A DNA stretch of 64,000 bases from Erysipelotrichaceae bacterium (GTDB lineage Bacteria; Bacillota_I; Bacilli_A; Erysipelotrichales; Erysipelotrichaceae), in the NCBI GenBank assembly GCA_015058845.1, contig SVBO01000001.1, positions 67,934-131,933 of the forward strand. The letters run 5' to 3'. The notes beneath the pieces were generated by a model. It was not told the DNA's origin. It did no database searches and was given only the letters and a program-made list of their open reading frames with translations. The translations under genes and the position numbers were made by a program. Positions within the stretch are counted from its first letter, which is position 1; every line of letters starts with the position of its first letter. Shown in pieces: positions 1 to 64,000 of the stretch.

Positions 1-354
1 TAATTCGATCTGTGCTTTGAATACTTCTTTCTGCATATCTCTAGGAGCCTTATCCCAATAGTAATCTAGCCCGATCTCTCCGATCGCTACGACCTTCTCA
101 TCTTCTGCTAGTTGCTCTAACTCTGCTGCTACTTCCTCATTATAGTCTTCTGCTGAATCTGGATGGATCCCTACGGCTGCATATACACATGGATACGTAT
201 GTGCGATCTCTACAGCTTTACGGGAAGAGGGTAGGTCAAAGCCAATGCAGATCATCTTCTCGATTCCTTGATCTAGGCATTGTTGTACTACTTCAGCCAC
301 ATTTTCTTGATATGTTTCATCATTTAGATGACAGTGTGTATCGATAATTCCCAT
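1..354 (-). CDS. TatD family metal-dependent DNase (3' end cut by window)
   Basis: This reading frame starts at an ATG at 354 and runs off the left edge of the window, so only about 118 N-terminal codons are visible. The protein opens with MGIIDTHCHLND, the metal-binding HxH start of the TatD/YcfH amidohydrolase-fold nucleases. The motifs GIHPDSAEDY and AIGEIGLDYYWD follow at the spacing expected for the family. Members are divalent-metal hydrolases with 3'-5' exonuclease or deacylase activity in the cytoplasm. The gene starts 12 bases after the mnmE stop and is probably co-transcribed with mnmE. The family call is firm; the exact substrate is not known from sequence. Confidence 0.9.
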   Translation of the reverse strand, partial: MGIIDTHCHLNDETYQENVAEVVQQCLDQGIEKMICIGFDLPSSRKAVEIAHTYPCVYAAVGIHPDSAEDYNEEVAAELEQLAEDEKVVAIGEIGLDYYWDKAPRDMQKEVFKAQIEL

Positions 355-366
355 AAATACTTACTC

Positions 367-1704
367 CTACTTTCCTAAACAGAAACGTGTGAATAGTTCA
401 TCTAATAGATCCATATTCTTAGCTTCTCCTATGATGTCTTTGATACATTCATACGCTTGTTCGATATCGATCAAGGCTAGATCGATCTCCATGCCTGCTT
501 CTAGTGCTGCTACTGCTGTTTCCATGTGTGTATGGGCTTGGCGTAGTAATGCGATGTGTCTTTCATTAGCGAATGTTGGTTCTCTTAAGGCGATGGTATG
601 TTCCTCATACATCTCTTCGATTCTGTCGATCAGTGGTTCGATGTGTTGATCTTTGGCAGAGATGTATAGCTTGTCACTATCTATATCTTGTGTCAGATCT
701 ACTTTGTTATACACAATTATTCTATTAAGATCTTTACTTGCTTCTAGTAATGCTTCATCTTCTTTAGCTAATTCCTCATGGGCTTCTAGGACAACGATCA
801 CTAGGTCGGCTTCTTCCATGGCCTTGTGACTTCTTTCAATGCCGATCTTTTCTACGATATCTTCTGTGTGATGGATACCTGCTGTATCGATCAAATGTAA
901 TGTGACACTTGGTAAGCGTACATATCCTTCTACTAGGTCACGGGTTGTTCCTGCTACGTCAGATACGATGGCTTTGTCTTCTTCTAGTAGAGCGTTTAGT
1001 AGAGAGGATTTTCCTACGTTTGGCTTTCCTAGGATGACTGTCTTGATCCCTTCACGCATGATCTTTCCACTATGACTCTTACGGATCAATTCTTCTAATT
1101 TTGTTAGCCATTGGTTTGCTTTAGAGAGTAGTTGTGGTGTTTCTACTTGGGCTACGTCATAGTATTCTGGGTAGTCAATGTTTACTTCGATCTGTGCGAT
1201 CATTTGGATCAGGTCTTCTTTTAGAGGATCGATCAGTGTACGAATACCGCCTCTTAGGGTATTCATGGCTAGTCTTGTGGTAGAGGAGTCTTTTCCTTCG
1301 ATCAGATCTTGTACTGCTTCGGCTTGTGTTAAGTCGATGCGGCCATTCAAGAAGGCTCTCTTTGTGAATTCTCCTCGTTCTGCTAGTTCGGCACCATTTT
1401 CTAGTAATAGCGATAAGATCTTCTTTGTGATGTAGATACCACCATGACAGTTGATCTCTACGGTATCTTCTCGTGTGAATGTTTTAGGGGCTCTGAATAC
1501 GCTAACTAACACTTCATCGATGTATTCTTGTGTCTTAGGATCTTTGATGTATCCGTAGACTACTTGATGGGATGGGATGTTAGTTAGGTCTCTGCTGAAT
1601 AGTGTATTAGCGATGGAGATGGCTTCATCTCCGCTGATTCTTATGATAGCGATAGCTCCTTCGCTTAGTGGGGTAGCTATGGCTGCGATTGTTTTCATGA
1701 ACAT
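367..1704 (-). CDS. mnmE: tRNA modification GTPase MnmE (TrmE)
   Basis: MnmE works with MnmG to add carboxymethylaminomethyl groups to the wobble uridine (U34) of certain tRNAs. The N-terminal tetrahydrofolate-binding domain begins KTIAAIATPLSEGA. The GTPase P-loop GKPNVGKSS lies near residue 230, followed by the DTAGI switch region and an NKVD motif. The protein ends in CLGK, the C-terminal cysteine motif of the family. The frame is open to a GTG at 1713, but the AGGAG at 1715-1719 sits about 10 bases before the ATG at 1704; an ATG at 1698 aligns best with homologues. Its partner mnmG is about 10 kb away, not adjacent as in many Firmicutes. Confidence 0.97.
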   Translation of the reverse strand: MFMKTIAAIATPLSEGAIAIIRISGDEAISIANTLFSRDLTNIPSHQVVYGYIKDPKTQEYIDEVLVSVFRAPKTFTREDTVEINCHGGIYITKKILSLLLENGAELAERGEFTKRAFLNGRIDLTQAEAVQDLIEGKDSSTTRLAMNTLRGGIRTLIDPLKEDLIQMIAQIEVNIDYPEYYDVAQVETPQLLSKANQWLTKLEELIRKSHSGKIMREGIKTVILGKPNVGKSSLLNALLEEDKAIVSDVAGTTRDLVEGYVRLPSVTLHLIDTAGIHHTEDIVEKIGIERSHKAMEEADLVIVVLEAHEELAKEDEALLEASKDLNRIIVYNKVDLTQDIDSDKLYISAKDQHIEPLIDRIEEMYEEHTIALREPTFANERHIALLRQAHTHMETAVAALEAGMEIDLALIDIEQAYECIKDIIGEAKNMDLLDELFTRFCLGK

Positions 1705-1726
1705 ATGGATCACTCTCCTGTGTATG

Positions 1727-1756
1727 ATTATAGCATAGTAGTGGGTAGTATTTCAA
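1727..1756 (-). promoter_or_regulatory. Probable sigma-A promoter of mnmE
   Basis: On the minus strand a TTGAAA (-35, 1756-1751) is followed 18 bases later by a perfect TATAAT (-10, 1732-1727). It lies just upstream of the AGGAG and start codon of mnmE. Confidence 0.6.
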
Positions 1757-1821
1757 AGAATGGGATAATTTCTTTGTTTTTTGTGGTACTTTAGTAGTTT
1801 TTAGTTTTTACAAGAAATTAT

Positions 1822-1975
1822 GTTATATATGAATCTTTTTCCAGAATAATTCGTTATATCTGAATAATTGCATTTTCTTCAAAATCTAATACTTTTTACG
1901 CTTTTTGAGGATATTTGCATGGTATTTCTTAAAGGTATATTATGGTAATATATATTAGTTTAAAAGTATACCATG
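1822..1975. promoter_or_regulatory. Repeat-rich intergenic region upstream of the peptide-regulator cassette
   Basis: The gene-free stretch 1757-2081 is very AT-rich. It holds two near-identical 13-base direct repeats, GTTATATATGAAT (1822-1834) and GTTATATCTGAAT (1853-1865), 31 bases apart, about three helical turns. It also holds an inverted repeat CATGGTAT (1918-1925) / ATACCATG (1968-1975). Such arrays are typical of regulator binding sites, but no factor can be named. Their position suggests control of the divergent mnmE and peptide genes. Confidence 0.45.
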
Positions 1976-2081
1976 AAACTGCAGAATACTACAAAAAGTA
2001 TATATTTGTAGAAGATATATGATATTTGCTATATTTTCCTCACAGAAAGGGAACTTAATGAAAGTTCGGGAGGAAAAGATT

Positions 2082-2198
2082 ATGAAGAAATTATTTGTTT
2101 TATTAACTGTGTTTATGCTTTGTTTTGGAGCAGTAAGTGCTCAAAAGATTAATGACGACAAAGAAGATGGGTTCATCGGTTGGACACTTAGACAATAG
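2082..2198 (+). CDS. Small exported peptide, candidate signalling pheromone precursor (38 aa)
   Basis: This short gene encodes 38 residues. A GGGAGG at 2068-2073 lies 8 bases before the ATG. Residues 1-20 (MKKLFVLLTVFMLCFGAVSA) form a textbook Sec signal peptide with two lysines, a hydrophobic core and an AVSA cleavage site. The predicted released part is QKINDDKEDGFIGWTLRQ. The stop lies 21 bases before the start of a TPR-type regulator, and the two genes probably share one transcript. This is the layout of peptide/receptor pairs in the RRNPP group (PlcR-PapR, NprR-NprX, Rgg-SHP, AimR-AimP), where an exported precursor is processed and re-imported to bind the TPR protein. The coding call is strong; the pheromone role is inference from context. 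Confidence 0.75.
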   Translation: MKKLFVLLTVFMLCFGAVSAQKINDDKEDGFIGWTLRQ

Positions 2199-2219
2199 AA
2201 CAGAAAGGTAGGGAGTTTC

Positions 2220-3428
2220 ATGAAGTTTGTAGATTTCGAGTTGACAGAGTATACGAAGGATTATAAGTATTTCGAGGAATACTTAGAGATACGCTACAAA
2301 CAAGATAACGTGAAACGCAGTGTGATCCTAAAGGAAGCAGACATTTATCAGTCTGCTTTTAGTCTTGCTAAGAAAGATGGATTAGGAACACATAAGAAGA
2401 TCGTTCAGAAGTTTGAGAAGTATTATGGATTAGAACCTATTCAACCTCAACCATTACAAGAACTAAATAACCATTTTAATAATTTATTCATCGGAACCTA
2501 TTATACCAATGAAGAATTAGCTTATAATTCTTATCAAGAAATCATGAAATTAAAGAATGAATTTTCTAATACTTATATATCTTTCCTGTTTGATTTTTTT
2601 GAACTGTTCTACATTAGTACCACAGAACAATCTACACATCAAGATAATGAAAAATATATAAATGAAACTTTTATTTCACTGCAAAAGTATAAGTCTATTT
2701 TCCCTCCTAAATTACTTATTCTATTGATTCTGTCTGGTTTTTCAACCGACCATTTGTCAATATCGGACGTTAATCTAGAAATAGCAAAACTCGAAGAATT
2801 ACTAAGCCGTTACCCAAAACTCAAAGGTTACACTTACTTTAAAATAGGATATATATACCATCGTTTAGACCATCAAGAAGCAAGCATTCACTATTTAAAA
2901 GAAAGTCTTACATACCTAGTACAAGACATAAACCTCCAAAGAGCAAAAACAATACAGAGTAACTTATTTGTCGTTTACAATTCAATCGGTATGCTCGCCA
3001 AGGCCAAAGAACAAGGCGAAACTTTCCTCCTATACCTAAACACAGTAGAAGGAGACGAATTCCTGAAATGGTCTATCAACTACAACATGGCCCTCATCTC
3101 CATCCAACTAGAAAACTACAAAGAAGCCCTACACTACATCGAAACAGCCTACCAATACAATAACAACAAAATAGCCATGATCACCCTATACATGCACATA
3201 TGCCACACCCTAAAAGACAACAAGAAAGTAAAAGAACTCTATTTCACTAACCAAGAACTCATCAACAATAACTCTAATCCTATTTATAAATTAGCAATAG
3301 ACCTTATTTACCACAAGACTATCAAGTATAGTAGAGCTCAACGTAACAAAGAATGGAAAGAGTTATGTCTCCTGCTTGACAAGTTCAAAAACTATAATGT
3401 GAAATACTACATCCATAAACTAAAATAG
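2220..3428 (+). CDS. TPR-type (RRNPP/Rgg-like) putative peptide-sensing regulator
   Basis: This 402-residue cytoplasmic protein has no signal peptide. Residues about 25-70 (around KRSVILKEADIYQS and GTHKKIVQKFEKYYG) resemble a degenerate helix-turn-helix. The rest is helical, with TPR-like repeats at roughly 200-340, for example the YFKIGYIYHRLDHQEASIHY and YKEALHYIETAYQYN segments. Small HTH plus TPR array is the architecture of RRNPP quorum-sensing receptors. It follows a 38-residue exported peptide gene by 21 bases. Composition is unusual: 2461-3420 contains only one GATC, while neighbouring genes have one about every 55 bases, which suggests horizontal acquisition. DNA binding and peptide binding are not proven; a non-DNA-binding TPR receptor (Rap-like) is the main alternative. 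Confidence 0.7.
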   Translation: MKFVDFELTEYTKDYKYFEEYLEIRYKQDNVKRSVILKEADIYQSAFSLAKKDGLGTHKKIVQKFEKYYGLEPIQPQPLQELNNHFNNLFIGTYYTNEELAYNSYQEIMKLKNEFSNTYISFLFDFFELFYISTTEQSTHQDNEKYINETFISLQKYKSIFPPKLLILLILSGFSTDHLSISDVNLEIAKLEELLSRYPKLKGYTYFKIGYIYHRLDHQEASIHYLKESLTYLVQDINLQRAKTIQSNLFVVYNSIGMLAKAKEQGETFLLYLNTVEGDEFLKWSINYNMALISIQLENYKEALHYIETAYQYNNNKIAMITLYMHICHTLKDNKKVKELYFTNQELINNNSNPIYKLAIDLIYHKTIKYSRAQRNKEWKELCLLLDKFKNYNVKYYIHKLK

Positions 3429-3457
3429 CTTAGAGATATCTCTAAGCTATTTTTATT
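3422..3457. terminator. Bidirectional stem-loop terminator
   Basis: A perfect 32-base palindrome (3422-3453) has arms AAAATAGCTTAGAGAT and ATCTCTAAGCTATTTT. It overlaps the stop of the TPR regulator and lies just past the end of the convergent arsC/spx-like gene. A-rich and T-rich flanks let it act on both strands. Confidence 0.85.
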
Positions 3458-3462
3458 TCTAC

Positions 3463-3813
3463 CTACTTCAAACCCTCATACACATCACTACGATACCCAA
3501 CGATCACAGTATCCTCACTCACTAACAACGGCCTCTTCACCAACATTCCATCACTAGCCAGTAATACTAACTTCTCCTCATCACTTAAACTATCCATCTT
3601 CTTACTTAACTCTAATTCTCTATACTTGATCCCAGAAGTATTAAAGAACTTACGAAGTGGTAATCCACTCATCGCACACCATTCCTTTAACTCCTCTACC
3701 GTAGGATTCTCCTCCTTGATCTCTCTGACTACAAACGAAACATTCAACTCCTCTAAATGCCTCCTAGCCTTCTGACAAGTACTACACTTCCCATAACAAA
3801 TAAACGTATACAC
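3463..3813 (-). CDS. ArsC/Spx family thioredoxin-fold protein
   Basis: The start YTFICYGKCSTCQKARRHL carries the CxxC redox or binding motif of the arsenate reductase/Spx superfamily. Later motifs are KFFNTSG, a ...VKRPLLV cis-proline segment and VIVGYR, all usual for the YffB/ArsC/MgsR branch. The frame is open upstream to a GTG at 3852, but the strong GGGAGG sits about 7 bases before a GTG at 3813. That start gives 116 residues, the normal family length, and the usual MYTF opening. It follows parB by a few dozen bases and is probably the last gene of the rsmG-noc-soj-parB operon. Whether it reduces arsenate or binds RNA polymerase like Spx cannot be told from sequence. Confidence 0.8.
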   Translation of the reverse strand: MYTFICYGKCSTCQKARRHLEELNVSFVVREIKEENPTVEELKEWCAMSGLPLRKFFNTSGIKYRELELSKKMDSLSDEEKLVLLASDGMLVKRPLLVSEDTVIVGYRSDVYEGLK

Positions 3814-3856
3814 ACACATACCTCCCTTATACAACAAAGCGCCGTTATCCACAGCG

Positions 3857-4735
3857 CTACTCTTCGATCATATGTAAGATCTCTAAAATACGATTCAAAT
3901 CAGAATCATCTTCAAACCTAATAGAAATCTGCTTATTCGCGATCACTACCTTAGTCTGTAACTTATCACTCATCAACTTCACAGGATAACTATAATCAGT
4001 CTCTTCCTTCTTACGAGGCTTAACACTATCCTTATTCAACAACTGTTTCACAAGATTCTCAACAGCACGAACACTCATACCCTCTTGCACAGCCTTCTTC
4101 GCAACACTTAAGATACTCTTCTCATCTAAAGGCAATAAAGCACGCGCATGTCCCATAGACAACTCATTATCCATTACCATCTTCTGCACACTACTAGGTA
4201 ACTTCAACAAACGAAGCATATTCGCAATATGCTCACGACTCTTACCCACACGCTTAGCCAAAGCCTCTTGCGTATACCCAAGCTTAGTGATCATATTCTG
4301 ATACCCAATAGCCTCTTCGATCGCACTCAGATCCTCACGTTGAATATTCTCCAACATAGCGATCTCCATCATTTCCTCATCCGTAAAATCAACAACGATC
4401 GCAGGGATCTCAGAAAGACCCGCTAACTTACTAGCACGCACACGACGCTCACCAGCAATCAGATCATATCCCTTAATAGACTTCTTCACAAGAACAGGCG
4501 TAAACACACCATGCTCCTTAATAGACTCACTTAACTCTCTTAACTTCTCCTCATCAAACACCGTACGAGGTTGATATGGATTAGGACGGATCTCTGATAA
4601 AGCAATAGTCACCTTCTCAGTAGGAACCACATCCGTTTGACCACTTTGGATCTGTTCGATCACATCTGTCACATTATTACCGAAAATAGCCTCTAACCCT
4701 TTTCCCAACGCTCTATTCTTCTTAGCAGACGCCAT
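3857..4735 (-). CDS. parB: Chromosome partitioning protein ParB (Spo0J)
   Basis: ParB is the CTP-dependent DNA clamp that loads at parS sites near the origin and works with Soj/ParA in chromosome segregation. Visible features are the N-terminal RALGKGLEAIFG, the PNPYQPR and GERRVRA boxes of the ParB/Srx nuclease-like fold, ENIQREDLSAIEEA, and the HTH region TQEALAKRVGKSREHIANML. The C-terminal dimer domain is present. The start at 4735 (MASAKKNRALGKG) is about 7 bases from GGAGG; an ATG two codons upstream is too close. Soj lies 12-18 bases upstream. No parS consensus was found in the window. Confidence 0.95.
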   Translation of the reverse strand: MASAKKNRALGKGLEAIFGNNVTDVIEQIQSGQTDVVPTEKVTIALSEIRPNPYQPRTVFDEEKLRELSESIKEHGVFTPVLVKKSIKGYDLIAGERRVRASKLAGLSEIPAIVVDFTDEEMMEIAMLENIQREDLSAIEEAIGYQNMITKLGYTQEALAKRVGKSREHIANMLRLLKLPSSVQKMVMDNELSMGHARALLPLDEKSILSVAKKAVQEGMSVRAVENLVKQLLNKDSVKPRKKEETDYSYPVKLMSDKLQTKVVIANKQISIRFEDDSDLNRILEILHMIEE

Positions 4736-4753
4736 CTCCATTCCTCCTTAACA

Positions 4754-5542
4754 CTACTTCTTTAAAATATCCTTATTATGCTCCATAACTTCCTTAGCAA
4801 GATGAGCATACGCATTCGCACCCTCACATCTCACATCATAATCAAAGATACATTGACCACAACTAGGAGCCTCAGATAACTTAACATTACGTGGAATATA
4901 ACTCTTATACACACGTTCCTTGAAATACTTACGTACCTCTTGCATGACCTCTAAACCAAGCTTAGTACGACCATCAAACATCGTTAATAGAACACCCTCG
5001 ATCTTTAGATCCTTATTGAATAAGTTCTGCACTAATCGAATAGTACTTAATAACTGCGTAACACCCTCTAATGCATAATACTCACATTGTACTGGAATGA
5101 TCACACTATCCGCAGCAGTTAACGCATTCGTATTCAATAATCCAAGAGAAGGAGGACAGTCGATGATAATGAAATCATACGCATCCTTCACAACATCTAA
5201 CTTCTTCTTAAGAAGTTGTTCCTTACCTACCTTATAGTTATTCATCTCAAGATCTGCTCCCGCTAAATTGATCGTAGTAGGTAATAGATCTAAAGTAGCT
5301 TGTGCTAATGGCACTTGGATCACAGCTTCTTGTACTGTTGTATCAGATAATAATACCTCATACACAGTCTCTTCAAATTCCATGGTATTAGCCCCAATTC
5401 CTTGAGTAGTATTGCCTTGTGGATCTAGGTCTACAAGTAATACCTTATTTCCTAAATATGTAAGACCAGCAGCTAGATTGATACTTGTAGTAGTCTTACC
5501 AACTCCGCCTTTTTGATTTGAAACCGCAATAATCTTTCCCAT
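4754..5542 (-). CDS. soj: ParA family ATPase Soj
   Basis: Soj is the Walker-type ATPase partner of ParB. It acts in segregation and, in Bacillus, also modulates DnaA. The deviant Walker A KGGVGKTTT is near residue 11, the Walker B FIIIDCPPSLG near 125, and the sequence is full length at 262 residues. AAGGAG lies 8 bases before the ATG. It sits between noc and parB in one operon. Confidence 0.96.
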   Translation of the reverse strand: MGKIIAVSNQKGGVGKTTTSINLAAGLTYLGNKVLLVDLDPQGNTTQGIGANTMEFEETVYEVLLSDTTVQEAVIQVPLAQATLDLLPTTINLAGADLEMNNYKVGKEQLLKKKLDVVKDAYDFIIIDCPPSLGLLNTNALTAADSVIIPVQCEYYALEGVTQLLSTIRLVQNLFNKDLKIEGVLLTMFDGRTKLGLEVMQEVRKYFKERVYKSYIPRNVKLSEAPSCGQCIFDYDVRCEGANAYAHLAKEVMEHNKDILKK

Positions 5543-5554
5543 AACTTACACTCC

Positions 5555-6322
5555 TTACTGTTTCGGAATCCTAACCACCATCATAACAGCATCCCCATCA
5601 TCACGCGTCTCTACAGTTGCCTTGATGCCACCATCATTGATCATCTTAACAGCCTGCTCGATCGTATTCATAGCGATCTTTGTATGTTTAGTAATTCCAT
5701 GTAGACTACTTTTCTTCTTAGCCTCTTTTGGTTCTTTCAACTGTTGAATATATTCCTCAGTCTTCTTAACGTTATATCCTTTATTAATAATAGTCTTATA
5801 TACATTTCTTTGTTGTTCCTTCTCAACACTTAGTAAAGCACGTCCATGTCTTTCGGTAATAACACCACTGCTTACTGCTTGTTGGATCTCTTCTGGAAGA
5901 TTCAATAAGCGGATCTTATTCGCTACACTTGCTTGACTCTTACCGATCTTCTTAGCCACTTCTTCTTGTGTCATAGAAGAATTACGCATTAGGTTCACAT
6001 ACGCCTTAGCCTCTTCAATAGCACTTAGATCTTGTCTTTGAATATTCTCGATCAATGCTAGTTCTGCCGATTGTAAGTCACTTGTTTCCATAAGGATACA
6101 AGGTACTTCATCCATACCATTTAAACGACATGCACGTAGTCTTCTCTCTCCTGCAATGATCTCATAATGATCCCCCATATGACGTACTACGATAGGTTGT
6201 AGTAAGCCATTATACTTAATTGACAATGCTAGATCTGCTAACGCCTCATCATCGAAATATAAACGTGGTTGATTCTTATTCGTAACGATCAGATCTGCAT
6301 CGATCCATTTAACCTCTTTCAT
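5555..6322 (-). CDS. noc: Nucleoid occlusion protein Noc (ParB-like)
   Basis: This is a second ParB-family DNA clamp of 255 residues, with NQPR, GERRLRACRLNG and ENIQRQDLSAIEEAKAY boxes plus the HTH segment TQEEVAKKIGKSQASVANKI. Its place between rsmG and soj is that of noc in Bacillus, where the protein binds NBS sites and keeps the division ring off the nucleoid. It is clearly distinct from the parB product two genes downstream. GGAGG lies about 8 bases before the ATG. No Noc binding site consensus was seen in this window. Confidence 0.88.
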   Translation of the reverse strand: MKEVKWIDADLIVTNKNQPRLYFDDEALADLALSIKYNGLLQPIVVRHMGDHYEIIAGERRLRACRLNGMDEVPCILMETSDLQSAELALIENIQRQDLSAIEEAKAYVNLMRNSSMTQEEVAKKIGKSQASVANKIRLLNLPEEIQQAVSSGVITERHGRALLSVEKEQQRNVYKTIINKGYNVKKTEEYIQQLKEPKEAKKKSSLHGITKHTKIAMNTIEQAVKMINDGGIKATVETRDDGDAVMMVVRIPKQ

Positions 6323-6335
6323 CTTCTATGCCTCC

Positions 6336-7040
6336 TTATAAAGGATTCTTCTTGATCTTAGCAAAGGCACGTGGATATTTCTTAGGTGTCTTTGCGATCT
6401 TTCTATAATACAGATTAATATGTGTATGTTCCCCTACATGTTCTTCACATACATTCTCTAATTTCACACCAAGAATACGTAGCGCATCCTTAGCTCCCTC
6501 ATTCTCTTGCATTCCACTACTTCCCTTCATAGCCATAAATAGACCATGTTCCTTGACAAGTGGAATACATAATTCACTTAACATATTTAAATTTGCCACT
6601 GCTCTAGCACTTACTAGATCATACCTCTCACGTTGTTCACTTGCGAAATCTTCTGCTCTAGCATTTACGATATTCACATTCTCTAATCCTAATTCCTTAA
6701 CGACTTCCTTTAAGAAAGTACAGCGTTTTGCTAGGGGTTCAATGATCGTGATCTCTAAATGTGGAAATGCGATCTTGATAGGAAGAGAGGGAAATCCTGC
6801 TCCTGCTCCTACATCTGCGAAAGTCTTGATCTCTTCGTTATTTGGGATCTTAGCGAATCCTAAAACAGAATCAAAGAAATGAAGAGTAAATACTTCCTCT
6901 TCTTCTGTGATCGCACTTAGATTCATTTTCTCGTTCCATGTCTTTAGTAATGCTGCGTAGCGTGTATATTGTTCTAATTGAGTATCACTGATCGCAGCGT
7001 TCACAGCTGCCATCTTCTCTGTAAATTCATTCTTATTCAT
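6336..7040 (-). CDS. rsmG: 16S rRNA (guanine-N7) methyltransferase RsmG (GidB)
   Basis: RsmG uses S-adenosylmethionine to methylate G527 of 16S rRNA. The Rossmann-type SAM motif TFADVGAGAGFPSLPIKI is near residue 75, followed by the acidic ITIIEPLAKRCTFLKE strand and the VSARAVANLN segment typical of the family. At 234 residues the length is normal. It is the first gene of the noc-soj-parB operon. The usual upstream neighbour mnmG is not here but about 4.6 kb further along. Confidence 0.96.
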   Translation of the reverse strand: MNKNEFTEKMAAVNAAISDTQLEQYTRYAALLKTWNEKMNLSAITEEEEVFTLHFFDSVLGFAKIPNNEEIKTFADVGAGAGFPSLPIKIAFPHLEITIIEPLAKRCTFLKEVVKELGLENVNIVNARAEDFASEQRERYDLVSARAVANLNMLSELCIPLVKEHGLFMAMKGSSGMQENEGAKDALRILGVKLENVCEEHVGEHTHINLYYRKIAKTPKKYPRAFAKIKKNPL

Positions 7041-7240
7041 GCACAGCCCTCACTTTTGCTTATATATTATACATGAAAAAAGATAAATTTGAAACGATAT
7101 ATTACAGAAACTCTGCAAACCTCATAAAACCAACCAATTTAAAGAATAATTTACGTTCAATTCTACACCTTTGGTTGACGTTAGAGAACTATTGCTTTAA
7201 AATAGATAGAAGAGGTTTACTCTTATGGGAGGTATATTAC

Positions 7241-8497
7241 GTGAGTATTATCGTAAAAGCCAAATATAAAAAAGGATTATTTGCAAAAAAGATTTCCATC
7301 GAAAATTTCATGGAAACATTAGGAAAGATCAATGTTGAAAAAGAATATAAAGCAGAATTGATCCGCTATAGTAACAATCAATTCGTTATGAGTTTATTAC
7401 CAGGGGGTTCTATCCAATTCAATGTAACTGAAACATTAATGGAGATCTCTTCTCAAACTTCTCTTGTAGGACCTGGGTTCCACAAGTGTGTGATCGATAT
7501 CATTGAAGAACTAGGAACTCGTATGGGATTACACTTCGATATCACAGATCCAACAGACTATGATGGAACACGTGCCTTCATGATGCTTCAAAAGGAACAT
7601 ATCAATGATGTACGCGAGATCTTTGCTGAGATCGTGAAGTCTAGAGAAGAAAAACCTGTAGAGGGTTCTAACTTCGTAGGTTGGAGAAATAATTGGTTCC
7701 CACTACGTCAGAAAGAGATCATTACTTCTTATGGTAGCTTTACTGTAGAAGAGATCAAAGAAAAACTAGCTAGTGAAGATTTCGATGAATTTGCTAAGTC
7801 TATGATCTATTGGTTCGATGAAACTAAGACTGCTCAATATTATAAACAAACAGCTCTATTCTATCTATGGAATGGATATAGATGGCGTAAACCTGTTACA
7901 AAGGAAGATGCTAGAGTATCACAACTCATCCTACATAGCTTAGAAATGGCTCGTATGGCTGATAACGATATCACACTTCCTTCTCAAGCATGGCAACAGA
8001 TCTGTGCTTATACAGGAGTACCATATCTAAACTTAAACGAAGCTGCTGATCTAGATGATTCTAAGATCGGATATCTAAAGTATCCAGTACACTTCCATTT
8101 ACCATTAGACTATGGTCTAAAGTTACCAGGATCATTCGAAATGGGACGTGATAAAGAAGGCTTCATCGTATTAGCAGATCCAAATAGAACGATCAAGATC
8201 AAGATCGCTCCAGAAATGCAACCAGGACATGTAATGGATCCTCGTAAGATGTTAGAACAGATCGATTATCAAGAAGAAAGAAATGGTAGTATCTATGTGG
8301 CTCAGATCACTGATGCTAAGGTTTCTGGTGGTTCTATCTATATCTTACATGGATATATCCAAAGTTATGCTTCTTATGCAGAAGTAAATATCGTATTACG
8401 TAATGTAGAGGATAAGGAATGGGCATTGAATGCTCTTAAGGCGATCGAAGTTCCGTTCACTAGACCTATCTCACTAGCATCACTTGACCAACAATAG
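7241..8497 (+). CDS. Conserved hypothetical protein upstream of a bactofilin
   Basis: I do not recognise this protein. The frame is open from 7073, but GGGAGG lies about 8 bases before a GTG at 7241. That start gives 418 residues and removes an unlikely lysine-rich, AT-rich N-terminus. The sequence looks soluble, with no signal peptide or clear membrane segment, and is rich in aromatic residues (for example FVGWRNNWFPLR and LFYLWNGYRWRKP). The C-terminal part (SGGSIYILHGYIQSYASY) is reminiscent of beta-strand repeats. It is followed after 15 bases by a bactofilin gene, so it may help build or anchor that polymer. Coding is certain; the function is unknown. Confidence 0.75.
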   Translation: MSIIVKAKYKKGLFAKKISIENFMETLGKINVEKEYKAELIRYSNNQFVMSLLPGGSIQFNVTETLMEISSQTSLVGPGFHKCVIDIIEELGTRMGLHFDITDPTDYDGTRAFMMLQKEHINDVREIFAEIVKSREEKPVEGSNFVGWRNNWFPLRQKEIITSYGSFTVEEIKEKLASEDFDEFAKSMIYWFDETKTAQYYKQTALFYLWNGYRWRKPVTKEDARVSQLILHSLEMARMADNDITLPSQAWQQICAYTGVPYLNLNEAADLDDSKIGYLKYPVHFHLPLDYGLKLPGSFEMGRDKEGFIVLADPNRTIKIKIAPEMQPGHVMDPRKMLEQIDYQEERNGSIYVAQITDAKVSGGSIYILHGYIQSYASYAEVNIVLRNVEDKEWALNALKAIEVPFTRPISLASLDQQ

Positions 8498-8512
8498 AAA
8501 GGAGTACAGTGT

Positions 8513-9160
8513 ATGTTTAATTTAAAAGATAAACTAAATAATTTCTTAGATGAATTAGAAGGTGTTGAGGAAACTGAAGTAGAAAATGAAGAGGAAGGTA
8601 CTGTAAGTCCTATCTCTGATGATGTGAAACCAGCATCTATCCCTGTAACTCCTGTAGAGATAGAACCATTAACTATCCCTACTACTTCTGTTAATACCAA
8701 TACGATCAAGCCTGTTACTTTAGTAAATGCTTTTGAAGTAAGTAGAGGTTCTGTGATCACTGATGATGTAGTTATCACAGGGGATATCGTAACAAGCGCT
8801 CCATTACAATTCAATGGTACTATCAAAGGTAATATCAAGAGTAGTGAGCAAGTATTGATCCATGGGAATGTAGAAGGTAATATTGAGGGTAATAGTGCTA
8901 AGATCACTGCTTCTAATATTATTGGTTCTATTAAGTGTGATGGAAATGTTGTGATCACTGATCACAGTGAGATCCATGGTGATATTTATAACAATTCTAT
9001 TTCTGTAGATGGTATCATTAATGGTTCTATCTACTCTAAGGAAAGAGTTCGTATCAATGAGAACGCTGAGATCTATGGAAATGTGACTGCTGCTTCTATT
9101 GCGATCGAAGAGGGTGCTGTGGTCAATGGTAATGTTAAGATCAATGGTGGTCGTAAGTAA
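8513..9160 (+). CDS. Bactofilin family polymer-forming cytoskeletal protein
   Basis: Residues 1-75 form a low-complexity acidic and Pro/Thr-rich tail. Residues about 80-215 are a right-handed beta-helix of short repeats with glycine turns, such as VVITGDIVTSAPLQFNGTI, VEGNIEGN and GSIKCDGNVVITDHSEIHG. This is the bactofilin (DUF583) fold, which forms nucleotide-free filaments used in cell shape, stalk or envelope organisation. AAAGGAG lies 7-10 bases before the ATG. It forms a two-gene operon with the unknown gene upstream, and a terminator follows. Confidence 0.88.
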   Translation: MFNLKDKLNNFLDELEGVEETEVENEEEGTVSPISDDVKPASIPVTPVEIEPLTIPTTSVNTNTIKPVTLVNAFEVSRGSVITDDVVITGDIVTSAPLQFNGTIKGNIKSSEQVLIHGNVEGNIEGNSAKITASNIIGSIKCDGNVVITDHSEIHGDIYNNSISVDGIINGSIYSKERVRINENAEIYGNVTAASIAIEEGAVVNGNVKINGGRK

Positions 9161-9171
9161 TTAAGGAGTAT

Positions 9172-9204
9172 AACACTGTAGAGATATCTACGGTGTTTTC
9201 TTTT
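9172..9204 (+). terminator. Rho-independent terminator after the bactofilin gene
   Basis: The stem AACACTGTAG / CTACGGTGTT (one G-U pair) with a short loop is followed by a T-rich tail. Confidence 0.8.
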
Positions 9205-9213
9205 AGAATCAGT

Positions 9214-9248
9214 AAAGGGTATCGTTCTAATGAACAATACCCTCTTTT
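9214..9248 (-). terminator. Stem-loop terminator at the end of cysE
   Basis: Arms AGGGTAT and ATACCCT, extended by GTTC/GAAC, enclose a short loop just beyond the cysE stop. The T tract on the minus strand is short. Confidence 0.55.
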
Positions 9249-9250
9249 AG

Positions 9251-9820
9251 TTATGCCTCTATCGGAATAGAATGGGAGATATTCTTATCACAATCCTTAC
9301 AATCTCCCTTACAATTCTTGATCACCGCTGGAATACCTACAGCCGTACAATTCGCAGGCACATTCTTAAGTACCACCGAATTTGCTCCCACCTTCGCATT
9401 CTCACCAATCACGATCGGACCTAATATCTTCGCACCAGCCCCGATCACAGCACCATCTTCCACAGTCGGATGCCTCTTACCATGATCCTTACCCGTACCA
9501 CCCAAAGTAACCTGATGATACATCGTCACATAGTTCCCGATCTCAGCAGTCTCTCCGATCACTACTCCCATACCATGGTCTATAAATAAACCATAACCAA
9601 TAGTAGCCCCTGGATGGATCTCGATCCCCGTCAACCATCTAGCAAACTGAGATAGAAATCTTGCTAAGAAATATAATCTTCTCCCATGTAGGAAGTGTGC
9701 TATACGATAGAAGAATAGAGCATGGATACTTGGATATAGTAACAATATTTCTAGTGTACTACGTGCAGCTGGATCCATCTTCTTGATCTGTTTGATATCT
9801 TCTCTTACATGTTTAATCAT
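9251..9820 (-). CDS. cysE: Serine O-acetyltransferase CysE
   Basis: CysE acetylates L-serine with acetyl-CoA to give O-acetylserine, the substrate of the CysK encoded just upstream. The start at 9820 ([20 protein letters not shown]) matches the family; the longer frame adds residues that read through the cysK end. The left-handed beta-helix hexapeptide domain carries [28 protein letters not shown] and [10 protein letters not shown]. The start overlaps the cysK stop by 8 bases, so the genes are translationally coupled. A cysteine-rich tail ([10 protein letters not shown]) is slightly unusual. Confidence 0.95.
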
Positions 9821-10703
9821 ACAAGCCACCCGAGATATACTTCTCTCCACCATCCGGTGCCACTGTTACGATATGTGTATACTGATCAGTCAGTTTCTTA
9901 GCTGCTGCTATATTCGATCCTGAAGAGATCCCTACTAGAATACCTGTCTTTCTTGCAAAGGCTACTGCTTCTGCCATAGCTTCCTCATTAGTAATAGTCA
10001 TATACGCATCCACGTATTCTCTTATAAGATTCTCTGGAATAAAGTTAGCTCCGATTCCTTGGATCTTATGAGGTCCTGTTGTATTCTTTGTAATCAGTGG
10101 AGAAGAAGCTGGTTCTACGCCTATCACTTTGATATCTTTATTCTTCTGTTTCAATGCTTTCCCTACACCACTTAGTGTACCACCCGTACCAATTCCTGCT
10201 ACGAATACTTCTACTTCAGGGATATCTTGTAAGATCTCTTGTCCTGTTGTTTGGTAGTGATACTCTGGATTGGCTGGATTTGTAAATTGTCCTAATGTCT
10301 TATAATGGCTATTCTCTCTCATCAACTCTTCCATCTTATCGATAGAACCCTGCATCCCTTTAGTTCCCTCAGTGAGTACTAACTCTGCTCCATAGGCCTT
10401 GATCAAAGATCTTCTCTCTAAACTCATTGTCTCTGGCATCACGATCACTACAGGGATCTGTAATACAGCTCCTAACATCGCTAGTGCAATACCTGTATTC
10501 CCACTAGTTGCTTCAATAAGTGTATCAGTAGCATGTAATGTACCTTGTCGTAAGGCATCTTCTAACATTCCTAGTACTGCACGATCCTTAATACTCCCTG
10601 CTGGATTATACTTCTCTAACTTAATATAAATATGACTCCCGTTTTCTTCTAATAAATAGACTGGAGTGTTTCCTATCATTTCTTTCGCATTCTTATATAT
10701 CAT
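9813..10703 (-). CDS. cysK: Cysteine synthase (O-acetylserine sulfhydrylase)
   Basis: CysK is a PLP enzyme that makes cysteine from O-acetylserine and sulfide. The PLP lysine is in [10 protein letters not shown] (K39 from the chosen start), the substrate loop is [12 protein letters not shown], and the phosphate-binding loop is [10 protein letters not shown]. The ATG at 10703 is preceded by AAGGAGA and gives [16 protein letters not shown], the normal family start. This start overlaps the end of the upstream PHP gene by 11 bases. With cysE downstream it completes the two-step cysteine pathway in one operon. Confidence 0.96.
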
Positions 10704-11508
10704 TATTTCTCCTTCTATAGGCTTTGATATCAAAGCTCTCTAATATGTTCAAATTCAATCCCTGCAAGATCTCTTCTGCTAGTGCTAACTCACGCTCATC
10801 TACGAAATCTAATGGAGCATGAGCATCATGACCATATACACACGTATTTCCATATTCAGCAGCGATCTCGAAGAATCTACGATATGGATACGGATAGAAT
10901 TCCCCATCTCTATAACGATGTTTACCTCTTCTCATACCCTTTAAATTGATCTCTAATGGAACGTTGCATCTCTTAGCACACTCACAGATCATATGAGCCG
11001 CCTTCTCACATGCTTCGTTCCAACACTTTCTTCCTAACATAAAGTAATCTGGATGATTCAGTGCTGCAAACATGCCTGTCTCTAAGCCTTCACATACTTC
11101 CTTAGCATATTGTAATACATCACTATCACTACAATAATACGTATATTCCGCATGATGATCTGGGTGTAATTCTCTTAGATGATGTCCTAGTAATAAGTAA
11201 TCACTTCTATTATATAACTCACGGATCTCCTCTGATCTCTCCTTCAAGAACTCTACCTCAAATCCAGTAAAGATCTCGATTTGATCCGCATACTTTTCTT
11301 TCATTTCTTGGCATTTCGCTAGATAGTCTTCTAACTCTTCATAATGCATACGATCTCCGTGAATATAGATCCCTTTGAATGGACAGTGATCAGAAATACC
11401 TAAATACTGGATCCCTTCTTCGATCGCACTTTCAATATATTGCTCTTCGCGTCCTACTGCATGTCCACAGCGATATGTATGATTATGGTAACTATAATTA
11501 GGTTTCAT
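10693..11508 (-). CDS. PHP-domain histidinol-phosphatase family protein
   Basis: The protein opens with NYSYHNHTYRCGHA, the HxH metal motif of the PHP phosphoesterase fold. GISDHCPF, HHLREL and YGHDAHAP supply the other metal ligands. The best match is the HisJ/YtvP histidinol-phosphate phosphatase family, but no other histidine genes are nearby. Its overlap with cysK (11 bases) ties it to sulfur amino acid metabolism instead, so it may be a phosphatase for another substrate. A good Shine-Dalgarno (GGAGG) precedes the ATG. Confidence 0.82.
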   Translation of the reverse strand: MKPNYSYHNHTYRCGHAVGREEQYIESAIEEGIQYLGISDHCPFKGIYIHGDRMHYEELEDYLAKCQEMKEKYADQIEIFTGFEVEFLKERSEEIRELYNRSDYLLLGHHLRELHPDHHAEYTYYCSDSDVLQYAKEVCEGLETGMFAALNHPDYFMLGRKCWNEACEKAAHMICECAKRCNVPLEINLKGMRRGKHRYRDGEFYPYPYRRFFEIAAEYGNTCVYGHDAHAPLDFVDERELALAEEILQGLNLNILESFDIKAYRRRNNDI

Positions 11509-11551
11509 GATATGTCCTCCTCTTCAGTTAAATTATACCATATTAGAATTT

Positions 11552-11583
11552 GAAAACCCATTGATATACTCATCAATGGGTCT
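11552..11583 (-). terminator. Terminator of mnmG
   Basis: On the minus strand the arms ACCCATTGAT and ATCAATGGGT flank a 6-base loop and are followed by TTTTC, just after the mnmG stop. Confidence 0.8.
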
Positions 11584-11589
11584 TATTTA

Positions 11590-13437
11590 CTATTGATTCT
11601 GTACGTACATCGCTAGTACTGCAATATCACTTGGATTGACTCCACTGATACGACTAGCTTGTCCAATGTTCATAGGTCGGATCTGCATTAGTTTGTCACG
11701 TGCTTCTAATGCAAGATTTGGAATATTCTGATAGTCTATGTCTGCTGGGATCTTTACGAATTCCATCTTATTCAACTTCTCAGCATCACGTAATGCTTTA
11801 TTGATATATCCTTCATACTTGACTTCGATCTCTACTCTATAAGCAATATTCTCATCTGCTTCAAATGGTACATACTTCATGATCTGAGAGATCTCAGTGT
11901 GAGGTCTTCTTAATAGTTCTAGTGCACTGATACCACCACTTAATGGTTCATAGCCAAGAGTAGCTAGATATTCATTAACTTCTGATTTCATAGTGAAACG
12001 TACTTCTTGTAGTTTCGATTTCAACTCTTCGATCGCTGCTACTTTATCTAAATACTTCTGATATCTCTCTTCACTAATACAACCATATTGATGTGCATAT
12101 TCTCTTAATCTCTTATCAGCATTGTCATGGCGTAGTAATAGTCGATATTCTGCTCTACTTGTTAATAATCGATATGGTTCTTGTGTTCCTTTGGTAACAA
12201 GGTCATCGATCATGACACCGATATAAGCTTCATCTCTTCTTAGTACTAATGGTGGTAAGTTCTTAAGACTAGCGCCTAGGTTGATGCCTGCTAATAGACC
12301 TTGTCCACCCGCTTCCTCATATCCACTTGTACCATTGATCTGGCCTGCTGTATATAGACCTTGGATCTTCTTTGTTTCTAGGGTTGGTTTTAGTTGTAAT
12401 GGATCGATCGCATCGTATTCGATGGCATAGGCATAGATCTTGATCTTAGCATTCTCTAGTCCTGGTAGAGAGTGGATCATTTCTTCTTGAACATCTTCTG
12501 GCATAGAGTTAGAGAAGCCTTGTACATATGTAGTCTCTAAGCGTAGAGATTCTGGTTCTAGGAAGATCTGGTGTCTTTCTTTATCAGCAAATCGTACTAA
12601 CTTAGTTTCGATAGATGGGCAATATCTTGGACCTGTGCCTGTGACTGCTCCACTATACATACTACTTTTTAGTAAGTTATCATTGATGATCTTATGTGTC
12701 TTCTCATTAGTATATGTTAGGTAACATGCTACTTGTTCTTGTGGTGGGATCCCTGTTGTGGAATCTTCACTGAAGAAGTATAGTCGATCACTGCCTCTTT
12801 CTTCGCTTACTTTAGAGAAGTCGATAGTGTTTGTGTATACACGTGCTGGTGTACCTGTCTTTAATCTAAAGATATCGATTCCTAGGGCTTGTAGTTGCTT
12901 AGAGATCGCTGGTGTTACTGGATCTCCATCTGGTCCCTCATCTTTCAATGTAGCACCACGCATAGTGACGGCTGCCATATAAGTACCTGTTGTTAGGACT
13001 ACTCCTTTAGAGAAGATCTCTCCTCCGTTACGTAAACGTACTCCATATATTTTGTTATCTTCGATCAGAAGTTCTTCTACGATATCTTCGATAATAGTCA
13101 GATTCTCTAGATCCCTTAAGATCTCTTGCATTCTTTCTCTATATTCTAATCTATCAGATTGTACACGTAAGGATTGTACTCCTGGGCCTTTGGTAGTATT
13201 CAGCATCTTGACTTGTAATGCTGTTTCATCTGCTACTTTACCCATGATACCACCAAGTGCATCGATCTCACGTACTACGATACCCTTGGCTGGTCCTCCG
13301 ATCGATGGGTTACATGGCATATGTCCGATGCGGGATATGTCTGTTGTAACAAGAAGGGTATTTAGGTTCATTTTTGCTAAGATATGACATGCTTCTATTC
13401 CTGCGTGTCCTCCACCTACTACTATTGCATCATACAT
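11590..13437 (-). CDS. mnmG: tRNA uridine-5-carboxymethylaminomethyl modification enzyme MnmG (GidA)
   Basis: MnmG is the FAD-dependent partner of MnmE in modifying U34 of tRNA. The FAD-binding GGGHAGIEA is near residue 8, followed by [17 protein letters not shown] and [17 protein letters not shown], all family signatures. At 615 residues the length is normal. GGAGG lies about 8 bases before the ATG. It is a single-gene unit with its own terminator, separated from mnmE by the par operon and others. Confidence 0.97.
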
Positions 13438-13542
13438 ACTATCTACCTCCTTGTTTTGCTTATTTATTATATACTATTTTTGAAAGATATGAATATAAAT
13501 TTATTCTCCTTAGTGTGTTTTGTATGAATATTACAGAATAAA

Positions 13543-13568
13543 AGGAAAGCTTAGCACTTGCTAAGCCT
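13543..13568 (-). terminator. Terminator of the 13.6-14.9 kb lipoprotein gene
   Basis: On the minus strand a hairpin GGCTTAGCAAGTGCTAAGC, starting within the stop region, is followed by TTTCCTTTTATT. Confidence 0.7.
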
Positions 13569-14934
13569 CATTTGTTTGTGTAGGCGCTACTTTCTCTTTC
13601 ATTCTATTTAGAACATCTATACAGTTGTATTCTGTAAATTTACCTTCTAAACGTACCCAAGAATAATTTGTAGTAGTTTGATGCATCGTGAGTGATTTTA
13701 ACTGATCTCCGTCTCGGAATATAATATGGGCTATTAGTGGTGGAAATTCTATCTCTGGTGTTAGAGGCTCAACATATTCACACTCTGATAATAATCGAAT
13801 AGTCTCTGCGATCCACTCTAAATCTTGTATCTCCACATAGTCCTCTGTATCATCTGTACAAATATATGCCTTTACGAAACTGTTTGGATCAATGTTTGCT
13901 AAGTATTCTTTTGTTGCCTTCTCTTCATCGAATACTTCCGCGATGTATACTTTTAGTTCTTCTGATTCAAATGTTGCCTGACCATATTGACAATCAATTA
14001 TGAACTTTCCATCATATTCTGTTATATGCAACATTGGAAAACCATGATCAGCTTGGTATAATGTAATATCTAAAGATTTAAATTCATCTTCTAAAGATAC
14101 ATTTTCAATATTCTTAATATCATTTATATTACTTAAAATCACATCCATCTGTGGGTTCTCGTACATATTTAGATTCCATGGACTATTAGATTCAGAATTA
14201 TAATCAATAGCAAATTCTTTAAAATAACTTAATGACATTCTATCCCAGACTTCTTGACTATTCTTAATTGGTACTCTTTCTGGTGCATTATTATATGTAT
14301 ATGGAATTAAATCTTTATTCATTCCCTCTTTGATCTTCTCAAATTGTAATCGCATATCTGCAGTAATCATATCTTGTGCAAGAATAATCTCATAAAAGTC
14401 TCTTATAGCATTATAACATTTAAACCACACTTCATTTGATAAATCTACATGCGGTTCAATTACTAAATCACCTTCATTTTGATCAATATATAATGAATAA
14501 GAATTTCCATTAGAATCCTCTAGTGAACAATATGAATAAACGATACCATTTTCAACTTCTGCTAATTGCGTTAAAACATATTGTTCTTTAATAGTAAATT
14601 CTACTTTGGGAAATTCAAAATATACTTTCTCTTCATTCCAATTTCCTAATATCACATACTCTTCTGTATCACCAGGCCCTTTGTAATTGAACTTAAAGCT
14701 ATCTCCATCTGTTTCAAATTCAAAAGGATAATATCTATATTTACTACCTAACTTCCCGATTGAATTATTATATTGTTTTCGAATTACCCAATCAAAAGTT
14801 ACAACAGGTTCTTCAATCTTATCATCTACTGGATCTTCTATATCTACTACTGGATTTTGAGTATCAATATCATCTTTAGGTGTTGCTGTACAACCAACTA
14901 ACAGAACCAAGCATAATAATATCTTCCAGAACAT
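13561..14934 (-). CDS. Putative lipoprotein of unknown function (457 aa)
   Basis: The N-terminus MFWKILLCLVLLVGCTATP is a lipoprotein signal with a VGC lipobox, so the protein should be anchored on the outer face of the membrane. An acidic linker (about residues 22-45) precedes a large domain I cannot assign. It starts at the ATG at 14934, eight bases after GAGGTGG; a GTG three codons earlier is too close. The C-terminal part (LIAHIIFRDGDQLKSLTM) loosely resembles the repeat ends of the 48.1 kb lipoprotein. GATC sites are sparser here than in core genes, which suggests a more recent origin. Function unknown. Confidence 0.7.
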   Translation of the reverse strand: MFWKILLCLVLLVGCTATPKDDIDTQNPVVDIEDPVDDKIEEPVVTFDWVIRKQYNNSIGKLGSKYRYYPFEFETDGDSFKFNYKGPGDTEEYVILGNWNEEKVYFEFPKVEFTIKEQYVLTQLAEVENGIVYSYCSLEDSNGNSYSLYIDQNEGDLVIEPHVDLSNEVWFKCYNAIRDFYEIILAQDMITADMRLQFEKIKEGMNKDLIPYTYNNAPERVPIKNSQEVWDRMSLSYFKEFAIDYNSESNSPWNLNMYENPQMDVILSNINDIKNIENVSLEDEFKSLDITLYQADHGFPMLHITEYDGKFIIDCQYGQATFESEELKVYIAEVFDEEKATKEYLANIDPNSFVKAYICTDDTEDYVEIQDLEWIAETIRLLSECEYVEPLTPEIEFPPLIAHIIFRDGDQLKSLTMHQTTTNYSWVRLEGKFTEYNCIDVLNRMKEKVAPTQTNEA

Positions 14935-14983
14935 ATCTACCACCTCTTTTGGTTATTATAACAGAAAAATATATTACATACTA

Positions 14984-15006
14984 GAAAACAGGGCATATGC
15001 CCTGTC
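14984..15006 (-). terminator. Terminator of the glutathione peroxidase gene
   Basis: The perfect palindrome ACAGGGCATATGCCCTGT (14988-15005) is followed on the minus strand by TTTTCTAG. Confidence 0.75.
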
Positions 15007-15034
15007 TCTTATTCACATGATTATTTATATACAA

Positions 15035-15577
15035 TTATAACAATGCCTCAATACCTTCTCTAACCTTATCTAAAGAGATCATAGGCTCAAATCTCTTAAC
15101 GATATTCCCATCCTGGTCGATCAAGAACTTAGTGAAATTCCACTTGATAGCACTATGAGTTTTCCAAGTAGGATCGATACTCTCTACAATACCCCCGATA
15201 CGGATACCCGCAGGACTATCATCGAAACCTTCAAACACAGTATTCGCTCTTAACCACTTATATAAAGGATCTGCATTATCCCCATTTACCTCGATCTTAG
15301 AGAACTGAGGGAACTTAATCCCGAATCTACCTACACAGAAAGTATGGATCTCTTCATCAGTACCAGGAGCTTGCTCACGGAATTGATTACATGGGAAATC
15401 TAAGATCTCGAAACCTCTATCCTTATATTCCTCATAGATCGCTTGTAGCTCTTGATATTGTGGAGTGAAACCACATCCAGTAGCAGTATTTACTACCAAT
15501 ACTACTTTACCCTTATAATCAGATAAACTTACTTCACTACCATTACGTGCCTTTACCTTAAATTGATGCATACTCAT
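15035..15577 (-). CDS. Glutathione peroxidase family thiol peroxidase
   Basis: This 180-residue protein has the peroxidatic motif NTATGCGFTPQYQEL with Cys35, the glutamine in FPCNQF and the tryptophan in WNFTKFL, the catalytic tetrad of the GPx family. The catalytic residue is a normal cysteine codon, so no selenocysteine machinery is needed. Bacterial members usually use thioredoxin to reduce peroxides. GGAGG lies 7 bases before the ATG. The gene stands alone with its own terminator. Confidence 0.94.
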   Translation of the reverse strand: MSMHQFKVKARNGSEVSLSDYKGKVVLVVNTATGCGFTPQYQELQAIYEEYKDRGFEILDFPCNQFREQAPGTDEEIHTFCVGRFGIKFPQFSKIEVNGDNADPLYKWLRANTVFEGFDDSPAGIRIGGIVESIDPTWKTHSAIKWNFTKFLIDQDGNIVKRFEPMISLDKVREGIEALL

Positions 15578-15806
15578 ATATGTACCTCCTATTATTTAAA
15601 TATTACCCTTGTTTAATTTTATTATACTGATTATATACATATAGTCAAAAGATATGCTCATAGGAATTATGTAAGATTAATTACATAGAAATATATTTCT
15701 TTTCAAGGACTGTACCATAGGCAGATCACCTCTCTTATATTATACACTATTTCACTTTCCTATTCCCGTATTATCTGTTATTATTTACCTGAAAGGAGCT
15801 GATCTA

Positions 15807-17354
15807 ATGCGTAAATTCTTACTAATATTACTCACAATACTATTATGCTCATGTACATCCCTACAACAAGGACCAGGTAACTTCGATCTATCTGAAGAAT
15901 TCATTGAAACAGAAGATGGTACTGTGCTCACTATCAGTTCCTTAGAGTTAGAATATATCTCTAAAGTAACGGATTGTTTAAGTTATGAGATATTCAATGA
16001 TCTTATAGAAACTAATAAGAAATGGAAAGAGGCAAAGAAGGAACAAAGGTTAGTGACTTTGAATGATGTGTATACTGCTTCTGTTGTTAGGTATTCTTTA
16101 AAGGATACCGATATGTATTATGTGTTCAAGATAAGGGAATTAGAGGATACAAGTGTTATGTATGAGGTGGATACTCTTATAAAGAATGACATGTTATCTG
16201 ATCTATTCGAGAACGATGATGAGGTAGTGAATATTGCTTTATCTGAAGAAGAGTATCATCTAGTGAATGGATATTACATTGCGAATGTTACTAATGGTCG
16301 TAATTATGATGAGAAGGCACATGATCTTGTAGTAAATATATATGAGAAATATGCTGAGGAAGATGCGATCGAAGAATTGCCTCTAGGATTCGCCATGATC
16401 AATACTATGTTCTATTCAGAACCTAACTCTGCTGTAAATCCTTTCTATGTGCAAGTGATTACTGGTACTATGGATAAAGTCTATGTGATCGAACGTAATG
16501 CAGATACTTATTCTGAGATCTTATATGATCATCCAATTCCAAAGAATGATCAATGTATTTATCTTGATGATAGTGAACATGGGAATTTCTTATGTAAACG
16601 TTATGGAAATAAATTATATTACTCCACATATCACATTGTAGACTCTCTAGATCATACTGCTCTACTAGAAGATACTAAGAAATATGGAGATTATTTATTC
16701 GATGAGTATGCTAGTCCAGAGCTATGGCAAGATACTTTGAAAGAATATCGTTTAGTCACAGTAAATGGTGAATATACAACATCTATTGCTCGTTATTCTG
16801 CTATGCATTCATATGGTAGGGCGTATAAGTATTTCTTCTTGGGTATTAGAGAAGAAGATGGTAAAACTGTGATGTATGAAGTAAGCAATACGAACCAAGA
16901 TTATGTAACTGATACTGTCGTTTCTTTCTTTGAGGGCGAGGATGAGATCATTACTTTCGAATTAGATGCTGAGAAGTATGATGTAGTGAATGGATTCTAT
17001 ATCCCTAAGCTAATGGAAGGTAATGGATTCTTAGTAGCTCCATATAATCAAATGGTAGGAGCTTATACACAAGCTGCAAAGCAGGACTCCATGGATGCCA
17101 TGCCATTTAAATATATAGATATCGAACCATTATATTATTACACAGATGGCACTCTAACAAACATCTATATTCATATAGATCGTGGCTCTCACACCATAAC
17201 ACACCATTTCCCAGTTAACAGTACTTCATACACTTCCGCAACATTAGATGAGAAGTTACTAGAAGATGGTAAATGTCTTGCATTAGATCGTCCTGGCGGT
17301 GTGGAATATACTCTATGCCGTGAGGGAGACACTCTATATCACACAACTAAGTGA
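15807..17354 (+). CDS. Lipoprotein with two tandem copies of an unknown domain
   Basis: MRKFLLILLTILLCSCTSL is a lipoprotein signal with an LCSC lipobox. The mature part is an internal duplication. Copy 1 (about residues 70-180) contains RLVTLNDVYTASVVRYS, VMYEVDTL and YHLVNGYYIANV. Copy 2 (about 305-415) contains RLVTVNGEYTTSIARYS, VMYEVSNT and YDVVNGFYIPKL. Each copy is followed by a similar second part ending near LCKRYGNKLYYST or LCREGDTLYHTT. AAAGGAG precedes the ATG. The protein is probably anchored outside the membrane. No known family is recognised. Confidence 0.75.
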   Translation: MRKFLLILLTILLCSCTSLQQGPGNFDLSEEFIETEDGTVLTISSLELEYISKVTDCLSYEIFNDLIETNKKWKEAKKEQRLVTLNDVYTASVVRYSLKDTDMYYVFKIRELEDTSVMYEVDTLIKNDMLSDLFENDDEVVNIALSEEEYHLVNGYYIANVTNGRNYDEKAHDLVVNIYEKYAEEDAIEELPLGFAMINTMFYSEPNSAVNPFYVQVITGTMDKVYVIERNADTYSEILYDHPIPKNDQCIYLDDSEHGNFLCKRYGNKLYYSTYHIVDSLDHTALLEDTKKYGDYLFDEYASPELWQDTLKEYRLVTVNGEYTTSIARYSAMHSYGRAYKYFFLGIREEDGKTVMYEVSNTNQDYVTDTVVSFFEGEDEIITFELDAEKYDVVNGFYIPKLMEGNGFLVAPYNQMVGAYTQAAKQDSMDAMPFKYIDIEPLYYYTDGTLTNIYIHIDRGSHTITHHFPVNSTSYTSATLDEKLLEDGKCLALDRPGGVEYTLCREGDTLYHTTK

Positions 17355-17376
17355 TCCTAGTAAGGGTCACTTTTCT
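17350..17376 (+). terminator. Terminator after the duplicated lipoprotein gene
   Basis: Arms AGTGATCC and GGGTCACT around a 6-base loop are followed by TTTTCTTCT; the stem includes the stop codon. Confidence 0.75.
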
Positions 17377-17387
17377 TCTATTCCCCA

Positions 17388-17415
17388 TTGACATATATTA
17401 CTAGTAGAGTATAAT
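17388..17415 (+). promoter_or_regulatory. Sigma-A promoter of htpG
   Basis: A perfect TTGACA (17388-17393) and a perfect TATAAT (17410-17415) are separated by 16 bases, immediately before the CIRCE element. Confidence 0.85.
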
Positions 17416-17424
17416 ATACCTGTG

Positions 17425-17451
17425 TTAGCACTCTTGTAAAGAAAGTGCTAA
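17425..17451 (+). promoter_or_regulatory. CIRCE operator (HrcA binding site) of htpG
   Basis: TTAGCACTC (17425-17433), nine bases, then AAGTGCTAA (17443-17451): the CIRCE inverted repeat with one mismatch in the right arm. It lies between the promoter and the GGAGG of htpG, so HrcA should repress htpG. Confidence 0.93.
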
Positions 17452-17463
17452 GGAGGTAATGAA

Positions 17464-19365
17464 ATGGAAAGAAAAGAATTTAAAGCTGAATCTAAGAGAT
17501 TATTAGACTTAATGATCAATTCTATTTATACGCACAAAGAGATCTTCCTACGCGAACTGATCAGTAATGCTAGTGATGCTACTGACAAGCGTTGTTATGT
17601 AGCTCTATCTAACAACGAAGTGATTGATCGCTCTAACCTAAAGATCCATATCGCTGTTGATAAGGTAGCACGTACTATCACGATCAGTGATAATGGTATC
17701 GGTATGGACCAAGAAGCACTAGAGAATAACCTAGGAACTATCGCATCTAGTGATTCTTTCTTATTCAAGAAACAAATGGAAGAGAAAGAAAATACCACTG
17801 AAGATATCGATATCATCGGCCAATTCGGTGTAGGTTTCTACTCAGCCTTCATGGTCGCTAAGCATGTAAGTGTATTAACTAAGATGCATGGTTGTGATCA
17901 AGCATTCCTGTGGGAATCTGATGCTCAAGATGGCTACACTATCTCCTCTGCTACTAAAGAGGAAGTAGGTTCTATTATCACATTAACTTTAAAGGATAAC
18001 ACAGAAGAAGAGCACTATGATGAATTCTTAGAAGAATACAAGATCAAGCAATTAGTCAAGAAGTATTCTGATTATATCCACTATCCGATCACTATGGTAG
18101 TAGAGAAGAATGAATTCGATGAGGAAGGTAATATCACAAGTACTACTAATATCGAAGAAACATTGAACTCTATGGTGCCACTATGGAAGAAGAATAAGAA
18201 TGATATTACAGAAGAAGAATATAATACATTCTATATGGAGAAGTTTGCCGATTATGAAGAACCCCAAAAGGTCATTCATACTAACGTAGAAGGTAACGTA
18301 TCATTCACATCTCTACTATACATCCCATCTCATACACCATATAATTACTATTCACAAGAATATGAGAAAGGCCTACAACTATATAGCCGTGGCGTATTCA
18401 TTATGGACAAGGCAGCAGAACTGATCCCAGAACACTTCCGCTTCGTAAGAGGTCTAGTAGACTCTCAAGATCTATCCTTAAATATCTCCAGAGAAATGCT
18501 ACAACATGACCGTCAACTAAAGATCATCGCATCCCGCATTGAGAAGAAGATCAAATCAGAACTATCTATCATGTTAGCCAATGATCGTGAGAATTACGAG
18601 AAGTTCTGGAGCAACTTCGGTCTACAGATCAAGTATGGTGTCTATAATGACTTCGGGATCCACAAGGAACTATTACAAGACTTATTACTATTCCCATCTT
18701 CTAGAGATAAGAAACTAGTCACACTAGATGAATATGTTACACGTATGAAAGAGGAACAAAAGTATATTTACTTTGCTAGTGGAGAGTCTATTGACAAGAT
18801 CGATCGTCTTCCTCAAACAGAGCGTGTCAAGGATAAGGGATATGAGATCTTATACTTACATGAACATGTAGATGAGTTCGTATTACAGATCATGCGTTCT
18901 TATAAGGATAAGGAATTCAAGAATATCAACCAAGGAGATCTTGATCTAGATACAGAAGAAGAAAAGAAAGAATTACAAGAAAAGAGTGAGAAGAGTCAAG
19001 ACTTATTAACTGCTATCAAAGAGGCTCTTCAAGGTAAGGTAGGAGATGTAGTGATCTCTTCTCGTTTAAAATCTCATCCAGTATGTTTAACTAGCGGTGA
19101 GGGCGTAAGTTTTGAGATGGAGAAGGTATTTGCTGCTATGCCACAAGGAGCACCTGACTTCAAAGCTACTCGTATCTTAGAGATCAATCCAGATCATGCT
19201 ATCTTTAAGGCATTAGAGAAGATCGCTAGTAAGAATGAAGACATGACTTCTTATGCTGAGTTGCTATATAATCAAGCCTTATTGATCGAAGGTTTCTCTA
19301 TTGAAGATCCTATCGCATTCTCTAATCAGATCTGTGATCTAATGATCAAAGCACAAGAGAAATAA
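17464..19365 (+). CDS. htpG: Chaperone HtpG (Hsp90)
   Basis: HtpG is the bacterial Hsp90, an ATP-driven dimeric chaperone in the cytoplasm. The GHKL ATPase motifs are visible: ELISNASDA near residue 36, ISDNGIGMD near 80 and GQFGVGFYSAFMV near 120. The middle domain has the LNISREMLQ signature. At 633 residues the length is typical. AAGGAGG lies 7 bases before the ATG. A perfect promoter and a CIRCE site show heat-shock control by HrcA; in Bacillus subtilis htpG is not a CIRCE gene, so this wiring is lineage-specific. Confidence 0.97.
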   Translation: MERKEFKAESKRLLDLMINSIYTHKEIFLRELISNASDATDKRCYVALSNNEVIDRSNLKIHIAVDKVARTITISDNGIGMDQEALENNLGTIASSDSFLFKKQMEEKENTTEDIDIIGQFGVGFYSAFMVAKHVSVLTKMHGCDQAFLWESDAQDGYTISSATKEEVGSIITLTLKDNTEEEHYDEFLEEYKIKQLVKKYSDYIHYPITMVVEKNEFDEEGNITSTTNIEETLNSMVPLWKKNKNDITEEEYNTFYMEKFADYEEPQKVIHTNVEGNVSFTSLLYIPSHTPYNYYSQEYEKGLQLYSRGVFIMDKAAELIPEHFRFVRGLVDSQDLSLNISREMLQHDRQLKIIASRIEKKIKSELSIMLANDRENYEKFWSNFGLQIKYGVYNDFGIHKELLQDLLLFPSSRDKKLVTLDEYVTRMKEEQKYIYFASGESIDKIDRLPQTERVKDKGYEILYLHEHVDEFVLQIMRSYKDKEFKNINQGDLDLDTEEEKKELQEKSEKSQDLLTAIKEALQGKVGDVVISSRLKSHPVCLTSGEGVSFEMEKVFAAMPQGAPDFKATRILEINPDHAIFKALEKIASKNEDMTSYAELLYNQALLIEGFSIEDPIAFSNQICDLMIKAQEK

Positions 19366-19377
19366 CAAAAGTTTCCG

Positions 19378-19400
19378 AAAAGGTCGAAAGACCTTTTTTA
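19378..19400 (+). terminator. Terminator of htpG
   Basis: AAGGTC-GAAA-GACCTT hairpin with a GAAA loop, followed by a T tract. Confidence 0.9.
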
Positions 19401-19455
19401 CTTTCCTAAATAATGGTAGAATTGTAATAATTGATATATCTAAAGGAGGATGGAT

Positions 19456-20823
19456 ATGCTTACTAATAAGTCTCGTTCTATCGATATGATCGATGGACCA
19501 TTACTTCAAAATATCTTTCTATTTGCTGTACCATTAATGCTGACACAGTTCCTAGCGATCTTATTCAATGCCGCTGATACTATCGTAGTAGGTAAGTTTG
19601 CAGGAGATCTAGCGTTAGCAGCAGTGGGAGCTACAGGGGCTCTATGTAACCTATTAGTCTCTTTATTTAATGGATTAAGTATGGGTACTAATGTAGTCAT
19701 TGCTCGTTTACTAGGCAGTAATGATGAGGAAAGAGTCCATCGAGCTGTTCATACCTCTTTAACGATCGCTATGGTAGGAGGGATCCTCTTAGCTATTACT
19801 GGATTATTCTTATCTAAACCTATGTTACATATCATGGCTACTCCTGAGGATATCATTGATCTAAGTGCCTTATATATGCGTATCTACTTTATAGGAACTA
19901 TCCCACTAGTGATCTATAACTTTGGAGCTGCGATCCTAAGATCTAAAGGAGATACTAAGAGACCTCTATTTTTCTTAGCTTTTAGTGGTGTATTGAATGT
20001 TGTATTGAACTTGATCTTCGTTATTCCACTTCAAATGAGTGTAGCGGGTGTTGCGTTAGCCACTGCGATCTCTCAAACAGTTGCTGCTATCCTAGTTTGT
20101 AAAACTCTTATGAATGAGAGCGATGCTACGAATTTAGATCTTCACAAGTTAGCGATCGATAAGGAGATCGCTTTAGATATCCTACGTATCGGTGTACCTG
20201 CTGGTATTCAGAGTATGGTGTATTCCCTAAGTAATGTCGTGATCCAATCTAGTATCAATTCCTTTGATTCTTCTGTTATCGTGGCTGGTAATAGTGCGGG
20301 AGGGAATATCGAAGGCTTCGTATATATCGGTCTATTTGGTTTCTCTAATGCTGCTATCACATTTACTAGTCAGAATGTGGGTGCTAAGAGATATGAGCGT
20401 ATCAAGAAGATCATGCTTACTACCATGATGTTAGTTCTGATCTTTGGTAGTATATTAAGTTTTGGTGTATGTTACTTTGGTGAGTTCTTCTTGAGCTTCT
20501 ATACAAATGAACCATTAGTAGTTGAAGTGGGAATGATCCGTTTACTATATGTAGCAGGACCACTTGTACTAAATGGGATCCTAGATATCTTCGTATCTTC
20601 TATGCGTGGTATGGGATATTCTACTCTACCAACTGTACTTATGTTACTTGGTATCTGTGGAGTAAGATTAACTTGGATCTGGACTGTCTTCCCTCTTTAT
20701 AAGACATTAGAAATGATCTATGTATGTTATCCTCTAAGTTGGACGATCACAAGTATCATTCTTGGTATCTTATGGTACTTTAGTCATCGTAAGACGCTTC
20801 GTGAAGCTTCTGTAGGTTGTTAG
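19456..20823 (+). CDS. MATE family efflux transporter (copy 1)
   Basis: This protein of about 455 residues has about twelve hydrophobic segments and the MATE pattern of two homologous halves. Examples are PLMLTQFLAILFNAADTIVV near the start, and GAAILRSKGDTKRP and LDIFVSSMRGMGYST in the equivalent halves. Members export drugs or metabolites in exchange for Na+ or H+. The ATG at 19456 is 6 bases after GGAGG; the ATG two codons upstream overlaps it. A close paralogue follows in the same orientation, and each copy has its own terminator. Confidence 0.93.
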   Translation: MLTNKSRSIDMIDGPLLQNIFLFAVPLMLTQFLAILFNAADTIVVGKFAGDLALAAVGATGALCNLLVSLFNGLSMGTNVVIARLLGSNDEERVHRAVHTSLTIAMVGGILLAITGLFLSKPMLHIMATPEDIIDLSALYMRIYFIGTIPLVIYNFGAAILRSKGDTKRPLFFLAFSGVLNVVLNLIFVIPLQMSVAGVALATAISQTVAAILVCKTLMNESDATNLDLHKLAIDKEIALDILRIGVPAGIQSMVYSLSNVVIQSSINSFDSSVIVAGNSAGGNIEGFVYIGLFGFSNAAITFTSQNVGAKRYERIKKIMLTTMMLVLIFGSILSFGVCYFGEFFLSFYTNEPLVVEVGMIRLLYVAGPLVLNGILDIFVSSMRGMGYSTLPTVLMLLGICGVRLTWIWTVFPLYKTLEMIYVCYPLSWTITSIILGILWYFSHRKTLREASVGC

Positions 20824-20829
20824 TCTATG

Positions 20830-20862
20830 GCCTTGTTCTTTCTATAAGAGCAAGGCTTTTTT
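20830..20862 (+). terminator. Terminator after MATE copy 1
   Basis: Stem GCCTTG/CAAGGC with an inner TCT/AGA pairing, followed by TTTTTT. Confidence 0.85.
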
Positions 20863-20948
20863 GTAGTAAACATCTTCGAAAAGTCTTTTTCTCTTTTCTA
20901 TTTAGTGTTATTATTGTAATAATAAGAAGTAATTGGTGGTGGTAATAT

Positions 20949-22313
20949 ATGTCTTCAAAGAATACTCAAACTGTAGATATGATCAATGGATCTTTACTAA
21001 AGAATACTATTATATTTGCTGTTCCTTTGATGCTGACTCAGTTCTTATCTATTCTATTCAATGCAGCAGATACGATCGTTGTTGGTAAGTTTGCTGGTGA
21101 GATCGCTTTGGCTGCAGTAGGGGCTACTGGTTCTTTGTGTTTCTTACTGACTTCTTTATTTAATGGTCTTAGTATTGGTAGTAATGTTGTTATTGCTAGG
21201 GCTTTTGGTAGTAATGATGAGGAAAGGATCCATAAGGCTGTACATACTGCTATGATGATTGCTATCATTGGAGGTATCTGCTTAGCTATAGTTGGTTTCT
21301 TTATTGCTAGACCTATGTTACAGATCATGTCTACTCCAGCTGATATTATTGATCTAAGTGTATTATATATGCGTATATACTTTGTAGGAGCTATCTTCAT
21401 GGTTATTTATAACTTTGGTGCTTCTATTCTAAGATCTAAGGGAGATACTAAGCGTCCTCTATATTTCTTAACGATCAGTGGTGTGATCAATGTTGTATTG
21501 AACTTGATCTTTGTGATTCCTCTTCAAATGAGTGTAGCGGGTGTTGCGTTAGCGACTGCTATTGCTCAATTAGTGGCTTCTGTATTGGTGTGTAGAACGT
21601 TGATGAATGAGAATGATGCGACTCGTTTAGAGTTAAATAAGTTAGCGATCGATAAGAGTATTGCTTTAGATATCATTCGTATTGGTGTTCCTGCTGGTAT
21701 TCAGGGTATGATGTTCTCTTTAAGTAATGTTGTCATTCAATCTAGTATCAATTCCTTTGATTCTTCTATTATTGTAGCTGGTAATAGTGCTGGTGCAAAT
21801 ATTGAGAACTTTGTGTATATTGGTATGATCGGGTTCATGAATGCTACTATCACATTTACAAGTCAGAATATTGGGGCTGGTAGATTGGATAGAGTTAAGA
21901 AGATCTTATGGACTAATATGTGGTTAACGATCGTTTCTGGTGTACTACTTGGTGCAGGTGTTTGGTACTTTGGTGAGTTCTTGTTAGGGTTCTATACGGA
22001 TGAGTCTATTGTAGTGGAAGTGGGTATGATCAGATTGTTATGGGTAGCACTTCCTATTGCTTTAAATGGTATACTTGATATCTTCGTTTCTTCTATGCGT
22101 GGTATGGGATATTCTACGATTCCTACTGTTATGATGTTGATCGGTATTTGTGGTGTGAGATTACTATGGTTATGGACTGTTTTCCCTATGAATAGAACAT
22201 TAGAAGTGATCTATATGTGTTTCCCTGTGAGTTGGACTGTTACTAGTATTATTCAGGGTATTATGTGGTTGTATTGTCATCATAAGTTATTGAAGTCTCA
22301 TGTGAATGCTTAA
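20949..22313 (+). CDS. MATE family efflux transporter (copy 2)
   Basis: This paralogue aligns with the preceding MATE protein along its whole length, including FAVPLMLTQFLSILFNAADT, GASILRSKGDTKRP and FVSSMRGMGYST. The pair clearly arose by tandem duplication. Differences cluster in loops and in membrane segments near the C-terminus, so substrate range may have diverged. The region before it has a GGTGGTGG purine-rich stretch as a weak ribosome site. The physiological substrate is unknown. Confidence 0.93.
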   Translation: MSSKNTQTVDMINGSLLKNTIIFAVPLMLTQFLSILFNAADTIVVGKFAGEIALAAVGATGSLCFLLTSLFNGLSIGSNVVIARAFGSNDEERIHKAVHTAMMIAIIGGICLAIVGFFIARPMLQIMSTPADIIDLSVLYMRIYFVGAIFMVIYNFGASILRSKGDTKRPLYFLTISGVINVVLNLIFVIPLQMSVAGVALATAIAQLVASVLVCRTLMNENDATRLELNKLAIDKSIALDIIRIGVPAGIQGMMFSLSNVVIQSSINSFDSSIIVAGNSAGANIENFVYIGMIGFMNATITFTSQNIGAGRLDRVKKILWTNMWLTIVSGVLLGAGVWYFGEFLLGFYTDESIVVEVGMIRLLWVALPIALNGILDIFVSSMRGMGYSTIPTVMMLIGICGVRLLWLWTVFPMNRTLEVIYMCFPVSWTVTSIIQGIMWLYCHHKLLKSHVNA

Positions 22314-22340
22314 CCTCTGTTTAGACAGAGGTTTTCTTTT
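22312..22340 (+). terminator. Terminator after MATE copy 2
   Basis: Hairpin AACCTCTG-TTTA-GACAGAGGTT, partly overlapping the stop codon, followed by TTCTTTT. Confidence 0.85.
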
Positions 22341-22349
22341 TGGGTAATT

Positions 22350-22377
22350 TAAAAGGCTCCTTTCGGAACCTTTTCAT
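22350..22377 (-). terminator. Terminator of metG
   Basis: On the minus strand, AAAAGGTTCC-GAAA-GGAGCCTTTT closes the metG unit, facing the MATE terminator. Confidence 0.75.
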
Positions 22378-22380
22378 TTC

Positions 22381-24318
22381 TTATAGAACACTTACACCAT
22401 TAGGCATAGCCTTAGCAGGAGAAACAATACTTAATTCACTATCATCCTCAGTAGCAGCACTTAAGATCATACCTTGAGACTCAACACCACGTAACATTCT
22501 AGGTGCTAAGTTAACAATAGCACATACTTGCTTACCTACTAATTCCTCTGGCTTATAGAACTTCGCAATACCACTAACGATCTGTCTCTTCTCATATCCA
22601 AAGTCTAGTTGGAATACTAATAACTTATCTGCCTTTGGATGCTTCTCACAAGATAATACAGTAGCCACACGAATATCTAACTTTGCAAAATCATCATACA
22701 CGATCTCAGCCTTAGGCTCGGGCTTCTTCACTGTCTCTTCCTTCTTAGCAGTCTCAGCATGGATCTTCTCTAAAGTCTCAGCAGCGTCTAAACGAGCAAA
22801 TAAGATCTCTGGCTTCTCACAAACCTTAGTATGATCTTCTAAACCACCAAATGTAGTAATAGACTCATAACTACGAGCAGAAGTATTTAATTGATCTAAG
22901 ATCTTCTCAGCTGTATCTGGCATAAACGCACGTAGTAATACAGCCGCAATACGAATACTCTCTAATAAGTTATATAGAACAGTTTGTAAACGAGGCTTAT
23001 TCTCTTCACTCTTAGCCAATACCCAAGGAGCAGTCTCATCGATATACTTATTACTTCTACGTAATAGATCAAAGATCACATCGATTGCATCAGCCACACG
23101 AAGATCCTTCATCTTAGCTTCTACTAAAGCAGGAGTAGCCTTAGCAAGAGAGATCAATTCCTCATCAAAGTCTCCTACCACATTTGTATTCACCACTTCT
23201 CCACCAAAGTACTTATTAGACATTGAGATAGTACGATTTACTAGATTACCTAAGATATTCGCTAGATCAGAGTTGATACGTTCGATCACTAGATCATATG
23301 TGATAGTACCATCTTGCGCAAATGGCATCTCATGTAATGCGAAATATCTAACAGCATCTACCCCAAAGAATCTAACAAGATCTTCTCCATAGATCACATT
23401 ACCCTTAGACTTACTCATCTTACCATCACCCACTAATAACCAAGGATGACCAAATACCTTCTTAGGAAGAGGAATATCTAGAGCCATCAACATAATAGGC
23501 CAATATAAAGTATGGAAACGTAAGATATCTTTACCAATTAGATGCACATCAGCAGGCCAATACTTCTTGAACTCTTCACTATGATTACCATCTACATCAT
23601 ATCCAATTTGAGTAATATAGTTAGAAAGAGCATCGATCCATACATATGTAACATGACGATCATCAAATTCTACAGGAACGCCCCATTTAAAAGAGGAACG
23701 AGATACACACAGATCTTGTAGACCTGGTTTCAAGAAGTTATTGATCATTTCATTCTTACGAGATTCTGGTTGGATGAACTCTGGATTCTCTTCGATATGT
23801 TTGATCAAACGATCTGTATAGTTACTTAGCTTAAAGAAATATGCTTCTTCTTTAGCCTTCTCTACAGGACGACCACAGTCAGGACAATTCCCTTCTACTA
23901 ATTGAGACTCTGTCCAGAATGATTCACATGGTTTACAGTATAGACCCTCATATTCTCCCTTATAGATATCTCCTTGATCATATAATTTCTTGAAGATCTT
24001 TTGAACTTGTCTTTTATGATGGGCATCCGTAGTTCTACCGAAACGATCATAACTAGTATTCATTAGATCCCAGTTAGCTCTCACTTGACCAGCTACACCA
24101 TCTACGAATTCTTGTGGTGTGATGCCAGCTGCTTTAGCCTTATCTTCGATCTTTTGACCATGTTCATCTGTTCCTGTTAAGAAGAACACATCATAGCCTG
24201 TTTCTCTTTTGTAACGTGCTAGTGCATCTGCTAAGATGATCTCATAGGTATTACCAATATGAGGTCTACCAGATGTGTAAGCGATAGCGGTTGTAATATA
24301 GTACTTTTCTTTACTCAT
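22381..24318 (-). CDS. metG: Methionyl-tRNA synthetase
   Basis: MetG charges tRNA-Met. The class I signature SGRPHIGNTYE is near residue 20 and KMSKSKGN near 303. A zinc-knuckle region with CKPCESFW and CPDCGRP lies between them. Residues from about 540 on (KLDIRVATVLSCEKHPKADK) form the EMAP/Trbp111 tRNA-binding domain, giving the long 645-residue form found in many Firmicutes. AAGGAGG lies 6-8 bases before the ATG. Transcription is controlled by a T-box leader upstream. Confidence 0.97.
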   Translation of the reverse strand: MSKEKYYITTAIAYTSGRPHIGNTYEIILADALARYKRETGYDVFFLTGTDEHGQKIEDKAKAAGITPQEFVDGVAGQVRANWDLMNTSYDRFGRTTDAHHKRQVQKIFKKLYDQGDIYKGEYEGLYCKPCESFWTESQLVEGNCPDCGRPVEKAKEEAYFFKLSNYTDRLIKHIEENPEFIQPESRKNEMINNFLKPGLQDLCVSRSSFKWGVPVEFDDRHVTYVWIDALSNYITQIGYDVDGNHSEEFKKYWPADVHLIGKDILRFHTLYWPIMLMALDIPLPKKVFGHPWLLVGDGKMSKSKGNVIYGEDLVRFFGVDAVRYFALHEMPFAQDGTITYDLVIERINSDLANILGNLVNRTISMSNKYFGGEVVNTNVVGDFDEELISLAKATPALVEAKMKDLRVADAIDVIFDLLRRSNKYIDETAPWVLAKSEENKPRLQTVLYNLLESIRIAAVLLRAFMPDTAEKILDQLNTSARSYESITTFGGLEDHTKVCEKPEILFARLDAAETLEKIHAETAKKEETVKKPEPKAEIVYDDFAKLDIRVATVLSCEKHPKADKLLVFQLDFGYEKRQIVSGIAKFYKPEELVGKQVCAIVNLAPRMLRGVESQGMILSAATEDDSELSIVSPAKAMPNGVSVL

Positions 24319-24336
24319 AATCTTCCTCCTTTATAC

Positions 24337-24570
24337 AAATAAAAGCGCCCTATCTAAGGACGCTTATCACGTGGTACCACCTTAGTTCGTATACAGGATC
24401 TCCATATACGCACTTCATTCTCTAATAACGGCAGAGTCCGTGTTTGCCTACCTATCGACAAACCAGTTCCAAGACCATGTTCTCATTGTATCCCTATAGT
24501 GTCACACCCACCCACTACTCTCTAGAAAGGACTCCAATAATACTCTTCTCTTCATCACTTTTACTTATTA
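24337..24570 (-). promoter_or_regulatory. T-box riboswitch leader of metG
   Basis: This element accounts for most of the gene-free stretch 24319-24752. On the minus strand the leader carries an AGTA-type stem I loop region, the conserved AAGGTGGTACCACG T-box (about 24365-24383) and a terminator stem AGCGTCC/GGGCGCT (24344-24364) followed by TTTTATTT. The T-box pairs with the CCA end of uncharged tRNA to form the antiterminator. An ATG at 24486-24484, in the ACA-ATG-AGA context within stem I, is a plausible methionine specifier codon; its exact loop position needs folding. Confidence 0.92.
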
Positions 24571-24599
24571 ATTATATTGAATCTAGCCACTTTTGTAAA
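24571..24599 (-). promoter_or_regulatory. Promoter of the metG T-box leader
   Basis: TTTACA (24599-24594), 17 bases, then perfect TATAAT (24576-24571) on the minus strand, directly before the T-box leader. Confidence 0.8.
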
Positions 24600-24700
24600 G
24601 CCTTATTTTAAAACACGCCCCATAACACACCAATAACCAATAAAATAACAGAAAAGTATCAGAAATGTATCATATTCCTTACATATTCTCCTTTTTTCTT

Positions 24701-24729
24701 TTGCGTACTCCTTTAAATTAGTATATAAT
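24701..24729 (+). promoter_or_regulatory. Promoter of the XpaC-LemA-TPM operon
   Basis: TTGCGT (24701-24706), 17 bases, TATAAT (24724-24729), followed by ATGGAGG and the first gene of the operon. Confidence 0.65.
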
Positions 24730-24752
24730 AAATAAGATGGAGGTAATGATTC

Positions 24753-25415
24753 ATGGAGAAAAAGATCAGACAAGAAAAACCATCCGCTAAACCATATTAC
24801 GCCGTATCGGTACTATGGATCTTAGCAGCAGCATTCTTACCAATGCACAAAAGCTTCACATACATTATACTAGTGATCCTTTCTATTGCACTATACATAG
24901 GTCTTAAGAAAGTATTACCTAAAGAGTATGAAGAGATCATCATGGAGATCTCTGAAACAGGTAATCCTGAATACGATCTAATGCTAAGAGAAGCAGATAA
25001 GAATACGAATGAGCTTATCGCTTGTGCTAATGAGATCCAAGATCCACAAACAAAAGAGGGACTATTATCTATTGCCTCTAAGAGTGAAGCGATCTTATCT
25101 TATCTTACAAAACATCCAGAACTTATCTCTAAATACAGAAAGTTCTTTAATTACTATCTACCCACAACTCTCAAGTTGATCAAGAGCTATGTACATTACA
25201 AATCACTACCGATCCAAGAAGATAACATTCAAAAGGCTAGTAAACAGATCGAAGATGCTATACCGATGTTAGATAGCACATTCTCTAGTTTATATAACTC
25301 ATTATTCGATAAGCAAACTATCGATGTTACTACTGAGTTAAGTGCCTTTGAGAATATCTCTGATCTAGATATCAATATCAAAGATGAGGGGGTGTCTATC
25401 TATGAAACTAAGTAA
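24753..25415 (+). CDS. XpaC-like (5-bromo-4-chloroindolyl phosphate hydrolysis family) membrane protein
   Basis: The N-terminal half has two closely spaced hydrophobic segments (about residues 18-55), then a cytoplasmic helical domain. The segment ISKYRKFFNYYLPTTLKLI is the signature stretch of the XpaC family, whose biochemical role is unclear despite its name. In other Firmicutes XpaC is usually paired with TelA; here the partners are a LemA-like and a TPM-domain protein. TGGAGG lies about 9 bases before the ATG. The stop overlaps the next start by 14 bases, indicating coupling. Confidence 0.75.
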   Translation: MEKKIRQEKPSAKPYYAVSVLWILAAAFLPMHKSFTYIILVILSIALYIGLKKVLPKEYEEIIMEISETGNPEYDLMLREADKNTNELIACANEIQDPQTKEGLLSIASKSEAILSYLTKHPELISKYRKFFNYYLPTTLKLIKSYVHYKSLPIQEDNIQKASKQIEDAIPMLDSTFSSLYNSLFDKQTIDVTTELSAFENISDLDINIKDEGVSIYETK

Positions 25416-25965
25416 CTATCATGTAGCACGTATCCTAATGATCGTAGTGATCATAGCTTCCGTGATCTTAGGAAATATGCGATCTATGAACCAAGAGACA
25501 CAGAAGATCTTAGAGATCTTTGAAGTAGGAGAAGATAAAGATGGACTATCTGCTCGAAACGACTTGTTAGATCGTTGTAATGATTCTATGAATATGTTAT
25601 CACTAGCTAATCGATATAATTACTCTAGTGATCCTGTAATAGAATTAAATGATATTTCTGCTGAAATGAAGATGTTACTATCACAAGCCTCTTTAAAGAA
25701 TATCAATAAGTTGGCTGAATTAAACAGTGAACTTACTAATATCTTCGATAGTGTATATAGTGAATTAAAAACAAAGATCTCTAAAGAAACAGATCGGAAG
25801 TTATTAACAGGTCTATATGATGATTTCCATTCTACTGGTAATATCTTATCTCGTTCTGATTATAACCAAGCTGCTTTAGAGTATAACGAATTAGCTCAGA
25901 GCTTTCCAAACAATATCTTATCTTTATTTAATAGATCACAGCGCTTAACGCTGTTGGGAGAATAG
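25402..25965 (+). CDS. LemA-like membrane-anchored helical protein
   Basis: One N-terminal membrane segment (ILMIVVIIASVILGN) is followed by a helical domain. The C-terminal stretch YNQAALEYNELAQSFPNNIL matches the LemA pattern, in which Asn-rich YN repeats lead into a FPxN motif. LemA proteins often sit beside TPM-domain (YgcG) proteins, as here. The ATG at 25402 is chosen because GAGGGGGTG lies 7 bases upstream; the longer frame starts inside that site. It overlaps the XpaC-like gene. Homology is distant, so the family call is moderate. Confidence 0.6.
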   Translation: MKLSNYHVARILMIVVIIASVILGNMRSMNQETQKILEIFEVGEDKDGLSARNDLLDRCNDSMNMLSLANRYNYSSDPVIELNDISAEMKMLLSQASLKNINKLAELNSELTNIFDSVYSELKTKISKETDRKLLTGLYDDFHSTGNILSRSDYNQAALEYNELAQSFPNNILSLFNRSQRLTLLGE

Positions 25966-25968
25966 AAA

Positions 25969-26856
25969 ATGCGTAAATTATTTAAATCATTCTTATTTAT
26001 AACATTATTATTATCATTCATTACTGCTGTATCAGCTAACATCCAAGTACCTACTCCTCAAGAAAATACTTGGGTTCATGACTATGCGAATGTCATTAGT
26101 GATGCACAAGAACAAGCGATCAATGAGAAATGTGATGAGCTTGATGTGAAGGGATATGCTCAGTTGAATATTGTTACTGTTGAGTTCTTAGATGGCAATA
26201 GTGTGACTGATTATGGTACTACTCTATTCAATGAATGGGGGATCGGTGATGAGGAATCTAACAATGGTGTATTGATCTTATTATCTGTAGGAGATCGTGA
26301 ATTAGGGTTCATGCAAGGTAAAGGACTAGAAACTATTCTTCCTAGTTCTGATCTTGGTACTATGGCTGATGAAGTAGCTGTTCCTCTTATGAGTGAGGAT
26401 AACTATGCAGATGGTCTAGTGGCTTATGCAGATGCGATCCATACTCATTTAATGGATTATCATAATGATGATGAAGTGATTCCTAGTGAACCTGTTTCTG
26501 ATGAAGTATTAGCGCAACAATACTATGATGAATTTATGGATGGTGTTAAGAAAACATTATTATACTTTGTCTTATTCGTTGTATTCATTGTAGTTGCATT
26601 CCAATTCATTCTATTTGCTACAGCTAGATTTGGTAGAAGATATCATCGCCCTTATGTAGACAGCAGAACGATCCACCATGGTCGTCCTGTACACCGTCAC
26701 ACATCTTCTAGCAGACCAGCACCACGTCCATCTAGATCATTCTCTAGTAGTTCTAGTCGTAGTTCTAGTCCTTCTCGCAGTAGTTCTTCTCGTTCTTCTA
26801 GTAGAAGTAATGGAGGCGGAAGTACTCGTGGTAGTGGCGGAAGTCGTAAGTTCTAA
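25969..26856 (+). CDS. TPM-domain (YgcG-like) protein with serine/arginine-rich tail
   Basis: A signal peptide (about residues 1-23, ending AVSA) is followed by a TPM domain with WVHDYANVISD, LNIVTVEFLDG and NGVLILLSVGDRELG. A membrane segment (about 190-215) comes next. The last 60 or so residues are a low-complexity tail rich in Ser, Arg and Gly, ending GGSTRGSGGSRKF. This is the YgcG layout: an extracytoplasmic TPM domain, one membrane span and a basic flexible tail. The function is poorly defined; related TPM proteins act in photosystem repair or phosphatase-like roles. It starts 3 bases after the LemA-like gene. Confidence 0.82.
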   Translation: MRKLFKSFLFITLLLSFITAVSANIQVPTPQENTWVHDYANVISDAQEQAINEKCDELDVKGYAQLNIVTVEFLDGNSVTDYGTTLFNEWGIGDEESNNGVLILLSVGDRELGFMQGKGLETILPSSDLGTMADEVAVPLMSEDNYADGLVAYADAIHTHLMDYHNDDEVIPSEPVSDEVLAQQYYDEFMDGVKKTLLYFVLFVVFIVVAFQFILFATARFGRRYHRPYVDSRTIHHGRPVHRHTSSSRPAPRPSRSFSSSSSRSSSPSRSSSSRSSSRSNGGGSTRGSGGSRKF

Positions 26857-26869
26857 TGTATAGATAAGT

Positions 26870-26905
26870 AAAGGCTATGTTCATTTCGAACATAGCCTAT
26901 TTTAA
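26870..26905. terminator. Bidirectional terminator between the TPM gene and rsmI
   Basis: Stem AGGCTATGTTC/GAACATAGCCT around ATTTC (26872-26898) with T-rich flanks on both strands, between convergent genes. Confidence 0.88.
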
Positions 26906-26906
26906 T

Positions 26907-27752
26907 TTACGCTTGATGATATATTCTATACACTTCATTCTTAGAGATATTCAGATCCTTAGCAGCACACTTAATAGCCGCAGAAGCACTCATACCATTA
27001 CTAATATATTCATCTACTTTAGCAGAGATCATACTCATAGTCACGACTTGAGGTTTCTCACTCTTACCCTCAACGACCACTACCATCTCACCCTTAGGCG
27101 TATCTACGATCTCTAACACTTCACTGATCTTACCACGAATAAACTCCTCGTGTAGCTTAGTCAATTCTCTTGCTAGACAAATATTACGATCTCCTAATAC
27201 TTCTAACATACTAGTCAATGTCTTAGCAATACGATGAGGGGCTTCATAGAATACGATCGTATATGGAATAGGTTCTAAGGTAGTAAGCTGTTCCTTACGT
27301 TTAGATTCCTTAGCATCTAAGAATCCATAGAACATATATGGTTGAGGAGTAATACCACTGGCTACTAAAGCGGCCAAACAAGCATTCGCCCCAGAAATAG
27401 GTACTACAGGATATCCAGCATCACTCACAGACTTCACTAAATAAGCCCCTGGATCAGAGATACATGGATATCCAGCATCACTTACAAGGGCTACTGACTT
27501 ACCTTGCTCTAATAACTCTACGATCCCATGACTACTTTGTTGCTCATTGAACTCATGATGCGCGATCAATTTAGTCTTAATATCAAAGTGTGATAACAAT
27601 CTAACAGTATTACGTGTATCCTCAGCAGCGATCACATCAACACTCTTCAAGATCTCGATAGCTCTAGGAGTCAACTCCTCTAAGTTACCAATAGGAGTAG
27701 CTACTAAGTACAAAACAGCACTGGTTCCTTCAAAACTCTTCTGTCTTTGCAT
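26907..27752 (-). CDS. rsmI: 16S rRNA (cytidine-2'-O)-methyltransferase RsmI
   Basis: RsmI methylates the 2'-OH of C1402 in 16S rRNA. The tetrapyrrole-methylase-type fold is shown by LYLVATPIGNLEELTPRAIE near residue 15, AAEDTRNT, LVSDAGYPCISDPG and FYEAPHRI. At 281 residues the length is normal. It is the last gene of the tmk-holB-ricT-rsmI operon, 2 bases after ricT. Confidence 0.95.
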   Translation of the reverse strand: MQRQKSFEGTSAVLYLVATPIGNLEELTPRAIEILKSVDVIAAEDTRNTVRLLSHFDIKTKLIAHHEFNEQQSSHGIVELLEQGKSVALVSDAGYPCISDPGAYLVKSVSDAGYPVVPISGANACLAALVASGITPQPYMFYGFLDAKESKRKEQLTTLEPIPYTIVFYEAPHRIAKTLTSMLEVLGDRNICLARELTKLHEEFIRGKISEVLEIVDTPKGEMVVVVEGKSEKPQVVTMSMISAKVDEYISNGMSASAAIKCAAKDLNISKNEVYRIYHQA

Positions 27753-27754
27753 AA

Positions 27755-28654
27755 TTATTGCTCCTTCTTAGGTTTATTCTGATTATTCTGGATCAATCTT
27801 CCCTTTCCAAATAATTCATCAAAAGGTAAGAATTGAATATTATCACGATTCTCGATCTTAGCAGTACGTGTGATAACATTCATATTCGTAATACGATAGA
27901 TACTACCCTCATACTCGATCTGAGCATTCAACTTAGGAAGTCCCTCACGTAATGACTTATATGCAGCATCCTCATACTTCAAACAACACATCAACTTACC
28001 ACATTGACCAGATAACTTCTGAATATTCAATGCTAACATCTGATTCTTAGCCATATTGATAGACACAACATCAAAATCATTCAAGAAACTAGAACAACAA
28101 GTCTCTCTACCACAAGTACCAAGACCCCCTACCATCTTAGCCTTATCACGAGGACCGATCTGACGTAACTCGATACGACACTTAAACGTAGAAGTCAATA
28201 CCTTCAATAACTCACGGAAATCTACACGTTCATCTGCTACATAAATAAAGATGACTTTACTTCTATCCAAAGTATACTCAGCCTCGATCAAATGCATATC
28301 TAGACCAAGCTCTGCTACAGCCTCTTCACATTTCTTTAAAGCATCTTTTGCTAATTCCTTATTGTTAATATATTCCTCTTCATCATGTTTAGTAGCCTTA
28401 CGAATAATAGGCTTCAAAGGAAGTATAGTCTTGAAATCCTCTGCCTTCTTACCACAACCTACTACCTCTCCTAACTCTAATCCACGAACAGTTTCTACTA
28501 CTACCTTATCGCCAGACTCAAAGTTATCAAAGAAGCTACCAAAAGAATAGGACTTCTTAGTACCCTCAAACTTAATAAAAACAATAAAAGGATAAGAGAT
28601 CGTTTCCTCTACCTTCTCCTCATTCTTCTCTACTACTTGTTCTTTTTCTTCCAT
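27755..28654 (-). CDS. ricT: PSP1-domain protein RicT (YaaT)
   Basis: RicT is a subunit of the RicA-RicF-RicT iron-sulfur complex that in Bacillus promotes RNase Y-dependent mRNA processing and development, including sporulation. The PSP1 core is visible, with the cysteine clusters CGRETCCSS and GQCGKLMCC near residues 185-225. The gene sits between holB and rsmI, as in Bacillus (holB-yaaT), though yabA is absent here. The N-terminal 18 residues are highly acidic and of low complexity. Confidence 0.9.
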   Translation of the reverse strand: MEEKEQVVEKNEEKVEETISYPFIVFIKFEGTKKSYSFGSFFDNFESGDKVVVETVRGLELGEVVGCGKKAEDFKTILPLKPIIRKATKHDEEEYINNKELAKDALKKCEEAVAELGLDMHLIEAEYTLDRSKVIFIYVADERVDFRELLKVLTSTFKCRIELRQIGPRDKAKMVGGLGTCGRETCCSSFLNDFDVVSINMAKNQMLALNIQKLSGQCGKLMCCLKYEDAAYKSLREGLPKLNAQIEYEGSIYRITNMNVITRTAKIENRDNIQFLPFDELFGKGRLIQNNQNKPKKEQ

Positions 28655-28657
28655 ATC

Positions 28658-29638
28658 TTACACCCCTTTCTTTAAGCGGTACATAACCTTATCCAATAAC
28701 AAAGCTACATTAGGACTACGTAATAACTCATCCTTAGCCTCTAATAACACACGCATCGTGAATTGCTGATCCTGACTCTTACCATCTTCTACCAAAGAAT
28801 TCCATAAGTCATCCCCCGTAAACGTAGAAACGATACATTCCTTACAATACACGATCCACATATCTAACAACAACACATATTCACTCTTACCGATCTCTCT
28901 AGAATTACGATGTCTTTGAATAAATGCCTGTAGATCCACCGTTGCTAATTCCTTAGAGCGAGCATATTCTTGCAAGAATTCCAATAAGAAAGTCTTGATC
29001 ACTATATACTCTTCTCTACCTGTCATATCATGGATCTCTTTAGGAGAAGATACGATACGACTTAGGATCTGTGCGTCTTCTTCATTTACTCCAAGAGCTA
29101 TTGCTTGATCCGCACACTCTTTCGTACCAATGGGTCTAAACTTAATATTCTGTACTCTAGAGATGATCGTATCTAACAAGGATTCGATCCTATAGGTGAT
29201 CAATATCGCATATACATTACTATTTGGTTCTTCTAGAAACTTCAGCAATGAATTCAAGGCTTCTGGTGTTGCATTCTCACAACCATTAATGATATACACT
29301 TGCTTTCCATACGTCTCAAGAGCAGTCTTAGAGAAAGTCTCTCTTACCTTCAAGATCATCTCTTTCTTGATACTCTTTTCAGTACCATCTAGTACGATCA
29401 AGTCTGCAAAATTACCCTCTTGTATTCTCACACAACTACTACATACCCCACAACCAAGACCATCCTCTAAAGAATGTTCACAGATCAAACTTTGGGCTAG
29501 TAGAATAGCACTCTCTAACATTGGATTACCTTCTTCTCCGATAAATAGATATCCTTGGGATACAGTATTCCCTTTAAAAGCATTGGATAAGATCTGATAT
29601 ACGATCGGTTGCGTATTCTTTAATTCAATATTCGTCAT
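28658..29638 (-). CDS. holB: DNA polymerase III subunit delta' (HolB)
   Basis: Delta' is a structural arm of the clamp loader at the replication fork. The zinc module with CEHSLEDGLGCGVCSSC is present, and LLKFLEEPNSNVY is the characteristic clamp-loader segment. The usual P-loop GxxGxGK[ST] is replaced by FIGEEGNPMLES, so ATP binding is unlikely, in line with the non-catalytic role of delta'. The ATG at 29638 forms an ATGA overlap with the tmk stop; an in-frame ATG four codons upstream lies inside tmk. Confidence 0.9.
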   Translation of the reverse strand: MTNIELKNTQPIVYQILSNAFKGNTVSQGYLFIGEEGNPMLESAILLAQSLICEHSLEDGLGCGVCSSCVRIQEGNFADLIVLDGTEKSIKKEMILKVRETFSKTALETYGKQVYIINGCENATPEALNSLLKFLEEPNSNVYAILITYRIESLLDTIISRVQNIKFRPIGTKECADQAIALGVNEEDAQILSRIVSSPKEIHDMTGREEYIVIKTFLLEFLQEYARSKELATVDLQAFIQRHRNSREIGKSEYVLLLDMWIVYCKECIVSTFTGDDLWNSLVEDGKSQDQQFTMRVLLEAKDELLRSPNVALLLDKVMYRLKKGV

Positions 29639-30261
29639 TTCTCTAACCATTCCAATACTGTTTGAAGAGCAATATCCTTTACAGTTTGCTCACTTTGTGT
29701 AGCATCGATCACATGCATACGATCCCGATATCTACGTAATACTTCTTGATATCCAGCATACACACGTTGATGGAATGCTGTTGTTTCCTGATCTAAACGA
29801 TCTTTATTACTTCTACTTTCGATCCTCTTTAGACCTACTTCAGGAGACACATCTAGGAATACTGTCATATCTGGTAATTTACCCTCGATCGCAAATTGAT
29901 TCAGTTCATAGATCGCATCGATCCCGATCTCTCTACCAAATCCTTGATAAGCCAAAGAACTCTCTACAAAACGATCACAGATAAAGATATCTCCTCGTTC
30001 AATAGCAGGTTTGATCTTCTCCACATAATGTTGACGACGACTAGCTGCATATAACAATGCCTCTGTACGTACATCCATCGCTGTATTCTTAGGATCTAAG
30101 ATAATATTACGGATCTCTTCTGCGATCTCACTTCCTCCAGGTTCACGAGAATAGATCACTGGATATCCTCTCTTAGTTAACTCCTCACATACATATTTAC
30201 TGATCGTAGTCTTTCCACTACCATCTGGTCCCTCAAATGTTATAAATATACCCTTCTTCAT
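29635..30261 (-). CDS. tmk: Thymidylate kinase
   Basis: Tmk phosphorylates dTMP to dTDP. The P-loop FEGPDGSGKTT is near residue 10, DRFVESSLAYQG near 95, and a lid region ESRSNKDRLDQE near 150. The start at 30261 (MKKGIFITFEG) matches homologues and follows a weak AGGGGTG. It heads the operon with holB, ricT and rsmI. Confidence 0.96.
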   Translation of the reverse strand: MKKGIFITFEGPDGSGKTTISKYVCEELTKRGYPVIYSREPGGSEIAEEIRNIILDPKNTAMDVRTEALLYAASRRQHYVEKIKPAIERGDIFICDRFVESSLAYQGFGREIGIDAIYELNQFAIEGKLPDMTVFLDVSPEVGLKRIESRSNKDRLDQETTAFHQRVYAGYQEVLRRYRDRMHVIDATQSEQTVKDIALQTVLEWLEK

Positions 30262-30380
30262 ACACAACACCCCTATAATATATTATTATACCATATATCT
30301 AGTAAGACAAGTATACCAAAAATAGTAAGTTCTACGATCCACACTATCCATTTTTACTTACATCAAAAGTTTTAAAGTGA

Positions 30381-30445
30381 TATAATATATACAATAGCAA
30401 CGTGTTGCATCTTGCGTAAGTCCAGTTGATGGTCTTACGCATTTT
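30381..30445 (+). promoter_or_regulatory. Promoter and attenuator-like leader of the CarD-like gene
   Basis: A perfect TATAAT lies at 30381-30386. Just beyond the expected start site is an inverted repeat GCAAC-GT-GTTGC (30397-30408), a possible operator. Next comes a hairpin TGCGTAAG/CTTACGCA (30413-30441) followed by TTTTATTT, which is shaped like an intrinsic terminator. All of this precedes the AAAGGAGG of the gene. Control by attenuation is inferred; the trigger is unknown. Confidence 0.55.
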
Positions 30446-30465
30446 ATTTAAAAGGAGGTATATTC

Positions 30466-30948
30466 ATGAAATTCGAGATTGGAAAAGTCATTATGCATAG
30501 GAACCTAGGTCTTTGTACAGTGATCGCACTAACTGAACGTGACGGTATTCCCTATTATAAATTACAAACATACTACGAACCCCATAGTTTACTATTAGTA
30601 CCAAAGAAGGGAGATCACTCCACTTGTCGTGAGGTCATGAGTAGAAAAGAATGTGAAGAATTGTTTGAATATATGAAGACGATGGAGGCTAATATCAATC
30701 TGCATAATAAGCAAAAGAAAGAGTCATATACTAGAATGTTACATAGTAATGACCCTAAGCAATTAGCACAATTATCTCGTTCTTTATATTTATACAAGGA
30801 AGAAAAACGCAATAAGAAGCAGATCTTGAGTTTAGAAGATACACATATATTCCAAGCTGCTGCTACTTATCTACATAATGAGATCAGCTTTGTATATGGG
30901 ATCGAGGTAGAGCAAGTGATCCCGTTTATTGCCGAAAAGATATCGTAG
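30466..30948 (+). CDS. CarD-like transcriptional regulator (CdnL/TRCF-RID domain)
   Basis: The N-terminal 60 residues (KFEIGKVIMHRNLGLCTVIA, then YYEPHSLLLVPKKGD) match the RNA polymerase-interacting domain shared by CarD, CdnL and Mfd. The C-terminal 100 residues are helical, with SLYLYKEEKRNKKQILSLED close to the usual CarD pattern. Such proteins bind the RNA polymerase beta subunit and stabilise open complexes. AAAGGAGG lies about 8 bases before the ATG. The leader holds a terminator-like hairpin, so the gene may be controlled after initiation. Confidence 0.88.
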   Translation: MKFEIGKVIMHRNLGLCTVIALTERDGIPYYKLQTYYEPHSLLLVPKKGDHSTCREVMSRKECEELFEYMKTMEANINLHNKQKKESYTRMLHSNDPKQLAQLSRSLYLYKEEKRNKKQILSLEDTHIFQAAATYLHNEISFVYGIEVEQVIPFIAEKIS

Positions 30949-30956
30949 ATAGTAAA

Positions 30957-30992
30957 GGAGATGTCAGTATACACTAACATCTCCTATTTTCT
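30957..30992. terminator. Terminator between the CarD-like gene and degV
   Basis: Stem GGAGATGT/ACATCTCC, extended by AGT/ACT, followed by TATTTTC; it can serve both convergent genes. Confidence 0.8.
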
Positions 30993-31822
30993 TATTCTAC
31001 TTCGAAGCCAACCATTAGCCCACCTTCTTCAGCATAGAATGAGCATAACCCCCCTAGAGGGATCTCTTCGATATGACATTCAGGATGATCAGCCTTGATA
31101 TGAGAAGATAATAACTCTACTGCAGGTTTATTGAAACAATGTCCGATCAATACCTTAGAACCAGTAAACTTTCTAGCCTTCATCTCTTCATACAAAGCAT
31201 TCATAGCCTTCTTCTCACCACGTACCTTGTGTAATTGTTCTAATCTACCATCTAGAGCAATACCAACGATACGGATCCCTAGTGCATTTACCGCCATAGC
31301 GATCACAGGATTAACACGACCATTCTTAGCTAAGTTATCTACAGATTGTAATGAGAATAATAATTGCGCATGTGGGAAGTATTCATCTATTTCTGTACAG
31401 ATAGTATCATAATCCTTACCCTCATTGATCAACTCAACGATCTTGTCTACTAACATCTTTAATTGAGGTCCAGCAGATAAGCTATCGATCACTTTCACCT
31501 TAGCCCCTGGATGTGCTTCTTCATATTCTTTCTTGGCCATACATGCAGCATCGTAAGAACCTGATAGACGACTAGTAATAGTAATAGCAAATACACCATC
31601 AGCATCACCAAAAGCCTCTACCCATTCAGCACAGTTAGGACAAGAACTGCCTGTCTTTCCTTTATATACCTTTAGTTCATCTACCATTTGACGTACATTC
31701 AATTCCTTAGTATCTACATATTCTTTATTAGAAATGATCTTTAAAGGCACAGAAGAATAATAATTGCAGTCTTCTACATCAAAGATACAAGAAGAAGAAT
31801 CTGCTACGATCTTGAATTTCAT
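30992..31822 (-). CDS. DegV family fatty-acid-binding protein
   Basis: The fold signature begins KIVADSSSC near residue 4. TGSSCPN, ITSRLSGSYDAA and VIDSLSAGPQ follow; these build the fatty-acid pocket of the DegV/FakB family. Some members (FakB) deliver fatty acids to FakA kinase for phospholipid synthesis, but no fakA is present here. AAGGAG lies 7 bases before the ATG at 31822; the longer frame starts inside the upstream region. Confidence 0.9.
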   Translation of the reverse strand: MKFKIVADSSSCIFDVEDCNYYSSVPLKIISNKEYVDTKELNVRQMVDELKVYKGKTGSSCPNCAEWVEAFGDADGVFAITITSRLSGSYDAACMAKKEYEEAHPGAKVKVIDSLSAGPQLKMLVDKIVELINEGKDYDTICTEIDEYFPHAQLLFSLQSVDNLAKNGRVNPVIAMAVNALGIRIVGIALDGRLEQLHKVRGEKKAMNALYEEMKARKFTGSKVLIGHCFNKPAVELLSSHIKADHPECHIEEIPLGGLCSFYAEEGGLMVGFEVE

Positions 31823-31930
31823 AATATATCTCCTTTTCACTTATCAGTTACTATTATAAATGGTATGCGAAATTGTGTCAAAGGTTTTTCAATAACGGAT
31901 TGTAGATTATTTGTAACGATGTATATAGGA

Positions 31931-31958
31931 AAAAGAAAAGCACCTATGATAGGTGCCT
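31931..31958 (-). terminator. Terminator of gpmI
   Basis: On the minus strand, GGCACCTATCATAGGTGC is followed by TTTTCTTTTT. Confidence 0.9.
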
Positions 31959-33531
31959 ATTTCACTAACATACTCTTTTCCCAGATCTCTAATGGTTCTA
32001 CTTCTAATAACTCAGCAACTGTACTAGCCACATTTGCTAGACCATATTCCCCATTCGTATCTAACTGAATACTCTTATCTACAATAATAAATGGTACTTT
32101 ATTCAATGTATGAGCAGTCTTAGGTTTGATCGGAGCATCTTCTTTCTTTCTCTTCTCAAACATCTCATCTGCATTTCCATGGTCAGCTGTTACGATCACC
32201 AAGGCTCCTACCTTATTCGCAGCATCGATAATACGTTTCAAATTCAGATCCACACTCTCTACGCCGATAATAGTAGCTAAGAAGTTACCAGTATGCCCTA
32301 CCATATCTCCATTAGGATAATTCACACGTAGGAAATCATACTTCTTACTTAGAATAGCTTCTACTAATAGATCCGTGATCTCTGTAGACTTCATCCAAGG
32401 CTTTTGCTCAAATGGCACTACCTCACTCTTTACCTCTACCCAAGTTTCCATATTCTCATCGAACTTCTCTGAACGATTTCCATTCCAGAAGTATGTGACA
32501 TGACCAAACTTTTGAGTTTCACTGATGGCATATTGACTGATCCCTTTACTAATAAAGTATTCGCTCATAGTATGCTTGATCTTTGGTGGTGTTACTAGGA
32601 ATAAACTTGGGATCTTTAGGTCTCCATCATATTGTAACATACCTGCATACATCACCTTTGGATGACGTACACGATCAAACTTAGTAAAGTTTTCTTCCTC
32701 AAAGGCTCTAGAGATCTCTAAGGCTCTATCTCCTCTAAAGTTAAATAGTATTACACTATCTCCATCTTGAATAGTACCCACTGGCTCTCCATTCTCCACG
32801 ATCACGAAGCCTGGCATATCTTGGTCTGAGCAATGTAGTTCTTCACGATATGTTTCTACTGCTTCCTTAGCACTAGTGAAACCTCTACCTTCTCCTAGTA
32901 CATGGATCTTCCAGCCTAACTCTACCATCTTCCAATTTGCTTCATATCGATCCATCGTGATCACCATACGACCCCCACCACTAGCGATCTTACAGTCAAA
33001 GTTCTCATCTCTAAGACTCTCTAACACAGACTCGATCTGCTCTACATAGATCAGACCACTTGTCTCTGGTACATCACGACCATCTAGTAAGATATGAAGT
33101 CGAACACGTTTGATTCCTTCTCTCTTCGCTTGTTTTACTAGATCGATTAAATGATCGATATGAGAGTGTACGTTCCCATCACTTAACAATCCTAAGAAAT
33201 GCATAGTACTCTCTCTACTATGATCCACTAACTTCTTCCATGTCTCACTATTATAAATGTCCTTAGACTCAATAGACTCATTCACTAACTTAGCCCCTTG
33301 GCTATAGATCTGCCCACAACCAAGTGCATTATGACCTACTTCACTATTTCCCATATCTCCATCACTAGGTAGACCAACAGCACTACCATGTGCCTTGATC
33401 ACTATATTAGGATACTCATTCATCAACATATCTAAAGTAGGCGTATACGCCTTCTTCACTGCATTACCATATTCACTAGGATTAATACCGATCCCATCCA
33501 TGACTACTAATACTACGGGTCTTTCTACCAT
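31957..33531 (-). CDS. gpmI: 2,3-bisphosphoglycerate-independent phosphoglycerate mutase
   Basis: GpmI interconverts 3- and 2-phosphoglycerate in glycolysis with two Mn2+ ions. The metal site begins VVMDGIG, the phosphoserine is in GNSEVGH near residue 62, and VTADHGNADEM near 445 supplies further ligands. At 524 residues it is of normal length for the BPG-independent class. It is a single gene with its own terminator, transcribed away from the gntR operon. Confidence 0.97.
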   Translation of the reverse strand: MVERPVVLVVMDGIGINPSEYGNAVKKAYTPTLDMLMNEYPNIVIKAHGSAVGLPSDGDMGNSEVGHNALGCGQIYSQGAKLVNESIESKDIYNSETWKKLVDHSRESTMHFLGLLSDGNVHSHIDHLIDLVKQAKREGIKRVRLHILLDGRDVPETSGLIYVEQIESVLESLRDENFDCKIASGGGRMVITMDRYEANWKMVELGWKIHVLGEGRGFTSAKEAVETYREELHCSDQDMPGFVIVENGEPVGTIQDGDSVILFNFRGDRALEISRAFEEENFTKFDRVRHPKVMYAGMLQYDGDLKIPSLFLVTPPKIKHTMSEYFISKGISQYAISETQKFGHVTYFWNGNRSEKFDENMETWVEVKSEVVPFEQKPWMKSTEITDLLVEAILSKKYDFLRVNYPNGDMVGHTGNFLATIIGVESVDLNLKRIIDAANKVGALVIVTADHGNADEMFEKRKKEDAPIKPKTAHTLNKVPFIIVDKSIQLDTNGEYGLANVASTVAELLEVEPLEIWEKSMLVK

Positions 33532-33615
33532 ATATTTGCCCTCCTAAACACACCTTAAATATAGCATAAATCCCCCTGAAATGCACTTGAAATGATAGAA
33601 ATAACATATTCTAAT

Positions 33616-33686
33616 AACTGTATTAAAGAAATAGTACAGTTCCTATTGACATGATTACACAACTGTATTACTATAATAGTACAGAT
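33616..33686 (+). promoter_or_regulatory. Twin GntR/YtrA-type operators and promoter
   Basis: Two inverted-repeat sites share the arms AACTGTATTA and ATAGTACAG, with 5-base centres, at 33616-33641 and 33661-33686; they begin exactly 45 bases apart. TTGACA (33646-33651) lies between them, and the -10 (TACTAT 33669-33674 at 17 bases, or TATAAT 33672-33677) is inside the second site. This matches autoregulation by a YtrA-type GntR repressor of its own ABC operon. Confidence 0.85.
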
Positions 33687-33703
33687 AGGAAGGAGTGGAT
33701 ACC

Positions 33704-34063
33704 TTGTTCCATATTGATATCAACTCTACAGTTCCTCTATATGAGCAACTGAAACAACAGATCATTGAACTACAATTACTGGATCTTCTAAAGACAGACG
33801 ATGCTTTACCATCAGTAAGAACATTGGCTAGAGAACTAGGGATCAATCCGAATACTGTATCGAAAGCATACAGTGAATTAGAACAACAAAGTGTGATCTA
33901 TTCGATCGCTGGGAAAGGTTGCTATGTGCAAGAGAGAAAAGAGATCTTGCATAGTTTCAAGGAAGAGAAACTAAAACTATTTCAAGACACATATAATCAA
34001 CTGATCAAGTATGGCTATAGTGAACAAGAACTGATCGATTTTTTGAAAGGAGGTACACTATGA
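33704..34063 (+). CDS. GntR family (YtrA-like) transcriptional regulator
   Basis: This 119-residue repressor has a winged-helix domain with PLYEQLKQQI, DALPSVRTLARELGINPNTV and a short C-terminal helical tail. That is the compact YtrA subfamily, not the large effector-domain types. The start is a TTG at 33704, 8 bases after AGGAAGGAG; a GTG at 33695 falls within the ribosome site. Its stop overlaps the ABC ATPase start as ATGA. Twin operators upstream point to autoregulation. Confidence 0.9.
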   Translation: MFHIDINSTVPLYEQLKQQIIELQLLDLLKTDDALPSVRTLARELGINPNTVSKAYSELEQQSVIYSIAGKGCYVQERKEILHSFKEEKLKLFQDTYNQLIKYGYSEQELIDFLKGGTL

Positions 34064-34959
34064 TCCAATTACGTACAGTGACTAAAGCCTTTCAATCTAG
34101 AAAGGTATTAGATGAATTATCTTTAACGATTCCTAAGGGATCAGTATTTGGTCTAGTAGGTCCTAACGGAAGTGGAAAGTCTACTCTACTTAGATTATTA
34201 TGTGGAGTCTATCGTTTAGACGGTGGCTTCATCACATATGATGATCAACCAGTCTATGACAATGTAGATATGAAGGGAAAGATCTTCTTTGTGGCTGATG
34301 ATCCTTATTTCCTTATTAATTCAACGATGGCAGAGATGAAGAAATTCTATCAATTATTCTATCCAAACTTTGATGAAGGATTCTATAAAGAACTGATCAA
34401 GCAATTCACAGTGAGTGAGAACATGAAGATCTCTAGTATGTCTAAGGGAATGAAGAGACAAGTGATCTTGATCTTAGCTCTTGCTATCCGACCAGAATAT
34501 TTATTCTTAGATGAAGCATTCGATGGTCTAGATCCAATGATGAGACTAACTTTGAAACGTATCATCTCGGAAGAGATCGAAGCGCGTAATATGACAGTGA
34601 TCATTTCTTCGCATAACTTACGTGAATTAGAAGATATCTGTGATTATATGGGTATCTTGAATAATGGTAAGATCTTATCTAGTGGTTCTATTAGTGAAAT
34701 GAAGAGTAGCTTGATGAAGTTACAAGTAGGTATCAAGTCTACTGTAGATACATCTGTATTAGATACACTGAATGTGATCTCTAAAACTAGAACAGGTTCT
34801 GTAACTACTCTAGTCGTTCGTAATACTAAGGAAGAAGCAGATGCTGTGATCTTACCTATGAATCCTATTCTATATGAAGAGATCCCATTAAAACTAGAAG
34901 AAATATTTGTATATGAAATGGAGGCAAATGGATATGGTACGTACAATGATCGAAGCTAA
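34060..34959 (+). CDS. ABC transporter ATP-binding protein
   Basis: Walker A is GPNGSGKST (about residue 36), the signature region is SSMSKGMKRQV (an altered LSGGQ, common in this drug-type group), Walker B is YLFLDEAFDGLDP and the switch histidine is in ISSHNLRELED. The C-terminal 80 residues are a regulatory extension. The protein pairs with the large permease that follows. YtrA-controlled transporters of this kind respond to cell-wall antibiotics or peptides in Bacillus; the substrate here is not known. Confidence 0.92.
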   Translation: MIQLRTVTKAFQSRKVLDELSLTIPKGSVFGLVGPNGSGKSTLLRLLCGVYRLDGGFITYDDQPVYDNVDMKGKIFFVADDPYFLINSTMAEMKKFYQLFYPNFDEGFYKELIKQFTVSENMKISSMSKGMKRQVILILALAIRPEYLFLDEAFDGLDPMMRLTLKRIISEEIEARNMTVIISSHNLRELEDICDYMGILNNGKILSSGSISEMKSSLMKLQVGIKSTVDTSVLDTLNVISKTRTGSVTTLVVRNTKEEADAVILPMNPILYEEIPLKLEEIFVYEMEANGYGTYNDRS

Positions 34960-37072
34960 ATATCATGCATTCTTATTGAAACGTAATAGACGTTTCATGC
35001 TTCTATACACATTCGCATTACTATTAACTTATCCATTATTAATGGTATTTGGTCATAGTATCTCGGATATATATGGTCTACGCACGATCGGACTGATCTT
35101 GAATATCTTGATCGCTATCGCAGCCAGTGTCTTTATCCCATTACTCATGTATCATTACACTACTTCTAAGAAGAGTCTAGATGTATACGATTCTCTACCA
35201 CTTCGTAAAGAATCCATGTTCAGGATCCATTATCTAGCTGGGATCACCATGATGTTATTACCATTACTAGTATCGATCCTAGTGGGATATGTATATATCC
35301 ATATTAGCCCAGAAGCACAAGCTCTATTACTAACATCATCTTATTACACACAAGCAACACTGTCCCTAGATCTACTACACTTCTTAGAAGTAGCTGTGGG
35401 TCTGATCGTTAGTTACTCTATCACGACATTCGTGAAACAGAACTGTGGTACGACAGTAGATGCGATCATTTATACAGCTGTTGTACATTTGATCCCATTA
35501 CTAACTTACTCAGCATTCTATTTATACCTAGATGCTACATTACTAGGATTCAATGAACGTTTCTCAGATAACATCATCTTGAATCTAACACCATTCCCGA
35601 TCATGTTTAATTTCTTTAATGATTATAATGCGGGTATCGTGAGTGTACCTAGATTCGTATACTTCATCGTCATTGCGCTAGTATTATTCTTTGCTAGTAG
35701 TTACTTATATGTGACACATAGAAGTGAGAGAAGTGAATCTCCATTCATGAACACTCTATTCTATCCGATCGTATCTGCTACGATCACAGTGATCGCTATG
35801 ATCATATTACACTCTGCTATGCAATATTCATTCGATACACTATCTCAAATCGTCTATCCGATCCTACTAGCATGTATCTTCTACTTAGTACTAGATGTGA
35901 TCGCGAATCGTGGATTTGGTAAGATCTTCCAAGCAGTGGTTAGGTTTGGTGGCTTAGTAGTCATCACCGCTGCATTGATCCTTCCGATCAAAGTAACACG
36001 TGGATTTGGTTTCGTAACACGTACACCTGATCTAGATACTATTGAATATGTGGAAGTATTCTTCCCATACAATATCAGTGAATTGATCCAGGTGAATGGA
36101 TTAAATGTAAGAGAAGCCGAAGAGATCCAACAAATACTAGATTTCCATGACTTGATCATTACAGAATATGATCAGTATGATTACTCTGATAATACCATGG
36201 CTGCTAGTACTGACTATACCAATACGTATCCATTCGCTATTGGCGATGAGTTACGCTATATCGAGTTCATCTATCATCTAGAAGATGGCGATGTTATAAA
36301 GAGATATTATCGTATTCCATTATCTTGGACACATTCTCTATTAGACTTCACAAATAGTCAAGCTGCTACAGACGCTCGTCTAGAGATCTTTGATCAAGAG
36401 AAGATCAAGGAAGTAGGGCCTACTGAGATGTATCTGGGTAATGAGGAGATCAAGAAAGAGATCGATCCTATGACTGTATATGAATTATTGAAAGAGGATA
36501 TGGAGAATATCTCTCAAGAGGAGTATCTAGGTGGTCTATATGCAAGCCTAGGTCAATTTGAGATGAATGCTCGTCAAGATGGTTTCTATCTATATTCTGC
36601 TTCTATCGATATTGATTCTTCTTATCTAAAGACTGCTGAATATCTATTAGAACATGGGGCAGTACCAGTGTATGAAAGTAGAAAGTTAGAAGAAGTCACT
36701 AAGATCCGCTTAGTATATCCTAATAATGAGAATAACTTAGTAGGTCATTACTCTTTACGTCATAACTACCCAATGTTTAATGAGACCTTAAAGGATTCTG
36801 GATTTAAGTATAAGGAATTAGATCTAGCTACTGCCTATGCGTTAACTCCATATATGCACAGTACAGCTTACTTTGAAGAGCCTGGTTACTTAGTAGAGAT
36901 GTATACTACTGATGAGTATGATTACCATCATTCAGAATACTTCCTGATCTCTCCAGAAGCTAGTGAGATCCTAGAGGAAGCTACTAGTGATATTCCATTT
37001 GCTTCTAATCTATATTACTATCAAGACTGGGATGATTATTATTACGGATCTATGGAAGTTAAGAGTTACTAA
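34934..37072 (+). CDS. ABC transporter permease with large C-terminal extracytoplasmic domain
   Basis: This protein of about 712 residues has an N-terminal membrane domain with about 8 to 10 hydrophobic segments (about residues 20-360). A soluble acidic domain (about 380-710) follows, rich in Tyr, Asp and Glu. GGAGG lies 9 bases before the ATG at 34934, which overlaps the ATPase gene by 26 bases. The tail is longer than in YtrC/D-type permeases and may sense or bind the substrate outside the cell. The following VTT gene starts at the stop (TAATG). Confidence 0.85.
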   Translation: MVRTMIEAKYHAFLLKRNRRFMLLYTFALLLTYPLLMVFGHSISDIYGLRTIGLILNILIAIAASVFIPLLMYHYTTSKKSLDVYDSLPLRKESMFRIHYLAGITMMLLPLLVSILVGYVYIHISPEAQALLLTSSYYTQATLSLDLLHFLEVAVGLIVSYSITTFVKQNCGTTVDAIIYTAVVHLIPLLTYSAFYLYLDATLLGFNERFSDNIILNLTPFPIMFNFFNDYNAGIVSVPRFVYFIVIALVLFFASSYLYVTHRSERSESPFMNTLFYPIVSATITVIAMIILHSAMQYSFDTLSQIVYPILLACIFYLVLDVIANRGFGKIFQAVVRFGGLVVITAALILPIKVTRGFGFVTRTPDLDTIEYVEVFFPYNISELIQVNGLNVREAEEIQQILDFHDLIITEYDQYDYSDNTMAASTDYTNTYPFAIGDELRYIEFIYHLEDGDVIKRYYRIPLSWTHSLLDFTNSQAATDARLEIFDQEKIKEVGPTEMYLGNEEIKKEIDPMTVYELLKEDMENISQEEYLGGLYASLGQFEMNARQDGFYLYSASIDIDSSYLKTAEYLLEHGAVPVYESRKLEEVTKIRLVYPNNENNLVGHYSLRHNYPMFNETLKDSGFKYKELDLATAYALTPYMHSTAYFEEPGYLVEMYTTDEYDYHHSEYFLISPEASEILEEATSDIPFASNLYYYQDWDDYYYGSMEVKSY

Positions 37073-37683
37073 TGAATACGATCTTATCTTGGTATCAAGA
37101 GATCTCTGATATCGCATTTTGGTTAGAGTTCATACAAGGGTTCAAGGATCTTGGACCCTTAGCTCCTATCCTTCTAGCCTTATTAGAATCTATCATACCA
37201 GCCTTACCACTCATCGTAATAGTATCCTTCAATGTAACAGCCCATGGCTTAGTATTAGGCTTTATATACTCTTGGGTAGGTTCTTTTATAGGAAGTGCTA
37301 TGATGTTCTTATTCTATCGCAAAGGATTCCATGCTTGGTTTACTAGATGGTCTAAGGATAAGAGGGGGATCAGTAAGATCACAGAGAAAGTCAATAAACA
37401 TGCGGGAAACGTCTTATTCGTACTCACTTCTCTACCATTTACCCCCAACTTCCTGATCAATCTAGTCTATGGTCTATCTAACATTGATAGTAAGTTCTTT
37501 ATAGCCACGATCTGCTTCTCTAAGTTATTAATGATCGGTAGTATGGCGGTATTTGGCCATTCTCTAACACAGATCAGTGAAGATCCGATCTATTTAATAC
37601 TATCCATCATAGGGATGTATATACTATACTTGATCTCTAAGAAAATGGCGGATAAGTATTTAGAACACTCTGATGATCAGTGA
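37072..37683 (+). CDS. VTT-domain (TVP38/TMEM64, DedA-like) membrane protein
   Basis: About four to five membrane segments carry the VTT signature: ALLESIIPALPLIV, GSFIGSAMMFLFYRKG and the SLPFTPNFLINLVYGLS region. VTT proteins act as lipid scramblases or carriers of undecaprenyl phosphate or other polar lipids. It shares its first base with the permease stop (TAATG), so it belongs to the GntR-ABC operon. That hints that the exporter and this protein both act on envelope lipids or on cell-wall antibiotic tolerance. Confidence 0.85.
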   Translation: MNTILSWYQEISDIAFWLEFIQGFKDLGPLAPILLALLESIIPALPLIVIVSFNVTAHGLVLGFIYSWVGSFIGSAMMFLFYRKGFHAWFTRWSKDKRGISKITEKVNKHAGNVLFVLTSLPFTPNFLINLVYGLSNIDSKFFIATICFSKLLMIGSMAVFGHSLTQISEDPIYLILSIIGMYILYLISKKMADKYLEHSDDQ

Positions 37684-37692
37684 TATATAAAT

Positions 37693-37724
37693 AGTTGAGA
37701 TATTTTGATCTCAACTTTTTATTT
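37693..37724 (+). terminator. Terminator of the GntR-ABC-VTT operon
   Basis: Stem AGTTGAGA/TCTCAACT around TATTTTGA, then TTTTTATTTTG. Confidence 0.9.
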
Positions 37725-37793
37725 TGCGTACTTTCTTACTACCATTTTCGTATACATGTGATATACTATATGAAATATTAGAGGAGGGTATAT

Positions 37794-39497
37794 ATGAAAG
37801 AGTTATTTTATTTCAAGAAGAATATTGGTATTCTGAATTATACAAAGGCATATCCTACTACATTTGATGAAGTACTTGTAGCAGAGGGATTTACAGAGAT
37901 GTTGAAGAGATTCTTAGAAAGTATTCGTGAAGAGAATGTGAATCAATTCGAGTATCTATGTCCTACTGGTAATATTACTAAGAGTACAAAGGATATCATC
38001 CATGTACTGAAAGCATTAACGATCTATCAATTAGATGAGATCGATTCTATGTATCTCACTACAGACAATCTCAGTAAGTTTGAAGCATTCGTAGAAGACT
38101 TCTATGACTACTGGCGTCATATCACACGTTACTCATTGATCTCTACCCAAACTTCTGGTGGATTCCAATTAGCAAACTTCATTGAAGCAGATTCTCGTTT
38201 CAATCAATTGATCTTGTCATTATATCGTACGATCCAAGAGAAGGTACAAGGTAAGAAGAACCGTGTGTATCGTCAATTAAATGCAGGTACGAACGCTTGT
38301 ATCGTGACTCGTGAAGTAAAATGGGATGTTCCATTTGGATATGATGCACTAAAGAAGATCCCTTTCATTGACTCTTTGATGTTACGTACACCTCTGATCA
38401 TCCATACAGCTTCTAATAAGCGTTATGGTAGCTTTGAGGAAGTATATACAAATCCATTTGATGACTTGCAATTAGATCGTAATGAATGGTTATGTTTCCC
38501 AGCTAAGATTGGTGAATTACTAACATTCATTTATTTCCATAGAGACTTTATGTCTAATGGTATTTCTTTAGGTAACCTATTTGAAATGGCTTCTGCTGAG
38601 GAATACTATGGAAAGCGTCCTGATCTGATCTGTTTATTTGGAGTACCTGATGGTAAGAAGGAAACTTCTTTCTATTTGGATAAGAATACGAATATTTATA
38701 TTGGTTACTTGTCACATGATGAAGTGATCGAATACTTTGGATATATTAAGAAAATGGCTCTAACTCTTCATAACCTAGAGATGATGAAGCGTGGTAGATT
38801 ACCGATCCATGGTTCTATGGTAGATATTACTCTAAAGAATGGTGTGAAGAAGGGTGTTATGTTTATTGGAGATAGTGGGGCTGGTAAGAGTGAGACTATC
38901 GAGGCGCTTCGTAATGCGAGTGAAGGTGTGATCACTAAGATGGATGTGATCTTTGATGATATGGGTTGTATGACTATGTGTGAGGATCATGTATTTGCGC
39001 AAGGTACTGAGACTGGGGCATTCGTTCGTCTAGATGACTTAGAGAAGGGTACTGCTTATCGTGATATGGACCGTTCTGTATTCATGAATCCTGAGAATAA
39101 TAATGCTCGTGTTATTATTCCAACTACTGAGTATGAGAATGTGGTAGCTCATCATAAGGTAGATATGTTACTATATGCGAATAACTATACAGATGCGTAT
39201 GGATTAAATTCATTTAAAGATATGCAAGAGGGTAAGAAGACTTTCGCAGAAGGGAAACGTTTCGCTCTAGGTACTACGCATGAATCTGGTATGACTTCTA
39301 GTTACTTTGCGAATCCATTTGGACCATTACAGAAACAAGAGTTATGTGATGAGTTACTAGATAAGGCATTCAAGATCATGTATGAGAATGATGTATATGT
39401 AGGAGAGATCTATACTCGCTTAGGTGTTAAGTCTGGTAATAAGGATGGTATCAAGGAAGCTGCAACTGCTTTACTAGAACTATTGAATCAGGAATAA
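37794..39497 (+). CDS. PEPCK/HPr-kinase-superfamily P-loop protein of unknown role
   Basis: Residues 345-440 carry a P-loop FIGDSGAGKSETI (Walker A at 359-367) followed by DDMG at 388-391, the arrangement seen in HPr kinase and ATP-type phosphoenolpyruvate carboxykinase. The N-terminal 330 residues do not resemble either in a way I can name. The C-terminal 130 residues include KRFALGTTHESGMTSSYFAN. Database entries of this type are often labelled PEP carboxykinase, but the Walker A is closer to HPr kinase (GDSGVGKSE type). It stands alone between two terminators. I treat it as a kinase-like enzyme of unknown substrate. Confidence 0.7.
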   Translation: MKELFYFKKNIGILNYTKAYPTTFDEVLVAEGFTEMLKRFLESIREENVNQFEYLCPTGNITKSTKDIIHVLKALTIYQLDEIDSMYLTTDNLSKFEAFVEDFYDYWRHITRYSLISTQTSGGFQLANFIEADSRFNQLILSLYRTIQEKVQGKKNRVYRQLNAGTNACIVTREVKWDVPFGYDALKKIPFIDSLMLRTPLIIHTASNKRYGSFEEVYTNPFDDLQLDRNEWLCFPAKIGELLTFIYFHRDFMSNGISLGNLFEMASAEEYYGKRPDLICLFGVPDGKKETSFYLDKNTNIYIGYLSHDEVIEYFGYIKKMALTLHNLEMMKRGRLPIHGSMVDITLKNGVKKGVMFIGDSGAGKSETIEALRNASEGVITKMDVIFDDMGCMTMCEDHVFAQGTETGAFVRLDDLEKGTAYRDMDRSVFMNPENNNARVIIPTTEYENVVAHHKVDMLLYANNYTDAYGLNSFKDMQEGKKTFAEGKRFALGTTHESGMTSSYFANPFGPLQKQELCDELLDKAFKIMYENDVYVGEIYTRLGVKSGNKDGIKEAATALLELLNQE

Positions 39498-39503
39498 TAG
39501 ATA

Positions 39504-39535
39504 GAAGGTGTGAATTACTCACACCTTTTACTTTC
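39504..39535 (+). terminator. Terminator of the PEPCK/HPrK-like gene
   Basis: Hairpin AAGGTGTGA-ATTAC-TCACACCTT, then TTACTTTC. Confidence 0.88.
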
Positions 39536-39596
39536 ACTTAACAATCTTTCGTATTTCTATGGTATAATACAAGTAATCATGTAAAGAGGTATAAAT

Positions 39597-40706
39597 ATGA
39601 AGAAGATAGTAAGCATCATGATCACTCTATTACTATGTATAAATCTAACAGCATGTGGTAGTGACCAAACAACCAACCAAGAAAACAATGACCAAACAAA
39701 TATCACTGACACTACAGATGATACACAAACTGATCTAAATCAAACAGAAAGTCTTCCTATGAATATCCAGGAAGGATATACATGTACAGTAAACGGATAT
39801 GAAGGATATGTTGTAGTAAGTAACTATGAAGTATATCCAGATGACATGAACCCTGGTTCTCAGATCAGAACAGCTACTATGCATACAGTATTTGAGAATG
39901 TTCCAGAGGATTTTTCAGTAGGTACTACAGTATTCCCGGTGAGTGGTGCTCCTGAGTATATGGATGATTATGTATACTTGATCGAAACAGAGGATGGAGA
40001 AGATCTGATCTTTAAGTATGATAATATGGTAATGTATTCTACTTATGAGAATGGTACATACACTAATGAGATGTTAGTAAGTTATGTTGTACCTGAATAC
40101 TATGATGAAGTAGCATTTGCTCTTACTTATGGAGAGCCTATTGATCATCTTAGCACTGCTTCTAAAGAAGAAATAGTTTCCTCAGATACTCTATGGTTTA
40201 CTATGGGTAGTTTACACAATGGTATTCTATCTTACCAAGGAAGGCCTCTTGCTACTGCTGTGGGTACTGTAAATGTGGAAGAAGTATTTGGAAATATTAC
40301 TGGTAATGGTCAATATGAAGATGACCTTGTAAATGTCCCTGATGAACCATCTAATAACTTATCCTTCCAGATCATTGAAACTAATGCGATCATGAGTGCT
40401 TCTAATGGGGTTAGTAGCATTTCCTTTGGACCACTTACTCTATTAGACTACTATGATGGTATCTATAATATGAGTGTTGAGATCAATTATACTGGTATTC
40501 CTAGTAACAGTATGATCGAGTGTTTCTTATTCGATGCTTTAACTGAAGTACATATCGATCGATTAGAAAGAAGTGTGGAAGGTAATGGTACTATTGAATT
40601 CTTCTTTGAATCTAGTAATATCACTCCACCATTCACATTCTCTGCTGGTATCATCACTAATGGAGAATACTCTAACAACATCCATGTAGATGTGGAAGTA
40701 CAATAA
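39597..40706 (+). CDS. Putative lipoprotein of unknown function (369 aa)
   Basis: The signal MKKIVSIMITLLLCINLTACGS has a TAC lipobox. A Thr/Asn/Asp-rich linker (about residues 23-52) leads to two beta-rich parts, about 55-230 and 250-369; the second resembles an immunoglobulin-like fold by its alternating pattern, though I cannot name a family. AAAGAGG precedes the ATG. It is flanked by terminators and is probably monocistronic and surface exposed. Confidence 0.7.
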   Translation: MKKIVSIMITLLLCINLTACGSDQTTNQENNDQTNITDTTDDTQTDLNQTESLPMNIQEGYTCTVNGYEGYVVVSNYEVYPDDMNPGSQIRTATMHTVFENVPEDFSVGTTVFPVSGAPEYMDDYVYLIETEDGEDLIFKYDNMVMYSTYENGTYTNEMLVSYVVPEYYDEVAFALTYGEPIDHLSTASKEEIVSSDTLWFTMGSLHNGILSYQGRPLATAVGTVNVEEVFGNITGNGQYEDDLVNVPDEPSNNLSFQIIETNAIMSASNGVSSISFGPLTLLDYYDGIYNMSVEINYTGIPSNSMIECFLFDALTEVHIDRLERSVEGNGTIEFFFESSNITPPFTFSAGIITNGEYSNNIHVDVEVQ

Positions 40707-40710
40707 CACT

Positions 40711-40735
40711 AGACTGACTTATGTCAGTCTTTTCT
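40711..40735 (+). terminator. Terminator of the 39.6 kb lipoprotein gene
   Basis: AGACTGAC-TTAT-GTCAGTCT, then TTTCT. Confidence 0.88.
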
Positions 40736-40787
40736 AATTGATTTCTAAGTATATTTACTCTATGATGTATATAAGCGAGGGACCCTT

Positions 40788-41384
40788 ATGACTAACAATA
40801 GACTCCAACAACAATTTGATTTCATCAAAGAGATCGATAAAGAGAAACTGATCAAAAGACAAACACTATTAACAGATGGCATAACACATGAGAATGATGC
40901 GGAACATGCTTGGCATATGGCGATCATGACATTATTACTCAGTGAATATTCTAATGAGAAGATTGATACACTTAAGACGATCTCCATGTTACTGATCCAT
41001 GATCTGGTAGAGATCTATGCAGGGGATACATATGCGTATGATGAGGTATCTAAGCTAGATCAAAGAGAAAGAGAATTAATGGCTGCGGATAAGATCTTTG
41101 GAATGTTACCAGGTGATCAAGGTAGCAAGTTTAGAGAGTTATGGGATGAGTTTGAAGAGGGAGATACGCCTGAAGCTAAGTTTGCTAGATCTATGGATCG
41201 TATCCAACCTATGATGTTGAATGATGCTACTGAGGGTAAGATGTGGATGGAACATGGTGTTAGATTATCTCAAGTAATGAAGCGTAATGAGAAGATAGAG
41301 CTAGGTTCTAAAGAGTTATGGGACTATGCTAGAGAGACATTCATTCTACCTAATGTAGAGATGGGTAAGATCAAGAAGAATTAG
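40788..41384 (+). CDS. HD-domain hydrolase (YfbR/HDDC2-like)
   Basis: The HD metal motifs are ENDAEHAWHMA (His) and LLIHDLVEIYAGDTYAYD (HD then D), with further ligand ARSMDRIQPMM. This pattern fits the HDDC2/YfbR group of 5'-deoxynucleotidases. The frame starts at ATG 40788 after a GAGGGACCC region. A DUF4186 gene starts 1 base after its stop, so they are co-transcribed. Substrate is inferred from family only. Confidence 0.85.
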   Translation: MTNNRLQQQFDFIKEIDKEKLIKRQTLLTDGITHENDAEHAWHMAIMTLLLSEYSNEKIDTLKTISMLLIHDLVEIYAGDTYAYDEVSKLDQRERELMAADKIFGMLPGDQGSKFRELWDEFEEGDTPEAKFARSMDRIQPMMLNDATEGKMWMEHGVRLSQVMKRNEKIELGSKELWDYARETFILPNVEMGKIKKN

Positions 41385-41385
41385 T

Positions 41386-41748
41386 ATGGCTACGATACAA
41401 GAGGCTTTAGGTAAGCTTAAGAAGTCTAGTTTTCGAAGTAAATTCCATCTCTCTCAAAAGGATAAGGAATATATTCAAGCAAAGGGGATCGATGTGATCA
41501 GAGAGCATTGTGCTGACTTTGTAAGAGATAGACTTGCTCCTGCTTACATAGAGAATGATGGGAAACAGACACCTATGAGAGGTCATCCTGTGTTTGTGGC
41601 TCAGCATGCATGTGCTTGTTGTTGTAGAGGTTGTTTGGAGAAGTGGTATCATGTGAAGAATGGTATAGAGCTCACACCACTACAACAAGAGAAGATCACT
41701 AACTTATTAATGACATGGATAGAAGAGGAAATGAATACTCCTTATTGA
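41386..41748 (+). CDS. DUF4186 family protein
   Basis: This 120-residue protein carries MRGHPVFVAQHACACCCRGC followed by LEKWYHV, the hallmark of DUF4186. The cluster of cysteines (CACCCRGC) suggests metal binding. Function is unknown. It starts 1 base after the HD hydrolase gene, which may indicate a shared role in nucleotide clean-up, but that is a guess from position. Confidence 0.88.
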   Translation: MATIQEALGKLKKSSFRSKFHLSQKDKEYIQAKGIDVIREHCADFVRDRLAPAYIENDGKQTPMRGHPVFVAQHACACCCRGCLEKWYHVKNGIELTPLQQEKITNLLMTWIEEEMNTPY

Positions 41749-41784
41749 TCCTATCTAATTTTTCTGATGTTTGGAGGTATATTT

Positions 41785-42237
41785 ATGCAAGAAATACTAG
41801 AGACATTAACCTCAAATAATGATGTGTATGCATATTCTGTTGCAGATAGAATTATCTCTGAGAGTATGGATAGTGATAAATGGTATAAATACTTTGATGA
41901 TTTCACAGCTTTACTCAACCATCCGAAATCATTAGTAAGAAACCGTATATTATTTATTCTAGCTGCTAATGCACAATGGGATGAGGAGGATCGTTTTGAT
42001 ACTATTCTGGATGATTATCTATCTCATGTTACTGATAAGAAACCAATTACGGCTAGACAATGTATCAAGGCTTTAGTACAAGTGGGTAAAGCAAAGCCAA
42101 AGTATATTTCGACAATAGTTGACCATCTCCACAGTGCTGACCTATCCCAATATAAGGATAGTATGCGACCATTGATCGAGAGAGATATCAATGATACTAT
42201 AGAAGCATTGTTACATGATCATGTTGGTAACATTTGA
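41785..42237 (+). CDS. HEAT-repeat-like conserved protein
   Basis: The helical sequence has the HEAT-type segments HPKSLVRNRILFILAANAQW and ITARQCIKALVQVGKAKPKY. Homologues in Clostridia are sometimes called SufBD proteins, but nothing here resembles SufB or SufD. GGAGG lies 7 bases before the ATG at 41785; the upstream ATG in frame is inside that leader. It follows the HD and DUF4186 genes in the same direction. It is a likely protein-interaction scaffold with unknown partner. Confidence 0.7.
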   Translation: MQEILETLTSNNDVYAYSVADRIISESMDSDKWYKYFDDFTALLNHPKSLVRNRILFILAANAQWDEEDRFDTILDDYLSHVTDKKPITARQCIKALVQVGKAKPKYISTIVDHLHSADLSQYKDSMRPLIERDINDTIEALLHDHVGNI

Positions 42238-42285
42238 TCATTTCTCTTGCTACAGCAATATACTGATAAGTTCGTTATACAAAAC

Positions 42286-42314
42286 AAGGTCTGAGGAGCA
42301 CTCCCCAGACCTTT
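42286..42314 (-). terminator. Terminator of gdhA
   Basis: On the minus strand, AAGGTCTG...CAGACCTT with an inner GGAG/CTCC stem is followed by GTTTTG. Confidence 0.8.
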
Positions 42315-42322
42315 ACTATATT

Positions 42323-43660
42323 CTAATATTCTCCTTGTAATACCATTGCCTCAATGACCTTACTAGCACCCGCTAAGTTAGCTCCTGCTACATAGTTATA
42401 AGACGGTAGATCATATTCTCTCATCGCTTGTAGACATTGCGCATGGATCGCCTTCATGATATCTTGTAACTTACTATCTACTTCCTCAGCACTCCATGCT
42501 AGACGCATACTATTCTGAGTCATTTCTAGTGCAGATGTAGCTACCCCACCAGCATTGGCAGCCTTACCTGGAGCATATAAGATATGATTCTCTAGATATA
42601 AAGCAATAGCCTCATTACTATTAGGCATATTAGCCCCTTCAGCAATCGCTACTACCCCTCTATCGATCAATCTTTGCGCACGTTCTAAGTTGATCTCATT
42701 TTGAGTAGCACATGGTAATACGATCTTAGCACATACTTCCCCATCATAGACACTACCAGTATAATATTCCCCATGACCAGCATATTCCACATACTTTTCA
42801 AGAGAAGTTCTCTCTACTTCCTTGATATGCTTCACTACCTCTAGATCTAAATTCTCATCTACGATATATCCCTTAGAATCACTCATAGCAATGACCTTCA
42901 TACCCTTTGCAAAACACTTCTCAGCCGCATAGATCGCTACATTCCCACTACCGGATACGATCACACTGTAGCCAGTTGGATCAATATGATTGGCCTTCAG
43001 CATTTCCTCTAAGAAGTATACTAACCCATAACCCGTAGCCTGCTTACGTACTAAAGAACCACCATACACAACACCCTTACCAGTTAACACACCTCGTTCA
43101 CTTGCCCCTACAATACGACGATATTGGCCATATAGATACCCGATCTCTCTAGCACCCACGCCCATATCACCAGCAGGAACATCTACATTTTCCCCAATAT
43201 GACGATATAACTCAGTCATGAAACTCTGACAAAATCTCAAGATCTCTCCTTCACTCTTCCCCTTAGGATCAAAGTCACTACCACCCTTAGCACCCCCGAT
43301 AGGAAGTGTTGTTAGAGCATTCTTGAAACATTGCTCAAAGCCTAAGAACTTCATAATACTTAAATTAACACTTGGATGGAAACGAATACCGCCCTTATAA
43401 GGACCTAGTACCCCATTGTATTGCACACGATATCCTCTATTCACATGCACTTGCCCATGATCATCTGTCCAAGGTACTCTGAAAGAGATCACTCTTTCAG
43501 GCTCGATCAATCTCTCTAACACTGCCATCTTCTCATATTCAGGATGTTTCTCGAAGATCGGAGCAATACTGTGTAGAACTTCCTCTACTGCTTGGATGAA
43601 GACTGTTTGATCTTTATCCTTCAATTTTGTTTGCTCAATGACTCTTTCAATATAACTCAT
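42323..43660 (-). CDS. gdhA: NADP-type glutamate dehydrogenase
   Basis: GdhA makes glutamate from 2-oxoglutarate and ammonia. The catalytic lysine regions are NGVLGPYKGGIRFHP and LPIGGAKGGSDFDPKGKS, and the nucleotide fold begins VIVSGSGNVAIYAAE. At 445 residues it belongs to the hexameric class used for assimilation in anaerobic Firmicutes. The gene stands alone with its own terminator. Confidence 0.95.
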   Translation of the reverse strand: MSYIERVIEQTKLKDKDQTVFIQAVEEVLHSIAPIFEKHPEYEKMAVLERLIEPERVISFRVPWTDDHGQVHVNRGYRVQYNGVLGPYKGGIRFHPSVNLSIMKFLGFEQCFKNALTTLPIGGAKGGSDFDPKGKSEGEILRFCQSFMTELYRHIGENVDVPAGDMGVGAREIGYLYGQYRRIVGASERGVLTGKGVVYGGSLVRKQATGYGLVYFLEEMLKANHIDPTGYSVIVSGSGNVAIYAAEKCFAKGMKVIAMSDSKGYIVDENLDLEVVKHIKEVERTSLEKYVEYAGHGEYYTGSVYDGEVCAKIVLPCATQNEINLERAQRLIDRGVVAIAEGANMPNSNEAIALYLENHILYAPGKAANAGGVATSALEMTQNSMRLAWSAEEVDSKLQDIMKAIHAQCLQAMREYDLPSYNYVAGANLAGASKVIEAMVLQGEY

Positions 43661-43754
43661 ATGCTCATCTCCATTCTTGTTGTATATTATAATAGCATAT
43701 TCTCTATTATATTGGTAAGACTTATTCTTTTAATTATATATTTAAGTAACTTAA

Positions 43755-43778
43755 AAAGATGGTCTCCCATCTTTCTAG
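43755..43778 (-). terminator. Terminator of mscL
   Basis: Hairpin AAGATGGGAGACCATCTT on the minus strand, followed by TTTAAG. Confidence 0.8.
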
Positions 43779-44182
43779 TCTTCTAATTGTGATGTACAGT
43801 GTGGACAACGTGTTGCATCGATCGCAATAGTGCTCTTACAGAATGGACATACCTTAGTAGTAGGTGCTGCTGGCGCTGCAGGTTCTTCATTCTTTTCTCC
43901 TAACTTAGATGCTGTGTTCATAGCCTTCACGATACAGAATAATACAAATGCTGTGATCAAGAAGTTGACTACTGCAGATGCAAATGTAGATACAAATCCC
44001 ATGATGTCTGTAAAGCTATACTTAGCAGCTCCTGTGACAAAGTTTAGAATAGGATTGATGAAGTTCTCAGTAAGAGAACTTACGATCCCTGTGAAAGCAC
44101 CACCGACGATCACACCGACAGCCATATCTAACACATTCCCACGTAACGCAAATTTCTTGAATTCATTCATAAAGTTCTTCAT
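43775..44182 (-). CDS. mscL: Large-conductance mechanosensitive channel with C-terminal zinc ribbon
   Basis: The N-terminal amphipathic helix and first pore helix (EFKKFALRGNVLDMAVGVIVG) and the second membrane segment (VNFLITAFVLFCIVKAMN) define MscL, a tension-gated channel that releases solutes on osmotic downshock. After the channel the chain adds a zinc ribbon CPFCKSTIAIDATRCPHC (two CxxC pairs). That tail replaces the usual cytoplasmic helix bundle and occurs in some Firmicutes MscL proteins. AGGAGGAAG precedes the ATG. Confidence 0.94.
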   Translation of the reverse strand: MKNFMNEFKKFALRGNVLDMAVGVIVGGAFTGIVSSLTENFINPILNFVTGAAKYSFTDIMGFVSTFASAVVNFLITAFVLFCIVKAMNTASKLGEKNEEPAAPAAPTTKVCPFCKSTIAIDATRCPHCTSQLED

Positions 44183-44200
44183 ATATCTTCCTCCTCCATA

Positions 44201-45202
44201 TTATTCCCCATACTCTTTACTACGCTCTTCTAGATACGCTTCATACTCCTCTAGAATAGCCTTTAATTCCTCATATGACTCGATCCTAGCTAAACGATCC
44301 TTGACACGATGATTCCCAGGGATCCCCTTCACATACCATAGTGCATGGGATCTCATTTGACTCATAGCCACTCGCTCATCTCTGATCTCTAATAATAATC
44401 TAGCTTGTTGTAAACAGTCCTCAAAGCGCTCATGTACACTTAATGGAGGTAGTTCTACTCCATTTTCTAGGTATTCTACACATTGCTTGATCAAATATGG
44501 ATTTCCTAATGTCCCTCTACCGATCATCACGGCATCACACCCAGTTTCTTCTAACATTCTCTTCGCATCTTGAGGTGTTCTGATATCCCCATTGCCGATC
44601 ACTGGAATAGAAACAGCTTCCTTCACTTGCTTGATGTATTCCCATCTAGCTTTTCCCTCATACATTTGAGAACGTGTTCTACCATGTACTGCAATAGCAC
44701 TTGCTCCTGCTTCTTCCATTGCCTTAGCAAACTCTACTACATTGATGTGCTTCTCATCCCAACCTAGACGAAACTTTACGGTAACGGGCTTATTCACAGC
44801 CTTCACGATCGTTTCTACTGCCTCTTTCGCACCCTCTAGGTCTAACATCCACTTAGCACCACCACCACTACGATTTACTTTCCCAGCAGGACAACCAAAG
44901 TTGATATCGATAATATCTGCATCACAGTTTTGCTCGACCAACAAAGCCCCCTGACGCATCACTTCCTTATCTCCTCCAAAGATCTGCATAGTGATCGGAT
45001 GTTCTTCTTCAAATGTTTCTAACATCTTAGTAGTCTTCTTGTTATCATACAATAACCCATTCGTACTCACCATCTCTGCATAAATAAGACCAGGCCCATA
45101 TCCCTTAATGATCTTACGGAAAGCAGTATTAGAGATTCCCGCCATAGGAGCTACTACCACTTGATTCTCTAACTCCACATTACCGATCTTCCACTTAGCC
45201 AT
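44201..45202 (-). CDS. dusB: tRNA-dihydrouridine synthase (DusB type)
   Basis: Dus enzymes use FMN and NADPH to reduce uridines in tRNA. The FMN-barrel start VVAPMAGISNTAFR, the catalytic cysteine in INFGCPAGKV, VTVKFRLGWDE, AVHGRTRSQMYEGKA, and IGNGDIRTPQDA all match. It starts at the last base of hslO (TAATG), so the two are coupled, an arrangement also seen in other Firmicutes (hslO-dusB). Confidence 0.94.
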   Translation of the reverse strand: MAKWKIGNVELENQVVVAPMAGISNTAFRKIIKGYGPGLIYAEMVSTNGLLYDNKKTTKMLETFEEEHPITMQIFGGDKEVMRQGALLVEQNCDADIIDINFGCPAGKVNRSGGGAKWMLDLEGAKEAVETIVKAVNKPVTVKFRLGWDEKHINVVEFAKAMEEAGASAIAVHGRTRSQMYEGKARWEYIKQVKEAVSIPVIGNGDIRTPQDAKRMLEETGCDAVMIGRGTLGNPYLIKQCVEYLENGVELPPLSVHERFEDCLQQARLLLEIRDERVAMSQMRSHALWYVKGIPGNHRVKDRLARIESYEELKAILEEYEAYLEERSKEYGE

Positions 45203-46122
45203 TAGTTCAATTTCTCCAAATTAGCTTGGTTCAGTGCTTGGAATCTACGTACGATCTCTTCATTCATAGCTTGTAATTCAGCCCCCGTGAAATGATAGCT
45301 AGTATTACAGAAATGACAGCAGATATCACAACCATCACTCTCTTCGATCATTTCTTGACGATCTTTATTTGTTAATGTGAATAAAGCACTCTCCATCTTT
45401 TCTCTTGAACAACCACACTTGAAAGCAACTTCTCTTTCTTCTAAGATCTCGATCTGTGGATCGATCAGCTTAGCGATATCTGTAGGTGTCATATTATTAT
45501 GGATCATTTCTGATACTGGTTGTAGTCTTCCTAAGGCTTCTTCCATGTATGTAATATCTTCTTCTGTAGCTTCTGGTAGCACTTGAATGATCAAGCCTCC
45601 TGCTGCCATAACTGAGTTATCTACATCTACTAAGCATCCTACACTAACAGCACTTGGTGTTTGCTCACTTACTGTAAAGTAATATGCGAAGTCTTCTCCG
45701 ATCTCTCCACTTACTAGAGGAACTTGGCCAGAGAAATCGCTCTTAAGACCCATTCCCTTGATCACTTTCAATGTCCCTTCACTACCTACTGCGATCCCTA
45801 CTGCTAGTTTATGAGTATCATTGTATTCATAGTGTACATGAGGATCTCCTACGAACCCACGTACTGTTCCATCATATCTAGCATCGACCATCATTTTCCC
45901 GATAGGTCCTCCGCCTTCTATTTCAATATTTAAATGCTCATTCTCATCCTTCAACATACTTCCCATGATGACTCCCACAGACATTACTCTACTTAACGCA
46001 GCAGTAGCTGTAGGCCACATATCATGAAGACGTCTTGCTTCATCACTTAGATGTGTTGTTGATGTGACGAATAGACGGAAGTTATGTTCGTTACTGATAG
46101 CTCTGATCAATGTATCTTTCAT
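45202..46122 (-). CDS. hslO: Redox-regulated chaperone Hsp33
   Basis: Hsp33 is activated by oxidation of a zinc-bound four-cysteine site near the C-terminus. That site is present here as CGC (in FKCGCSREKM) and CHFC (in CDICCHFCNTS). The start at 46122 (MKDTLIRAISNEHNFR) follows TGGAGTG by 7 bases, and a promoter lies just upstream. The longer open frame to 46191 would run through that promoter. At about 306 residues it is slightly longer than usual because of a C-terminal extension. Confidence 0.94.
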   Translation of the reverse strand: MKDTLIRAISNEHNFRLFVTSTTHLSDEARRLHDMWPTATAALSRVMSVGVIMGSMLKDENEHLNIEIEGGGPIGKMMVDARYDGTVRGFVGDPHVHYEYNDTHKLAVGIAVGSEGTLKVIKGMGLKSDFSGQVPLVSGEIGEDFAYYFTVSEQTPSAVSVGCLVDVDNSVMAAGGLIIQVLPEATEEDITYMEEALGRLQPVSEMIHNNMTPTDIAKLIDPQIEILEEREVAFKCGCSREKMESALFTLTNKDRQEMIEESDGCDICCHFCNTSYHFTGAELQAMNEEIVRRFQALNQANLEKLN

Positions 46123-46151
46123 ATTTTCACACTCCAATTTAGTCCTTAATA

Positions 46152-46179
46152 AGTATACTAGAAATATTTGAAAATTCAA
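46152..46179 (-). promoter_or_regulatory. Promoter of hslO-dusB
   Basis: On the minus strand TTGAAT (46179-46174), 16 bases, TATACT (46157-46152), about 30 bases before the hslO start. Confidence 0.65.
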
Positions 46180-46231
46180 TGGCTCTAACATATTCGAATG
46201 TAGAATATTGTAGGAATTATATAGTTTATAG

Positions 46232-46260
46232 TTGACTTTATGATATTTGTATTGTACTAT
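46232..46260 (+). promoter_or_regulatory. Promoter of the glycine riboswitch-AGCS unit
   Basis: TTGACT (46232-46237), 17 bases, TACTAT (46255-46260), ending about 30 bases before the riboswitch. Confidence 0.65.
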
Positions 46261-46287
46261 TCTCTTCGTAAATTATGAATAGACAAA

Positions 46288-46456
46288 TGAAGTTCTTAGG
46301 GGAATGGTGTATACCTACCGAAGGAGTAATACTCTCAGGTGCTTGTTAGCAAGTGTGGACTAGGAATGGATGTGGCTCTGGAGAATCCTATTTAGTTAGG
46401 TACCGAAGGTGCAAGGCGAGTGATCGCTGAATCTCTCAGGTAAAAGGACAGAGTGA
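46288..46456 (+). promoter_or_regulatory. Tandem glycine riboswitch
   Basis: This leader holds two aptamer units of the gcvT/glycine class. Unit 1 contains CTACCGAAGGAGTAA then ACTCTCAGGTGC; unit 2 contains GTACCGAAGGTGCAA, then AATCTCTCAGG and AAAGGACAGAG. The outer stem of unit 2 pairs CTCTG (46376-46380) with CAGAG (46449-46453). Glycine binding should change folding of the terminator that follows and switch on the Na+/amino acid symporter gene. Together with flanking promoter and terminator it fills the gene-free stretch 46123-46543. Confidence 0.93.
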
Positions 46457-46490
46457 GCACAGTTTCTTTTTGATATTTCTGTGTTCTTTC

Positions 46491-46525
46491 TGACCGGGGC
46501 TTATTGATCCGGTTTTTATTTTTAT
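46491..46525 (+). terminator. Riboswitch-controlled terminator before the AGCS gene
   Basis: ACCGG...CCGGT stem with a CTTATTGAT-type loop, followed by TTTTTATTTTT, lies between the glycine aptamers and the GGGAGG of the symporter gene. Confidence 0.85.
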
Positions 46526-46543
46526 GTAAAGGGAGGAAGAGTA

Positions 46544-47926
46544 ATGGAAACTGTGTTAAAGGGAATCGTTAAGTTTATGAATGATGTACTTTGGAATAAG
46601 TACTTAGTGTTATTATTCTTATTACTTGGTAGTGGTATTTTCTTTACTGTACGTACTAGATTCATACAGGTCAGAAAGTTTAAAGAGGGTATGAAGTTAG
46701 TGTTTGGTAATATTTCTTTGAATGGTAATAGTGCTGATAGTTCTGGTATGAGTTCTTTTCAGGCTTTGGCTACTGCTATTGCTGCTCAAGTAGGTACTGG
46801 TAATATTGCTGGTTGTGCGACTGCTTTAGTATCTGGTGGACCTGGGGCTATTTTCTGGATGTGGATATCTGCTTTCTTTGGGATGTCTACTATTTATGGT
46901 GAGGCTGTGTTGGCACAAAGGTTTAAGTGTGTGAATGAGGATGGAGATGTTGTGGGTGGCCCTATCTACTATATCAAGGCTGCTTTTAAGGGTAAGTTTG
47001 GTTCTTTCTTAGCTACTTTCTTTGCTATAGCGATCATTCTAGCCTTAGGATTCATGGGAAATATGGTACAGTCTAATTCGATCAGTGAGGCATTCTATAC
47101 TGCTTTTGGTCTTCCTAAGTTAGCTACTGGTTTAGTGATCGCTACTATTTCTGCGTTTGTGTTCTTAGGGGGTGTGAAGCGTATTGCTTCTATTACAGAG
47201 AAGATCGTGCCTTTGATGGCTGCGTTCTATATTGTGGGTGCATTAGTAGTATTGGGTATAAATCATGAAGCTATTCTACCAGCTCTTACTTCTATCTTTG
47301 TAGGTGCTTTTCAGCCTAGTGCTGTGATGGGTGGTGCTTTGGGTATTGGGATCAAGGAAACGATGCGTTATGGTGTAGCTCGTGGTCTGTTCTCTAATGA
47401 GGCTGGTATGGGTTCTACTCCTCATGCGCATGCTTTAGCAAAAGTTAATAAGCCACAAGATCAAGGGTGTGTTGCGATGGTGGGTGTGTTCATTGACACT
47501 TTCGTGATCTTAACTATCACTGCCCTAGTGATCTTGACTTCTGGTATGTTAGGTACTATGGGAGTGGATGGTGAGTTATTGAGTGGTACGGCGTTAGCAC
47601 AAGCTGCTTTCAATCAATCTTTTGGTTCTTTTGGAGATGTATTCATTGCTATCTGTTTACTATTCTTTGCGTTCTCTACTATTATTGGGTGGTATTTCTT
47701 TGGAGAGAGTAATGTGAAGGCTTTATTCAAGAATAATAAGTATGCGAAAATGGGATATGCTATGATCGCTGTAGTTTGTATCGTACTGGGTTCTTTACAG
47801 AAGGTTACTTTAGTATGGGATATGTCTGATATGTTTAATGGTCTTATGATCATTCCTAACTTATTAGCTGTACTAGCTCTGAGTGGTATTGTTAGTAAGT
47901 ATGCGAATAGTGATGAGTTTAGATAA
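46544..47926 (+). CDS. AGCS family sodium:alanine/glycine symporter
   Basis: This 460-residue protein has about 10 to 11 membrane segments and the AGCS motifs GTGNIAGCATALVSGGPGAI near residue 85 and LFSNEAGMGSTPHAHALA near 285. The family moves glycine or alanine with Na+. A glycine riboswitch upstream makes glycine the likely substrate. GGGAGGAAG lies about 8 bases before the ATG. It is a single-gene unit. Confidence 0.93.
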   Translation: METVLKGIVKFMNDVLWNKYLVLLFLLLGSGIFFTVRTRFIQVRKFKEGMKLVFGNISLNGNSADSSGMSSFQALATAIAAQVGTGNIAGCATALVSGGPGAIFWMWISAFFGMSTIYGEAVLAQRFKCVNEDGDVVGGPIYYIKAAFKGKFGSFLATFFAIAIILALGFMGNMVQSNSISEAFYTAFGLPKLATGLVIATISAFVFLGGVKRIASITEKIVPLMAAFYIVGALVVLGINHEAILPALTSIFVGAFQPSAVMGGALGIGIKETMRYGVARGLFSNEAGMGSTPHAHALAKVNKPQDQGCVAMVGVFIDTFVILTITALVILTSGMLGTMGVDGELLSGTALAQAAFNQSFGSFGDVFIAICLLFFAFSTIIGWYFFGESNVKALFKNNKYAKMGYAMIAVVCIVLGSLQKVTLVWDMSDMFNGLMIIPNLLAVLALSGIVSKYANSDEFR

Positions 47927-47934
47927 GTATAGTA

Positions 47935-47965
47935 AAGACGGTCTGTTCAGGCCGTCTGTTTTAAT
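47935..47965 (+). terminator. Terminator of the AGCS gene
   Basis: AGACGG...CCGTCT hairpin with a TGTTCA-type loop, followed by GTTTTAAT. Confidence 0.82.
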
Positions 47966-47988
47966 ATTTAGTTATACTATACTCATAT

Positions 47989-48036
47989 TACTCATTTCAA
48001 ATAATTGAACAAATTTACGAAAATGCGAGTTAAACT
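47989..48036. repeat. 48-bp direct repeat, copy 1
   Basis: This 48-base stretch, beginning TACTCATTTCAAATAATTG and ending GCGAGTTAAACT, is identical to 50826-50873. The similarity fades beyond it but both copies run on into a GATTTTGT stretch. It is non-coding. The two copies bracket the two minus-strand envelope genes. Confidence 0.9.
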
Positions 48037-48074
48037 TCGAAAAATGTGATTTTGTTTAACTTTTCACACTTATA

Positions 48075-50102
48075 TTAGTAGTCAAATTCATCCACTAAAC
48101 CACTAATAGAGAATGTTCCCACTGCATCAGAGAATACACTTTCGCCATTCTTAGCAATATATAATTCCATGGAGAAGTTATCCATAACATATACAGTACC
48201 ATCTGTTAGTACTAACTCAACACTAGATCCTTGCCCACCTACAGCAATAGTTAAAGGGCGTGCTTCATACATTTCCAATGTAAACAGTCTATCTAAGAAG
48301 TCTTGATAAGTATCCTCATCTTTCACTGATCTTCTTGTAGCCTTCACATCTTCCAATGTCATCCCTGTACCAGATTCAAATACGATACAATCAGCAATAT
48401 TCTCTCGAGTAATACCTAGTACTTCCATTACATTCTGTGCATCTTTATAAAGAATTGCGTATCTCTCATGTCTAATGGGCTCTGTAATATAGATCACAGT
48501 ATCATTGAAATGTACTTCATTACCATTGCGATATTCATACACGATCTTCTCACCATTATCCTCATATATCATATCAAAGTCATTGAAGTAATCTCCTTCT
48601 ACTGGCTCTGTAGAATAAGATAGTGAACTCATATATTGTCCTATACCTCCACCACCATAATACTCTACACCATTTATAGATAATGTACCTCCACTAGATC
48701 TAGTAAACCATTTCTCTTGATACACACCATTTCTAACCTTGAATGTGAAAGCATAATTCTTATCATCTATACTGAAATCAGCTAGATAAGTGCCATTTTC
48801 AAAAGGTATCTTGATATTAGTTGTGAAAGTGTTGATCTCTCTTGAAGGATCATCTAGTAATACGATATTGCCTTTAAATGGATAGTTTCTATCAACACCT
48901 TGAATATATTCTTCTCCATCAAATTGATATGGAGTCATATTCTTAATGATCTCTAGTTCTTCATTATTTGTATACTCATATATCTTGATATTATCAGTTA
49001 GACTAATATCATCTGATACTAATGTATTGATCTTTTCAAAGTGTTCATTAATCAGACTTGTAACATAGAAATCTCCTACTACATCTTTAATAAATATCTT
49101 TCCATCCTTCACGATAGTTAATTCTAAAGAATCATTACGGATCTCATAGGTACTACCATCCTTAGTAACTACTTCTAATACATATCCAGATGCACCAATA
49201 GATACTGTCATAGGATCTGTTTCATACATATTCAAATTAAATAGATCATCTAAGAATGCTTCATAACTCGGATTATCTTTAATAGAACGTGCTGTTGCTT
49301 TAGCTTCTTCTGGAGTTATATAACCGATATCAGAAATGATACAATCCTCGATATCTTCTCTAGTAATACCAAGTACCTCCATCATATTCTTAGGTTCTTG
49401 AGTTAAGATAGAATACCTCTCCTTTGTAATAGGTTCTGTAATATATACTACTTGATCATTGTAATGTACTTCATTCCCATTACGGAACTCATATACCTTA
49501 TACTCATCACTTCTCCATGGTGCTACATATAGATCAAAATCATTGAAGTAATCACCCTCTACTGGTTCAGTAGAATAACTAAGTGAACCTAGATAATATC
49601 CTAATTCATGATCTGTTGGATGTTTATACTCATCAAATACAATATATTCACTTACATCACCACTTGCTCTATTCTTAATATTCATGCACAGTTCATCTAT
49701 CCAAGACTCTACATACTCACCACTACCTACAGTGAATACGAAAGCATAAGTAGCTTCATCACCATTGATCTTAGCTAAGTATGTACCATCTTGATAAGGA
49801 ATCTCTATAATACCTAGAATATAAGCTTTCTCTTCAGTATCGTTCAATAAAGTGATAGAGCCTGTACATTTATACATAGCTTCTTCACCATCTAATCTTT
49901 CTCCACCCTCAAACTTATATGGCTCACTTTGCTTGATCATTTCTAATTCTTCTTCTGTAGTATACTGATATAACTTTAGTTCTGGTTCATTACTGAATAC
50001 TATATCTTCTGCTACTAGATGGTCTACGTCTGCATATTTCGGTGTAGTTGTACATCCTACTAGTAGTAATATAGATAACATAATAGTGAGTAGTTTACGC
50101 AT
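48075..50102 (-). CDS. Lipoprotein with two tandem copies of an unknown domain
   Basis: The signal MRKLLTIMLSILLLVGCTTTP carries a VGC lipobox. The mature part (about 650 residues) is an internal duplication. Copy 1 (about 30-340) has LKLYQYTTEEELEMIK, SYSTEPVEGDYFNDFD and YEFRNGNEVHYND; copy 2 (about 355-675) has IKIYEYTNNEELEIIK, SYSTEPVEGDYFNDFD and YEYRNGNEVHFND. AAGGAGG lies 7 bases before the ATG at 50102. The protein should be tethered outside the cell. No family is recognised. It lies between two 48-bp direct repeats. Confidence 0.75.
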   Translation of the reverse strand: MRKLLTIMLSILLLVGCTTTPKYADVDHLVAEDIVFSNEPELKLYQYTTEEELEMIKQSEPYKFEGGERLDGEEAMYKCTGSITLLNDTEEKAYILGIIEIPYQDGTYLAKINGDEATYAFVFTVGSGEYVESWIDELCMNIKNRASGDVSEYIVFDEYKHPTDHELGYYLGSLSYSTEPVEGDYFNDFDLYVAPWRSDEYKVYEFRNGNEVHYNDQVVYITEPITKERYSILTQEPKNMMEVLGITREDIEDCIISDIGYITPEEAKATARSIKDNPSYEAFLDDLFNLNMYETDPMTVSIGASGYVLEVVTKDGSTYEIRNDSLELTIVKDGKIFIKDVVGDFYVTSLINEHFEKINTLVSDDISLTDNIKIYEYTNNEELEIIKNMTPYQFDGEEYIQGVDRNYPFKGNIVLLDDPSREINTFTTNIKIPFENGTYLADFSIDDKNYAFTFKVRNGVYQEKWFTRSSGGTLSINGVEYYGGGGIGQYMSSLSYSTEPVEGDYFNDFDMIYEDNGEKIVYEYRNGNEVHFNDTVIYITEPIRHERYAILYKDAQNVMEVLGITRENIADCIVFESGTGMTLEDVKATRRSVKDEDTYQDFLDRLFTLEMYEARPLTIAVGGQGSSVELVLTDGTVYVMDNFSMELYIAKNGESVFSDAVGTFSISGLVDEFDY

Positions 50103-50257
50103 AATCACACCTCCTTAAGCTCCTTATACATGATTCTTGTTAATCTGACAATATTATATTACACATTATAAACAAAGTTATATTCTTACAAATTAATTAT
50201 TTAAAATGTAACTTTATTATTCAAACATGCGACATGTACAGAAAATCACATATCTTA

Positions 50258-50782
50258 TTATTCATTGATTTGGAATAAGTGTTGATTTCCTATATACTTT
50301 TCTTCTAAAGTATCTTCTAATAATCTTGCTCTTTCTTCACTTAATGGATCACTATCATCAAAAGCAATATATTCAACTTTTCTAGTAGCCGTAGATATAA
50401 ACTCTTTAGTATTTAGATCATAGGCATTACGATCGATCACAACTCTACATTCAGCATAACCACCTACTTGAAATTGTTCTCCTAAATAATTGATTTCTAA
50501 AACTCTGACCTTATCAGTGATCACTACATCTCTGCCGTTCCATTTACCTGTATATACTTCTACAACAGTATCTTCTGGTCCATATTTTGTTTCTAGAGCC
50601 AACTTAATGTCACTATTTGCAGAACCTCCTAAACCGAACTTATTTGAATTGATTTTATATACTAGTACTTCTTCATTATTGCCAATATCTAACATTTGAA
50701 ATTTTATTACCCTATCAATGTAATTGGAGAATATCTTTAATATCAAATAAACTATAAATATCCTTATTAACCATTTCTTCAT
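50258..50782 (-). CDS. Single-span membrane protein of unknown function (174 aa)
   Basis: One N-terminal membrane segment (WLIRIFIVYLILKIFSNYI) is followed by a soluble domain facing outward by the positive-inside rule. Visible segments include DTVVEVYTGKWNGRDVVI and GYAECRVVIDRNAYDL. No family is recognised. It shares strand and the repeat-bounded block with the large lipoprotein, but 155 bases separate them, so they may be transcribed separately. Confidence 0.65.
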   Translation of the reverse strand: MKKWLIRIFIVYLILKIFSNYIDRVIKFQMLDIGNNEEVLVYKINSNKFGLGGSANSDIKLALETKYGPEDTVVEVYTGKWNGRDVVITDKVRVLEINYLGEQFQVGGYAECRVVIDRNAYDLNTKEFISTATRKVEYIAFDDSDPLSEERARLLEDTLEEKYIGNQHLFQINE

Positions 50783-50825
50783 ACGATCCCTCCTATCTTA
50801 ACATTAAATTATATAATACCAAGAA

Positions 50826-50873
50826 TACTCATTTCAAATAATTGAACAAATTTACGAAAATGCGAGTTAAACT
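50826..50873. repeat. 48-bp direct repeat, copy 2
   Basis: Identical in sequence and orientation to 47989-48036; it lies upstream of the 174-residue membrane protein gene. The pair are 2.8 kb apart and frame a two-gene block. Confidence 0.9.
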
Positions 50874-50999
50874 CAAGAAATTACGATTTTGTCCATTTTT
50901 CACTACAATTACCAACCATTTCCTCTAACTTCTATATACCAAGAATCAATACTTTATGTCAATTAATTGTATATAATTCACATACTTTCACATAAGAAT

Positions 51000-51028
51000 T
51001 AAAAAGACATGGCCTACACCATGTCTTC
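51000..51028 (-). terminator. Terminator of ftsH
   Basis: On the minus strand AAGACATGG-TGTAGG-CCATGTCTT is followed by TTTAATTC. Confidence 0.85.
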
Positions 51029-51033
51029 ATTTC

Positions 51034-52923
51034 TTATTCTTGAACAGGCTGATCTTCTACAGTAGCAACTACTTCCCCAGGAAGCTTACCAGTAGTAGCC
51101 AAACTATCGATCTCTTCTGCAGTAAGAGTTTCCTTATCGATCAATGTATTAGCAATAAGATCTACTAACTCACGATTCTCAGTTAGAATTCTCTTCGCAT
51201 CTGCATAACAGCTATCAATAATGTTACGAACAGCTTGGTCGATCGCAGCCGCAGTCTCACTAGAGAAATTAGTAGTACTACTAGAGTAGTCACGACCTAG
51301 GAATACAGAACCATTACCATGATCATATTGAATAGTACCAAGCTCACTCATACCATAACTCATAACCATAGCTCTAGCGATCTTAGTAGCCTCTTGGATA
51401 TCATTACTAGCACCAGTAGAGATCTCATTGAATACGATTTCTTCTGCTACACGTCCCCCTAAGTAACCAGTGATCTTAGAGATCAAGTCAGTCTTAGTAT
51501 GCAAGAATGTATCATTCTTTGGAGTCATTAGAGTATAACCACCAGCTTGTCCACGAGGAATAATAGTAACCTTTTGAACAATATTCGCATTCTCTAGCTT
51601 TAATCCAATAACAGCATGTCCTGTTTCATGGTACGCCACTAAACGCTTCTCTTCATCTGTATACTTCTTAGACTTCTTAGCAGGACCACCCATAACACGG
51701 TCGATCGCTTCATCTACATCACTACCATTGATCACTTCTTTATTTTGACGAACTGCTAGGATCGCAGCTTCGTTAAGAACATTCTCTAGATCAGCTCCAC
51801 TGAAACCAGGAGTACGCTTAGCAATAGCCTCTAAAGATACATCTTCTCCTAACTTCTTATTACGAGCATGTACCTTCAAGATAGCCTCACGACCCTTACG
51901 ATCTGGTAAATTAACAGTGATCTGACGGTCGAAACGACCTGGACGAAGTAGTGCTGGGTCTAATACATCTGGACGGTTAGTAGCAGCAATTACTACTACA
52001 CCAGAGTTATCCCCAATACCATCCATCTCAACTAACATTTGGTTCAATGTTTGCTCACGTTCATCATGACCACCACCAAGACCAGCACCACGTTGACGAC
52101 CAACAGCATCGATCTCATCGATGAAGATCATACATGGAGCAGTTTGTTGAGCCTTCTTAAACATATCTCTTACACGACTAGCACCTACACCCACGAACAT
52201 CTCAACGAAGTCAGAACCAGAAATAGAATAGAATGGAACATCTGCTTCACCAGCTACTGCCTTAGCAAGCAATGTCTTACCAGTTCCTGGAGGACCTACC
52301 ATCAAGATACCCTTAGGAATACGAGCACCCATCTTAGCAAACTTCTTAGGAGATCTTAGATAGTCGATCAACTCAGCCATCTCTTCCTTCTCCTCATCAC
52401 AACCAGCCACATCATCGAAACGAACCTTAATATCCCCCTCTAGACGAGCCTTAGACTTACCGAAATCAAATGCCTTATTGTTAGATTGCCCATTCATACG
52501 AGTCATCATATAGAACGCAAGACCCCCTAAAACAATGAACGGAACAACATTCACGATCACTTCTAATACTGGATTAGTTTGATAAGGATTCACCGTATTG
52601 ATCTCCTCAATACCTCTCTCCTCTAACTCTACCATCACAGAATTCAAGATCTCTTCAGTATTAGGAATAGTAGCCGTGAAAGTATACATATCTTCACCCT
52701 CACCAACAATACCACTAATACCGATCACAGTCGTACTAGGTGTAACTGTAACACTACTTAACTTAGCAGAAGGATCTTCTAACACTTCCATTACTTCTGA
52801 GTACCCTAACATCTTAACAGTATTGTTACCAGACATAGAGAACACAGTAGAAATAGCCATGATCATGATCAAATAAGGAATAAGTGCCTTAATAACACCC
52901 GAAACACTTTTATTTGTTTTCAC
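51034..52923 (-). CDS. ftsH: ATP-dependent zinc metalloprotease FtsH
   Basis: FtsH is a membrane-bound AAA+ protease that removes damaged membrane proteins and regulators. Two membrane segments lie at about residues 12-30 and 120-140. Walker A GPPGTGKT is at 210-217, the second region of homology follows [14 protein letters not shown], and the zinc-protease HETGH is at 432-436. At 629 residues it is full length. It ends the spoIIE-tilS-hpt-ftsH run, as in Bacillus subtilis. Confidence 0.97.
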
Positions 52924-52944
52924 TTACATAAACTCCTTTCATTA

Positions 52945-53487
52945 CTATTTATATAATTCTTCTTTCAAAACCCCAACATACCCTAAATTACGATATTTCT
53001 CATTGAAATCTAGACCAAATCCAATTACGAATTCATTTGGACAAGGGAATCCAGCATAATCAACAGTCACATCGACAACTCTTCTCTCTGGTTTGTCTAA
53101 CAGTGAAACGATCTTCACATCACTTGCTCCCTTATGAAGCAATAGATTTGAAATACTATGAAGCGTTCTACCAGTATCCACAATATCCTCAACGATCAGA
53201 ATACTAGTGCCCCTAATAGATCTACTAAGATCCTTCACTACATGGACCTCACCCACAGACTCAGTACCATCATAACTAGAAACGATCATGAAGTCTACTT
53301 CTATAGGTAAGTCGATATATTTCATCAGTTCACATAAGAAAGGCACAGAACCCTTCAATAATGCTACTAGTAGAGGTACCTTTCCCATCTCATTGTAATC
53401 CTTAGTGATCTGCTCTCCTAATGCCTTACAACGTTGTCTGATCTCTTCTTCAGAAAACAAAACTTTCTTTACATCATTCTCTAGCAT
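52945..53487 (-). CDS. hpt: Hypoxanthine phosphoribosyltransferase
   Basis: Hpt salvages hypoxanthine (and guanine) to nucleotides with PRPP. The PRPP loop ILIVEDIVDTGRTL is near residue 97, and the LLKGSVPFLCELM and PCPNEFVIGFGLDFNEKYR segments are typical. At 180 residues the length is normal. Position between tilS and ftsH is conserved across Firmicutes. Confidence 0.95.
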   Translation of the reverse strand: MLENDVKKVLFSEEEIRQRCKALGEQITKDYNEMGKVPLLVALLKGSVPFLCELMKYIDLPIEVDFMIVSSYDGTESVGEVHVVKDLSRSIRGTSILIVEDIVDTGRTLHSISNLLLHKGASDVKIVSLLDKPERRVVDVTVDYAGFPCPNEFVIGFGLDFNEKYRNLGYVGVLKEELYK

Positions 53488-53516
53488 AAAGAACCTCCAT
53501 CAAATATATAACATAA

Positions 53517-54746
53517 TTATTTTACCACAAACACATTAGGATTGTTACTAAAATGTGCATTATTACTTCCTAAATTACAAACAAATATCACTTCTTGATG
53601 TCTATTTACCACTACTGGACATAGTTTCCTATCCAAATAGGGTACTTTCTGATCTATAAAATATCGATGTAGCTTCTTATGCCCAAAACTAAACTCAATA
53701 CTATCTCCCTCTCTTACATTACGGATCGTCAATGGTAGATCCTCTTCACTCACAGTGATCCCCTCTTTTAGACTACCCATAAATGAAACTTTAAAGTAAG
53801 GGGTTTGTAATTCTTGAATACTCTCTAATATATACTCAAAGTCATATGATCGATCCTCTACCACATCTAACCATTCATATTCCTTCAAGATCAAATACTC
53901 GTGGATCTTCTTAGTAGCCACCTTCTTACTAGAGAATAAGAATTGGTATACATCCTCTAAGAAATGTTCGCTGACATGATAAAACCACTCTTCTCTTTGC
54001 GTAAGCCATGTTCTTAATATCATACATGCTCTCTTGCTATCTAATGCTTGTAGATACGCAATAGGAAGTCTTCCACAAGATTGCATAGAAGCTATTTCTT
54101 CTAAGATCTCTTGCTCTTGTAGTCTATGTTCCTCATTCATTACTATATACTTCTTTAATAGCTCTTGCTTCATTTCTCTTGAATATGTATTCAGTATCGT
54201 ATTACGGATCGTATTTCGTACATATTGATTCTCGAAGTTCGTTTCATCTTCTCCATAGGGTACATGATTCTCTCTTGCATACGTATATAGATCTTCTTTA
54301 AACATCCCTAGTAAGGGTCTACATACTAACATACCCAAGACATAATTCTCTTCTCTGATCCCATAGTAAGCCACTTCTCTACCTTGTTTCTCTCTAAGCA
54401 TCGCTGTTTCTAAGAAATCATCTCCATGATGAGCTAATAACACACCATCACAGTGATTCTCTATCATGATAGCACGGTAGAAATCATAGCGAAAGTCTCT
54501 TGCCCAGGATTGAAAGTTCTCTTTTCCTGAGTAGTTTGCATAGCGTACATATACAGGAATATTTCTTTGTTTACAGTACTCTTCTACGATCCTTTGATCT
54601 CTACTAGCACTCTCTCGCTTCTGATAGTTCACATGGCATACAATGATGTTTAGGCCTTGTTTATAAGACATATCTAAAAGAGACATAGAATCTATGCCTC
54701 CGGAAACACCCATTACCCATGTACGATCCTTATACTTTGTAAACAT
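53517..54746 (-). CDS. tilS: tRNA(Ile)-lysidine synthase TilS
   Basis: TilS attaches lysine to C34 of tRNA-Ile2 so that it reads AUA. The ATP-pyrophosphatase loop GVSGGIDSMSLLD is near residue 14, followed by HVNYQKRESA and LAHHGDDFLET. The start at 54746 (MFTKYKDRTWVMGVSGG) fits family alignment; the frame is open further up but there it overlaps spoIIE. The ribosome site is weak (GGTGAT), which may mean translational coupling to spoIIE 31 bases upstream. Confidence 0.93.
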   Translation of the reverse strand: MFTKYKDRTWVMGVSGGIDSMSLLDMSYKQGLNIIVCHVNYQKRESASRDQRIVEEYCKQRNIPVYVRYANYSGKENFQSWARDFRYDFYRAIMIENHCDGVLLAHHGDDFLETAMLREKQGREVAYYGIREENYVLGMLVCRPLLGMFKEDLYTYARENHVPYGEDETNFENQYVRNTIRNTILNTYSREMKQELLKKYIVMNEEHRLQEQEILEEIASMQSCGRLPIAYLQALDSKRACMILRTWLTQREEWFYHVSEHFLEDVYQFLFSSKKVATKKIHEYLILKEYEWLDVVEDRSYDFEYILESIQELQTPYFKVSFMGSLKEGITVSEEDLPLTIRNVREGDSIEFSFGHKKLHRYFIDQKVPYLDRKLCPVVVNRHQEVIFVCNLGSNNAHFSNNPNVFVVK

Positions 54747-54777
54747 ACTATCACCATGTAAAGTGTACCATATTCTT

Positions 54778-56622
54778 TCAGAAATGAGAATTCTTTTGTA
54801 CACTTACTCCTAAAATACTCAGATCATCTACGATCCCCTCTTGCTCCTTCTTCTCATAAATATGCTTTACTAAAGTAGTAGGAGATCTTCCCTTACACTC
54901 CTTCAACCACTCTTCCATACACTCACTCTCTGCTCCATCACTCATCATCACGATCAGATCATTCTCCCGTACCTCAAAGGTATATACATCGGGAGAGATC
55001 TTACTGACTATGCCTAAGGGTAATGATTCTGATACAAAGTTCATGACTGTTCCATTACGGATCAGATAGGTTTGCGCACTGCCTGATTTATAGAGTAAGC
55101 ATCTTCTAGTAAGACTATCGATGCTTAGGATATCTAGAGTGGCAAAGGATTCTCGCTGTTTCAGTAATAATAGTTGATTGATCAGTTTGATCATGGTTTG
55201 GAATGGTACTCCGATCTGGATCAGTTGTGAGATAAAACGTATCGCAAAGGTACTTTGAGACTTCGCTTGATAACCCTCTCCCATCCCATCACTTAATAGA
55301 AAGGTAGTACACTCTCTTCTAAATACTACATTGATCTCATCTCCACACACATCTCTACTAGCTCTTTGCACACTATCATACTTAATAGATATACAAGGAT
55401 GGAGCATCAGTAAGCATTCATGATAACTGTGGATCAGATCTGCCTTATCATAGTGTTGTAGATATACAGTGGTATGCAGGGCTACTTCTAATATAGGGAT
55501 CAGAGTACTGATGATATCCTTATAACTGGTATTATAGAGTTTCAACTGGATATATAAGGCATTATCATACACGACCTCTAGATCCACTACCTCATACTTA
55601 TAGACTGCTAAGACATCCTGAATGATACTGGGAATACGATCATACTCGATCGTTTGTTCTAATTCCTTAGCATTATTCTCTAACACATCCTGTAAAGCAT
55701 ACACTAGCGTAGACTCACTTCCTGTAGAGATCAAGCTTTGGGTAATAGAAGAGAATTGTCTTAATAGATCTGCACTCTTTTGATATGGATGGTACTCTAC
55801 TGTTGGTCTATTCGTATCTATAGACTTGATACTTAAGGCAATGAAGCACATGATCCCTCCACATAATATATATAGGAGTGGATATTGTAGGGCATAGAGT
55901 ACTGTGATGTAGAGAAAGAAGATATGTAGCTGGGAGGCTTTGTCTTCTTTACGAAAGATGTAGAAGAGCAAGGTTGGGATGAATAGATATAGGTACGTAC
56001 TTGTTGTAGGGTATAGTAATACGATGAGTAGTAGGAGCGATATAAGTGTTGTGAGTGCAAAGATAGGGGTTAGTAATAGAAATAGGAATGATAGTAAGGT
56101 TAGGGTAGTATAGGGATCTATATATTGAGGGATGGAATGTAAGTAGAGAGATAGGATAATACAGATCCCTATATACCAGAGTACTTCTTCTTTCGTAAAG
56201 AATAGTGCCTTAAGTTGAAGAAATACTAGAAAGAAGATACTTAAGGCATAGAATAATTCGATAGGAGTGATTCCGATAAAGATAGAATATATAGTTATAC
56301 CTAGGATCGCTAGGACATAGGTATAGCGCATAGGGTTATGATACAGCATACCGAGTAATAACACACCACATAACCATATACTGATCAATAATGTTTGCTG
56401 ATACGTATACCACATACCTTGTACTACACAGCCTAATAAATATCCGATAAAGAACACATACTTCTCCTCATTCTCCCTCATGAAGAAGTAACACATACAG
56501 GCTAGCATGAGTATATAGCCATGAGGTAAAAAACCTAATACTAGAGAATAACATAGTACTAGGGCTGTATGTATTGAAAAGAATGTATGGGTTTCTTTTC
56601 GTGTGAGTGTTTGTTGTTTCAT
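54778..56622 (-). CDS. spoIIE: Stage II sporulation protein E (SpoIIE-like PP2C phosphatase)
   Basis: In sporulating Firmicutes SpoIIE dephosphorylates SpoIIAA in the forespore to activate sigma-F, and it also helps place the polar septum. Here about ten hydrophobic segments (about residues 15-265) are followed by a PP2C domain with FLLSDGMGEG and DDLSILGV metal motifs. It is 614 residues long, shorter than the 827 of Bacillus subtilis, with a smaller central region. Its place before tilS-hpt-ftsH is the Bacillus order. The ATG at 56622 follows AGAGGTG; earlier residues of the open frame look non-coding. Confidence 0.9.
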   Translation of the reverse strand: MKQQTLTRKETHTFFSIHTALVLCYSLVLGFLPHGYILMLACMCYFFMRENEEKYVFFIGYLLGCVVQGMWYTYQQTLLISIWLCGVLLLGMLYHNPMRYTYVLAILGITIYSIFIGITPIELFYALSIFFLVFLQLKALFFTKEEVLWYIGICIILSLYLHSIPQYIDPYTTLTLLSFLFLLLTPIFALTTLISLLLLIVLLYPTTSTYLYLFIPTLLFYIFRKEDKASQLHIFFLYITVLYALQYPLLYILCGGIMCFIALSIKSIDTNRPTVEYHPYQKSADLLRQFSSITQSLISTGSESTLVYALQDVLENNAKELEQTIEYDRIPSIIQDVLAVYKYEVVDLEVVYDNALYIQLKLYNTSYKDIISTLIPILEVALHTTVYLQHYDKADLIHSYHECLLMLHPCISIKYDSVQRASRDVCGDEINVVFRRECTTFLLSDGMGEGYQAKSQSTFAIRFISQLIQIGVPFQTMIKLINQLLLLKQRESFATLDILSIDSLTRRCLLYKSGSAQTYLIRNGTVMNFVSESLPLGIVSKISPDVYTFEVRENDLIVMMSDGAESECMEEWLKECKGRSPTTLVKHIYEKKEQEGIVDDLSILGVSVQKNSHF

Positions 56623-56707
56623 AGTGACACCTCTTGTGTTCTTATTGTGGGGTAAGTCGTATACGAATGGTGTCATATTTTGAAGTGATGCTACATATTA
56701 TGTATTC

Positions 56708-57286
56708 TTACATAGGATAGAAGATACATTCTAACATTCTTCTCATAATGTTCTTGAATAGTTCGCTATCACTTGCTATATGTGCTTTCACACTAATGAT
56801 CCTTGCTGTATTGATATACTTCGCATCATTGAGGAATAAGACAGAGGGTCTATGTAGTCCTGGGATCTGTCCTATGCGGATCAAGTGTTTCTTTCCATGA
56901 GGGTTATCGACTTCATCATATGCCTGCTCATATGTATTGGTATTACTGGTCATAGGGATCACTAAGGCTTTTCCGTTACACTTAGAGACTACTAAGCCAA
57001 AGTGTTGGTATCCTGCTTCATATACGAAGGCTCGACCGAATTCTATAAAACATATATCTCCTATTTCTACTAATATACCCATTTGATCACAAGACTTGAG
57101 TTGTGAGCGATCTAACCAATTCTGTTCACTGATCATTTGTACAGCAGCTTCCTTTACGCTTAAATGTTGGATCTGAGAAGCGATCTGGGCGGTATAGTTC
57201 TCCCATTCCTGTAGACAGGTGTTAGAGTCCTTGGCATACTCTTCTCCTCTTCCACATTCTTTATTCAGCATCATAATGTCGATCAT
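56708..57286 (-). CDS. PemK/MazF-like protein with N-terminal extension
   Basis: Residues about 75-192 look like a MazF/PemK barrel: GDICFIEFGRAFVYEAG, HFGLVVSKCNGKALVIPMTS and the later RPSVLFLNDAKYIN. MazF proteins are sequence-specific RNases. Residues 1-70 form an extra helical part. No antitoxin gene lies beside it, unlike a usual mazEF pair. A Shine-Dalgarno AAAGGAAG is about 12 bases from the ATG. The toxin assignment is moderate; it could be a non-toxic regulatory relative. Confidence 0.6.
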   Translation of the reverse strand: MIDIMMLNKECGRGEEYAKDSNTCLQEWENYTAQIASQIQHLSVKEAAVQMISEQNWLDRSQLKSCDQMGILVEIGDICFIEFGRAFVYEAGYQHFGLVVSKCNGKALVIPMTSNTNTYEQAYDEVDNPHGKKHLIRIGQIPGLHRPSVLFLNDAKYINTARIISVKAHIASDSELFKNIMRRMLECIFYPM

Positions 57287-57462
57287 ATAATATTACTACT
57301 TCCTTTCTTATATTCATTGTTCCCTAAAAATTAAAAAGTATGAGTGCTTCTATCTATTATTTAAATTAGAAGAGAAAATGAGCAAAGAAATGTGCATTAT
57401 TATAGAATAACGAATTATTTCGTATTTTTATTAAGAAATATAGTAAGTTTTAGATAAAAAGA

Positions 57463-57481
57463 AAAAGCACTCTCGTGCTTA
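57463..57481 (-). terminator. Terminator of the tagO-like gene
   Basis: On the minus strand AAGCACGAGAGTGCTT overlaps the stop region and is followed by TTTCTTTTTATC. Confidence 0.75.
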
Positions 57482-58582
57482 GTTCTTATGTGTATGATCC
57501 ATAAATGATAAATGAATACGCTTGATATGTAACTTATCACAAATAATACAGTATAAACTCCATAAAGGACGATACCTCTCTGATACCATACCCGTCATCT
57601 CTAAGAATAACTCTACAATGATCCCCATAATGAATAATAAGATCAATCCGATTGTCTGATTCGCAATATAAATATACGCATTTAAAGATAGTAACACTGT
57701 AAAGAAGTAAATAAATAATACAGTATTACGATGACCAAACTTCAAGTTATACATCAATACATGATGTAGATGTCCCTTATCTGCTTCGGTAAACTTCTTA
57801 TGTTTCAGTGTACGTCTAATGATCGCGATCAGGGTATCGGCAATAGGTACGAATAATACCAATAGAGGTACTCCTAATGTAATAAACGTAGAACTCTTGA
57901 ATCCTAATAAAGAGATCCCAGAGATAATGAATCCTAAGAATAAGGCTCCACAATCTCCCATAAAGATAGAAGCAGGATGGAAGTTAAATAACAAGAAGCC
58001 TAGGGTAGAGGATGCTAGGATCAAGGCGATCGTAGTGACATCATAGTGCCCATCATAGTACGCAATAGAAGCAATACTGATCAGTGCGATGACACATACA
58101 CCACTAGATAAGCCATCTAACCCATCGATCAAATTGATCGCATTAGTAATACCAATGATCCAGAAGAAAGATATAATATAGATCAAGATCTGAGAAGTGA
58201 TCACGATCCCAAATGGTAGATGGAATACATTTAATTGTACTCTACCATAGAATATCAATACTAATGCAGCTATGATCTGGAATAATAGTTTTACTTTAGG
58301 TCTTAGATTGACCATATCATCTACTAGACCAGAAAAGAATATAATAGATCCCCCGATCATCAAGGCATTCATCTGTCTATCCGCATTCATGAATAAACTC
58401 ATACCGATCATGAAAGCTACATAGATCGCGATCCCACCACATCTAGCAATGATCCCACTATGCACCGTTCTCTCATTCTCGATAGCATAGATCTCACACC
58501 ATACTCCTATCTTCTTCACTAATGGTACACTTAGTGCCGAGATCATCAATGGTACAAGAATATATAACAACATATTTCCCAT
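57479..58582 (-). CDS. tagO: Undecaprenyl-phosphate GlcNAc-1-phosphate transferase (TagO/WecA family)
   Basis: This membrane enzyme starts wall teichoic acid or other surface glycan synthesis by moving a sugar phosphate to undecaprenyl phosphate. About ten membrane segments are present. The catalytic motifs are GLVDDMVNLRPKVKL, INLIDGLDGLSSG and FHPASIFMGDCGALFLGF, with the HLHH metal site in KGHLHHVLM. It is MraY-like in fold but is not in a murein cluster and has the WecA/TagO loop pattern. AGGAGAATT precedes the ATG. Confidence 0.9.
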   Translation of the reverse strand: MGNMLLYILVPLMISALSVPLVKKIGVWCEIYAIENERTVHSGIIARCGGIAIYVAFMIGMSLFMNADRQMNALMIGGSIIFFSGLVDDMVNLRPKVKLLFQIIAALVLIFYGRVQLNVFHLPFGIVITSQILIYIISFFWIIGITNAINLIDGLDGLSSGVCVIALISIASIAYYDGHYDVTTIALILASSTLGFLLFNFHPASIFMGDCGALFLGFIISGISLLGFKSSTFITLGVPLLVLFVPIADTLIAIIRRTLKHKKFTEADKGHLHHVLMYNLKFGHRNTVLFIYFFTVLLSLNAYIYIANQTIGLILLFIMGIIVELFLEMTGMVSERYRPLWSLYCIICDKLHIKRIHLSFMDHTHKN

Positions 58583-58603
58583 GTACTAATTCTCCTATAT
58601 GAA

Positions 58604-58630
58604 AATACCGCATCTAATGTGCGGTATTCT
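58604..58630 (-). terminator. Terminator of mreB
   Basis: On the minus strand ATACCGCA-CATTAGA-TGCGGTAT is followed by TTTCATAT. Confidence 0.85.
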
Positions 58631-58634
58631 ATTC

Positions 58635-59615
58635 TTACGAAATGTTCTCTAACATGATACCAGTACCCTCAGCAACGCATTGTAATGCATTCTCTGCTAC
58701 ATATACTGGTACATTGATCTCTTCAAAGATCAATTGATCTAAACCATGTAACAAGCTACCGCCACCTGTTAATACGATTCCACGATTTACAATATCAGCT
58801 GATAACTCAGGTGGAGTTTGTTCTAATACAGTACGAACTGCACGAACGATAGATTGTAATGAGTTATGCATAGCTTGCTCAGTCTCATCACTAGTTAATG
58901 TAATAGTATGAGGAAGACCTGTTACTAAGTCACGTCCACGTACTTGCATAGATTCATTACGAGAACCACGTAGAGCAGTACCAATAGTTACCTTCACATC
59001 TTCTGCTGTACGATCACCGATCAATAACTTATATGTATCCTTAACATACTTAATAATATCTTGGTCGAACTTATCTCCAGCAATACGAAGAGAAGTAGAG
59101 TTAACGATATCCCCTAGTGATAACACAGCAACATCTGTAGTACCACCACCAATATCTAATACCATATTACCATTAGGCTTAGAAATATCTAGACCAGCCC
59201 CAATAGCAGCTACCTTTGGTTCTTCTTCGATATATACCTTCTTAGCTCCACAACGATATGCAGCATCACGGATAGCATTTCTCTCTACTGGAGTGATGTT
59301 AGATGGACAGCAGATCAAGATCACTGGCTTAGTGAAGATGCCTTTTAATTTCAACTTCTTAATGAAGTAAGAAAGCATGATCTCAGTAACCTCAAAGTCA
59401 GCAATAACACCATCCTTTAAAGGACGAACAGCCATAACGCGACCAGGAGTCTTACCTAACATATCCTTCGCATCTCTACCAACAGCTAATGTCTTTTTAT
59501 TCTCAGCATCTAAAGCAACAACAGAAGGTTCATCTAGAACGATCCCTTGTCCTTGAACATATATTAAAAGGTTTGCAGTACCTAAATCGATCCCAACATT
59601 CTTCGAAAACATCAT
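58635..59615 (-). CDS. mreB: Rod shape-determining protein MreB/Mbl
   Basis: This is the bacterial actin that guides peptidoglycan synthesis along the cell. The N-terminal GIDLGTANLLIYVQGQGIVL, the LDIGGGTTDVAVLSLG phosphate loop and the TGGGSLLHGLD adenosine site are present, and it is full length (326). Its place just downstream of spoIIQ and spoIID matches mbl in Bacillus, so it may be the Mbl-type paralogue. GGAGG lies about 9 bases before the first of two ATG codons. Confidence 0.95.
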   Translation of the reverse strand: MMFSKNVGIDLGTANLLIYVQGQGIVLDEPSVVALDAENKKTLAVGRDAKDMLGKTPGRVMAVRPLKDGVIADFEVTEIMLSYFIKKLKLKGIFTKPVILICCPSNITPVERNAIRDAAYRCGAKKVYIEEEPKVAAIGAGLDISKPNGNMVLDIGGGTTDVAVLSLGDIVNSTSLRIAGDKFDQDIIKYVKDTYKLLIGDRTAEDVKVTIGTALRGSRNESMQVRGRDLVTGLPHTITLTSDETEQAMHNSLQSIVRAVRTVLEQTPPELSADIVNRGIVLTGGGSLLHGLDQLIFEEINVPVYVAENALQCVAEGTGIMLENIS

Positions 59616-59755
59616 ATCAAACTACCTCCAAAATTTCATCAGTGTAATTATACCACAAATAGAACAATTTGAAAGTAAAATCCATGTGTATTTCTAAGAA
59701 GAATATGAGGTAATGATTAAAACTTTCTTAATAAATTCTAACTCCCTCAAAATGC

Positions 59756-60394
59756 CTAAGAAACGACCGTCTTATCACTCACTAACTTCTCTAGATCTAA
59801 GTATCTACCCGATACCTCCACGATCACATGCACATGCTTAGATAGTTCACTATCGTATCCATTTTCACCACTTACTCCAATAATATCCCCTTGTTTGATC
59901 GTATCTCCTACACTCACAGATATACTATCTAAACTCTGATATGTGACTGTATACTTCCCACATTGCATCACGATCTTATTCCCAAATAAGGTATCATTCG
60001 CTACTTCTTGTACCACACCACTAGCTACTGCTAACACATCACTAGAAGTATCACTGGCATAATCTACTCCATAATTTGCCCTATACACACCCTCATATTC
60101 AATGATCGCAGCTACTTGCTGATCCTTACTTTTAGTTAGTGAAAAGAAGGGTCTTACTACCTCAGCATTTACTAAGGGAGCAATGAACTTCTCACTCACT
60201 ATGGATACTACTTCTTGGGGTTGTGTAACGGGTTCTTCTACTGTGGTTTCTAATGGTTGGTCAACAGGGATATCGATAGGATCATTCACTGGTACATCAC
60301 TCTCATATAGATACCAAAGATATCCCCCTATACTGGCAAGACACAGAACAATGATCGCACTGATCAAACTAGCCTTTAGATTTCTTATATTCAT
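59756..60394 (-). CDS. spoIIQ: Stage II sporulation protein Q-like (degenerate LytM/M23 domain)
   Basis: One N-terminal membrane segment is followed by a Pro/Glu/Val-rich linker (about residues 33-70) and a LytM fold. The first metal histidine is replaced: the usual HxGxD reads NYGVD here, while the later HxH (KHVHVIVE) remains. SpoIIQ joins SpoIIIAH across the engulfment space; loss of a zinc ligand is known in several SpoIIQ proteins. The ATG at 60394 follows GAGGTG by 6 bases. It lies between spoIID and mreB as in Bacillus. Confidence 0.82.
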   Translation of the reverse strand: MNIRNLKASLISAIIVLCLASIGGYLWYLYESDVPVNDPIDIPVDQPLETTVEEPVTQPQEVVSIVSEKFIAPLVNAEVVRPFFSLTKSKDQQVAAIIEYEGVYRANYGVDYASDTSSDVLAVASGVVQEVANDTLFGNKIVMQCGKYTVTYQSLDSISVSVGDTIKQGDIIGVSGENGYDSELSKHVHVIVEVSGRYLDLEKLVSDKTVVS

Positions 60395-60439
60395 GAAATT
60401 CACCTCTATATAGAGTGTGTGATAGAAATGAATTGTTAT

Positions 60440-61339
60440 TCAATAAAGTTTATATATTTCTACGCCTTGATAATAATACCGCAAGATCTCTTGATAAGAA
60501 TACCCCTCTAACGCCATTCCTTGAGCTCCATATTGACTCATACCCACTCCATGTCCATAGCCAATGGTCGTGAATATATAACTATCCCCTGTTTGCTCTA
60601 TTAAGAAATCAGTCGATCTAAGTGATAACTTTTCTCTTAGTTCTCTGCCTGTATATAAGGTATCATTCGCCTTCACACTCTTAACTCTATGATCCTCATA
60701 TCTAGATATGATCTCTATTTGGATCGTACCATTACAAGATAATAGTTGACATAGATCACGATTGGTAAAGGTAACACTCTGGATCACATTCTCATTGACT
60801 TCTAAGTCCCATTCACTACTAACTGCTTGTAGGTAGGGTAATTCATTCGTAAAGTAATCTTGCGATGAGACTGTATAGCCATTGGAAGTAGAGAAGAATA
60901 AGGCACTGATGATACTTCCTTGGTAGACTAGTACTTCGCCTCTAGTAGCCTCTACTGCCTCCTTGATCTTAGTGATCTTCTCTTCATATTCACTCTGAAA
61001 GGTATCTTTTAATTCCTGTTCACTCTTATATACCTGTGAGGAGGTACTATCATCTACTACATAGTTTCTAGAGGCTACGAAAGTTCTAGAAGCGACACTT
61101 TGGGCCTTCAGAGCTTCTAAAGAAAAGGAAGCTGGCATTTCGCTAGCTACCACTCCTACAATATACTCCTCTAAAGGGATCTCTATCTCTTCCTCTTTTC
61201 TCTTCACCACTACCATCACTTGCCCACGATCATTCTCTATGACCCTACTATGATCCTGTAAATACCAAAGACACATCACTAGTAATCCTAGATAAATTAT
61301 TCCCACTTTCCAAGGTTGATACTGCTTCTGATCACTCAT
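60440..61339 (-). CDS. spoIID: Stage II sporulation protein D (SpoIID)
   Basis: SpoIID is a membrane-anchored lytic transglycosylase that drives engulfment of the forespore. One N-terminal membrane segment is followed by the SpoIID/LytB domain: YIVGVVASEMPASFSLEALK, SVASRTFVASRN and IGYGHGVGMSQYGAQGMA. The ATG overlaps the upstream DUF1146 stop as ATGA. It is followed by spoIIQ. Confidence 0.93.
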   Translation of the reverse strand: MSDQKQYQPWKVGIIYLGLLVMCLWYLQDHSRVIENDRGQVMVVVKRKEEEIEIPLEEYIVGVVASEMPASFSLEALKAQSVASRTFVASRNYVVDDSTSSQVYKSEQELKDTFQSEYEEKITKIKEAVEATRGEVLVYQGSIISALFFSTSNGYTVSSQDYFTNELPYLQAVSSEWDLEVNENVIQSVTFTNRDLCQLLSCNGTIQIEIISRYEDHRVKSVKANDTLYTGRELREKLSLRSTDFLIEQTGDSYIFTTIGYGHGVGMSQYGAQGMALEGYSYQEILRYYYQGVEIYKLY

Positions 61340-61536
61340 GGTAATAAGGAATATAAGAATGATACTACTAAGTAGGCTAATGCCATACTAGATAGAATAT
61401 AGAATAACTGGATCTGGGTAGTTGTATTCTTACGGAACAAATGTTCTACACGTAAGGCTGATAATGTGTAGAAACATACTGCAAACATTGCTAGGGATAC
61501 GATGATCCTAGTAATAGCTACCATGTCTAGTCCCAT
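61336..61536 (-). CDS. DUF1146 family small membrane protein (YwzB-like)
   Basis: This 66-residue protein has two membrane helices with LRVEHLFRKNTTTQIQLFY between them, the DUF1146 pattern. In Bacillus ywzB lies near atpC and spoIID, so the link to spoIID is conserved synteny. The ATG at 61536 is 7 bases after GGAGG; the upstream GTG is too close. The function is unknown. Confidence 0.88.
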   Translation of the reverse strand: MGLDMVAITRIIVSLAMFAVCFYTLSALRVEHLFRKNTTTQIQLFYILSSMALAYLVVSFLYSLLP

Positions 61537-61686
61537 ATACACACCTCCTGTTTATTTAAGTATAAGGAATAATTCGATCCGTGACAAGTTCTGTAGTGGA
61601 ATTTGGGTGATTTACTGATGTTTGTTGCTTAGTCATTCATATACTACATTATGGAACATGAGAGATCATGACGAAATGAGGGTACT

Positions 61687-62682
61687 ATGAGGAAATATAA
61701 TGTGGCTGTGTTGGGGGTAAGTGGGGCTGTGGGTAGGATGATGTTACGGGTGTTAGAGGAGAGAGAATTTCCGATTGGTACTTTCAAACTACTAGCGAGT
61801 AGTAGGAGTGCTGGTAAGGGTGTGATGTTTCGGGGAGAGGAATATTATATAGAAGAGACTACCAGGGATTCTTTTCGGGGTATGGATATTGTATTAGGGG
61901 CTGTAGAGAGTGATATTGCTAGAGTATATAAGGAAGATATTGTAAAGAGTGGGGCTATCTTCATTGATAATAGTTCGGCCTTTCGCTTAGAGAAGGATGT
62001 GCCATTAGTAGTCCCACAGATCAATGGAGATGATCTATGTACACACACTCAGATCATTGCGAATCCTAACTGTGTAACGATCATTGCCTTGATGGCAGTA
62101 GCCCCATTACACAAAGAATACACGATCAAGAGAATGATCGTATCTACCTATCAAGCCGTAAGTGGAGCAGGCAATGAGGGAATAGAAGCACTCAGAGAAC
62201 AGGTAATAGATCCTACGATATACTCTCCCATATTCCCTTATCCTATCGCATACAATGTGATTCCACAGATCGGTAGCTTTACAGAAGACCATCAGACAAG
62301 TGAAGAGATCAAGTTACAAAGAGAGGGGAGTAAGATCCTTCATGCACCAATAGAAGTAGATTGCACTTGTGTAAGGATCCCCGTGTATACTTCCCATAGT
62401 ATGAGTATAGTAGTAGAGTTTGAGAAGCAGGTAGATATAGAGTATGTAAGAGAGATCCTTACAAAGAGTGAGGGTGTAGTGGTATGGGATGATGTAGAGA
62501 GTAATAAGTATCCTATGCCGATACTGACATCTGATCAAGATAAGGTGTATGTGGGTAGGATCCGTAAGAGTCGTATAGAGAATGGGGTATCTTTGTTTGT
62601 ATGTGGAGATCAGTTACGCAAAGGGGCGGCTACTAATGCAGTAGAGATCGCTGAGGAATTAGTGAATAGAGGGATCCTATAG
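61687..62682 (+). CDS. asd: Aspartate-semialdehyde dehydrogenase
   Basis: Asd makes aspartate semialdehyde, the branch point to lysine/diaminopimelate, threonine and methionine. The NADP fold GVSGAVGRMMLRVLEERE is at the start, the catalytic cysteine is in IANPNCVTI (Cys129), and SGAGNEGIEAL and LRKGAATNAVEIAEEL follow. At 331 residues the length is normal. GAGGG lies about 5 bases before the ATG. It is a single gene with its own terminator. Confidence 0.96.
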   Translation: MRKYNVAVLGVSGAVGRMMLRVLEEREFPIGTFKLLASSRSAGKGVMFRGEEYYIEETTRDSFRGMDIVLGAVESDIARVYKEDIVKSGAIFIDNSSAFRLEKDVPLVVPQINGDDLCTHTQIIANPNCVTIIALMAVAPLHKEYTIKRMIVSTYQAVSGAGNEGIEALREQVIDPTIYSPIFPYPIAYNVIPQIGSFTEDHQTSEEIKLQREGSKILHAPIEVDCTCVRIPVYTSHSMSIVVEFEKQVDIEYVREILTKSEGVVVWDDVESNKYPMPILTSDQDKVYVGRIRKSRIENGVSLFVCGDQLRKGAATNAVEIAEELVNRGIL

Positions 62683-62706
62683 AGCAGGAAACTGCTCTTT
62701 TCTGTT
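62680..62706 (+). terminator. Terminator of asd
   Basis: AGAGCAG-GAAA-CTGCTCT hairpin with a GAAA loop, then TTTCTG. Confidence 0.9.
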
Positions 62707-62782
62707 ATAATGTTCATGTAATGTTCACATATGGAGAATTGTCTTACGATATAATATAGAGTATATGTATAGGAGGAATTGT

Positions 62783-64000
62783 ATGAAGCAAAAGAGTTTA
62801 AGTAAGTTCTTAGTGGCTATGCTTACACTTTCTATGGTAAGTGCTTGTAGTCCAAAGACGAATACTGATATGGCAAAGGATACGATCCACATCACATTGA
62901 GTGACGAGGAGATCTTAGTGAATGGAGAGAAGATCTCTACAGATAGTAATGAGGCTGTGTATGTAGGAGAACCAATCATCTACTATGAGGAAGGCAAAGA
63001 TGCTTCTTATGGAGAAGGAGAAGCCCAGGATGCCCATAGTCAAGAGGAAGCAGACTTACATACAGTAGTAACCATCACGAAGAGTGGGGAGTATACAGTA
63101 AGTGGTAGCTTGTCTCATGGACAGATCCATGTAGATCTAGGAGAAGATGCGAAGAAGGATCCTGAGGCTGTAGTCACTCTTACTTTGGATAGTGTAGATA
63201 TCACAAATACAGTAGCCCCAGCTATTCTAGTTATGAATGTATATGAGTGTGGAGATGATGAGGATCCTACTATGGAAGTAGATACTTCTAAGGCTGGGTT
63301 CCATCTTGTGTTAGCAGATGAGAAGGTCAATACGCTAAATGGAGCTTATGTAGCTAAGATCTATAAGGAAGGAACTACTAGTAAGTTACATAAGTATGAT
63401 GGAGCTATTTCTAGTAAGCGTTCTATGACGATCAGTGGAAATGGGAAGTTAGAAGTAAATGCTGAGAATGAGGGTATTTCTAGTAATATGCATTTGAGTG
63501 TGAATGGGGGATATATTGAGATCAATTCTCATGATGATGCTGTGAATACTTCTGAGGATAATGTGTCAGTGTTTGAGATGAATGCTGGTACATTGATCTG
63601 TAATTCTGGTCTTGGTAGTGAGGGTGATGGTATTGATTCTAATGGTTGGATAGTGATCAATGGTGGTAACTTGGTAGCTAGTGCGAATGGTATGAGTATG
63701 GATAGTGGGTTAGATGCTGATCTTGGGATCTATACCAATGGGGGTACTGTAGTAAGTACTGGGCATATGTATGATGCTATTGAGGCTGATTCTAAGCAGA
63801 TGTTTGGGGTATTTAATTTCAGTGGTACTAGAGATGGGCAGGAGTTATTGACATTGATCGATAGTAAGAATGAGACTGTTGCTTCTTTCGCCTCTATCAA
63901 TGATTATTCGATCCTTGTGTTCAGTAGTGATGTATTAGAAGAAGGAGACCATACTTTATATGGTATGACTCAACTAGGTCATATAAGTGGTATGCATGGA
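62783..64000 (+). CDS. DUF4353-like carbohydrate-binding lipoprotein (3' end cut by window)
   Basis: The signal MKQKSLSKFLVAMLTLSMVS ends in a SAC lipobox. Downstream are beta-helix-like repeats rich in Gly, Asn and Asp: KRSMTISGNGKLEVNAENEG, NGGYIEINSHDDAVNT, GDGIDSNGWIVINGGNLV and GLDADLGIYTNGG. This matches the DUF4353 (carbohydrate-binding domain-containing) family of surface proteins in gut and oral Firmicutes. AGGAGG lies about 6-7 bases before the ATG. At least 406 residues are visible and the frame is still open at the window end. It may bind surface or host glycans. Confidence 0.88.
   Translation, partial: MKQKSLSKFLVAMLTLSMVSACSPKTNTDMAKDTIHITLSDEEILVNGEKISTDSNEAVYVGEPIIYYEEGKDASYGEGEAQDAHSQEEADLHTVVTITKSGEYTVSGSLSHGQIHVDLGEDAKKDPEAVVTLTLDSVDITNTVAPAILVMNVYECGDDEDPTMEVDTSKAGFHLVLADEKVNTLNGAYVAKIYKEGTTSKLHKYDGAISSKRSMTISGNGKLEVNAENEGISSNMHLSVNGGYIEINSHDDAVNTSEDNVSVFEMNAGTLICNSGLGSEGDGIDSNGWIVINGGNLVASANGMSMDSGLDADLGIYTNGGTVVSTGHMYDAIEADSKQMFGVFNFSGTRDGQELLTLIDSKNETVASFASINDYSILVFSSDVLEEGDHTLYGMTQLGHISGMHG

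Follow-up and report, generated by a model that had tools for sequence, protein, structure and literature searches.

A divergent NprR-like regulator and an exported micro-peptide as a probable RRNPP-type signalling pair in an Erysipelotrichaceae bacterium

The closest described counterpart of the locus reported here is NprR-NprX of the Bacillus cereus group, in which a receptor of ~420 aa, of the HTH plus nine-TPR class, is paired with an adjacent gene for a Sec-exported precursor; nprX lies 3' of nprR, and NprR has a second, phosphatase-type function. PlcR-PapR and Rgg-SHP follow the same superfamily logic, with a small peptide gene adjoining an HTH-TPR regulator (papR sits downstream of plcR), and most described RRNPP pheromones are not rich in cysteine. 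The Rap-Phr pairs of Bacillus and phages share the TPR receptor fold and a short exported precursor gene beside the receptor. Rap proteins lack an HTH and act on response regulators through a three-helix bundle, and a strictly conserved Asn of RNPP receptors (Asn227 of RapF, in a TPR A-helix) holds the peptide backbone (PMC3601957). RRNPP propeptide genes lie immediately upstream or downstream of the receptor gene (PMC9765709), and SHPs are exported by PptAB rather than Sec (PMC10075063).

The window, by which we mean the whole stretch of 64,000 nucleotides that was analysed, corresponds to positions 67934-131933 of contig C6 (189 kb) in a draft genome of 1.75 Mb, and contains a two-gene cassette whose features are collected in Table 1. 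The ribosome site of the first gene lies eight bases 5' of its ATG, and an in-frame ATG at 2058 would give a 46-aa alternative form of the peptide; the second gene begins 21 bp past the peptide stop, with a GGGAG of its own at 2211-2215. The putative promoter went unlisted in a consensus promoter scan, which returned no standout match before the peptide gene, and its -35 element is weak (3/6). Two operator candidates were rejected, namely the palindrome GAACTTAATGAAAGTTC (2051-2067), which, one mismatch allowed, occurs in the genome no more often than its control and whose two other exact genome copies sit inside ORFs, and CTACAAA-N9-TTTGTAG (1989-2011), which is no larger than chance would produce in AT-rich DNA.

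Table 1. Coordinates of the cassette features within the window
Feature	Position	Strand	Details
Putative promoter	2006..2035	+	TTGTAG (2006-2011), 18 bp spacer, extended -10 TGCTATATT, hexamer TATATT 2030-2035; read by eye
Shine-Dalgarno site of peptide gene	2068..2073	+	GGGAGG; picked as GGAGG by scan
Exported micro-peptide, 38 aa, putative propheromone	2082..2198	+	ORF, leader hydropathy, K-K start, signal-peptidase-like site
HTH + TPR regulator, RRNPP/NprR-like putative pheromone receptor, 402 aa	2220..3428	+	Pfam, hhalign, AF2, Foldseek
Divergent HTH coding region	2271..2426	+	Residues 18-69; aligned with relatives' HTH_3, modelled at pLDDT about 80-90
Asn289 codon	3084..3086	+	Invariant in a nine-sequence alignment; aligned with the Asn of NprR SNMGSIY
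Intrinsic terminator closing the cassette	3422..3453	+	14-bp stem, U-rich tail

The cassette is self-contained between housekeeping genes, with no transporter or immunity gene inside it, and its neighbours are those given in the first-pass annotation: mnmE on one side and a Spx/ArsC-type gene followed by parB on the other. In relatives, the spx-parB and mnmE neighbourhoods carry unrelated cargo and no equivalent gene at the site, and the spx-parB neighbourhood is absent from the relatives' loci examined. Beyond the Spx/ArsC-type gene, two ParB-like proteins (parB and a noc-like gene, 42% identical) flank soj near rsmG (window 3857-6322). The first-pass annotation had also called the cassette compositionally foreign, which proved to be weak evidence that adds nothing: GC is 0.33 in the cassette and 0.37 in the window, and it falls below the flanks in 86% of 70 related regulators as well (mean 4.3 points lower), so that low GC, being typical of these regulators, is no sign of recent import. 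As a separate observation, GC3 skew flips across the cassette (window 367-4741), from -0.46 in mnmE to +0.80 in parB, both on the minus strand, and inside the regulator gene it passes from +0.07 to -0.64 between the halves (2.7 sd from the contig mean), possibly marking a rearrangement junction or domain mosaicism.

The peptide consists of a leader, MKKLFVLLTVFMLCFGAVSA, followed by the predicted mature part QKINDDKEDGFIGWTLRQ (codons 2142-2195), which contains no Cys. The leader, predicted like all leaders in this study by a hydropathy rule and not by SignalP, has a hydropathy of 3.0 over 10 residues, a K-K start and a V-S-A/Q signal-peptidase-like site. We defined exported micro-ORFs by an ATG, a Shine-Dalgarno site, a charged then strongly hydrophobic leader, a length of 22-80 aa and absence of overlap, and only two ORFs of contig C6 fit this definition, the window peptide and a two-TM 66-aa protein, giving a background rate of ~1 per 95 kb. 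The exported 38-residue peptide with a strong ribosome site, as first described, is thus borne out by the ORF, the GGGAGG and the Sec-type leader, export being judged by the hydropathy rule; the proposal that GFIGWTLRQ is the active pheromone is a guess.

The 402-aa regulator is an orphan when searched by itself. Its sequence alone matches no RRNPP chain, and in Pfam it matches no HTH model and falls just short of TPR_2 (E 4.4e-6, 26.8 bits against a cut-off of 27). Single-sequence searches of GTDB contigs, viral contigs, plasmids, phages and 273 family genomes returned no true relative: one match (G012) was a membrane TPR protein aligned over the TPR stretch only, matches to the N-terminus were RimO-like and other housekeeping proteins, and all of these were rejected. 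The 38-mer, searched against 268 family genomes, likewise has no homologue beyond its leader, its weak matches being mostly leaders of longer proteins. Two of its matches (E 0.009 and 0.044) are 66-aa exported ORFs from another genus, with a stop codon directly next to the start of the gene for a 409-aa HTH_3 plus TPR protein. This protein retrieved relatives in 17 genomes, and an alignment of these relatives together with the window protein (A1) gave matches in 135 of the 268 genomes and 45 of 60 genera; many of these matches span the whole length, and others cover the HTH only or are partial. The way into the regulator set was the peptide match, so the choice of its founders was not blind to the peptide.

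Set against a family profile built without it, the window regulator matched with an hhalign probability of 96.2% (E 2.4e-9, residues 38-311), in a collinear alignment spanning HTH, linker and TPRs, while being only 11-18% identical to members of the set. HTH_3 was found in 15 of 18 aligned members and the window residues align with it, though without a Pfam HTH match of their own. AlphaFold without an alignment gave a model too poor to use (pLDDT 47); with the relatives as alignment, AF2 gave pLDDT 83.1 (pTM 0.77), and in this model the HTH takes up residues 18-69 as four helices (18-29, 33-39, 44-53 and 59-69), after which comes a TPR superhelix. The window protein forms the longest branch (2.8) of a 78-regulator tree, its placement there being unsure. 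Judged by the profile alignment and the model, the window regulator is a member of a family-wide set of putative receptors. The first-pass description of a 402-residue HTH-like plus TPR protein 21 bases after the peptide is confirmed for the ORF and the TPRs, and its HTH becomes apparent only with the family alignment and in the model.

The family profile, again without the window protein, matched NprR at E 1.3e-14 over nearly its whole solved length, and Rap3T, RapJ, Rap105 and RapF at E 1e-12 to 1e-7; designed TPR proteins outscored NprR, but only over generic repeats. A Foldseek search with the window model ranked NprR first and RappLS20 next, with phage Raps and RapI within the top 50 (RapI TM 0.59/0.65). 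LGN was also among the fold matches, and the TPR similarity is partly generic. Asn289 does not vary in alignment A4 and stands opposite the Asn of NprR SNMGSIY. It is a candidate for the residue that holds the peptide backbone in RNPP receptors, a match that is compatible rather than decisive, as this position belongs to the generic TPR consensus too. Neither a PlcR nor an Rgg model was among the Pfam or NCBIfam matches listed for the window protein or its relatives, and both proteins were absent from the listed sequence and fold matches. The receptor structure prediction proposed in the first-pass annotation yields a TPR superhelix with NprR and Rap proteins as best PDB matches, and of its comparison with PlcR-PapR and Rgg-SHP the RRNPP likeness stands while the particular models do not, the nearest solved relatives being NprR and Rap.

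Several differences separate the locus from these systems. Identity to NprR in the fold alignment is 12-15%, the window HTH is very divergent, and the window propeptide gene precedes the receptor gene; unlike Rap, the window protein aligns with HTH regulators. Together with the linkage described next, the profile and fold comparisons support a divergent RRNPP-type pair of putative pheromone and receptor, closer to NprR than to PlcR or Rgg.

The pairing itself recurs. We applied the fixed micro-ORF criteria to 75 non-identical regulators, accepting ORFs upstream or divergent within 400 bp, and found an exported micro-ORF beside 38 of them, compared with 2 of 401 control genes (p about 1e-32, the counts not being phylogenetically independent), both of these two control genes adjoining the two-TM 66-aa ORF of contig C6. 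As a second control, 2 of 127 other genes in the regulator loci had a micro-ORF (p 9e-18). In 20 of the 38 cases the micro-ORF lies on the same strand at most 60 bp upstream, and in most upstream cases the spacing is -16 to 17 bp, most ending within 20 bp of the regulator. The search for homologous pairs in related genomes, suggested in the first-pass annotation, thus recovered at least one pair in 18 of 19 genera, the window's genus being represented twice: at L204, in another genome of this genus (G001, a MAG of Erysipelotrichales bacterium isolate RGIG6468 from sheep rectum), a 47-aa exported ORF ends 2 bp before the regulator.

Bernard et al. 2023 (PMC10075063) recognise RRNPP pairs by five criteria, namely propeptide size, Sec export, receptor size, TPRs and adjacency. 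The window propeptide has 38 aa (46 aa from the upstream ATG; range 10-100 aa) and a Sec-type leader by the hydropathy rule (KK, hydrophobic core, V-S-A/Q), the receptor has 402 aa (range 250-500 aa) with a TPR_2 match just below cut-off and a modelled TPR superhelix, and the two genes are direct neighbours, 21 bp apart on the same strand. Homology to experimentally known RRNPP receptors comes through the family profile and the fold matches. Given a receptor group homologous to NprR and Rap, the inclusion of the window protein in it and the strong micro-ORF linkage, the original RRNPP-like reading holds, and we put the probability that the two genes of the cassette form a peptide signalling unit of RRNPP type at roughly 0.77, on sequence and modelling grounds.

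In such a unit, the 38-aa precursor would be exported via Sec and cut near residue 20, and a short C-terminal piece within QKINDDKEDGFIGWTLRQ would build up outside the cell. The genome carries three SBP_bac_5 (OppA-type) loci and six oligo_HPY (OppD/F) matches, two on each of the same three contigs, and so re-import of the peptide by Opp is possible. Once inside, the peptide may bind near Asn289, on the concave side of the TPR superhelix, and change the action of the HTH on DNA, probably including the cassette's own promoter.

A different role for the peptide has to be weighed against this one, in which it is itself the effector, a micro-protein that is bacteriocin-like or acts on surfaces, and the HTH-TPR protein serves as its dedicated transcriptional regulator without binding it. 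Such a role would suit the composition of many related peptides, 28 of 39 of which have at least two Cys beyond residue 20 (a few of the 39 look doubtful, e.g. those at L148, L150 and L205), and it would suit the L135 cluster, where an ABC transporter and other exported ORFs lie adjacent. It fits the window poorly: the mature part of the peptide is free of Cys, the cassette has neither transporter nor immunity gene, and the receptor family is homologous to the peptide-binding receptors NprR and Rap. We consider an effector unlikely here.

Adjacency is not obligatory in the set: no exported micro-ORF could be detected beside roughly half of the related regulators. Allowing weaker leaders and other start codons added none, and so the unpartnered half is not an artefact of these thresholds; one peptide (L143) was missed solely for its AAGG ribosome site. 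Regular absence of an adjacent peptide had been named at the outset as grounds against the pair, and the outcome is divided, with about half lacking one yet nearly all genera retaining at least one pair. The same absence could indicate that the regulator is RRNPP-like with its cognate peptide encoded elsewhere, the micro-ORF being a leader that is translated to control regulator expression through translational coupling, an arrangement that the short spacing here and in most upstream cases would suit. A coupling leader needs neither an export leader nor a variable tail, however, and the ORFs consistently have both. Moreover, the peptide gene is divergent in 16 cases, which rules coupling out there, and dN/dS in the related peptide pairs compared is about 0.06-0.3, which marks them as translated and held by purifying selection on their protein sequence; these values are from related pairs, no close homologue of the window peptide being known. 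We regard coupling as quite improbable. That the 38-codon ORF arose by chance beside a stand-alone HTH-TPR regulator is highly unlikely, for although the 38-mer has no homologue beyond its leader, such ORFs are rare on the contig and enriched ~100-fold at the relatives' flanks.

Returning to the signalling pair, several of the related peptides deserve mention in their own right. The L241 and L243 peptides have nearly identical pro-regions and differ almost wholly in their last ~15 residues, a single example of what would be expected if the tail were the signal, like signal-specificity switching. A Cys/His pattern unusual for RRNPP propeptides, CTHxHxxxCG...NCTHxC with a variable tail behind it, is common to seven peptides (L223, L225-L227, L230, L242 and L244). 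Divergently encoded peptides of 33-36 aa from one genus (L152, L207, L208, L209 and L231), most ending in YG(F/L)x(V/A/I)(F/Y)G(P/E)N, are candidates for a clean pheromone series. Finally, at L135:1578-7000 (G197) the 66-aa peptide/409-aa regulator pair has as neighbours an ABC transporter (from 5606 on), a secreted ORF of 121 aa (5174-5539) and ORFs resembling lipoproteins, which may form a target cluster.

Our text searches of the literature found no RRNPP paper naming Erysipelotrichi, supplementary tables lying outside the searched text and possibly holding an earlier listing, and the main text of the RRNPP surveys consulted (including PMC10075063 and PMC9765709) does not mention Erysipelotrichales. 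What is new is an RRNPP subfamily in Erysipelotrichales and not the mechanism itself, and the window pair is apparently one of a family-wide, uncatalogued set. Where plain homology fails, a signal-sequence match such as that of the 38-mer can open a receptor family. The chances are about even that Erysipelotrichales gut bacteria hold RRNPP-type systems in a large, uncatalogued radiation, frequently with several in one genome and with propeptides combining a conserved, frequently Cys-rich pro-region and a fast-changing C-terminal tail; their pheromones might then be processed or folded unlike known signals, and the window pair would represent a Cys-free, highly diverged branch. The family profile and the table of receptors and peptides provide testable peptide sequences for density-dependent signalling in a bacterial family of the mammalian gut.
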